Assembly: GCF_016612505.1 (NCBI RefSeq)
Contig: NZ_JAENRR010000045.1
Location: forward strand, 1 to 41,699
Length of the DNA stretch: 41,699 bases
Direction: 5' to 3'
From: Carboxylicivirga marina
GTDB lineage: Bacteria > Bacteroidota > Bacteroidia > Bacteroidales > Marinilabiliaceae
In this document: in pieces, positions 1 to 41,699 of the stretch
Position numbering within the stretch: the stretch's first letter is position 1
Layout of the letters: each line of letters opens with the position of its first letter
The notes under the pieces: generated by a model
What the model was told of the DNA's origin: nothing
Seen by the model: the letters and a program-made list of their open reading frames with translations, nothing else
The model's database searches: none
Made by a program: the position numbers and the translations under genes

Positions 1-204
1 GATTTCAATAGGCAGCAAGGAACTAAAAGTAATTATAACCGCTGCAATAGTGGTCCAGTTTTGGAACGAAAAGAGCACCTTTTTTTCACTGCTTTATTTT
101 TAAAATGACGTGTTTTAGCCTATTATCTGAAATGCTCATCTCTGACATTATGCCAATGAGTTGCCAATTTTGAACCTTCAGTTTTTTAGTAAAAAACTTA
201 TAAT

Positions 205-345
205 ATGTACGAATCGGAGAAAGAGGCCTTATCAGGCATGCAAAATGTTAATGCTAAAATGAAGCATGTACGCCGTGTAAAATATTTTTTATATTTTTTA
301 TTGACCTTAACAGTAGGGCTTTTGCTGCTCTTGTTTTCATACTAG
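205..345 (+). CDS. Possible small single-pass membrane protein (46 aa)
   Basis: An ATG at 205 opens a 46-codon frame ending in TAG at 343-345. The predicted peptide starts with a polar, charged stretch (MYESEKEALSGM), continues with a basic patch (KMKHVRRVKY) and ends in a hydrophobic run of about 18 residues rich in Leu and Phe (FFYFLLTLTVGLLLLLF). This is the layout of a tail-anchored or single-pass membrane micro-protein with the basic side inside. I do not recognise a family. No clear ribosome binding site is visible, but this is normal in Bacteroidota. It stands alone, with no gene within 700 bases. The alternative is a chance frame in AT-rich DNA. Confidence 0.35.
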   Translation: MYESEKEALSGMQNVNAKMKHVRRVKYFLYFLLTLTVGLLLLLFSY

Positions 346-627
346 TCAATTGTGGTCCTTTCGAAGCCTGTCTGGTTCTTTGTAATGGCTTTATTCAAAA
401 ATATTTTGACCCTCTTTTTTGTGTTTTAAATACAAACTATCAGTTAACACAAGTGTTTAATTATAAGTGGTTTTTAATATTTCCACACCAATGTATTTGT
501 TTGTGCAGATATTGAAACAGCTTTGTATGTATTGGTGATTGAAAAGGTGGGACGAATCAAAGCATAGGTTTAAAGTGTTCAAGAGGGCTTTCATCAACCT
601 CTTTTCTAATGGAATATCATTATAATA

Positions 628-660
628 AACCTCGTCAGGTTTTAAAAACCTGACGGGGTT
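628..660. repeat. Palindromic intergenic hairpin
   Basis: The arm starting AACCTCGTCAGG at 628 pairs with the arm ending CCTGACGGGGTT at 660, giving about 14 paired positions with one G-T wobble and an A/T-rich centre. It could be a bidirectional terminator or a dispersed intergenic palindrome of the kind often scattered in Bacteroidota genomes. It lies in a gene-poor stretch (346-1066) where I see no convincing coding frame. Confidence 0.5.
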
Positions 661-971
661 GCTCTTCTATTTTGCTTACCTCGACAAGCTCGGCAAGCGA
701 TAAAAATAAACATCTTCAAATCTATTATTAGTTAATCCTTATTCAATCTTTGCTAATCCTATGCCCAAGACCTAAGCTCAACAACTAACAGCTATACACT
801 ACTAACTATCGACTAATAATACCGATTTATACTTGTGCTTTGTAATATCAGTAAGGATGGTAATATTTATAACAAGAAATTAAAATGTCTTGTCCAAAAA
901 TATACTCCAATACCGATTACTAATCAAAATGTACCTTAAAACTAAGACGCTTTGATTGTATCGGCATTTAC

Positions 972-989
972 TCCCGATAAACATCGGGA
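972..989. repeat. Short perfect palindrome
   Basis: TCCCGAT at 972-978 and ATCGGGA at 983-989 form a 7-bp stem around a 4-base loop. It lies upstream of the terminator of the minus-strand gene in otherwise featureless sequence. It is probably a dispersed intergenic palindrome; no function is evident. Confidence 0.35.
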
Positions 990-1066
990 TAATGAGCAAA
1001 ATGGCTTTCAGCGCATTTTGACATACAATTGGTATATGAAACACAAAAGAAGACTTTATAAACAAA

Positions 1067-1097
1067 AGAGGCCGTCACAGCAAATGTGACGGCCTCT
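1067..1097 (-). terminator. Rho-independent terminator of the 1116-1871 gene
   Basis: A perfect 13-bp stem (1067-1079 with 1085-1097, sequence AGAGGCCGTCACA and its complement) encloses a 5-base loop. Read on the minus strand it begins 18 bases after the stop codon of the gene at 1116-1871 and is followed by TTTTGTTT, the U-rich tail expected of an intrinsic terminator. Confidence 0.85.
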
Positions 1098-1115
1098 ATA
1101 TGAATCTGTATTTAT

Positions 1116-1871
1116 TTACTTAATTACTAATCGCGATGTATTGACAGATCCGTCTGTATGAATCATTTGTACAATATAAATACCTTTAGGTAAATTACCG
1201 GCATTAACATTGATGGTTGACATGCCTGTTGTTTGACCTGTTTTAACAGCTTTTCCTACTGTATTAAACAAAGTATAGCTACTTATGGTGCCGTTACTTT
1301 CCAGTTTAAAGTTCCCGTTGGATGGGTTTGGTGTTATCTTAACATCATGTGCTGATGCCTTATTTATAGTAGTGGCAGTTTTTTCTGTAACGCTAAAATT
1401 ATCAATATCAACTGTTATGTCACTAGGCCAACAATACACCCACGCTCTAACGTGTATTTCACTTTCTGAAAGGGTTAGTTCAAGTGTGGTATTTTCCCAG
1501 GTGGTATTCTCTTTTAGTACCCAAAGGTTCTGCACTTTAGTAATCCCTATGTCTGAGTATGTAACAAAAGTAACTCTGTATTTTTTTGCGCTACATTTTG
1601 CATCAACTGAGAAAACGTATGTTTTGCCTGCTTCCAGATTATCAAAATACCTGGCAAACATAAAATCAGTTCCACTAGGCGTACAATGCACATACTTGTT
1701 GAAACCATCTGTTTCAACAGTCGCTGTACCATTAAAAACCCTCCACCCTTTTCCATCTCCGGTAGATATATCATCACCAGCGGTGTACTTTTCAAAATCT
1801 GTCCCGCCTTGGGCATTCATGCTGATACTTGTCAGTGCTGTTAATAGAATAATAAGTAAATTTTTTTTCAT
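1116..1871 (-). CDS. Secreted beta-sandwich protein with T9SS type A sorting domain
   Basis: This 251-residue protein starts with a clear Sec signal peptide (MKKNLLIILLTALTSISMNAQ). Residues ~24-165 form a jelly-roll-like region (FEKYTAGDDIS, then a WENTTLELTL strand and a DIDNFSVTE end), typical of carbohydrate-binding modules of the CBM4/9 type and of similar uncharacterised sandwich domains. Residues ~175-251 match the type IX secretion sorting domain: a VKITPNPSNG start, a GIYIVQM strand and a final SRLVIK. It is therefore likely exported across the outer membrane and released or surface-attached. It has no catalytic motif. It is transcribed away from the PUL and ends at a strong terminator, so a role in the same glycan system is only suggested by proximity. 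The start is fixed by the signal peptide. Confidence 0.8.
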   Translation of the reverse strand: MKKNLLIILLTALTSISMNAQGGTDFEKYTAGDDISTGDGKGWRVFNGTATVETDGFNKYVHCTPSGTDFMFARYFDNLEAGKTYVFSVDAKCSAKKYRVTFVTYSDIGITKVQNLWVLKENTTWENTTLELTLSESEIHVRAWVYCWPSDITVDIDNFSVTEKTATTINKASAHDVKITPNPSNGNFKLESNGTISSYTLFNTVGKAVKTGQTTGMSTINVNAGNLPKGIYIVQMIHTDGSVNTSRLVIK

Positions 1872-1893
1872 AGTAATAGATTTTAATTAATTA

Positions 1894-2055
1894 AGAAGCT
1901 GTTTAAGTTTTATCCTTCGGTTTATTTTGGTGACTTACGTCCTCATACTTTTGCAAAATATCTTTAAATAGCGGTGCTATTCGCATCAATTTTGCTTTGT
2001 CTGAGAACCTAATTCATCCAAACTAACTCACAAAAACAAAATTTAAACAGCTTCT
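1894..2055. mobile_element. MITE-like element with 18-bp terminal inverted repeats
   Basis: AGAAGCTGTTTAAGTTTT at 1894-1911 is repeated inverted at 2038-2055 with 17 of 18 positions matching. The 162-bp interval contains no coding frame. This is the structure of a miniature inverted-repeat element or of a collapsed insertion sequence that kept only its ends. It lies 22 bases upstream of the start codon of the minus-strand gene at 1116-1871, in that gene's promoter or leader region. No transposase is present in the window. Confidence 0.5.
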
Positions 2056-2542
2056 AAATTGTTACTATCGCCTTTGGGGATTGACGATAAACAAAAATAC
2101 CCCCTGTCCGATAAAATGTAAGCTTGAAAATTGAATAATTACACATGGTATTCCGCCAGAAATAACAACATAACTGACAATTTATAGCAACAAATTCAAC
2201 ACTTACTATTACTTGTGAACCCTTGTGTAGCTCATGTTTAATAGCGTTGAGCTCATTCTGTCGAATCCGAAACTAGATGGGGTTAATAAATTTTACTTCC
2301 GAAAAATCTGAATTCCTTTATTTTGCAAAAAAAAAGGAATACCGCTAATTTTTTTGATATTCATTTAGGCTTATAGGATTCATTTACTACCTTGAACTCT
2401 TAATATTTTAATATAGTTTAGCAGCTTATTATTTGTTATTGGCCTAAATTGAAATCGCGGACTTCCTATATGGTAAGTATAAGCGTTGGTTTTGGATGAC
2501 ATGACAATGTTGCCCTTATATATATGTATATATATTCTCTTT
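2056..2542. other. Intergenic region upstream of the hybrid sensor
   Basis: This AT-rich stretch lies between the MITE-like element and the sensor start. It has no supported coding frame. On the minus strand a TATTTTTG box (2092-2099) fits the Bacteroidota TAnnTTTG minus-7 motif but has no matching TTG at the usual distance, so I do not call a promoter. Divergent promoters for the gene at 1116-1871 and the sensor are expected in this interval. Confidence 0.3.
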
Positions 2543-5500
2543 ATGAAAGACTATACCTTGAAATACTTCCAATTGTTTCTTTTCTTATTGGTTACATGGA
2601 CACCTTTTGCGCAAGATGTAACATTTGAAAACCACACCATGGCCAATGGTTTGTCTCATTCAAAGGTGAATTGTATAGGACAGGATAAAAATGGATTTAT
2701 CTGGATTGGAACACGAAATGGGCTTAATATCTATGACGGAACACGTTTTGTACATTATTTTTCCAAGCCATCAGATGAGAATTGCCTTCCAGGGAATAGA
2801 ATATTGAGTTTTCTATTTGAAGGTGATTCTGTTTGGATCGCTACTAATGCCGGCTTGTGTAAAATGGATATAAAAACCAAACGATGCAGAAGGTATGATT
2901 TAGAAGAGAATAAATATATTATCACACTTTGCCCCGATAAAAACAAGGAGTTGCTTTGGGTGGGTACTACTCAAGGATTGGTAAAGCTAAATGTCAGATC
3001 CGGACAATACAGAGTTTTTAATACCAGTAACAGTAATCTTAGCCACAACGAAATCAATGCTCTTTATCTGGATTCGGAGCATAGTTTATGGGTCGGTACA
3101 TTTGATAAGTTAAATGTCTTAAGGCGTGATTCAGAAGTTTTTGAAACCATTAATTTAAAAACAAGGCAGCACTCCGTTATGGACTATAATCTTGTGTTGA
3201 GTATTTTTCCCTATTCTGAATTCAACGATGCGCTTTTATGGGTGGGTACAGAAACAGGATTGGCTTTGTACAACAGGGACTCAGGTGCAATGCAATTGTT
3301 TCATGAGGAGAACTCCAACCTGTCCAATTCCGTTATTAAAACCATATTTAAAACGAAAGCAGGAATAACTTGGCTAGGTACAGATTTCGGATTGAATAGG
3401 ATGGATGAAAATCTGGAAATAACGAACTATTTTCACAATTTAAGTAAGGACAATTCATTAATAGATAATGTGGTAGGGTGTGTGTTTGAGGATAATTCGG
3501 GTGTGCTCTGGTTAGGCACAAATAATGGTGTAAGTACTTTATTTAATACGAGTCAGCGCTTTGAGTTTTTTCCGGTTAACTATAGTCATAAAAAGAACCA
3601 GGTTGGCTATGAAATAAGCGATATAGTGGAAACGTCTTATGGAAGTTATTGGTTGGCAAGTCAGAACGGCGTTATTAAATACGGGCATAACAAGAAGATA
3701 CTGGAAATTCTGAATGCTTCTCAAGAAGGGAGCCGAAAGCTGGCTGATGATAACACGACGAGACTTTTTGAAGATCCCAAAGGAAATTTATGGATTGCAT
3801 CGAACGGTGGTCTGGCCATATGGAATTCCAATAAAGAATTCCTAAGCCGCTATTCGTCGGATAATGAATCGGGTTTACGCTCCAATTTCATCACCTCTTT
3901 TCATCTTTTAAAGGACAGTACGCTTTTGTTGAATACGGAAAAGGGATTGCATAAGGTGATTGAAAAAGAGGATGGATATAAATTTGAGTTTCTTAAAGAA
4001 ATTGGTTGGGCAACAAGTTTATATGAAAACGTTCTATGGTCATTTAATGGCCCCGTCCTACTCCGAACAGATGTTAACAGCTTTGAGCAGGTAGCCGAAG
4101 TAGTCGTTAAGGTTCCCGGCCAAAAAATTAATATTCAATCATTTTTACAGAGTGATGATAATACTATCTGGCTGGGTGTGGACGATGGCTTGATTCATTA
4201 TAATCCTCAAAATAAACAATATAATTTTTACGAGGTAAAATCCCGCTCTAGGTATCCTTTGATAAGTCTTTTGGAGGATGGGAATGGAAATATATGGGCC
4301 TCGTCGTACACCGCCATCTTAAAATTTTCAAAGGACACCCAGTCGTTTGATATTTATCCCAGTGGAGAAGAATTGCCTATTGCTCACTTTAAGGGGCATT
4401 GTGCTTTTAAAAGTGGTAATGGTGACCTTATTTTTGGAGGGCAGGATGGTTTTGTCCGTTTTTCACCCGAAAAAATTACCAAATCAAAGTTTATAGCTCC
4501 GGTATTTATTACAAAACTATTGGTTTCAAATCAGGAAGTTCTGCCTGAGCAAACGATTAATGGCAAACAGTTGCTTCAGAAGGATATTGCTTTTACCTCT
4601 CAACTAACATTGGATCATAGCAGTAAATCTTTTTCTTTGGAATTTTCATCTTTACATTTCAGAAAACGATCAGGAATCAGGTATGCTTATAAATTGGATA
4701 ATTTTGATTCAGAATGGATTTATACGGATGGCTCATATGGTGTGGCCAGGTATTCCAACCTTAAACCGGGAGAGTATAGTTTTATGGTAAAGGGAACTAA
4801 TAACGAAGGTGTTTGGAATGAAAAGGAAACGGTACTAAATATAAAGATAAACCCACCGTTATGGGCAAGTCCATTAGCCATTGTCATTTATATTATATTG
4901 GTGACGGCCTTAGTTATTGCATACAAAATATATGCTCGTAACCTGGTAAGGATCAAAAGCCAAATGCAATTAGCAAAGCTTCAAGAGAAGCACGTTAAGG
5001 AGTTGTCGGGGATCAGACAGCAGTATTTTACCAATATGGCGCATGAATTCCGTACGCCGCTGAGCCTGATCATTGGGCCGACAGAGAAGCTGGAAAAACA
5101 AAAGGAATTAAGCGAAACGTCCAAAAATTATGTGAGAATCATTGAAAATAATGCTCGTAGGTTGTTATGGGTCAATAACCAGCTTCTGGATTTTAAAAAG
5201 CTGGAAAATAAAACGATGGAATTCGCCATAAGTGAATTCGATATCATCAAATTTACTAAAAATACATATGAACTCTTTGTGGATAAAGCTGAAAATGAAA
5301 ATATTGATTATCAATTTCAGTCAGATTTTGAAAAGTTGATGGTGTGTATGGATATCCGAAAAGTTGAAACCATCTTATTTAATTTGCTGTCTAATGCATT
5401 TAAGTTTACGCCTGAAAACGGAGAAATTAATGTTTGTATAAAAAGTGAAGATATAAACAGAAATAATCAATTTGAAGCTGGAATAGCGATTATGGTAGCT

Positions 5501-6571
5501 GATTCTGGTATTGGAATTGCTGAAGATGAACAAGACAAAATATTCGACAGGTTTTACCAGGTGACAGATACAATAAAGCAGGAGCAAGGATCTGGTATTG
5601 GCTTAACTATGGTAAAAGAATATGTGACCATGCATCAGGGCGAAATAAGAATTGAAAGTGAAGTGGGGAAAGGTTCTGAATTTAAAATGCTACTGCCATT
5701 ATTCACAGAAGAGGAATGTAAACAATTCTTTGTACGAGAAAGTGAGCTGTTGCGACCTTTATTAAAACCACAAGCCAAAGTCAGAGCGAATGAAATGGGC
5801 GGCATAGCCGATTCAAAGGCACCATTTATTCTTCTTGTGGAAGATGATGTTGAGATGTCAGAATTTATTTCGCTAAGTTTGGCAGATAAGTACCGTATCC
5901 AGTCTGTTCGAAATGGAAAAGAAGCATTACGAATGATAAATGACACCGTTCCTGATTTGGTAATTAGTGATATTAATATGCCTGAAATGGATGGTGTTGA
6001 ATTTACTCGGCGTTTTAAAGGTAACCCTAAAACTGCACATATTCCGTTAATCTTATTAACCGGCGAATCGCAGAATAAATTACAGTTGGAAGGACTTAAA
6101 AATGGTGCTGATGCCTTTATGCTTAAACCATTTGAAATTGAAATCCTGGAGCTGCGAATTGACAATTTCCTGAAGCGACAAGAACAGTTCTCGCAGTTTA
6201 TAAATGTGCAACATGTAGCAGCTCCTAAAGAAGTGCAGATCGCCAGCCCTGATGAAAAACTATTGGAAGAAGTCGTGGCATCTATCGAAAAATTTATCTC
6301 AGATCCCGATTTGCATGTTGATAAAGTATGTGATGATATTGGTTATAGCCACTCTATGCTTTATAGAAAAGTCAAAAAATTAACAGGGCAAACGCTTAAT
6401 GAGTTTATTCGTACCACAAGGGTTAGGCGGGCAGAACAGCTTTTGCGTACAAAAAAGTTCAATATTGCTGAAGTAATGTTAGAAACAGGCTTTACGAATC
6501 ATTATTATTTCTCAAAATCCTTTAAAAAAGTTTATAAATTCTCGCCTAAAGAGTATATGAATAAACTTTAA
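2543..6571 (+). CDS. Hybrid two-component system sensor/regulator (HTCS)
   Basis: This protein combines sensor, kinase, response regulator and DNA-binding domain, the usual master switch of Bacteroidota PULs. The ATG at 2543 is chosen because it directly begins a signal peptide (MKDYTLKYFQLFLFLLVTW); an upstream in-frame ATG would bury it. Numbered from there (1342 aa), residues ~25-690 carry about a dozen Reg_prop blades (WIGTRNGL, WVGTTQGL, WLGTDFGL, WIASNGGL and others), followed by a Y_Y_Y domain (~696-770) and a membrane helix (~776-798). The HisKA motif AHEFRTPLS has phospho-acceptor His834. The HATPase boxes are NLLSNAFKF, DSGIGI and GSGIGLTM. The receiver holds VEDD and Asp1143 (ISDINMPEMDG), and the C-terminal ~110 residues are an AraC-type helix-turn-helix. 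It is expected to sense a PUL-derived oligosaccharide in the periplasm and activate the susC1 promoter downstream. All key residues are present. Confidence 0.95.
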   Translation: MKDYTLKYFQLFLFLLVTWTPFAQDVTFENHTMANGLSHSKVNCIGQDKNGFIWIGTRNGLNIYDGTRFVHYFSKPSDENCLPGNRILSFLFEGDSVWIATNAGLCKMDIKTKRCRRYDLEENKYIITLCPDKNKELLWVGTTQGLVKLNVRSGQYRVFNTSNSNLSHNEINALYLDSEHSLWVGTFDKLNVLRRDSEVFETINLKTRQHSVMDYNLVLSIFPYSEFNDALLWVGTETGLALYNRDSGAMQLFHEENSNLSNSVIKTIFKTKAGITWLGTDFGLNRMDENLEITNYFHNLSKDNSLIDNVVGCVFEDNSGVLWLGTNNGVSTLFNTSQRFEFFPVNYSHKKNQVGYEISDIVETSYGSYWLASQNGVIKYGHNKKILEILNASQEGSRKLADDNTTRLFEDPKGNLWIASNGGLAIWNSNKEFLSRYSSDNESGLRSNFITSFHLLKDSTLLLNTEKGLHKVIEKEDGYKFEFLKEIGWATSLYENVLWSFNGPVLLRTDVNSFEQVAEVVVKVPGQKINIQSFLQSDDNTIWLGVDDGLIHYNPQNKQYNFYEVKSRSRYPLISLLEDGNGNIWASSYTAILKFSKDTQSFDIYPSGEELPIAHFKGHCAFKSGNGDLIFGGQDGFVRFSPEKITKSKFIAPVFITKLLVSNQEVLPEQTINGKQLLQKDIAFTSQLTLDHSSKSFSLEFSSLHFRKRSGIRYAYKLDNFDSEWIYTDGSYGVARYSNLKPGEYSFMVKGTNNEGVWNEKETVLNIKINPPLWASPLAIVIYIILVTALVIAYKIYARNLVRIKSQMQLAKLQEKHVKELSGIRQQYFTNMAHEFRTPLSLIIGPTEKLEKQKELSETSKNYVRIIENNARRLLWVNNQLLDFKKLENKTMEFAISEFDIIKFTKNTYELFVDKAENENIDYQFQSDFEKLMVCMDIRKVETILFNLLSNAFKFTPENGEINVCIKSEDINRNNQFEAGIAIMVADSGIGIAEDEQDKIFDRFYQVTDTIKQEQGSGIGLTMVKEYVTMHQGEIRIESEVGKGSEFKMLLPLFTEEECKQFFVRESELLRPLLKPQAKVRANEMGGIADSKAPFILLVEDDVEMSEFISLSLADKYRIQSVRNGKEALRMINDTVPDLVISDINMPEMDGVEFTRRFKGNPKTAHIPLILLTGESQNKLQLEGLKNGADAFMLKPFEIEILELRIDNFLKRQEQFSQFINVQHVAAPKEVQIASPDEKLLEEVVASIEKFISDPDLHVDKVCDDIGYSHSMLYRKVKKLTGQTLNEFIRTTRVRRAEQLLRTKKFNIAEVMLETGFTNHYYFSKSFKKVYKFSPKEYMNKL

Positions 6572-6624
6572 ATTTTGTGACAATACCTTACGTTTTTTCT
6601 TGACACCGGATCCATTAATTGCCC

Positions 6625-6653
6625 TTGTTTTGCCTAAAAGGTGATTAGTTTTG
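6625..6653 (+). promoter_or_regulatory. Candidate Bacteroidota promoter for the susCD operon
   Basis: TAGTTTTG at 6646-6653 fits the Bacteroidota minus-7 consensus TAnnTTTG, and a TTG lies 18 bases upstream at 6625-6627, near the expected spacing for the minus-33 element. It sits in the 268-base gap between the sensor gene and susC1, where the PUL promoter is expected. It would imply a 5' leader of about 180 bases. The motif is short, so a chance match is possible. Confidence 0.3.
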
Positions 6654-6839
6654 AGGTGAATCTTACTTGTCATACAATCAGTTGTTTACGTGTTTGTGTG
6701 ATGATTTTGTTGGTGTCTTTTGACAAATTTGTTTGTATTTCCCCCGCAAAATGTTGCTTTCTCGTTCAATTTTAAACCGTCTTTTTTTTGCCTTAAGTAC
6801 GACATTGCATATGTTAAAATTGAATAAAATCTTTATCGT

Positions 6840-9800
6840 ATGAAAAAAATGATTAAAACACTCATTTTAGCTTGTGTTTTGTTGTCTGCTAGTATTGCGG
6901 CAGTTGCTCAGCAAAAAATGACTGGTGTTGTTACGGATGATACGGGGGAACCAATTATTGGGGCAACCGTTGTTATCAAAGGAACAACGACAGGTACTAT
7001 TACCGATTTTAACGGTGCATATAATGTGACTGTTGATAAGGGACAAACACTGATATTTAGCTTTATTGGAATGGTCAGTCAGGATGTACTGGTTGCCAAC
7101 CAAAGTACTATTAACGTAACACTTCAGTCCGAAGATATTGGATTAGATGAGGTCGTTGTGATTGGTTATGGTGAGAAAAAGAAAGTAACGGTTACTGGTT
7201 CTGTTTCTACTATTGGTAGCGATGAGCTTATTAAATCGCCCAGTGCCAGTGTAACAAATGCTTTAGCCGGTAAAATTTCCGGTATCGCATCCGTGCAGAA
7301 TTCAGGACAACCCGGTGCCGATGAAGCTGCATTATACATCAGAGGTGTTGCAACGCTGAATGTAGGTGACGCCAGTCCTTTAACCATTGTGGATGGTGTT
7401 GAAAGGCCGTTTTCACAAATTGATCCTGAAGAAATTGAAAGTATCTCCGTTTTGAAGGATGCATCTGCTACCGCAGTATATGGAGTGCGTGGTGCCAATG
7501 GTGTAATTATCGTTACCACAAAACGAGGACAGAAAGGTCGTACTAAAATATCGGTATCTACCTCATTAGGTTTTCAGCAACCCACCATGTTGCCAGGTAA
7601 GTCAAATAGTTACGACTATGCTTTAGGCCATAATGAACGTAATTTCAATGACGGGAACCCTGTAGAATCGAATTTCTTTAGCGACGAAGCGATAGAAGCC
7701 TTTAAAAATGGAGGAACCTTATTGTATCCGGATACAGATTGGTATGATTATATATTTAAAGATTATGCCCTGCAAAATAAAACGAATGTGACCATTAGAG
7801 GTGGTACTGATAAAGTTCGTTATTTTGCCGCTTTAGGTTACTTGTCGCAAGATGGTTTGTTAAAAGATTTGGGCTCAAAGCATGATGGTAATTACACCTA
7901 TAACAGGTATAACTACCGTTCTAACCTGGATATTGACGTGACTCAATCGACACTTTTGAAAATCACTTTCGGTGGCAGAACCGAGGTCAGGAATCAACCG
8001 CGTACAACACAACAGGGAATATGGAAAGAAGCCGCCTGGGCGCAACCTATGGGAAGCCCGGGAATCATTGATGGTAATATAATTAATACTTCGCAAGAGC
8101 AGATACCCATACAATTTAGAGTTCCCTTAAAAGTATATTATAATAAGGGGTATAGTAATCAAACTAAATCATTTCTCGATCTTGATATTGATTTAATACA
8201 GAAGTTAGATTTTATTACAAAAGGCCTGAAGTTTAAAGTAAAAGGCTCATACAATACCAATTATACGTATTCTAAACATCGCAGTACTTCACCCGATAGT
8301 TACAATACTATTATCGATCCGGAAAATCCCTTAAAGGACCCCAATGAGCCTGGTTATAAGGAGTGGGATAAATACAATGTAGTATTCAGAAAAACAGGCG
8401 ATGCCAGTAAGTTAAGCTATAGCCAGTCAACCGGAAAAGCCCGTAACTGGTATGTGGAAGCGGCATTGAATTATAACCGTAAGTTCGGTTATCACGATTT
8501 TGGTGGATTATTATTATACAATCAACGTGTGGTTTATTATCCGCAATCGATTACAGAAATTCCTAACAGATTATTAGGGCTTGTAGGCCGCCTGACTTAT
8601 AATTATAAAACCAAATATTTGCTGGATTTAAATCTTGGTTATAATGGTTCAGAGAACTTCCCGGAGGCTAAAAGGTTTGGGTTGTTCCCGGCGGTATCCT
8701 TGGGATGGATTGTAACAGAAGAATCCTTTATGCAAGGATTGGATTTCTTAAACTATTTCAAAATCAGAGGGTCGTATGGATTGGTTGGTAATGATAGAGC
8801 TGTTAATAATCATAGATTCCTTTATCTGCCGGATTCATGGAATTATTCTGTAGGGGGTTATAATTTCGGATATGACAATAACAAAAATCAGCCCGGTGCC
8901 ATGGAGAGGCTCATTGGTAACCCAAATGTGACCTGGGAAACTGCTACGAAAAAGAACATTGGATTTGATGCCAAGTTTTTAAATGCCCGATTAGGTGCCA
9001 GTTTTGACTATTTTCATGAATTGCGTAAAGATATTCTTATACAGCGTCAAATTGTGCCTGGATATGTTGCTGCAGAATTGCCAGTCGTTAATTTGGGAGA
9101 AGTTGAAAATCAGGGTTATGAAGTGGAATTGAAATGGAATGATAAAATTGGCAATGATTTCTCTTACCATGTAAGCGTTAACATGTCATATGCCCGTAAC
9201 AAAATAAACTATAAAGATGAGATTCCTCAGCCCTTTGATTACTTATACGAGACCGGAAATCCGGTAGGCCAACCCTTTGGTTATACCTTCCTGGGATTTT
9301 TCGATAAGCAGGTTGATACAACCAATCCTGATGATCCCAACAACAGAGATCCAAACAATATTGATCCTAACACTGGCGATATGTTACCTTATGCTAATTA
9401 TGGTGGGGTTATGAATGCAGGAGATGCCATGTACTTAGATATAAATAAGGATGGTAAAATTGATGATTTTGACATGAAGCCAATTGGCTATTCTACACGT
9501 GTTCCGGAGTATAACTATGGTATTAATGCCGGGTTTGTCTGGAAAGGATTAGATTTTTCTATGACTATCGCAGGCGTGAAAAACACATCCCGTTCATTGC
9601 CTTCCTACTATAGGAATCCATTTGGTGGTAAGGACAGAGGATTGTTTTCTCATTTATACGAGGGAAGGTGGACGCAGGAGAAAGCCGATGCCGGGGTAAA
9701 TATTGAATATCCACGATTTTCTACACTAAATGAAGATAAGAATTATAGAGATTCAGAGCTGTGGGTCAGGGATGCCTCCTTTATGCGACTCAAGAATGTG

Positions 9801-9992
9801 GAATTGGGTTATACCTTAAAATCAAGAACCCTTAAAAAGGTTGGCATTAGTAATGTCCGATTTTTTGTTAATGGATTTAACCTATTGACCTTTAGTGAAT
9901 TTGATTTCTTTGATCCGGAGTCCGGACCGGGCGATAGAGGACTGTATCCGATGACAAAAGTGTATAATACCGGGGTGAAATTTAATTTCTAA
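6840..9992 (+). CDS. SusC-like TonB-dependent outer-membrane transporter 1
   Basis: This 1050-residue protein is the TonB-dependent barrel that imports oligosaccharides together with the adjacent SusD. After a signal peptide (to about residue 23, ending AAVAQQ) comes a carboxypeptidase-regulatory-like sandwich (~26-105, motifs GVVTDDTGEPIIGATVVIKG and FNGAYNVTV). The classic SusC junction DEVVVIGYG follows, then the plug domain (ITTKRG box near residue 228) and a 22-strand-type barrel ending in phenylalanine (TGVKFNF). Length is normal for the family. It is the first gene of the operon after the regulator, and its partner SusD starts 11 bases downstream. No DNA-binding sigma/anti-sigma N-terminal extension is present, which agrees with control by the upstream HTCS rather than by an ECF sigma system. 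Confidence 0.96.
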   Translation: MKKMIKTLILACVLLSASIAAVAQQKMTGVVTDDTGEPIIGATVVIKGTTTGTITDFNGAYNVTVDKGQTLIFSFIGMVSQDVLVANQSTINVTLQSEDIGLDEVVVIGYGEKKKVTVTGSVSTIGSDELIKSPSASVTNALAGKISGIASVQNSGQPGADEAALYIRGVATLNVGDASPLTIVDGVERPFSQIDPEEIESISVLKDASATAVYGVRGANGVIIVTTKRGQKGRTKISVSTSLGFQQPTMLPGKSNSYDYALGHNERNFNDGNPVESNFFSDEAIEAFKNGGTLLYPDTDWYDYIFKDYALQNKTNVTIRGGTDKVRYFAALGYLSQDGLLKDLGSKHDGNYTYNRYNYRSNLDIDVTQSTLLKITFGGRTEVRNQPRTTQQGIWKEAAWAQPMGSPGIIDGNIINTSQEQIPIQFRVPLKVYYNKGYSNQTKSFLDLDIDLIQKLDFITKGLKFKVKGSYNTNYTYSKHRSTSPDSYNTIIDPENPLKDPNEPGYKEWDKYNVVFRKTGDASKLSYSQSTGKARNWYVEAALNYNRKFGYHDFGGLLLYNQRVVYYPQSITEIPNRLLGLVGRLTYNYKTKYLLDLNLGYNGSENFPEAKRFGLFPAVSLGWIVTEESFMQGLDFLNYFKIRGSYGLVGNDRAVNNHRFLYLPDSWNYSVGGYNFGYDNNKNQPGAMERLIGNPNVTWETATKKNIGFDAKFLNARLGASFDYFHELRKDILIQRQIVPGYVAAELPVVNLGEVENQGYEVELKWNDKIGNDFSYHVSVNMSYARNKINYKDEIPQPFDYLYETGNPVGQPFGYTFLGFFDKQVDTTNPDDPNNRDPNNIDPNTGDMLPYANYGGVMNAGDAMYLDINKDGKIDDFDMKPIGYSTRVPEYNYGINAGFVWKGLDFSMTIAGVKNTSRSLPSYYRNPFGGKDRGLFSHLYEGRWTQEKADAGVNIEYPRFSTLNEDKNYRDSELWVRDASFMRLKNVELGYTLKSRTLKKVGISNVRFFVNGFNLLTFSEFDFFDPESGPGDRGLYPMTKVYNTGVKFNF

Positions 9993-10003
9993 AATTTAAG
10001 ACA

Positions 10004-11857
10004 ATGAAATTGATAACAAAATTAACAATAATAGTGGCAATGCTATTTGCCATATTCTCAACCTCATGCGAAGACATAGGGGTCGGATCACTGGAAAAGC
10101 CCGAAGGTGAAGATGTCACTATTGATACCATTTTTTCTTCTGCCGAATATGCCGAGCGTGTGTTGTGGTATTCCTATAAATCATTACGTTCAGGCATTAC
10201 CCGTGCAAATAAGAATCAGGGTATTGGATTTTCGCTTCAGTCAGACATTACAGACCTCTCTCATAGTTTTTCTAGTTGGACTGGAGCCTATAAATTTTAC
10301 TATTCAGGTGCATTGAATTCAGCTAACGCTATAACAAATGTCTATTCACGGCCATCAGTAATACACCCTTATGTAGATATGCCGAATAAGGGCGTAATAA
10401 CCTTTAAGGCGATACGTAATTGTTATACGATGATAGAACACGTCCATAAAGTGCCGGATATGGAAGAAGAGGAGAAGGCGCGATTGAGAGCAGAGGCGAG
10501 AACGCTTATTGCTTATAATATGATGGAATTATTTCGTAACTACGGTGGTATACCTTGGGTTGGTAAAGTATATTCCCCTGATGATGACTTTATAAATCCG
10601 CGTTTGACGGTTGAAGCAACGGTGGATTCTATTGTTGGATTACTTGATACCGCAATACCTGATTTACCATGGGCTATTCCGGAAAGTGAAATAAGCAATT
10701 GGGCAGGTCGTTTTACACAAGCCGGTGCCATGGCCTTAAAAACCCGTTTATTACTTTTTGCTGCCAGTCCGCTTTTTAATAGCGATCAACCCTACTTGAA
10801 CGGTGAAGCTGCAGATAAAAATTACACCTGGTATGGTGATTATCAGCAAAACCGTTGGCAAAGGGCTGCCGATGCCGCAAAAGCACTGATAGATAAAATG
10901 GAAGCACAAGGTGGCTATGCATTAGAAATGCCGGCTACCGAGGACGTGTGGGGCTATAGAGAGGCTTATCAAAAGGCTTTTTTCAGCCGACGTAGTTCAG
11001 AGGTGTTGATTAGTGTTCGTGATGGATATACCGGTCCAGGGAGATGGGAGGATGCTATTTATGCCATTAACCTGAATTACGGAGGAGGTACCTGTACCAA
11101 TGAGTATATGCGTATGTTTCCCATGGCTAATGGTACGCCTATAAGCGATCCGTCTTCCGGATGGGATGAATCCATTGATCCTTTAGGTTGTGAAGGAAGT
11201 GGGGCTGCCCGTCAATACAGTCGCGATCCCCGTTTGTATGAAACCATGCAATGTGTGGATGATACCTGGGCAGGAGAGCAAATTGAAAACTGGAAGAATA
11301 AACAGGGTGCCTGGGCTAAACACGTTAAAGGTCCTCGTAGAAATCTTTCTTCAGGAAGTACAGTGATTCGCAAATTTATTCCCGGATTTAACTCAGGTAT
11401 CCCGGTAAAAGAACACCATTTCCCATACATGCGTATTCCTGAAATCTATTTGTCCTACGCCGAGGCCATGAATGAATTAGACAATCAGTCAGAAGCCTAT
11501 ACCTATATCAATAAAGTGAGAAACAGGGTAGGCTTGAAAAATATCGAAGAGGTGGGTAGCTGGAGTAGAGAAACCCTTCGTGATCAAATTTTGACAGAAC
11601 GAGCTTGTGAGTTTGGTTTTGAGCAAGTACGATGGTTTGATATGACGCGTCATAAACTAACCGCTGCATTTGAAGAACAATTACATAATGTATTGATACA
11701 AAAGAATGCGGATGGTACTTATTCATACACTTATCCAGCGATTGAAACCTACAGTCGAGCTTGGTGGTCAAACTTTGATAGAAAATGGTTCTTGCAGCCA
11801 TTCCCGGTTGATGAAGTTCAAAAAGGTTATGGTTTAATTCAGAATCCCGGATGGTAA
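10004..11857 (+). CDS. SusD/RagB-like glycan-binding lipoprotein 1
   Basis: This is the surface-exposed lid of the SusC1 transporter. The 617-residue protein begins with a lipoprotein signal (MKLITKLTIIVAMLFAIFSTSC) whose cysteine would be lipidated. The body shows the SusD helical TPR scaffold (LIAYNMMELFRNYGGIPWV and EIYLSYAEAMNEL) and the typical ending with a LQPFPVDEVQ stretch and QNPGW. The segment ERACEFGFEQVRWFDMTRH is a family hallmark near the C terminus. It lies 11 bases after susC1 and 39 bases before susC2, so the two pairs are probably co-transcribed. Confidence 0.95.
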   Translation: MKLITKLTIIVAMLFAIFSTSCEDIGVGSLEKPEGEDVTIDTIFSSAEYAERVLWYSYKSLRSGITRANKNQGIGFSLQSDITDLSHSFSSWTGAYKFYYSGALNSANAITNVYSRPSVIHPYVDMPNKGVITFKAIRNCYTMIEHVHKVPDMEEEEKARLRAEARTLIAYNMMELFRNYGGIPWVGKVYSPDDDFINPRLTVEATVDSIVGLLDTAIPDLPWAIPESEISNWAGRFTQAGAMALKTRLLLFAASPLFNSDQPYLNGEAADKNYTWYGDYQQNRWQRAADAAKALIDKMEAQGGYALEMPATEDVWGYREAYQKAFFSRRSSEVLISVRDGYTGPGRWEDAIYAINLNYGGGTCTNEYMRMFPMANGTPISDPSSGWDESIDPLGCEGSGAARQYSRDPRLYETMQCVDDTWAGEQIENWKNKQGAWAKHVKGPRRNLSSGSTVIRKFIPGFNSGIPVKEHHFPYMRIPEIYLSYAEAMNELDNQSEAYTYINKVRNRVGLKNIEEVGSWSRETLRDQILTERACEFGFEQVRWFDMTRHKLTAAFEEQLHNVLIQKNADGTYSYTYPAIETYSRAWWSNFDRKWFLQPFPVDEVQKGYGLIQNPGW

Positions 11858-11896
11858 TGCCGTTTAAGGTATGTTAAATAGAAAAATATTGAGTAT

Positions 11897-14710
11897 ATGA
11901 TTAAAAAATATATAAACCGAGTACTATTTGTATCTCTCGCTAGCTTACTGATGCTTGTGCAAACTTTTGCTCAGGAGTCAGACTCAACTGCAGTGAATTT
12001 AGGATACGATATAAGGGTAGCAGCAGATGAATCTGCCGTTGCCGTAGGAATAGCAAGTGCCAAGGATTTATCGAAATATTTTGCAATTAACCCAAGCAAT
12101 GCACTATATGGGCAAATACCGGGATTAACGGTATTACAAAATGGTGGTGACTTCTGGAGTAGTGAATCGGCTTCTATGTTTGTAAGAGGTCAGGCAAACC
12201 TTGATAATACATCGGCTCCTTTAGTGTTAATAGATGGTTTTGAGAGGAAGCTTTCAACCATTACAGTGGAGGAAATTGAAAGTGTAACGGTATTGAAGGA
12301 TGCCGGTGCAACCGCGATATATGGTCAACGTGGTGCTAATGGTGTAATCGTAATCACTACCAAAAGAGGTAAAAATGAAGGCATGAAGGTGGATATTTCG
12401 TATGAATATAGTACGAATGAACCTTTTCGCATGCCAACAATGATGGACGCCTATGGGTACGCCAGTGCCATGAATGAGGCACTGGAATTAGATGGACAAG
12501 CGCACCTCTATTCAAAAGAACAATTGGATGCCTATAAAAATGGAATGTATCCCGAATACTATCCCAATGTAAACTGGACCGATGAAGTAATGCGCAACAC
12601 CGGTTTTGTGCATAATTTTAATACAACCTTTCGGGGAGGTACTAATAAAACAAAATACTATGTAGCCATTAACTACATGGATGGTGAAGGCTTATTAAAG
12701 CAAGACCGTAACCGGGAGAATTATTCAACCCAGTTAAACTACAGGAGAGCCAATTTAAGAAGCAACCTGGATATTCAACTGACAGGTACTACGCAAATGA
12801 AGTTTAATTTGGCGGGACGTATTTCCGGAATAAACCAACCCGGCAAAGCAAATTCCGAAAATATAATGTCGCTGATTACAGGAACTCCTGCCAATGCTTT
12901 TCCTGTTCAATATGCAGATGGTAGTTGGGGAGGTTCTGGCATTTATAAGGAAAATCCTGTGGCGGATATCAATCAAACAGGATACGGGACTGGGCACGAG
13001 CGAACCTTATATGCTGACCTTACTTTAATTCAGGATTTAAGTGCGATTACGGAGGGCCTGTCCCTTTCTGCTGCCGTTTCATTTGATAATAACGTAATTT
13101 ATTGGGACCAAAAGACGAAAAATTATGCTTATGTCCATCGTACAGCTGATATTGATGAAATAACTGGACAGTTATATAACTTTACATCTAATTCTTATGG
13201 AGAGAATACGCCTTTGGCCTATGGAACAGCTTTTGGAGGTCAAAACAGAAGGAATGATGTTATTATTAAGGCAAATTATGATCAGGTATGGGGCAAACAT
13301 AAACTGAATGCATTGGCCTTATTTCATGCAGATAATGAGGTAGGTTATGGTAAAGATCTAACTTTTAACCGTATAAACTATGCCGGTCAATTCAATTATT
13401 CTTTCGATAAAAAATACCTGGCCGGATTATCTCTGTCGTATAGTGGTAATAACATTCTGTCTGAGAATAACCGTTTTCATTTCTATCCGGCTTTATCTTT
13501 GGGATGGATGCTTTCAAACGAAAACTTCTTAAAGGATGTGAGTGCGATAAATAGCTTAAAGTTAAGAACCTCTGTTGGTTTATCTGGTCTTGAACCAGGT
13601 GTGCCTTATCTGCACTTACCAAGTTATGGAGACGGACAAAATTATTATTTTACAGATAATAATGATGGTAACTCTGGCCTTCAGGAAAACAGAAGAGCCA
13701 ACCCGGATATTAAACCTGAAAAAAGTTTAATGACCAATATTGGATTGGATGCTAATTTATTTGGCAAACTTAGTTTAAACATAGATGCTTTTTATGAAGA
13801 AAGAAGCCAAATATTGGTTTCCGAAGCCAGTTCAACATCTAAAGTTATTGGTGTTCCTGCTACATTAGTGTCCGATGGTATTGTTGAAAATAAAGGATTT
13901 GAATTAGGTGCTTTATGGCAAGATAATATTGGCGATTTTTCATATTCTATTGGCGCTCAATATTCATTAGCGAAGAATAAAATCATCGAACAAAATGAAG
14001 TGTTTCGTGAGTGGGATCATTTAAAACGCACGGGTCATTCGGTAGATCAACAGTTTGGTTTGCTGGACGACGGTTTCTGGGGTGTTAACGATGGACTTAA
14101 TGGCGTGGATAACATATCTCCCGATGGGATTGAATATACCTATACTTCCGTGTTAAAGCCGGGAGATGTGAAATATGTGGATAAAAACGGAGATAATAAA
14201 ATTGATGAATTTGACATGGTGGCCATTGGCAAAAGCTGGTTGCCCGAAGTGTACTATTCTTTTACATTGGGTGCAGAGTATAAGGGGATTGGTTTTAATG
14301 CCATTCTGCAAGGTGCTTCAAATGTTACCACAATGTTGAACACGCCGGGTGTTTACTGGCCTTTGTATAATAACAATAATATTTCAACATTTTCTAATGA
14401 CCGGTGGACGCCTGAGACAGCCACTACCGCTACCTTACCGAGGTTAAGCCCTGAAGAGAATATGAATAACTACCGGGCCAGCACTGTATGGCAGCGCGAT
14501 GCGTCTTTTTTGAAACTACGTACGATTGAATTATACTACCATTTGCCTGAAAGTATAGTAAATAAGGTAAAGCTGAAGAGAGCCAAAGTATTTTTCAGAG
14601 GTATGAATTTGCTTTCTTTTGATGATTTTGAAATGATGGATCCGGAACAAACTAAGCTTGTGTATCCAACGCTGAAATCATATAACATAGGTTTAAGTGT
14701 AGGATTTTAA
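11897..14710 (+). CDS. SusC-like TonB-dependent transporter 2, lacking the N-terminal sandwich
   Basis: This 937-residue SusC homologue has a signal peptide (to about residue 26, ending TFAQ) followed within ~40 residues by the plug domain: NALYGQIPGLTVLQNGG, then a VEEIESVTVLKDAGATAIYGQRG stretch with ITTKRGK. The carboxypeptidase-regulatory-like domain and the DEVVV linker of SusC1 are absent, making it about 110 residues shorter. The barrel seems complete and ends in phenylalanine (NIGLSVGF). It is paired with SusD2, which starts 7 bases after its stop. It probably imports a second type of fragment from the same polymer, or is a diverged duplicate. I cannot tell which from sequence alone. 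Confidence 0.94.
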   Translation: MIKKYINRVLFVSLASLLMLVQTFAQESDSTAVNLGYDIRVAADESAVAVGIASAKDLSKYFAINPSNALYGQIPGLTVLQNGGDFWSSESASMFVRGQANLDNTSAPLVLIDGFERKLSTITVEEIESVTVLKDAGATAIYGQRGANGVIVITTKRGKNEGMKVDISYEYSTNEPFRMPTMMDAYGYASAMNEALELDGQAHLYSKEQLDAYKNGMYPEYYPNVNWTDEVMRNTGFVHNFNTTFRGGTNKTKYYVAINYMDGEGLLKQDRNRENYSTQLNYRRANLRSNLDIQLTGTTQMKFNLAGRISGINQPGKANSENIMSLITGTPANAFPVQYADGSWGGSGIYKENPVADINQTGYGTGHERTLYADLTLIQDLSAITEGLSLSAAVSFDNNVIYWDQKTKNYAYVHRTADIDEITGQLYNFTSNSYGENTPLAYGTAFGGQNRRNDVIIKANYDQVWGKHKLNALALFHADNEVGYGKDLTFNRINYAGQFNYSFDKKYLAGLSLSYSGNNILSENNRFHFYPALSLGWMLSNENFLKDVSAINSLKLRTSVGLSGLEPGVPYLHLPSYGDGQNYYFTDNNDGNSGLQENRRANPDIKPEKSLMTNIGLDANLFGKLSLNIDAFYEERSQILVSEASSTSKVIGVPATLVSDGIVENKGFELGALWQDNIGDFSYSIGAQYSLAKNKIIEQNEVFREWDHLKRTGHSVDQQFGLLDDGFWGVNDGLNGVDNISPDGIEYTYTSVLKPGDVKYVDKNGDNKIDEFDMVAIGKSWLPEVYYSFTLGAEYKGIGFNAILQGASNVTTMLNTPGVYWPLYNNNNISTFSNDRWTPETATTATLPRLSPEENMNNYRASTVWQRDASFLKLRTIELYYHLPESIVNKVKLKRAKVFFRGMNLLSFDDFEMMDPEQTKLVYPTLKSYNIGLSVGF

Positions 14711-14717
14711 TTAAAAA

Positions 14718-16463
14718 ATGGTAGACATGATAAGAAATATAATAATATCAATTTTGCTGGTCACCGCTATCACGGGCTGCGATGATTTTCTGGATTATTC
14801 AGAACATACATTTTATGATAATTCGGAGGATATCTTTTCTCATTTTGGCAGAACGAGAGGTTTTTTAACGGATATCTATAATAGGCTGCCGGATGATTAT
14901 AGTAGTGTGGGTGATGCCATGCGCTCAGCAGCAAGCGATGAAGCCGAGTATGTAAAACAGGGTTCTGCTATCCATAATTTTAACAATGGACAATGGAGTT
15001 CCAGTAATGCACCGGATAATAATTGGTCAAATTTCTATGCAGGAATTCGCTCGGTTAATTTATTCCTGGATCAGATTGAAGGTAGAACCTTTGACGATTA
15101 CAAATACAATGAAGACTATGAGGATGAAATGGCGCGATTTAGCATGTTTCCTTATGAAGCACGTTTCCTGAGAGCATTCTTTTACTTTGAACTGGCTAAA
15201 CGTTATGGGGATATTCCCATGCTACAAGGCGTGGTCAATGATGTAGGTGAGGTCAATTCGATCCCGCGTTCCGACTTTGAAGATGTAATCACTTTTATCG
15301 TGAGTGAATGCGACGCTATCAAAGATGAATTACCGCTTACCTGGGCAGCTGAGAATGTGGTGTACCAGGAAACGGGCCGTGTTACACGTGGAGCTGTGCA
15401 AGCTTTAAAGGTAAGAGCATTGTTATATGCTGCCAGTCCTTTGCATAACACCTTAAATGATCTGAGCAAGTGGGAAGCTGCAGCCAGTGCTGCTAATGAG
15501 TTCTTAAGTAATCCTGATTTTCCCTATAGTTTTGATAGCCAATACTACAACAGTAATAATATGGCTGCGGGTGTATTTAACAACCGTGCAAGTGCTGAAT
15601 TGATTTTTGAAAGAAGACAAGGAACTTCCAACAGTTTTGAAAAGGGTAATGAACCAATGGGTTTAGAAGGGGCTAATGGAAAAGCCACTTGTCCAAGTCA
15701 AAATTTGGTGGATGCTTATCAAACAAGTGATGGTTACGATGTAGTTCTGACTAATGGCGTTTGGTCAGCGGGTGCAAGTACCGTTTTCAACCCTGCTAAC
15801 CCATACGATAACCGCGATCCTCGTCTGTTACAGTCCATCATTGTGAACGGAAAAAAATGGAAAGGCACCACTATTGAAACTTTTACTGGAGGGGCGCATG
15901 GTCTGCCAAAGGCTGATGCAACACCAACCGGTTATTATTTGAAAAAATATGTGCGTCAGGATATAAACATATATGGAAGTAATGCGAACACTAAAGAACA
16001 TATGTGGGTAATTTTCCGTAAGGCCGAGATATACTTAGCTATGGCCGAAGCCTTAAATGAAGCGTATGGACCTACTACTGTGCCTGGTGGATTTATGATG
16101 GATGCTACAGCTGCATTGAATGCTGTCAGAACCAGGCCTGCTGTTGGCATGCCTGAGTTATCCGGGCTTACACAAGAAGCGTTACGTTCTGCAATTATCC
16201 GTGAGCGTCAGGTAGAACTTGCTTTCGAAGACCATCGCTTCTGGGACCTTCGTCGCTGGAGGTTATTTGATAACGGTAATCCTAACAAAGTTACAGAGGA
16301 TGTATATGGCATTAAAATCACTGGTGACGGTACTTTCACTTATGAGAAAGTGCTAGTGGACAATCGTATTTGGGATGATAAGATGTACTTGTACCCAATC
16401 CCTTATAATGAAACACAACTGAACCCAAACCTTGGTGGTGAAAACCAAAATCCGGGTTGGTAG
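14718..16463 (+). CDS. SusD/RagB-like glycan-binding lipoprotein 2
   Basis: This partner of SusC2 has 581 residues with a lipoprotein signal ending VTAITGC. The start could equally be the ATG at 14727, which gives a cleaner signal peptide (MIRNIIISILLV). Family features include PYEARFLRAFFYFELAKRYG with GDIPML, the IFRKAEIYLAMAEALNEA helix, the RERQVELAFEDHRFWDLRRW signature and the NQNPGW ending. It differs clearly from SusD1, so the pair is not a recent tandem duplication. It is followed 25 bases later by the fibronectin-type surface protein. Confidence 0.94.
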   Translation: MVDMIRNIIISILLVTAITGCDDFLDYSEHTFYDNSEDIFSHFGRTRGFLTDIYNRLPDDYSSVGDAMRSAASDEAEYVKQGSAIHNFNNGQWSSSNAPDNNWSNFYAGIRSVNLFLDQIEGRTFDDYKYNEDYEDEMARFSMFPYEARFLRAFFYFELAKRYGDIPMLQGVVNDVGEVNSIPRSDFEDVITFIVSECDAIKDELPLTWAAENVVYQETGRVTRGAVQALKVRALLYAASPLHNTLNDLSKWEAAASAANEFLSNPDFPYSFDSQYYNSNNMAAGVFNNRASAELIFERRQGTSNSFEKGNEPMGLEGANGKATCPSQNLVDAYQTSDGYDVVLTNGVWSAGASTVFNPANPYDNRDPRLLQSIIVNGKKWKGTTIETFTGGAHGLPKADATPTGYYLKKYVRQDINIYGSNANTKEHMWVIFRKAEIYLAMAEALNEAYGPTTVPGGFMMDATAALNAVRTRPAVGMPELSGLTQEALRSAIIRERQVELAFEDHRFWDLRRWRLFDNGNPNKVTEDVYGIKITGDGTFTYEKVLVDNRIWDDKMYLYPIPYNETQLNPNLGGENQNPGW

Positions 16464-16488
16464 TTTTGCAATTTAAAACATTTAGACG

Positions 16489-17784
16489 ATGAAAATATAT
16501 AAACATATAATTTTATACCTGCTTGCAGCCATTTTGCTTGGTGCAGGTTGTAACGATGGGTATGATGCAGGAGAATTTGAAGTAGATGAAAGTTTGCAAC
16601 CAAAGGCCAGAACAGATGCACCAGATGCACCTTCAGCAGTACTTGCTTCTTACGATGAGTATTGCGATAAAGTGGTGGTATCATGGGAAGCAACCATACG
16701 CACCTCAGCCTACGACCTATATAAGAATGGTGTGGTGTTTGCACAAGGCCTTACAGATACCTTTTATGTAGATAATGATGCCTTGTTGGTTGATACTGAG
16801 TACAGCGTTTATGCAAAAAATCACAATGGCGATTCGGAAAGTGCCGGAATGACTGTGGGCCGAATGGCAGGAGTACCTCCAACACCTGTTAACTTTAATG
16901 CAACAAGTGGAGCATATGATAGTAAAGTGGAGCTGTCGTGGGATCCTGTAGATTACGCATTGTACTATGTAGTGAAACGTGAGGGTGTTGTACTTAACGA
17001 CAGAGTGGTAGGAACTACCTTTTTGGATAACGTAAATGCACCTACTACCGAAACAGAGTACAGTATGTACGCTGTTGGTAATTGTGGAGAATCAGCACCT
17101 GTTGTTACAACCGGGTATGCAGACCCTTTAATTGCCTTCCGTTTTCCTGTTAACGAGACTTTTGATGGTTATAGTGTGGGCTATGATCTGTCTTCAACGG
17201 ATATGTTTCAGCATTTTTTCCACTGGGATATGACCGGAGGTCCGGGTAGTTTTAAAGTGTCGGATGATACTTCGGTGAGTGGTGCCAAATGTGCAAAGGC
17301 TGTGTATAATGATGTTACGGGAAATGCAAGTGCTGAGGGTAATATAGAGATTATTTGCAAAAACTTTGATTTGTTAGAAGGACAACGTTACCGAATAAGT
17401 TATCGACTAAAATGTACAGTAAAAACGCAAATGTTTCTTGCGGTAGATAAAGATGGTAGTGGTAATATAAATAAGGCAGATGGGGAGGAAAGTTATCTGT
17501 TACCAACATGGATAAACCCCAAAGGCAATGGTTTAGGTATTCAGATGGCAGCAAAACCCGAGTGGACGGAAGTTTCTTATGAATTCCCGGCTACCGGAGT
17601 AAATACCAAAGCGAATTTTGATCCTGATCCTGTTGTCGAAGGATGGGTGCCGGCTACAATACAGGCAGGCCAAACGAACCCTTTGATTCAGATTAAATAC
17701 TATTTACCAACAGGTGCGGGGCCTAATGGTGAGTATCCACCGATCTATATTGATGATTTAATGATCGAACTCATCTCGGAATAA
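16489..17784 (+). CDS. Surface glycan-binding lipoprotein with FN3-like domains
   Basis: This 431-residue protein occupies the position where PULs place a SusE/F-type or SGBP lipoprotein. The lipobox is LGAGC with Cys21. Residues ~42-125 and ~128-205 look like two fibronectin type III or Ig-like repeats (KVVVSWEATIRTSAYDLYKNG and KVELSWDPVDYALYYVVKREG are clearly related). Residues ~210-431 form a jelly-roll-like region (NETFDGYSVGYDL near its start, PPIYIDDLMIEL at its end), probably the carbohydrate-binding part. It also contains a calcium-loop-like DKDGSGNINKADG. It has no catalytic motif. It would sit on the cell surface and hand polymer to the SusCD complexes. The exact ligand cannot be read from sequence. 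A strong hairpin follows 15 bases after its stop. Confidence 0.82.
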   Translation: MKIYKHIILYLLAAILLGAGCNDGYDAGEFEVDESLQPKARTDAPDAPSAVLASYDEYCDKVVVSWEATIRTSAYDLYKNGVVFAQGLTDTFYVDNDALLVDTEYSVYAKNHNGDSESAGMTVGRMAGVPPTPVNFNATSGAYDSKVELSWDPVDYALYYVVKREGVVLNDRVVGTTFLDNVNAPTTETEYSMYAVGNCGESAPVVTTGYADPLIAFRFPVNETFDGYSVGYDLSSTDMFQHFFHWDMTGGPGSFKVSDDTSVSGAKCAKAVYNDVTGNASAEGNIEIICKNFDLLEGQRYRISYRLKCTVKTQMFLAVDKDGSGNINKADGEESYLLPTWINPKGNGLGIQMAAKPEWTEVSYEFPATGVNTKANFDPDPVVEGWVPATIQAGQTNPLIQIKYYLPTGAGPNGEYPPIYIDDLMIELISE

Positions 17785-17799
17785 TTAGTAATGGCCGAT

Positions 17800-17842
17800 A
17801 AAAATCAATTGGTATCCCTTTATGGGGTGCTAATTGATTTTT
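17800..17842 (+). terminator. Long hairpin: terminator or attenuator between transport and enzyme genes
   Basis: AAAAATCAATTGGTATCCC (17800-17818) pairs with 17824-17842 over 19 positions, including three G-T wobbles, around a 5-base loop. The 3' arm ends in a T-rich run. It lies between the surface-protein gene and the first enzyme gene, so it may lower transcription of the enzymes relative to susCD, or protect the 3' end of the upstream mRNA. Confidence 0.7.
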
Positions 17843-17881
17843 ATTTCATTGGCCGATTAAAAAATATACACTGAAGGTGCA

Positions 17882-19510
17882 ATGAAAAGAATTAAACAAT
17901 TATTAATTTTTAGTGTGGGCTTAACGGCAAGTCTGATTATGAATTCCTGTAATCCTGCAACCCGAACAGAAAAAGCGGATGCAGTATTACCTGTTATACC
18001 CCTGCCCGATAAGACTATTGCTTATGAAGGATCTTTTGTTTTAGATGCTTCAACGCAAATAATTACATCATCCGAAGAGCAGAAAAAGGTTGCTCTTTGG
18101 TTTACCAAAGAACTGCAAAAGCAGTATGACTTGACTTGTCAAATCGTTAGTTCATCAGAAAAAGAAAATTCAATTCTATTAAAATATGATGAGTTATTGG
18201 ATGATGAAGCGTATGCTCTGGATATTTACGAAAATAATATATCCATTAAAGCCTCTTCTGAAGCAGGATACTTTTATGCCTTTCAGAGCCTCTTGCAACT
18301 GGCACCGGTTACCAAAGAAAAAGTTGAGGTATCAGAAGTGAAAATAAGTCAGGTGAGCATTACCGACAAACCTACCTATCAGTGGAGAGGGCTTATGCTC
18401 GATATTTCCCGACATTTTTTTGGACCATCATCCATAAAACAGTTAATTGATCAGATGGCTGCCCAAAAAATGAACAGGCTGCATTTGCACCTGACGGATG
18501 ATCCGGGATGGCGAATAGAGATTAAAGAATACCCTAAGCTACATGAAATTGGCTCACGTGGGGATCGCTCAAACACCAATGGCCCTTGCATGTATTTGAG
18601 CGAAAAAGAAGCAAGGGAAATTACAGCATATGCTAATGAAAGGCAGATAATGATCATTCCTGAAGTGGATATACCAGGCCATTCAGGAGCCATTGAAAGA
18701 GCTTATCCTGAATTTAGTGGCGGTAACAATACCCTCAATGTAGCCAATGAAGAGGCGGTTAAAATGATCGAAACTGTAATTATTCGCTTGTCTGAGTTGT
18801 TTAATACACCCTATGTTCATTATGGAGGCGATGAAGTACGAAAACATAATTGGAACGGAAGAGCGGATATGCGCGCTAAAATGAACGAACTGGGTCTGAA
18901 AAATCAACATGAACTGGAAGGTTGGTTTGACAGAAGAATGGCCAATTTTATTGTAGAATCAGGATTGAAGCCTATTGCTTGGGATGAAGCCTGTGGTTTT
19001 GATGTCAATAAGAACACCATTATACAATGGTGGCGCTGCCGACATCCTAAGGTATTAAGGTCCGCCACAAAAAAAGACTACCAGGTAATTATTTCACCTG
19101 CTGACTATTCTTACCTGGACTATCCACAGGATTTTAAAGAGGGAGGTGCCAATTGGGAAGGTTTGGATAACGGGCCAAATTCTTTGGAACTCATTTATAA
19201 GTGGAAGCACATCCCGGATGGCTTTACTCAAAATATGAAGGATAATGTAATTGGTATTGAAGCGGCTCTCTGGACGGAATTTATCTCGTCTCAGAAACGT
19301 TTGGAATATATGGCTTATCCCAGACTATCGGCCATCGCCGAAAAAGCCTGGACAAAAGAAGAAAATATGAACTGGGAATCATTTCAACAAAGGTTAAGCG
19401 AACAGTACAGGAGATATGAAATGGCCGGTATTAACTATCGAATTCCTGATATAGATACTGAAGAACGTAAAAACATTCAACCGGAAGCTTTTGAGGGGCC
19501 TGTGAAGTGA
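17882..19510 (+). CDS. GH20 beta-N-acetylhexosaminidase lipoprotein
   Basis: Family GH20 removes terminal beta-linked GlcNAc or GalNAc by substrate-assisted catalysis. The 542-residue protein has a lipobox (LIMNSC, Cys23), an N-terminal GH20b-like alpha/beta domain (~37-155) and the catalytic barrel (~160-500). The barrel opens with WRGLMLDISRHFF and contains LHLHLTDDPGWRIEIKEYP, IPEVDIPGHSGA and the catalytic pair Asp317-Glu318 in HYGGDEVRKHNW. Length is normal and all key residues are present. The lipid anchor places it on the periplasmic or outer face of the outer membrane. It is the first gene after the 17800 hairpin. Only about 25% of the sequence is visibly shared with the second GH20 at 36821, so the two probably differ in linkage preference. 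Confidence 0.93.
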   Translation: MKRIKQLLIFSVGLTASLIMNSCNPATRTEKADAVLPVIPLPDKTIAYEGSFVLDASTQIITSSEEQKKVALWFTKELQKQYDLTCQIVSSSEKENSILLKYDELLDDEAYALDIYENNISIKASSEAGYFYAFQSLLQLAPVTKEKVEVSEVKISQVSITDKPTYQWRGLMLDISRHFFGPSSIKQLIDQMAAQKMNRLHLHLTDDPGWRIEIKEYPKLHEIGSRGDRSNTNGPCMYLSEKEAREITAYANERQIMIIPEVDIPGHSGAIERAYPEFSGGNNTLNVANEEAVKMIETVIIRLSELFNTPYVHYGGDEVRKHNWNGRADMRAKMNELGLKNQHELEGWFDRRMANFIVESGLKPIAWDEACGFDVNKNTIIQWWRCRHPKVLRSATKKDYQVIISPADYSYLDYPQDFKEGGANWEGLDNGPNSLELIYKWKHIPDGFTQNMKDNVIGIEAALWTEFISSQKRLEYMAYPRLSAIAEKAWTKEENMNWESFQQRLSEQYRRYEMAGINYRIPDIDTEERKNIQPEAFEGPVK

Positions 19511-19562
19511 TTTCATAGGCTTTTAATGAAAATGTATTGAGCCTTGTATTCGTATAAGATTG

Positions 19563-19594
19563 CAGGGAAATTGCTTTTAAAAGCGATTTCCCTG
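19563..19594 (+). terminator. Hairpin after the GH20 gene
   Basis: CAGGGAAATTGC (19563-19574) pairs with GCGATTTCCCTG (19583-19594) with one wobble, around TTTTAAAA. It begins 52 bases after the GH20 stop. No U-run follows, so it may be an mRNA-stabilising or processing hairpin rather than a true terminator. Confidence 0.5.
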
Positions 19595-19655
19595 TATATG
19601 ATTGAGGTGTAATCAGCTGTCGTTTTAAGAACAAATTAGTAATTATTGGAGGTTT

Positions 19656-20804
19656 ATGAGTGCAATACAACATTTCAAGATTATGAGCATACAGAAGTTG
19701 TTGCTATACGCCTTTTGTATTATTGGTGTATTTTCATGTAAAAATTATTCATCATCCGATAAGGTGAATGACTTGAAGTGTCTTACATATAAGAACTTGA
19801 GTTTTGATACCCTGTCAACAGCGGTAAAAGATAATTTCTTTAAGCATTTAACAAGTGCACATGTGCTTGCAGAACCTGGATATTATGTTTGGGGGGTGTC
19901 GGTTATTAAATGGCAAGGAGAATACCATGCCTATTATTCAAGATGGAATAAAAAACATGGGCATAAAGGATGGATGACCAACTGTGAAATTGCGCATGCT
20001 GTAGCTTCAAAACCAGAAGGTCCCTTTGAATTTGTCAATGTTGTATTGCATGATAGAAAAAACAGTGGATGGGATATTAATAATGCGCATAACCCTTATG
20101 CTATCGTAGCAGATGGGAAAATATGTCTCTATTATATTTCCAACGATATAGGACCTCTAATTAAAGACGATAATGTTGAAATTAATTACCCTGATAGTAC
20201 TTGGTTTGAAGACAACAGGATACAGGTAAGAAATAGTCAATGCATTGGTGTGGCCATTGCTGATAAGCCAGCAGGACCATTTGTTCGATCTGAGAAACCG
20301 GTCGTAAAACCGGATAATGTTAAATTTAAGAACATTGCCGTTAACCCGGCAGTTGTCTACCGCAACAATTCATACACCATGATCATGAAGGGTGACGATG
20401 TGAGTAAAGAAAAGTGGTTTAGAATTCAGTTAGTAGGTAAAGCTTCTGCTCCCGACGGGGCGTTTGAATTTTCATCAAAACCAGTTTACGACAAGGCACA
20501 AACCGAGGATGCCTGCTTGTGGTTTGACGAAAAACTCAATAAGTATTACATGGTGTGTCATGTCATGCGAAAAAGGGCACTGGCACTTTTTAATTCGGAA
20601 AATGGTAACGATTGGCAACTGGATGAAAGGGATGTTTTTATGAAAAAGGAGTTTACGCTGTCGGATGGCACAGTATGGAAACCTGAACGTGTGGAACGTC
20701 CATTTGTGTTAACGGATGAAAAAGGCCAACCCATTATGCTCTATGTGGCTGTTGCCGATAAAAATGTGAATGGTAATATTGCGATTCACATAAATCTGGA
20801 GTAG
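19656..20804 (+). CDS. GH43/GH117-like five-bladed propeller glycosidase
   Basis: The 382-residue protein has a lipoprotein signal (LLLYAFCIIGVFSC). Its body has the repeated pattern of five-bladed propeller glycosidases: WGVSVIKWQGEYHAYYSRW, then SKPEGPFEFVNVVLHD, NNAHNPYAIVADGKICLYYIS, ADKPAGPFVRSEKPVV, VNPAVVYRNNSYTMIMKG and RVERPFVLTDEKGQP. These resemble families GH43 and GH117 and related uncharacterised enzymes, which cleave furanosides, anhydro-galactose or other non-reducing-end sugars. I cannot assign the exact family or substrate. Two starts are possible. The ATG at 19656 follows a GGAGG (19648-19652) placed unusually close, while the ATG at 19683 gives a shorter, more typical signal peptide. 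A further catalytic assignment needs structural comparison. Confidence 0.65.
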   Translation: MSAIQHFKIMSIQKLLLYAFCIIGVFSCKNYSSSDKVNDLKCLTYKNLSFDTLSTAVKDNFFKHLTSAHVLAEPGYYVWGVSVIKWQGEYHAYYSRWNKKHGHKGWMTNCEIAHAVASKPEGPFEFVNVVLHDRKNSGWDINNAHNPYAIVADGKICLYYISNDIGPLIKDDNVEINYPDSTWFEDNRIQVRNSQCIGVAIADKPAGPFVRSEKPVVKPDNVKFKNIAVNPAVVYRNNSYTMIMKGDDVSKEKWFRIQLVGKASAPDGAFEFSSKPVYDKAQTEDACLWFDEKLNKYYMVCHVMRKRALALFNSENGNDWQLDERDVFMKKEFTLSDGTVWKPERVERPFVLTDEKGQPIMLYVAVADKNVNGNIAIHINLE

Positions 20805-21184
20805 GCAATAACAACATTTAATGTTATTAAGATTGTTCAATAGATTCTAAATGATCGTATAGGTTTCTATATTGATTTGGATGTTTTTGGGAAGAAGGAT
20901 TTTTGGTTTGCCTGATAGGGTTGCAATAGAAGCAGAATGAGGTGTGTAACTTGATTGTTAAAAATATAAGATCCTGTTATTGATTGTAATGGTTCAATGA
21001 TGTGTAGGTTGAGACCCTCATTTTGAGCGAAAAATCAGTCATATATTGACTAAAATGCAGTCTATATATGAACAGAATATCTTTCATAATTATGCAGAAT
21101 ATATAAACCTTGCAGATAGAAAATACCAATTGACTCAACCATAATGATACATAGTTAGAAGTTAATATTTATTAAATAGAGCAC
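20805..21184. other. Intergenic region with an inverted repeat
   Basis: This 380-base gap has no supported gene. The clearest structure is an inverted repeat at 21039-21051 and 21059-21071 (TCATATATTGACT and its complement, 12 of 13 pairing) with a 7-base loop. It could be an operator, a hairpin in a leader, or the mark of an insertion. It suggests that the following sulfatase has its own expression signal. Confidence 0.4.
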
Positions 21185-22648
21185 ATGAATAAATTCATTT
21201 ACACCATCTGTACTATCTTTATTCTAGGACTTTGCAGTTGCAATCAAGATAAAAATACTGTAACTGAAGAATCTCGTCCAAATATCATTGTCATTTTGGT
21301 CGATGACTTGGGAAAAGAGTGGATTAGTCATTATGGAGCAGAAGATATTTCAACGCCAAATATTGATGCACTGGCGGAAAGCGGAGTGTCGTTTAACAAT
21401 GTATATTCAATGCCACAATGCACTCCCACAAGGGTCACCATATTAACTGGTCAATACCCATTTAGACATGGCTGGGTAAACCATTGGGATGTTCCACGCT
21501 GGGGAGGAAAAGCACATTTTGACGAAACAATGAATCCATCTTTAGGAATAGAAATGAAAAAAGCAGGTTATTCCACCTGTATTGCTGGAAAATGGCAAAT
21601 CGACGATTTTCGAGTTGAACCAGATGCATTGACAAAAAATGGATTTGATGAATTTTGCATGTGGACGGGATATGAAACGGGAATAGAAGAAAGCGCTGAA
21701 CGTTATCAAGATCCATACATTTATACAAAAGAGGGCAGTAGAACATATAATGGAGAATTTGGACCCGATATATTTAAAGATTTCGTTATTGGTTTTATAA
21801 ATAATAACAAGGAAAACCCGATGTTTATATACTATCCAATGGTCTTAACACATACTCCATTCGTGAATACACCACTTGACTCAGCCTCTACCAATTTGGG
21901 TAAACATAAAGCAATGGTGAAATATACCGATTTAGTTACTGGAGAAATAATACAGACACTTGAAGATGCGGGTATAAGAGAGAACACAGTAATTATTTGG
22001 ACGACAGATAATGGAACATCTAGGGCAATTACAGGGAGAAGAAATGGTGTTAAAGTAAGAGGAGGTAAGGCAAAAACAACTGAACCAGGTATCAGTGCAC
22101 CTTTTATTGTTAGTTGGCCCGGAAAAATCGACTCCAATAGAATTTCAGATGCATTAATTGATTTTAGTGATTTTTTTCCAACCTGTCTTGATTTAGCAGG
22201 TGTTGAACCAAAAGAAGAGTGGTTAGTTGGAGGTAAATTGCTTAAGATTGATGGCTACTCTTTCAAAGATGTTTTATTGAAAGGTAAAGATGATTCACAC
22301 CGAAAATGGATACTAGGTATGGGAGGAGGGAATAATGCCCACCTTACAAAAAATGGGGTTGAAAATCAATATTTATTCAGAGATAGAGTGCTACGAAATG
22401 AGAGATATAAATTATACATTAATTCAAAAAGAGAACCTGTAAATTTCTTTGATTTACTTAGTGATTATGAAGAAAGTAATAATCTACTAGATAGTCTAAA
22501 TACTGAGGAGCGAAAAAGTAATTTCAACCAACTCTATGAGGTCGTACAAACATTTCCCAAAAAAGATAATGACCCAAAATATAATCCAAACCCTTCTCAA
22601 ACATGGGATGTTAAGGTAACCAGAGAAAGTCAGCTCTGGAAAAAGTAA
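21185..22648 (+). CDS. S1-type sulfatase lipoprotein
   Basis: The 487-residue protein is a formylglycine-dependent sulfatase, hydrolysing a sulfate ester from a glycan. Signal: FILGLCSC (lipidated Cys19). The metal-binding start is IIVILVDDLGKEW. The modification motif is CTPTR with Cys79 as the future formylglycine, followed by the LTG box. Later elements are AGKWQ, TTDNGTSR (metal site) and a RGGKAKTTEPGISAPFIVSWPG stretch, whose Lys is typical of the family. The usual GKWH reads GKWQ here, a variant I regard as subfamily-specific rather than inactivating. The codon choice looks more AT-rich than in neighbouring genes, and long spacers flank it on both sides. The sulfate position acted on cannot be told. 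Activity requires a maturation enzyme not encoded in this window. Confidence 0.9.
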   Translation: MNKFIYTICTIFILGLCSCNQDKNTVTEESRPNIIVILVDDLGKEWISHYGAEDISTPNIDALAESGVSFNNVYSMPQCTPTRVTILTGQYPFRHGWVNHWDVPRWGGKAHFDETMNPSLGIEMKKAGYSTCIAGKWQIDDFRVEPDALTKNGFDEFCMWTGYETGIEESAERYQDPYIYTKEGSRTYNGEFGPDIFKDFVIGFINNNKENPMFIYYPMVLTHTPFVNTPLDSASTNLGKHKAMVKYTDLVTGEIIQTLEDAGIRENTVIIWTTDNGTSRAITGRRNGVKVRGGKAKTTEPGISAPFIVSWPGKIDSNRISDALIDFSDFFPTCLDLAGVEPKEEWLVGGKLLKIDGYSFKDVLLKGKDDSHRKWILGMGGGNNAHLTKNGVENQYLFRDRVLRNERYKLYINSKREPVNFFDLLSDYEESNNLLDSLNTEERKSNFNQLYEVVQTFPKKDNDPKYNPNPSQTWDVKVTRESQLWKK

Positions 22649-22792
22649 ATAACAAATGTTAACAATGTGTATAATTCATAAGGATTTCGAACGCTATATC
22701 CCGCATCAATTTTGGGTGGTAATTTGATTGGCTTGAATTTCGCAATCCCATACGAAAACACACACTAACCGTTGGATTAAATTGTAAAAGTG

Positions 22793-24502
22793 ATGAAAAT
22801 AATGAATTTAACATATAGTCTGCTTACAGCATTAACGCTATTTGCATTTACATACAATGCAAAAGGGCAAATAACAGTTGATTGTGACTTGAATCAATCA
22901 TCGCACACCATAAGTGAGTACTTGGTTGGTACCAATTCCATTTATAACTTTATGGGTGAATCATTCTGGGATACCACTGAAATCAAATCTGCTTTAATGG
23001 ATATGAATTGTGGTTTATTGCGTTATCCCGGGGGTGGTCCCACGAGTTATTATCATTGGAATGACATGAATGGCCAGGGATGGTGGGATAACTGGGATCC
23101 GAATTACGACCATAGTAAAGATATGCCTGCGGAAACATTTCTGGATGTAGATGAATACATCGCGCTTTGTAATGAAATTGGCACTATCCCATTGATTGGA
23201 ATAAATATGAGTTCCGGCCTACATTACAATAGGGTGCAGGATGGGATTGATGAAGCCAAGGCATTGGTGCAATACTGCGTTGATAATAATTACAATGTAC
23301 AACGCTATTATCTGGATAATGAACCCTATAATGACCATAGTGGTTTTACGATGACCTGGCAACAATATGCAGAACAGGTAAAATTGTATGCACCGGCCAT
23401 CAGAGCTATTAATCCCGATATTGAGATTATTATCAACTGGAGAGATAACATTAGAAGAACTGATGTTTGGACGCTATTAGAAGAGGTAGGAGATCTTATT
23501 GATGTATATGATGCGCACTGGTACTGGAACTGGGCTGAAGCTAGTTTTGATAACTGGGCTACACAGTTGCCAATGGATCCTGATCCGAATTCAGGATCAA
23601 GACAATCATATAAACAAGAAATCGAGTTTTTTAACACAAAAGCCGCATCGCTAGGGCTAAACCACCTGAAATTAGCTTCCTTAGAATGGAATATTGGACC
23701 CAGTGTAGATATAGCGTCAGTCCCTACTATTTACCAAACAGCTGTAATGCAGTCTGAAATGTTACTTCAGTTTATGGATGGAGGCCTTGATATGGCAGCC
23801 CTATGGGCTATTTATTGGCCGGATAATTACAATCCTGCAAAAGCAAGAAAAGCCAATTCCCGTTACCTGGTGCACCCCATCGATGATTTTAAGGTTAGCG
23901 ATAACGTTGAAATGTTCAAATTGATGTCTGCTGCCAGTGGGAAGACAAAATACAAAACGACTTCAAACAATAATCTCCTCTATCCGCTTGCAGTTTCAAA
24001 CCCAGAAAAATCAGAGACCTTTGTGTATTTTCTGTACAAGGGGCAAACAGAGATGCCAATAGCCGTTTCAGCACCTACAAGTGATTCGTATGAACTGCAT
24101 ATATTCTCGGCTGACGATGTGGATATGAATAACGGAAGTGTCAAAACAGCACCGCTTACCTATAATGAGACACTTAATAAATATGAATTTAACATGCCGG
24201 CTTATTCATTGGCCAGACTTCAGATTGGAGGGATTGCAAGCGATGTTCCGGCAAATGAATCGAATAATGCCTTTATGGAAATTTATCCAAATCCGGTATC
24301 CGATGTCCTTAACTTAAATTGTAATAGTAAGCAGCATCCCTTTAGTGTTCAAATAAATTCATTACAAGGGGAGCAGGTGTATTTTCAGGAGCATTCGATT
24401 AACGACAATCAAGTGGATGTTTCAGAATTGAACGAAGGTATATACTTTATTACCACAATTCAACACGGAAAATATTCGACAAAAAAGTTTGTAAAAATTT
24501 AG
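22793..24502 (+). CDS. Clan GH-A (GH51-like) glycoside hydrolase with T9SS tail
   Basis: The ATG at 22793 is preferred over a GTG one codon upstream. Signal peptide: to about residue 23 (LFAFTYNAKGQ). The barrel (~25-370) has GLLRYPGGGPTSYYHW, resembling the RxPGG motif of GH51 and relatives. The predicted acid/base is Glu177 in YYLDNEPYN and the predicted nucleophile Glu298 in ASLEWNIGP, the standard strand-4 and strand-7 positions of clan GH-A. A small beta domain (~380-475) follows, then a type A T9SS sorting domain (~490-569: MEIYPNPVSDVLNL, GIYFITT, KKFVKI). It is the only glycosidase here with a T9SS tail, so it is probably the enzyme secreted beyond the cell to attack the polymer. Substrate unknown: arabinofuranosidase, agarase-like or endo-galactosidase-like activity are all possible. 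Confidence 0.75.
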   Translation: MKIMNLTYSLLTALTLFAFTYNAKGQITVDCDLNQSSHTISEYLVGTNSIYNFMGESFWDTTEIKSALMDMNCGLLRYPGGGPTSYYHWNDMNGQGWWDNWDPNYDHSKDMPAETFLDVDEYIALCNEIGTIPLIGINMSSGLHYNRVQDGIDEAKALVQYCVDNNYNVQRYYLDNEPYNDHSGFTMTWQQYAEQVKLYAPAIRAINPDIEIIINWRDNIRRTDVWTLLEEVGDLIDVYDAHWYWNWAEASFDNWATQLPMDPDPNSGSRQSYKQEIEFFNTKAASLGLNHLKLASLEWNIGPSVDIASVPTIYQTAVMQSEMLLQFMDGGLDMAALWAIYWPDNYNPAKARKANSRYLVHPIDDFKVSDNVEMFKLMSAASGKTKYKTTSNNNLLYPLAVSNPEKSETFVYFLYKGQTEMPIAVSAPTSDSYELHIFSADDVDMNNGSVKTAPLTYNETLNKYEFNMPAYSLARLQIGGIASDVPANESNNAFMEIYPNPVSDVLNLNCNSKQHPFSVQINSLQGEQVYFQEHSINDNQVDVSELNEGIYFITTIQHGKYSTKKFVKI

Positions 24503-24518
24503 GATAGAGGATAGTTGA

Positions 24519-24554
24519 GATAAGCGCATAAAGCTTACAAGCTATCAGCTTATC
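24519..24554 (+). terminator. Weak hairpin after the GH51-like gene
   Basis: GATAAGC (24519-24525) pairs with GCTTATC (24548-24554), which is followed by TTTT. It lies 17 bases after the stop codon. The stem is short and the loop long, so termination is likely partial. Confidence 0.35.
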
Positions 24555-24568
24555 TTTTCAGACAATAA

Positions 24569-27781
<3,213 letters not shown>

Positions 27782-27878
27782 ATAATTATAAACCGGGGAG
27801 ATGAAATATTGAGTAGTTCCGGATTATATGACAGATAAGTAGTTTTAGTTTTTGAATAAACGTATTTAAGTAATTGGT

Positions 27879-29447
27879 ATGGTACTATATAAATTTTTGA
27901 AGCTAAGCATAGCTGCTGTATGCTTATTAACAGTTTGCTCAGCATGTTCGATTGAGGGTGGGGATTCAGATAATCAAATTCCCAATATCGTTATTATTTA
28001 TGGTGATGATGTAGGTTTTGGGGATGTAGGGGCTTATGGTTCTCAACTTATTCCTACGCCTAATATCGATGCATTGGCTGAGGGTGGCTTACGCTTTACC
28101 GACGGGCATTGTACGGCCTCTACCTGTACGCCGTCAAGGTTCTCATTATTAACCGGTGCTTATGGCTTCAGGTACAATGCAAATGTATTACCTCCTAATG
28201 CTCCGCTACTTATTCCGGTGGATATGATGACCTTGCCCAAGATGTTAAAAAAGGCCGGGTATGAAACCGGGATTGTTGGTAAGTGGCACCTGGGTATTGG
28301 CGAGAAAGGCGTTTTAACGGATTGGAACGGAGATGTGAAACCCGGACCAATTGAAGTCGGATTCAATTCCTCTTTTTTACTGCCTTCTACCAATGATCGT
28401 GTGCCAACCGTTTATCTGGATGGACATAGGGTGCTTAATCTGGATAAAAACGATTCGCTTTTTGTTGGGAAAAGGTCATATATAAAAAGCAAAAACCATG
28501 TAACGCAATACCCTGATGGGAAAACCAATCGGGAGGCAATGACCTACTACCAGAGTTCACATGGTCATAATAACTCTGTAACCAATGGCATTGGTAGGAT
28601 TGGTTATATGGCAGGTGGAAAATCAGCTCTTTGGGATGATGAAACCATGACAGATGTGTTTGTGGATAAAGCAAAAGCCTACATTCGAAAGAACAAGGAA
28701 AAACCATTTTTTCTGTACTATGCCGCACAGGATATTCATGTGCCACGGACCCCTCATCCACGTTTCCAGGGAAAAACAACACTAGGTTATAGAGGAGATG
28801 CTATGGTACAGTTTGACTGGGCAACAGGAGAAATTATGAAAGCCTTGGAAGAGAATGGTTTGACAGACAATACAATAGTGATTTTCTCAAGTGACAATGG
28901 CCCGGTATATGACGATGGTTATGAGGATGGAACCACTGTAGTGACTTCAACTGAAGAAATTGATAATGAGCATGATGGCTCCGGAATATACCGGGGAGGA
29001 AAGTATCAGATTTATGAAGGAGGAACCAGAGTGCCATTTATTGTTAGTTGGCCGGCTAAGATTAAACCTGGAGTTTCAAATGCATTGGTAAATCAGGTTG
29101 ACCTATTAGGGTCTCTTGCTAGTTTCCTTAATGTCCCCCTAAATGATGATGAAGGCATTGACAGCCGAAACACCATGGATGCCTTTTTAGGAAAAAGTGA
29201 GCAAGGATTGCCCGATATGATTGAAGAAGCGATCAAACATAAAGCCTTAAGACGTGGAGATTGGAAATTTATTCCTGCTCATCATCGGACTTATGCCAGC
29301 CCTGAGATGGGCAAGCAGTTATATAATCTTGCCAATGATCCTGGCGAACAGAATAACCTGATTGAAGAGCAACCTGAAATTGCGAAATCGATGGCTGAAG
29401 AGCTTGGAAAACTTATAAATTGTGAATCCATACGATTGAACAGGTAA
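27879..29447 (+). CDS. S1-type sulfatase lipoprotein
   Basis: A 522-residue formylglycine sulfatase with signal LLTVCSAC (Cys23). Metal-site start: IVIIYGDDVGFGD. Modification motif: CTPSR with Cys83, then LTGAYGFR. Also present are VGKWHLG, FSSDNGP and GGKYQIYEGGTRVPFIVSWP. The stretch DWNGDVKPGPIEVGF with DRVPTVYLDGHRV is a pattern I associate with the S1_20 group of galactose/GalNAc 3-O-sulfatases; this is recollection, not a search result. It follows the GH2 gene by 97 bases and precedes the next sulfatase by 13 bases, so it is in the same operon as the latter. Confidence 0.93.
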   Translation: MVLYKFLKLSIAAVCLLTVCSACSIEGGDSDNQIPNIVIIYGDDVGFGDVGAYGSQLIPTPNIDALAEGGLRFTDGHCTASTCTPSRFSLLTGAYGFRYNANVLPPNAPLLIPVDMMTLPKMLKKAGYETGIVGKWHLGIGEKGVLTDWNGDVKPGPIEVGFNSSFLLPSTNDRVPTVYLDGHRVLNLDKNDSLFVGKRSYIKSKNHVTQYPDGKTNREAMTYYQSSHGHNNSVTNGIGRIGYMAGGKSALWDDETMTDVFVDKAKAYIRKNKEKPFFLYYAAQDIHVPRTPHPRFQGKTTLGYRGDAMVQFDWATGEIMKALEENGLTDNTIVIFSSDNGPVYDDGYEDGTTVVTSTEEIDNEHDGSGIYRGGKYQIYEGGTRVPFIVSWPAKIKPGVSNALVNQVDLLGSLASFLNVPLNDDEGIDSRNTMDAFLGKSEQGLPDMIEEAIKHKALRRGDWKFIPAHHRTYASPEMGKQLYNLANDPGEQNNLIEEQPEIAKSMAEELGKLINCESIRLNR

Positions 29448-29460
29448 TAATAGTAAATCT

Positions 29461-30972
29461 ATGAAGCGATCAATTCTTAAGCAGATGCAGCAAGTTGTGT
29501 CACCTTTTTTATTATGCATATCTGTTTCATTATTTGCAGGAGCATGTAACAAGGCGGCCAAAGAAAATAATAAAAAGGCAGAGGTTCCCAATGTTATCTT
29601 AATAATGGCTGATGATATGGGGTGGGGTGATACCGGATACAATGGTAATACCCTCATAAAAACACCTGCGCTGGATCAAATGGCCCGGGAAGGTATCCAG
29701 TTTAATCGGTTTTACTCCGCTTCCGCAGTGTGTTCACCTACCAGGGCCAGTGTACTGACAGGCAGAAATCCATTCCGCATGGGTGTATTTACTGCCAATG
29801 CAGGTATTCTGCGCCCGGAAGAGGTAACTCTCCCAGAGCTGCTAAAGGAGCAGGGGTATAATACGGGGCATTTTGGCAAATGGCACCTGGGGACATTAAC
29901 TGACACGGAAAAAGATGCCAACAGGGGTCGGGTTGGTAATATTAAAGAATATAACCCACCTGCTTTGCATGGTTACGATGCAGCGTTTGTGACCGAATCG
30001 AAAGTGCCCACCTATGATCCAATGAAAAAACCAAAGGGAAGACATATTCAGGCAGGCTGGGACTGTCTGAAGGAAGGAGAGGATTTTGTTCCTTACGGTA
30101 CGTATTATTGGGATATAGAGGGGAGTAAAGTTACTGAAAACCTGGATGGTGATGATAGCCGGGTGATCATGGATCGAGTACTGCCTTTTATTGATCAATC
30201 CCTCAATGAAGGGAATCCGTTTTTTAGTGTCATATGGTTCCATACCCCACACATGCCTTGTGTAGCAGGGCCGCGTCATCAGGAGATGTATAAGGAGCAG
30301 GATGTGCTGACACGAAACTATGCCGGTTGTATTACGGCTATGGATGAGCAGATTGGCCGCTTACGCAACTTTCTAAAAGAGAAGGGGGTTGATTCCAACA
30401 CCATGATCTGGTTTTGTAGTGACAACGGACCTGAGCATACCAATCCCGGATCGGCGGGACCCTATTTGGAACGCAAGCGATCGTTGCATGAAGGAGGAGT
30501 TCGAGTGCCCGGATTGCTGGTTTGGCCCGGTAAAATACAGCATGCCTTTGAAACAGATATTCCCTGTGTTACTTCTGATTATTTGCCAACCATCACGGAT
30601 GTATTGCAAATTGAAAAAGATAAAACGCCATACCAGCTGGACGGAATAAGTTTATTACCTTTAATTGAAGGGAAGATGAAGCAGCGGAATGAGGCTATTG
30701 GTTTTTGTTTTGACAATCAGGTGAGTTATTCCGATGATACCTTTAAATTGTATGCACGTCAGGGAGAGTTTGTGATGTATAATATCGCGGTTGATCCTTC
30801 TGAAGCCAATCCCATTGAAAATGGTGGTAAGGAAATGAACCGTCTGAAAGAAGAATTTATGGTATTTCTGGAATCCTGCCAAAACAGTTTTAAGGGGAAG
30901 GAATATGGTACTCAATCCTATGACAAGCTGGAACAAAAGTGGAAGAACCCTTTAAAGAAAAAAAAGAAATAG
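29461..30972 (+). CDS. S1-type sulfatase lipoprotein
   Basis: This 503-residue sulfatase begins with a lipoprotein signal ending FAGAC (Cys29). Motifs: VILIMADDMGWGDTGYNGN, CSPTR with Cys91 as the formylglycine site, GHFGKWHLGTL, IWFHTPHMPCV, FCSDNGPEHT and LHEGGVRVPGLLVWPG. All catalytic elements are present. The protein ends in a very basic tail (KNPLKKKKK). The family position differs from that of the preceding sulfatase, so the two presumably remove different sulfates. The gene is followed by a 480-base gap that contains a relic of a GH2 gene. Confidence 0.93.
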   Translation: MKRSILKQMQQVVSPFLLCISVSLFAGACNKAAKENNKKAEVPNVILIMADDMGWGDTGYNGNTLIKTPALDQMAREGIQFNRFYSASAVCSPTRASVLTGRNPFRMGVFTANAGILRPEEVTLPELLKEQGYNTGHFGKWHLGTLTDTEKDANRGRVGNIKEYNPPALHGYDAAFVTESKVPTYDPMKKPKGRHIQAGWDCLKEGEDFVPYGTYYWDIEGSKVTENLDGDDSRVIMDRVLPFIDQSLNEGNPFFSVIWFHTPHMPCVAGPRHQEMYKEQDVLTRNYAGCITAMDEQIGRLRNFLKEKGVDSNTMIWFCSDNGPEHTNPGSAGPYLERKRSLHEGGVRVPGLLVWPGKIQHAFETDIPCVTSDYLPTITDVLQIEKDKTPYQLDGISLLPLIEGKMKQRNEAIGFCFDNQVSYSDDTFKLYARQGEFVMYNIAVDPSEANPIENGGKEMNRLKEEFMVFLESCQNSFKGKEYGTQSYDKLEQKWKNPLKKKKK

Positions 30973-31252
30973 AATAATTATTGTTCACAATTCAATAGCG
31001 TCCTAAACGTTTTTAGAATATGTTAGTAAAATGAATTAAAAGAGAATGTTATGGAGTTATTTTATTTTAGGGGGTGTTTTCTCCGCATCATGCTTTTGGG
31101 CCTCTTTAAAAATAGCTTGGTTGCACTTAAGCTCTAGATAAATAAGAAAGTTATTTTTAGAGTAGCCTTGACCTTTTTTGCTTCGTTTTTTGGGTCAAGC
31201 CAAAAATATGAAGTCGGGTTTGGGTGGAAAACCCAATAGAATTAATAATTAG
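30973..31252. other. Intergenic region
   Basis: No supported gene. A 7-bp stem (CTTGACC at 31167-31173 and GGTCAAG at 31193-31199) frames a T-rich loop; it may be part of a terminator or a dispersed sequence. This gap probably marks the site of the deletion that removed most of a second beta-galactosidase gene. Confidence 0.35.
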
Positions 31253-31423
31253 GACAATATATTCACAATTCTTTATTGTGATGAAACTATACAGATTATT
31301 AATGCTCTCATGACGATGGGGGTAGGCGATGATAATTCGTGGGTTGATATGCCTAATGAGCAGTATCTTATAACAGTTAAGGACTGCTTGTTCATCGTTG
31401 CCATTGAACCGATTAATAAATAA
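31253..31423 (+). pseudogene. C-terminal relic of a GH2 beta-galactosidase
   Basis: The frame ending at the TAA at 31421-31423 reads MGVGDDNSWVDMPNEQYLI and then ends VAIEPINK. It aligns with the last residues of the intact GH2 at 24605 ([20 protein letters not shown], then LSIEPVF). MGVGxDNSW is the conserved ending of LacZ-type enzymes. Homology is clear only from about 31310; upstream of 31253 the frame is closed by a TAG. About 1000 residues are missing. The nucleotide sequence differs from the intact copy, so this is the remains of a distinct older paralogue and not a recent duplication. Confidence 0.75.
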
Positions 31424-31448
31424 TATTGAAGATCAAAAAACTATATTC

Positions 31449-32996
31449 ATGAAGAAAACCATTATCTTTTTTATTGTTGCGCTCTTGTTCATAGGGTGTT
31501 CTAGAAGAGTTCAGAAGGCTGAGAAACCTAATATTCTGTTTATCATGTCTGATGATCATACTTCACAAGCATGGGGGATTTACGGAGGTGTATTGAAGGA
31601 CTATGTTCACGCACCTAATATCAATCGTTTGGCCGATGAGGGTGTAGTCCTGGATAATTGTTTTTGTACAAATTCCATATGTGTGCCCAGCAGGGCAACG
31701 ATCTTAACCGGTCAGTATTCGCACCGTAATGGCGTTTATATGTTGCGCGACAAGGCCAGACAGGATAGTTTAAATATTGCCAAGGTACTAAATGAAGCCG
31801 GTTATCAGACTGCTATTGTTGGTAAATGGCATCTGAAAACACAACCTCAGGGCTTTGATTATTTCAATGTACTACCTGATCAGGGAGTATATCATAATCC
31901 TGTTTTAAAATCAAAAGAAAATTGGCAGGATGGCTACAAAGGCGGTAAGGTATATGAAGGCTTTTCAACCGATGTGATAACGGACCTGACCATCGACTGG
32001 CTGGATAAAAGAGATGAGTCTAAACCATTTATGATGATGTGTCACTTTAAGGCCACACATGAGCCTTTTGATTTCCCTGATCGCTTTAAAAATCTTTACG
32101 ATGATGTTGAGATACCAGAACCGGCTTCCTTGTATGATTTTGACCCGAGGGTGAGCGGACGAACTTTTATAGGGCAATCTCTGGAAAAACTGGCCTGGCG
32201 ATGGGAAACGGCTTCAAAAGATCCGGATAAGTGGTGGTGTAAATACCCTGAATTGCCTTTCTCAACAGAAAATTTGGATTCCGTCGCTGCCCGAAAAAAG
32301 ACCTACCAAAAACTGGTAAAAGACTTTATGCGCTGCGGTGCAACAATCGACGATAATATTGGACGCCTACTTGATTACCTAAAAGCACAAGGGCTGGATG
32401 AAAACACCGTTGTGATATATACTTCGGATCAGGGTTATTTCCTGGGTGAACATGGCTTTTTTGATAAGCGTATGATTTTGGAAGAGTCACTGCGTATGCC
32501 TTTTGTGATAAAGTACCCTCAGGAGATTGAAGGAGGTAAACGAATTCAGGATATCATTCTGAATATTGACTTCGCAGCTCTTTTTGCCGATTATGCGGGA
32601 GTAAAAAGTGTTGAATCGTTTCAAGGGAAAAGTTTCAGAGATAATCTGAAAGGAAATACCAAGGATGGCTGGCGAAAGTCGATGTATTACCGTTACTGGG
32701 AGCATTCGCCCGATCGTCCGGCACATATCGGTATTAGAAATGAACAGCATAAGTTGATTTTCTTTTATGGTCGGGCAATGGATGAAGATTCTGATGTTCA
32801 ATCGACTCTGCCAGCATGGGAGTTCTATGACTTGGTGAATGATCCGAATGAATTGCATAATGCCTATGCCGATGAGTCATATGCTGATGTTATTAGGGAG
32901 ATGAAGGAAGAGTTGAAGAAACAAAGAAGAGAATTGGGAGATGATGACAGGGAACGCACTTGGATAAAAGATATTATTGATCAACACTTAAACTAA
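31449..32996 (+). CDS. S1-type sulfatase lipoprotein, GlcNAc-6-sulfatase-like
   Basis: The ATG at 31449 is chosen since it opens a lipoprotein signal (MKKTIIFFIVALLFIGC, Cys17); the longer frame would add 17 residues overlapping the GH2 relic. The protein has 515 residues. Motifs: ILFIMSDDHTSQAWGIYGG, CVPSR with Cys78 as the formylglycine site, VGKWHLK, MMCHFKATHEPF and YTSDQGYFLGEHGFFDKR with EESLRMPFVI. The last block is the signature of the group containing bacterial N-acetylglucosamine-6-O-sulfatases and related iduronate/choline-type enzymes. This fits a HexNAc-containing substrate but is not proof of specificity. The next gene starts 6 bases downstream. Confidence 0.92.
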   Translation: MKKTIIFFIVALLFIGCSRRVQKAEKPNILFIMSDDHTSQAWGIYGGVLKDYVHAPNINRLADEGVVLDNCFCTNSICVPSRATILTGQYSHRNGVYMLRDKARQDSLNIAKVLNEAGYQTAIVGKWHLKTQPQGFDYFNVLPDQGVYHNPVLKSKENWQDGYKGGKVYEGFSTDVITDLTIDWLDKRDESKPFMMMCHFKATHEPFDFPDRFKNLYDDVEIPEPASLYDFDPRVSGRTFIGQSLEKLAWRWETASKDPDKWWCKYPELPFSTENLDSVAARKKTYQKLVKDFMRCGATIDDNIGRLLDYLKAQGLDENTVVIYTSDQGYFLGEHGFFDKRMILEESLRMPFVIKYPQEIEGGKRIQDIILNIDFAALFADYAGVKSVESFQGKSFRDNLKGNTKDGWRKSMYYRYWEHSPDRPAHIGIRNEQHKLIFFYGRAMDEDSDVQSTLPAWEFYDLVNDPNELHNAYADESYADVIREMKEELKKQRRELGDDDRERTWIKDIIDQHLN

Positions 32997-33002
32997 ATAA
33001 AG

Positions 33003-36000
33003 ATGTTTGTGATAAGAATTGTTTGTGCATTGTTGATTTGCAGCATTTTCATGGCATGCAACCAAAGCACCGAACAGGAGCCGACGCCAAATGTTGTGAT
33101 CTTCTTTTTGGATGATTCCGGGTGGAGTGATTTCTCGCCCTTTGGCGAAGAGCACCATGTAACACCTAATGTGCAAAAGTTAGCTGATGAAGGCTGTACT
33201 TTTACCAATTTTTATGTGCCTCAGGCGATTTGTTCTGCATCAAGGGCTGCTTTAATGACAGGTTGTTATCCCGGGCGTACAAAAGTATTCGGAGCTCATG
33301 GTCCAGGAGAAGTCGGGTTGGATCCAAGCTACACAACCATGGGAGAGATATTTCAGAAAGGGGGTTATAAAACAGGTGTTTTTGGAAAATGGCATATTGG
33401 CGATACACCTGCTACACGGCCTGCAAACCGGGGGTTTGACGAATCGGCTGGTTTGATGTATTCCAATGACATGTGGGAGCATCATGCAACGGCTCCTAAA
33501 TATTGGGGGCAATGGCCATTGCAATATTGGAAAAACAATGAGGTGGTGATTGATAAGATTACCCCTGAGCATCAGGAGCAATTAACGCAGATGGCGACTA
33601 AAGAGTCCTTGTCCTTTATTAAGAAACATAAGGATCAGCCTTTCTTCTTGTATGTACCATACTCAATGCCACATGTACCTTTGTATTGCAGTAACGAATT
33701 TAAAGGAAAATCAGGTACAGGCTTATATGGAGATGTATTAATGGAAATAGATTGGTCTGTTGGGAAAATATTAACACAGATCAAAGAAAGCGGACTGGAG
33801 GATAATACCATTGTTGTTTTTTCATCCGATAATGGCCCCTGGGCTGTATATGGCGAACATGCTGGTTTTACTCCTTTCAGAGAAGCTAAAGCAACCTCTT
33901 TCGATGGAGGTGTCAAGTCAGCTTGCATTATTAAATATCCTGGACAGATTAAGCAAGGCAGTACTAATGCTGGTTTATTCTGTTCCATTGATTTGTTACC
34001 TAGTCTGTCGGCAATAACAGGTGTAGGTTTACCACCTGATTTAATTGATGGTAAAGATGTATCGCCATTAATTTTAGGTGATTCATCCTTTAAAAATCCG
34101 CATAAATATTACGCTATCAGCAGGGGTAATAACCTTGAAAGTATTATTAGTAGTGACGGAAAGTGGAAATTGCACTTGCCACATAAATATCATACTGTCA
34201 TTGAAGGTGGTAAAGACGGAATGGCTGGTAAACAGGAAAATAAAGAGATAGCTTTGTCTCTTTTTAAATTAGTAGATGATCCAACAGAATCTGAAAATGT
34301 GATAAATGAATATCCTGAGATCGCTGAGGAATTAAAGGGATTTGGAGAAATCCATTATTCGAATTTTTTTAGTAATAAAGAGGAAAAAGCACTTGACTTA
34401 GTAGAAAATTTGAGCTTAAAGGGGTATGACGATGAACACGAAGAATATCCTTCTTTAGTGACAGATGGAAATGGTCAAATGTGGACCTTTGCGCTACGAA
34501 GAATAAGCTATCCTGAAAATACAGAATTAATATCTGCATATCATTTTGATGGAAAAAAGTGGCAGGATGTAGATCCTATTACGACATCGACTGACAAATA
34601 TGAAGTGCCTGTAGCTGCATGTGCCAAGAATGGAAAACCTATTGTTGCTTGGGCTGAAATAAAAGGGCAGGATTGGATCATAAACGCCTCACGGATGACT
34701 ACTGATGGTTTTAGTACGCCACATGCTTTCCCTGTATCAAGTGGCAGATCAATCAATCCGGAATTATTGGCTTTAGAAGGAAGCAGAAACTGGATTGCCT
34801 GGGAAAATCTGCACAATGGTATATTTAAAATTTATATCAGCAAATTTGAAAACGGACAATGGTCCGAGCCTGTAATCATAGATAAAGGGAATAACAGTTG
34901 TTTTGACCCAAGTATGGCACAGGCTAAAAACGGTGATCTTTATGTGGCTTATGGTCTGACAAATGGCTTTCATCAAGACATAGAAATGACTATTCTGGAC
35001 GGTGAATCACTTCAAGTAAAAAAAGTTGTTCCTGTTGCTATTGGAGGTGGCCATAAGAATCGGGTAAATATAAATTCAAGACCAGCACTGGCTTTTGATG
35101 CATGGGACAATTTATGGATTAGCTACGAAAATAACAGAAATGCCAGTCGTTTTGAAGATGGTGATAATTACACAGGCGATCGCTGTTGTGCCATTTTATC
35201 CTATCAAAACGGCAAGATTGTAGAAGTGCAGAATAAGGATAAATGGTTGTTTTCGGGAGTGAATGATCATATTCCGACCTTTTTTAAAGATAATAATGGT
35301 AACCTGTTTTTAGCCACGCACTGTGGTGGTGATTTTTCAAATAATGGTTGGAAATATCGCTTGTCATGGTTGGATCCGGGAAAAGGCTGGCAGGAGCCTG
35401 TTACTTTGTTTGATACAAAAATAAAGGGTCTGATGAATGCGCCCGCCTTGGCTTTTGATGGCAAGGGTGATTTGTGGCTGGCCACAATAAACGAAAAAAC
35501 CATTAAAAACAATCCAAATGAGCATTCATGTGATATTCAGCATGCGCGATTAACGGAGTTGAATGTGATGCGGTTTGTTGCACCAAATTTATCAGGCAAG
35601 TATAATACTGTTTCATTTACCAAAACAACGGTTGAGGAGTTTACTCCGGATGAGAAGAGCATCGGAACTTATAGCGGGCACCCTAGAGTTGAAAGACGAA
35701 AAATGACCATTAATGGTGAAGCCTATACTTTATTATACGGAAATCTCCATGAGCATTCAAACAGCTCCAATTGCTGGCCTGCAGGAACTGATGGCACCTT
35801 GCATGATGATTATCGCTTTGGTATGTATTCTGAGGCTTACGACTTCTTTGGCATGACGGATCATGATGCAAGCACAAGCGAAATATATTGGCGCAGAAAC
35901 CTGAGGATGGCAGACTTTTATAATGAGTCGGATAATTTCGTTGCCATTCCGGCTATTGAATGGGCGCTTCAGTCAGATCGTGCACTTGATGATATTCAGC

Positions 36001-36794
36001 ATGGTGCCGGACATTACAATATAATTTTTGCCAGCACAACCGATGCCCAAAAATATACGCGCAATAAGCATGAATTATATAGTGCATTTACGCCTGAATC
36101 AAGCCCAAGTCCCAGGTTGTGGGCAATGTTAGATAAAAATGATATTGAGTGCGTAACAATTCCTCATCATGTGGCCGATGAAGTGCATCCGCTTGACTGG
36201 AATGTTTACAATCCGAAATATGTTCCCATTGTAGATATCTTTCAGTGCAGGGGTAACCATGAGTACAGAGGCTGTCCAAGAGAAAACAATGTAAGCCGAC
36301 ATACCACAACCAAATATGACAGAGCTTTTGTAGATTATGCATTGAGAGATAAAAAATACAAAATGGGATTTATTGCCAGTGGCGATCACAATAACATGGG
36401 TGTTGGTTTGGCGGGACTTTGGGTTAAAGAAGTGAGTCGTAAAGGCATTATTGAAGCACTGCGAAGCAGGCGTACTTTTGCCACTACGGGCGATAAGATT
36501 TTTATTGATTTGAAAATGAATGAAACTATAATGGGGGAGACCTGCAATATTGATCAGGAGCCAAAACTGACAATAGAAGTTGTTGGTCAATATCCATTAG
36601 AAAAAGTTGAAATACTTCGAAACAGTAAGGTGATCCATGTTTTTGATATTGAGGATGGTGGGGCAGCCTTTAAGGGCGTTTACACAGATAAGGATTACAA
36701 AGACGAGAAGGAGGTATTGTATTACTATATCCGTGCTACTCAAAAAAATAACGAACTGGCATGGTCAAGCCCTATCTGGGTAGAAAAGAAATAA
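33003..36794 (+). CDS. Three-part fusion: S1 sulfatase, beta-propeller, PHP/DUF3604-like hydrolase
   Basis: One uninterrupted 1263-residue frame. Residues 1-19 are a lipoprotein signal (SIFMAC). Residues ~28-455 are a sulfatase: VVIFFLDDSGWSDF, CSASR with Cys77 as the formylglycine site, FGKWHIGD, FSSDNGPW and FDGGVKSACIIKYPG. Residues ~475-840 hold six or seven blade-like repeats (YPSLVTDGNGQMWTFA, PSMAQAKNGDLYVAYG, RPALAFDAWDNLWISY, APALAFDGKGDLWLAT), suggesting a beta-propeller. Residues ~905-1263 resemble DUF3604/PHP hydrolases: YGNLHEHSNSS (His916, His918), GMTDHD (Asp953, His954), IPHH (1055-1056) and SGDHNN (Asp1128, His1129) would form the metal site. The propeller may bind glycan, and the PHP part may be a phosphoesterase or other metal hydrolase acting on the same substrate. 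It is tightly packed between a sulfatase (6-base gap) and a GH20 (26-base gap). Confidence 0.85.
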   Translation: MFVIRIVCALLICSIFMACNQSTEQEPTPNVVIFFLDDSGWSDFSPFGEEHHVTPNVQKLADEGCTFTNFYVPQAICSASRAALMTGCYPGRTKVFGAHGPGEVGLDPSYTTMGEIFQKGGYKTGVFGKWHIGDTPATRPANRGFDESAGLMYSNDMWEHHATAPKYWGQWPLQYWKNNEVVIDKITPEHQEQLTQMATKESLSFIKKHKDQPFFLYVPYSMPHVPLYCSNEFKGKSGTGLYGDVLMEIDWSVGKILTQIKESGLEDNTIVVFSSDNGPWAVYGEHAGFTPFREAKATSFDGGVKSACIIKYPGQIKQGSTNAGLFCSIDLLPSLSAITGVGLPPDLIDGKDVSPLILGDSSFKNPHKYYAISRGNNLESIISSDGKWKLHLPHKYHTVIEGGKDGMAGKQENKEIALSLFKLVDDPTESENVINEYPEIAEELKGFGEIHYSNFFSNKEEKALDLVENLSLKGYDDEHEEYPSLVTDGNGQMWTFALRRISYPENTELISAYHFDGKKWQDVDPITTSTDKYEVPVAACAKNGKPIVAWAEIKGQDWIINASRMTTDGFSTPHAFPVSSGRSINPELLALEGSRNWIAWENLHNGIFKIYISKFENGQWSEPVIIDKGNNSCFDPSMAQAKNGDLYVAYGLTNGFHQDIEMTILDGESLQVKKVVPVAIGGGHKNRVNINSRPALAFDAWDNLWISYENNRNASRFEDGDNYTGDRCCAILSYQNGKIVEVQNKDKWLFSGVNDHIPTFFKDNNGNLFLATHCGGDFSNNGWKYRLSWLDPGKGWQEPVTLFDTKIKGLMNAPALAFDGKGDLWLATINEKTIKNNPNEHSCDIQHARLTELNVMRFVAPNLSGKYNTVSFTKTTVEEFTPDEKSIGTYSGHPRVERRKMTINGEAYTLLYGNLHEHSNSSNCWPAGTDGTLHDDYRFGMYSEAYDFFGMTDHDASTSEIYWRRNLRMADFYNESDNFVAIPAIEWALQSDRALDDIQHGAGHYNIIFASTTDAQKYTRNKHELYSAFTPESSPSPRLWAMLDKNDIECVTIPHHVADEVHPLDWNVYNPKYVPIVDIFQCRGNHEYRGCPRENNVSRHTTTKYDRAFVDYALRDKKYKMGFIASGDHNNMGVGLAGLWVKEVSRKGIIEALRSRRTFATTGDKIFIDLKMNETIMGETCNIDQEPKLTIEVVGQYPLEKVEILRNSKVIHVFDIEDGGAAFKGVYTDKDYKDEKEVLYYYIRATQKNNELAWSSPIWVEKK

Positions 36795-36820
36795 AAGTGT
36801 TTTTTTTAAATAGAGAAAGA

Positions 36821-39151
36821 ATGATATTACATACATACATGAGGTGCATTGTTTTAATGGTTGTGCTACAGTTCTATCAAAATGGTTTAGCACAAGCTCC
36901 CATTAATGTTATACCAATGCCCAACCAGGTACACTATCAGGAAGGTAGTTTTGATATTAATGCGAGAACAATAGTTGTAGGTGATGATAAGGTGTTAATC
37001 AAGCAATGCCAGCAATTAATTAAAGCTGCAACAGGCTTTAACCTGAATACTGCTGAGACCTCAGATCTGGATAACAATGTAATTAAGCTGGAGCTAAATG
37101 ATGCTTCAGTTGGTGCATCAAATGAGGCGTATTCTCTGTCCATTAATAGTAATGGTGTTTTTATTCGTGGTGGTGTACATGGTATATTCAATGGTTTGCA
37201 AACACTAAGGCAGTTATTTATTCCTGCCAGTGGTGTTCATCGTAGCTCATCCACCTTGGCTTACCTTAGTATTGAAGATGAGCCTCGTTTTTCATGGAGA
37301 GGATTAATGTTGGATGTATCTCGTCATTTTTATCCGGTTGAAGATATCAAGCGCTTTATCGATTACCTGGCCTTTCACAAAATGAATGTGTTTCACTGGC
37401 ACCTGGTGGATAATCAGGGTTGGCGCATCGAAATAAAGAAATACCCCCGCTTAACAGAAGTGGGAGCATGGCGTCCAGATCGGGAGCATGAACATTGGCG
37501 CACAAGAACATGGCCTTCTGATGATGAAGCTAAAAGCTATGGGGGTTATTATACACAGGATGAGATAAGGGATATAGTGGCCTATGCAAAAGAACGATTT
37601 GTTACCGTTGTGCCTGAAATTGAAATGCCGGCTCATGTGTATAGCGCCCTGGCGGCCTATCCCGAATACTCCTGCTTTAACAATGACATTAAAGTACCAG
37701 CAGGTGCCAATTGGCCTAACTATGAAATTTATTGTGCCGGTAAGGAATCAACCTTTGGGTTTTTAGAAGATGTACTTCATGAAGTCATGGATCTGTTTCC
37801 ATCTGAATACATTCATATTGGTGGTGACGAAGCAGATTATGCCCAATGGGAAAAGTGCCCCGACTGTCAGGCGCGAATAAAGTCTGAAAACTTGAGTGAT
37901 GAAAAAGAACTGCAAAGCTATTTTATTAAGCGCATCGATCAGTTCTTAGGTGAAAATAACCGCAAGTTGCTTGGTTGGGATGAAATACTCTATGGTGGTT
38001 TGGCAAAGAACGCAACGGTCATGTATTGGCGAGGATGGCACAAGGATGCACCGAAGGAAGCTACTTCAACTGGCAATAACATGATCATGACCACCAATAA
38101 CTATTGTTATTTTAATTATTATCAGGGTGATCGTATGCACGAACCCTTGGCACGAAAATTTAACATTCCTATTTCAAAGGTTTATAACTGGCAGGTTATT
38201 CCTGAAGGGCTAAACGAAGAAGAGCAACAAAGAATTTTGGGTGCTCAGGCTAACTTGTGGGGTGAATATATTCAGCATTCTAAAATAGCAGAAGAAATGG
38301 TTTTTCCCCGCTTAGCGGCTCTTTCAGAAAGTCTTTGGACAATGCCGGATAATAAAAACTGGGATTCATTTTGCCAAAGGGTGCCTCATCTATTCCGCTG
38401 GTATGATGTTATGGATCTGAATTACTCTAAAGCGATATTCTTGCCTAAGGTAAATGCAAATACCGACTCTCTTGATAATAACCAGATTGTTGTAGAATTG
38501 CATAAAGAAAGCAGTATTGGCAAGATACATTACGAATTAAATGGAGAAACGCCAACAAGCTCTTCTCCGGTATATACGATTCCGCTTAAGCTAACATCTA
38601 CTACAGCCCTGAAAGCCGCCACTTTTATAGATGATGACATGGCAGGAGACATTACTGAGCGCTTGTTTGATTTTCATAAAGCCTACCGGGCACAAATTGT
38701 TCTAAAAGAAAGCTATCATAAAGATTACACAGCAGGAGGTGATATGGGTTTGCTGGATGGTTTGCAAGGGACAAAAAATATGAAGGATGGGCATTGGCAA
38801 GGTTTTTATATGAACGATTTTTCTGCAGTAATTGATCTGAATAAAAAACAAGAACTCACACAGGCAAGTATCACTTGTTTGCAATCAGCTACGAGTGGTA
38901 TTTATCTTCCCAAAGAGATGAGTCTTGAAATTTCAATGAATGGGAAGCAGTGGAAGAGTATTGAAACAATAAGTCATGATATATCTTCAAAATATAACGG
39001 TGATGTAATCTATAAATTCAGCTTTGACAATTTGAACGCAAAAGCCCGATACATTCGTATCTCTGCAGTTAATTTAAAACAAGCACCTGTGAGTGCCCTG
39101 GAAAAACGTTTAAATGCATGGATATTTATTGATGAAATAAAAGTGTGGTAG
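36821..39151 (+). CDS. GH20 beta-N-acetylhexosaminidase with C-terminal accessory domains
   Basis: The ATG at 36821 is preferred; an upstream frame would overlap the previous gene, and the ATG at 36839 is also possible. Signal peptide ends near GLAQA, with no lipobox, so it is probably periplasmic. From 36821 (776 aa): GH20b domain (~27-150), catalytic barrel with WRGLMLDVSRHFYPVEDIK, WHLVDNQGWRIEIKKYP, PEIEMPAHVYSAL and the catalytic pair Asp336-Glu337 in HIGGDEADYAQW. After ~540 come a chitobiase C-terminal Ig-like domain (YELNGETPTSSSPVY) and a discoidin-like (F5/8 type C) domain containing MGLLDGLQGTKNMKDGHWQGF and ARYIRISAVNL. It has the long multi-domain form seen in many PUL GH20 enzymes. 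It should cut terminal beta-HexNAc. Confidence 0.94.
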   Translation: MILHTYMRCIVLMVVLQFYQNGLAQAPINVIPMPNQVHYQEGSFDINARTIVVGDDKVLIKQCQQLIKAATGFNLNTAETSDLDNNVIKLELNDASVGASNEAYSLSINSNGVFIRGGVHGIFNGLQTLRQLFIPASGVHRSSSTLAYLSIEDEPRFSWRGLMLDVSRHFYPVEDIKRFIDYLAFHKMNVFHWHLVDNQGWRIEIKKYPRLTEVGAWRPDREHEHWRTRTWPSDDEAKSYGGYYTQDEIRDIVAYAKERFVTVVPEIEMPAHVYSALAAYPEYSCFNNDIKVPAGANWPNYEIYCAGKESTFGFLEDVLHEVMDLFPSEYIHIGGDEADYAQWEKCPDCQARIKSENLSDEKELQSYFIKRIDQFLGENNRKLLGWDEILYGGLAKNATVMYWRGWHKDAPKEATSTGNNMIMTTNNYCYFNYYQGDRMHEPLARKFNIPISKVYNWQVIPEGLNEEEQQRILGAQANLWGEYIQHSKIAEEMVFPRLAALSESLWTMPDNKNWDSFCQRVPHLFRWYDVMDLNYSKAIFLPKVNANTDSLDNNQIVVELHKESSIGKIHYELNGETPTSSSPVYTIPLKLTSTTALKAATFIDDDMAGDITERLFDFHKAYRAQIVLKESYHKDYTAGGDMGLLDGLQGTKNMKDGHWQGFYMNDFSAVIDLNKKQELTQASITCLQSATSGIYLPKEMSLEISMNGKQWKSIETISHDISSKYNGDVIYKFSFDNLNAKARYIRISAVNLKQAPVSALEKRLNAWIFIDEIKVW

Positions 39152-39394
39152 ATAATTCGAACATTGATAATGTAATGGAACAACCATGCAAATTTGATTA
39201 TCCAAATTGACACACAGGTGAATGATGGAATATATTTGGGACTTTCATTGTCATGAAAAAGTACCGACATAACGCCCTATATAGGACAAATACAACTTAA
39301 ATGATATCTTTAATTTGAAATGAAAGGGTTTTTACACAAACTCACGTTGTGCTGCATGCAGGAATTTGCATAGTAACTATTAAAATTTAAAAAT
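39152..39394. other. Intergenic region upstream of the fucosidase
   Basis: 243 bases without a supported gene. No convincing promoter motif was found. The gap is longer than those between the preceding enzyme genes, which suggests the fucosidase may be transcribed separately. Confidence 0.3.
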
Positions 39395-40759
39395 ATGAAG
39401 AGAAATTACATATTATTAATATCACTAATTTTGGTATTGCCAATCTATGTTCTCGGACAAAAAGAAGAAAATAATTCAAATGATAATGTTTTGAATTTTC
39501 TGAATTTAAAATTTGGAATGTTTATTCATTATAACATGGGCACCTATCAAGCAGAGCAATGGGCATATCCTTTTCATGACCCAAAAGATTTTAGACCATC
39601 ACAATTAGATTGTAATCAATGGGCGCAGGCAGCAAAATCATCGGGTATGCAATATGCCGTTTTTACCACCAAGCACCACGATGGTTTTTGCCTTTGGGAT
39701 ACAAAAGTTACCAATTACGACATTGCTTCCGCAGATAAAAAGTATAAGAACCTTGATATAGTAAAAGAATACACTGGTGCATTTCGTAATGCAGGAATTA
39801 AAGTTGGATTATATTTTTCGGTATGGGACAGACATCATGGAATTCAGCATGGTAACATGAACCAGATAAATATTAATTTTACCAAAGAACAATTAACTGA
39901 GTTGCTTACCAATTATGGCGATATAGCATGTATTGTTATCGATGGATGGGGGTCTAAATGGGGAGATGGTCCTGATTTTGAGGAACTACCATATAAAACT
40001 TTGGCAGAACATATACATTCAATTCAGCCCAACTGTTTGGTAATAAATCATAGTTGTCGTCCCGATTTAAATTACACACAAATAGTTCACTACGAGGCAA
40101 CGCATGGCCAGCATTGTCCGTTCGATAATACTATTCCATCACAGCAGGGACCGACACTTCAGTCAACTTGGTTTTGGGAAAAAGGTTATGAAAATCAAGA
40201 ATTAAAATCAGTTGATGAGGTTATTAAGGAACTGAATTTTGCAAATTCTCATTACTCAAATTACCTATTAAATGCTGCACCAAATGATAAAGGATTGATG
40301 GATGAAAACGTTTTAGTGCGGTTAAAAGAAATTGGTGATGCTATAACGCTTTCAGCACCATTAAAAAAATTGCCTGAAATTAAGCCAGTACACCTAGGAG
40401 TAGAGGTAATGGCATCTAGTTCATCGGGTAAAGAGTTCGGAGCTAATAATATTATTGATGCCGATTTGTTTACACGATGGCAGTATGCCGAGGGCGACGA
40501 GGAGAGATGGATAGAATTGGATTTTAAGTCACCAAAAACGTTTAACCGCGTTATATGTGGCGAATGGAAAAGAGCAGTTCAAGCCTTTAAAATTGAAGCT
40601 TTTATTAACGGAGAATGGAAATTACTGGTAACAGGAGAAAAGATTGGACACAATTTCAATGCTAGTTTTGAGACTATTTCTGCTCAAAAATATAGACTAA
40701 CAATTCTTAAAGCATCCAAACTTCCATATATTGCTGAATTAACTTTTGTAAAGTATTAA
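39395..40759 (+). CDS. GH29 alpha-L-fucosidase with discoidin-like domain
   Basis: The 454-residue protein has a signal peptide (MKRNYILLISLILVLPIYVLG). The GH29 barrel is clear: FLNLKFGMFIHYNMGTYQ, QYAVFTTKHHDGFCLWDTK, KVGLYFSVWDRHHG and Asp183 in IVIDGWGSKWG as the likely nucleophile. Then come LNAAPNDKGLMDENVLVRLKEIG and a C-terminal F5/8 type C domain (~325-454: FGANNIIDADLFTRWQ, WIELDFKSPKTFNRV). GH29 cleaves terminal alpha-L-fucose; a shape with this short barrel and a discoidin domain is typical of linkage-restricted (subfamily B-like) enzymes, though I am not sure of the assignment. The gene looks more AT-rich than the neighbouring GH20. It is the last intact gene in the window. Confidence 0.92.
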   Translation: MKRNYILLISLILVLPIYVLGQKEENNSNDNVLNFLNLKFGMFIHYNMGTYQAEQWAYPFHDPKDFRPSQLDCNQWAQAAKSSGMQYAVFTTKHHDGFCLWDTKVTNYDIASADKKYKNLDIVKEYTGAFRNAGIKVGLYFSVWDRHHGIQHGNMNQININFTKEQLTELLTNYGDIACIVIDGWGSKWGDGPDFEELPYKTLAEHIHSIQPNCLVINHSCRPDLNYTQIVHYEATHGQHCPFDNTIPSQQGPTLQSTWFWEKGYENQELKSVDEVIKELNFANSHYSNYLLNAAPNDKGLMDENVLVRLKEIGDAITLSAPLKKLPEIKPVHLGVEVMASSSSGKEFGANNIIDADLFTRWQYAEGDEERWIELDFKSPKTFNRVICGEWKRAVQAFKIEAFINGEWKLLVTGEKIGHNFNASFETISAQKYRLTILKASKLPYIAELTFVKY

Positions 40760-40844
40760 AATATTAAAGCACGACAGTCATACGCTAGAATAGAGCATAT
40801 AGCGTCTGTGGCTTTCAGTAAGTGCAGTTAGCTAATCGAACACC

Positions 40845-41039
40845 GCCAAATCTTTGATTTATGAACAATGTTTATTTTTTAAGGAGTTCATGATTTTCAA
40901 TTGGCTTTAAAAAGAAAAGATAAAAACAAATAAAAGATTTGGCTCAGTGAAGTTTTGGAAGGTTTGGTTCGTTAAATCGCCAAACGCTTCATATCTAGCC
41001 AATCGGAATGACCTGAGGAAATGTACTTCCAACATCCAG
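40845..41039. repeat. Repeat-like non-coding segment fused to a sulfatase remnant
   Basis: GCCAAATCTTT at 40845-40855 is repeated inverted at 40933-40943 (11 of 11), enclosing an A/T-rich 77-base spacer. The sequence to about 41035 has no convincing protein homology in any frame, although open frames exist on both strands. It abuts the truncated 5' end of the sulfatase remnant. It may be a dispersed intergenic element or the end of a lost mobile element. Confidence 0.35.
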
Positions 41040-41648
41040 GGTGGTGAAAGAACAAAATACGAAGTTGGTGGAAATCGATTCAATTCCTTTAGCCAAAATG
41101 TAAGTAAAATGCTCAAAGCCGGTCAATCATTGGAAAAAGCCAAAATGGAATTGTATGACGAAGTACGACAAAATTTCGCTTCATTCCTTAGTGCCAATGC
41201 TGGCAACCAACCCTATTGCTATTGGTGGGGCCCAACAAATACTCATCGGAGTTGGGTGTAAGGTTCGGGAAAGAATTTCTGGGGTATTGATCCCGATAGC
41301 TTAAAAGGAAAACTTCCCCCTTTCTTGCCCGACGAGCATATTGTGAGACAGGACTTTTCAGATTACCTGGGAGAAGTGATGGCTTTTGATGCCGGTTTGG
41401 GTGTCATCATTGAAATGCTTAAAGACAGAGGTGAGCTAAACAATACCTTAATTGTAGTAAGCGGCGACCATGGCATGCCTGGTTTTACGCATGGCAAATG
41501 CAATTTATACGACTTTGGCACCAATGTTACACTTGCGGCACGCTGGCCTTCGGTAATAAAACCCGGTAGAGTTGTTGATGACATGGTTAGCCTGATGGAT
41601 TTAGCACCTACCTTTCTTGATGGTATAGGCCTCCGCAATGACGTATAG
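41040..41648 (+). pseudogene. Broken S1-type sulfatase
   Basis: One reading frame encodes sulfatase-like sequence (NRFNSFSQNVSKMLKAG, QPYCYWWGPTNTHRSWV) up to a TAA at 41259-41261. It continues in the same frame with [57 protein letters not shown] and [13 protein letters not shown]. The stop falls inside the conserved block WxGPTNxHR..GSGK, probably a Lys codon turned into ochre. The N-terminal ~130 residues with the formylglycine cysteine are absent, and the C terminus stops soon after the SLMDLAPT motif. It is therefore dead as a sulfatase. The family resembles heparan-N-sulfatase-like S1 enzymes; that identity is only approximate. Confidence 0.82.
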
Positions 41649-41699
41649 TTTGTTATGATAAAACTTTGAAGTTTTGTATCCATATTTTCAATAAAAAGG

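Follow-up and report, generated by a model that had tools for sequence, protein, structure and literature searches.

An apparent fusion of a sulfatase with propeller-like repeats and a PHP-type domain in a glycan-degradation locus of Carboxylicivirga marina

Sulfatase fusions have already been described, with glycosidases of families GH10, GH32 and GH29 as partners in the excerpted text of PMC6388578. The namesakes of the CehA/McbA family are hydrolases of carbamates and esters, according to the excerpt of a review covering CehA (PMC8292978). The same excerpt names CehA an esterase, attributes a catalytic triad rather than a metal site to esterases, and lists H313, H315, H453 and H495 as important for carbofuran hydrolysis by the CehA of strain CFD-1 (PMC8292978). 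Sulfated glycans can bear further groups for which no removing enzyme is known.

We analyzed a 41,699-nucleotide stretch of the Carboxylicivirga marina genome (contig NZ_JAENRR010000045.1, hereafter the window), in which one gene at 33003–36794 on the forward strand, as are all features below, encodes a sulfatase, propeller-like repeats, a PHP-type domain and an Ig-like tail in 1263 residues uninterrupted by a stop codon. A lipoprotein-like signal peptide can be read from residues 1–19 (33003–33059; FMAC, Cys19). It is followed by a complete S1-type sulfatase domain from residue 20 to about 462 (33060–34388), matched by Pfam Sulfatase PF00884 over residues 29–341 and profile positions 1–301 (E 3.8e-50, 171.3 bits for a cut-off of 25). 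The formylglycine modification motif of sulfatases reads C/S-x-P/A-x-R, a rule satisfied by C77-S-A-S-R (33231–33245). The preliminary description had proposed a single 1263-residue lipoprotein combining a complete sulfatase (CSASR, Cys77), blade-like repeats and a PHP/DUF3604-like domain; the intact frame, the signal, the sulfatase match and the three-part make-up all bear this out, and its residue positions (C77, H916, H918, D953, H954, H1055, H1056, D1128 and H1129) proved right.

Both halves occur as separate proteins. Three standalone sulfatases, from Marinifilum, Carboxylicivirga and Puteibacter, are 66–68% identical to the sulfatase half, lack the propeller-PHP half, and have ends that align with residues 458–462. 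The Puteibacter sulfatase is preceded by a 70% identical homologue of sulfatase D, the sulfatase encoded just before the fusion gene in the window. Conversely, the standalone propeller-PHP proteins of G233 and G085, two genomes from the same order (824 and 831 aa), show 67% and 62% identity to the second half over about 800 residues, but have their own signal-like N-terminus and no sulfatase; their alignment to the fusion begins about six residues past the Cys of that N-terminus. Since the standalone sulfatases stop at the join and the standalone propeller-PHP proteins start there after their own signal, the window protein looks, on sequence comparison, like a genuine fusion. It was the sole member with a sulfatase among 77 non-redundant PHP-containing frames, which thus include no second fused copy, and of 13 further Carboxylicivirga genomes none has the propeller-PHP part. 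This rarity could point to two genes wrongly joined by assembly or annotation. We reject such an artefact as extremely improbable, because the reading frame runs open through the junction and the signal-like N-terminus kept by the standalone relatives is missing from the second half, a loss that neither a frameshift nor a missed stop would cause. With one fused copy in one genome, the joining could be a recent neutral event. A shallow literature search, which leaves absence from print unproved, did not find this domain order described.

The central region contains seven propeller-like repeats between about residues 463 and 880 (34389–35642), delimited by the repeats themselves, Reg_prop and the standalone homologues. 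The repeats start at residues 482, 535, 585, 635, 693, 757 and 813, with a spacing of 50–64 residues. A pattern composed after viewing the repeats recovered six of the seven, while 2000 shuffles averaged 0.22 and never exceeded 3. Among Pfam profiles, Reg_prop scored 36.8 bits against a cut-off of 20.4, whereas GH43 (28.4 bits, cut-off 32.2) and BNR_2 (23.4 bits, cut-off 31.4) remained below theirs. The blade-like region noted earlier is thus a set of regular repeats with an above-threshold propeller match. The propeller region gave no match in the PDB at E 10. In the G233 homologue, the propeller reached 36.0 bits with GH43, above the 32.2 cut-off.

The PHP-type, CehA/McbA-like domain extends over about residues 905–1165 (35715–36497), a placement based on a profile match to PDB 3e38, on NF038032 and on DUF3604. 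The profile, A1, built from a 20-member family, matched 3e38 with an E value of 7.6e-7; searched as a single sequence against the PDB, the domain gave no PHP match, its only matches being to glutathione transferases and none of them better than E 0.45. The NCBIfam CehA/McbA model (NF038032) scored 55.3 bits on the whole protein, with residues 1134–1261 as its best stretch, and 60.5 bits on the PHP domain alone, under the curated cut-off of 80; it matched 18 of the 20 members of the family alignment. DUF3604 (PF12228) reached 33.8 bits on the whole protein, where its best stretch covers only residues 1130–1168, and 42 bits on the domain alone (cut-off 20.4), in each case through short stretches of a 591-position profile. 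Two full-length DUF3604 proteins of the same genome scored 811 and 802 bits over profile positions 2–591 and 3–591. On these profile comparisons the domain is classified as CehA/McbA-like: of the PHP/DUF3604-like assignment made earlier, the PHP type stands, and membership of canonical DUF3604 is rejected at 34–42 bits against 811 and 802. The protein ends in an Ig/FN3-like beta domain (36498–36791, terminating in AWSSPIW), proposed from a low-confidence model and Foldseek.

The PHP-superfamily metal-site pattern H-x-H, D-H, E, H, D is present in the window protein. The H916-x-H918 motif (35748–35756), which we take to provide metal ligands, is identical in all 35 propeller-bearing frames, and D953-H954 (35859–35864) and H1055 (36165–36167) were placed by conservation in the same frames. 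E986 (35958–35960), a ligand candidate, H1004 (36012–36014) and E1087 (36261–36263), the last two identical in all propeller-bearing frames, are conserved equally well and were missing from the ligands first listed. Nine metal-site positions are identical across the 35 frames, and this identity persists down to 23% sequence identity in a nine-member alignment. The ligand set originally proposed is strictly conserved except for H1056, a position that varies when a propeller is present: of the 13 propeller-bearing rows listed, 10 have Q or T there. Instead of the terminal D-x-H of the superfamily, the window protein has the contracted form D1128-H1129 (36384–36389), and D-H is found in 35/35 propeller-bearing frames. 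The 42 propeller-less frames, which complete the 77 non-redundant frames of this count, gave 43 aligned rows, of which 39 read D-x-H (10 of them as D-D-H or D-H-H); the remaining four comprise a viral frame, two rows that align only in part and a row reading E-S-H. By their aligned residues, the propeller-bearing members form a distinct set with nine common metal-site residues and a D-H ending.

In the collection searched here, propeller-PHP proteins come from the phyla to which Pontiella and a Phycisphaerales genome belong, and from a few members of the order that includes C. marina. The propeller-PHP query gave no confirmed relative on viral contigs, the PHP profile matched four viral contigs, and an additional scan returned the same four. 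PHROGs contained no match for the PHP domain or for two viral relatives. A plasmid search matched 56 records, and none of the ten listed covered 80% of the query. Because the metal motifs of the viral PHP relatives look partly degenerate, these sequences were used only as rows in the second structure prediction. Neither prediction is good enough to judge the metal pocket: the single-sequence model of 803 residues had a pLDDT of 34.8, with its propeller part below 50 throughout, and a 374-residue model with five alignment rows had a pLDDT of 50.9, its C-terminal Ig/FN3-like part being the most confident. Foldseek matches of the latter model, in the best 50 of 1253 rows, were mostly beta-sandwich domains; none of the matches reached E 0.001, and PHP proteins were absent from these 50 rows.

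The fusion gene sits in a glycan-degradation locus. The locus holds two SusCD pairs, two GH20, a GH2, a GH29 and four sulfatases besides the fusion, which brings the window to five Pfam sulfatase domains. Sulfatase D (31398–32996) ends 6 bases before the fusion gene; downstream lie a GH20 beta-hexosaminidase, whose ORF (36761–39151) overlaps the fusion by 34 bases and may truly start later, and a GH29 alpha-L-fucosidase (39395–40759). In the G233 locus, two sulfatase genes lie directly upstream of the standalone gene, one of which shares a 4-base overlap with it; the second sulfatase is 42% identical to sulfatase D. The locus further includes GH29, a GH20-like stretch (42% identical to the window's second GH20), and cytidylyltransferase-like and APH-type phosphotransferase genes. 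No sulfatase was found in the 18-kb stretch around the G085 homologue.

More broadly, 6 of 28 propeller-bearing genes have a sulfatase gene within 300 bases, which in four cases immediately precedes the gene in the same orientation; a rough estimate that ignores the clustering of glycan genes would predict about 0.9. The other 22 have none within this distance, and 15 of the 28 have none in the retrieved stretch. The link is thus modest, and a neighboring sulfatase is not established as characteristic of propeller-bearing members, as propeller-less relatives show it in 2 of 16 cases, a nonsignificant difference (Fisher p 0.69).

We consider it rather probable that this lineage-specific fusion encodes one membrane-anchored, bifunctional enzyme whose sulfatase and CehA/McbA-like hydrolase of a second ester trim the same glycan. 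One protein here unites a sulfatase with an uncharacterized, probably metal-dependent hydrolase that in other genomes stands alone, and this arrangement suggests that each takes a different chemical group off the same sugar chain. The formylglycine sulfatase would take off sulfate, the propeller would hold the glycan or space the two active sites, and the PHP metallohydrolase would cleave a second, non-sulfate ester, most likely of acyl or carbamate type and less likely a phosphoester. The substrate is probably a sulfated, fucosylated, HexNAc-containing glycan, whose trimming by both domains would enable the neighboring GH20, GH2 and GH29 enzymes to act. The intact frame, the completeness of the domains by sequence, the sharp join, the separate counterparts of both halves and the invariant metal-site residues are observed; catalysis by both domains, the common substrate, the bond type, the lipid anchoring and the location are what we infer, and we know of no activity for any propeller-PHP protein. 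In favor of this explanation we also count the profile match to 3e38, the CehA/McbA matches of the family with the similar His spacing in CFD-1 CehA, the sulfatases near six propeller-bearing genes, and the make-up of the window and G233 loci. Counted against it are the missed NF038032 cut-off, the replacement of D-x-H by D-H, the modest sulfatase link with no sulfatase near the G085 homologue, the poor structure models, the catalytic triad that PMC8292978 ascribes to esterases, and the occurrence of a single fused copy.

The PHP superfamily consists mostly of phosphoesterases, and 3e38, the best PDB profile match, is titled as a two-domain protein containing a predicted PHP-like metal-dependent phosphoesterase. 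The PHP domain could thus be a phosphoesterase or phosphodiesterase, in which case the fusion would strip a doubly charged glycan of its sulfate and also of phosphate or of a group attached by a phosphodiester bond. The cytidylyltransferase-like and APH-type phosphotransferase genes of the G233 locus would agree with this, although sugar salvage fits them equally. Conversely, for the 17 other window proteins searched in Pfam, phosphoesterase matches were confined to the sulfatases, which cross-match PF01663, and the namesakes of the closest named family, CehA/McbA, hydrolyze carbamates and esters in the excerpt of PMC8292978. Phosphate cleavage, raised in the preliminary description, therefore becomes only one option, and a rather unlikely one.

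Among metallohydrolases, activity on sulfate esters frequently goes along with activity on phosphate esters, and the sulfatases close to six propeller-bearing genes could likewise suggest a sulfate-directed role, with the PHP domain as an additional, metal-dependent hydrolase for a sulfate ester beyond the reach of the formylglycine sulfatase. To our knowledge there is no PHP-type sulfatase, and with five Pfam sulfatase domains already in the window we regard this role as improbable. Propellers and Ig-like domains frequently bind ligands, and the close standalone sulfatases, presumably functional, do without the second half, which could make it a passive, non-catalytic module that binds the glycan or anchors the sulfatase. 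The invariance of the nine metal-site positions speaks against this, as does the lack of any sulfatase to support in 34 of the 35 propeller-bearing frames, and such a passive role appears quite improbable. Returning to the two-ester reading, we tentatively extend it to the propeller-PHP proteins at large, which might be exported enzymes that strip esters from glycans, a family still without a name that is recognizable by the contracted D-H and works alongside sulfatases, with the fusion as its Rosetta-stone case. If the family does remove a further group from sulfated glycans, it would represent a new class of hydrolases for glycan decorations; the fusion would reveal its partner sulfatase and show that the desulfation of a glycan is coupled to the removal of a second ester from it. 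The propeller together with D-H in place of D-x-H provides a sequence marker by which the family is easily delimited.

Compared with known systems, the solved PHP-fold structure 3e38 shares the profile match around the first metal motifs, the D-motif and the following Arg-containing stretch; unlike the window protein, it shows D-x-H in the printed alignment and, at 343 aa, leaves no space for a propeller and a sulfatase. With DUF3604, the similarity exceeds the gathering cut-off in short stretches, without full-length coverage. The CehA/McbA family, insofar as the excerpt of PMC8292978 describes it, has in common with the window protein the C-terminal model match, the His-x-His pair and a similar distance to the next important His (H313 to H453, 140 residues, in CFD-1 CehA; H916 to H1055, 139 residues, here, as unaligned spacings). 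The window protein differs from it by its sub-cut-off score, the contracted D-H, the propeller in front, the glycan locus and the fused sulfatase. Like the S1 sulfatase-glycosidase fusions in the excerpted text of PMC6388578, it joins a sulfatase to another glycan-acting domain, and no glycosidase domain exceeds its Pfam cut-off in residues 461–1263. It extends the known sulfatase fusions with a PHP-type partner bearing a propeller in place of the glycosidase.

Translation of the ORF at 33003-36794 (+) gave a 1263-residue protein uninterrupted by stops, in which every residue named in the preliminary description falls where it had been placed. The complete sulfatase described there was borne out by a Pfam Sulfatase match covering residues 29-341 (E 3.8e-50). 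Between the sulfatase and PHP matches lie seven alike segments, starting at residues 482, 535, 585, 635, 693, 757 and 813, which likely form a seven-bladed propeller. A pattern composed after these repeats had been seen recovered six of the seven, compared with a mean of 0.22 and a maximum of 3 in 2000 shuffles. The C-terminal half had also been called DUF3604-like, and this held insofar as the Pfam DUF3604 score (33.8 bits) exceeds the cut-off (20.4 bits), with the top-scoring part confined to residues 1130-1168. Canonical DUF3604 identity was nevertheless ruled out, since two near full-length DUF3604 proteins of the same genome (G000:C121:28391-30172 and G000:C152:315-2102) span nearly the whole profile and reach 811 and 802 bits. 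The NCBIfam CehA/McbA model scored 55.3 bits, under its 80-bit cut-off, and its top-scoring part covers residues 1134-1261. AlphaFold2 reached a pLDDT of 34.8 for 803 residues modelled from a single sequence and 50.9 for 374 residues with five alignment rows; the C-terminal beta domain was the highest-confidence part. Submitted to Foldseek, the low-confidence model with pLDDT 50.9 drew no match that reached E 0.001; the matches listed (50 of 1253) were mainly beta-sandwich domains.

A 20-member profile of the PHP domain matched the solved PHP protein 3e38 (E 7.6e-7), and CehA/McbA was matched by 18 of the 20 members (best 4.5e-28). Nine residues (H916, H918, D953, H954, E986, H1004, H1055, E1087 and D1128) are invariant in all 35 propeller-bearing frames, the fusion included; H1129 directly follows D1128, so that the final motif reads D-H in 35/35. 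H1056, listed in the preliminary description, is not conserved among relatives. The 42 propeller-less frames gave 43 aligned rows, 39 of them with D-x-H (D-D-H or D-H-H in 10); the exceptions are the degenerate viral L158, the partly aligned L111 (D-H) and L098, and L201 (E-S-H). Because of the nine invariant residues, and of D-H where propeller-less relatives mostly have D-x-H, the propeller-bearing proteins appear to form a family of their own, in which the metal site is intact and the last motif shortened. The boundary of this family is no wider than the searches, made with the window's protein as query, by which its members were gathered. This family is of greater interest than the fusion itself. 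A propeller-less subgroup (e.g. L085-L090, L108, L112, L136) has Pro or Gly at D953 and Asp at H1004, which suggests a different metal arrangement. Relatives of the PHP domain and the Ig-like tail also occur on IMG/VR viral contigs (L155, L156, L157 and L158), where the metal motifs look partly degenerate; in L155-L157, for instance, Gln stands where H-x-H has its first His.

Residues 461-1263 found full-length matches in two of the 294 other genomes searched in the window's order (G233, 67%; G085, 62%); a further 15 gave partial matches alone, all weak (E no better than 5.8e-10). These standalone propeller-PHP proteins, of 824 and 831 aa, each have their own signal-like N-terminus, and the alignment with the fusion begins about six residues past its Cys; the fusion thus corresponds to a complete sulfatase with the mature second protein at its end. 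Standalone sulfatases of Marinifilum, Carboxylicivirga and Puteibacter, 66-68% identical to the sulfatase half, have C-termini aligning with fusion residues 458-462. In Puteibacter, a homologue (70%) of sulfatase D, whose gene (31398..32996, +) ends 6 bases before the fusion gene, precedes the standalone sulfatase, as in the gene order of the window. A whole-protein scan with one genome per species gave 88 relatives; in the loci of the best 80, neither the propeller nor the PHP part was encoded (0/80; E 1e-5). The best sulfatase frame was clear of the locus ends in 75 of them, and only that of L029 (718 aa) exceeded 600 aa, owing to an N-terminal extension. The window's own genome has at least 71 sulfatase matches, out of 119 first-look candidates.

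The propeller-PHP part was detected in none of 13 other genomes of the genus and in none of the other 79 relatives searched (E 1e-15), and in the own genome the PHP part occurs only once. Among 395 genomes sampled from the class, matches at E 1e-20 were confined to the own genome and one other (PHP-only match). Distant relatives occur in 27/240 genomes from the phylum to which Pontiella sulfatireligans belongs (E 1e-10) and in 27/294 from that of a Phycisphaerales genome (E 1e-20). Of 77 non-redundant PHP-containing frames, 35 have a detectable propeller and 42, four of them viral, do not. The search for the same domain order, advised in the preliminary description, found no second fused copy among these 77, a sulfatase being attached only in the window's own frame (1/77, fetched loci). 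Clusters of three PHP-containing frames were seen in L199 (G1137 contig 25, Phycisphaerales phylum sample), all with a propeller, and in L117 (G320 contig 20, the window's class), all without.

The window encodes a hybrid two-component regulator, two SusC/SusD pairs, two GH20, GH2, GH29 and four further sulfatases. The SusC/SusD pairs and the nearest relatives of its sulfatases point to Bacteroidota. In G233, the propeller-PHP gene shares 4 bases with an upstream sulfatase gene; GH31 is also present there, and the locus shares with the window a GH29, a stretch resembling GH20 and, as a further sulfatase, a homologue (42%) of sulfatase D. We infer a sulfated, fucosylated, HexNAc-containing glycan as substrate. 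Around 28 propeller-bearing genes, the window's own left out (surroundings up to 20 kb, some ended by the contig), a sulfatase lay within 300 bases in six, four of these directly upstream on the same strand. Given the number of sulfatase candidates in each genome, and with a gene density of one per 1050 bases, about 0.94 and 0.36 were expected (P 2e-4 and 4e-4), an estimate that ignores glycan-gene clustering. As this clustering is ignored, 15/28 lack a sulfatase throughout the fetched stretch and the figure for propeller-less relatives is not significantly different (2/16 with a nearby sulfatase, p 0.69), the association with sulfatase genes is only suggestive. Elsewhere in the window, a 382-aa protein (19656-20804) has a weak GH43 match, and stretches 29-34% identical to it occur in the same loci as the standalone sulfatases of Marinifilum and Carboxylicivirga. 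Proteins of 431 aa (16489-17784) and 570 aa (22790-24502) in the glycan locus show no recognised functional domain; the latter ends in a type IX secretion sorting tail.

The predicted domains and conserved residues support a bifunctional enzyme, in which a sulfatase and probably a metal-dependent hydrolase would act on one and the same glycan. The preliminary description had proposed the removal of sulfate and of phosphate, or another ester, from a doubly modified glycan; the second hydrolase is supported, but the likeness to CehA favours an ester over phosphate as its target. Most members of the PHP class of enzymes are phosphoesterases, which weighs against this preference. Fusions of sulfatases to GH10, GH32 and GH29 domains are among those already described (PMC6388578); a limited literature search returned no report of a sulfatase joined to a propeller-PHP part, and the genomes sampled held no other. 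According to a review (PMC8292978), CehA hydrolyses carbamates and esters, and H313, H315, H453 and H495 are important in CehA of strain CFD-1; the same text calls CehA an esterase and gives esterases a catalytic triad, not a metal site, which counts against the argument from CehA. Its H453 lies 140 residues past H313, and H1055 of the fusion 139 past H916; by analogy, this spacing and the substrates of CehA favour ester chemistry rather than phosphate for the PHP domain.
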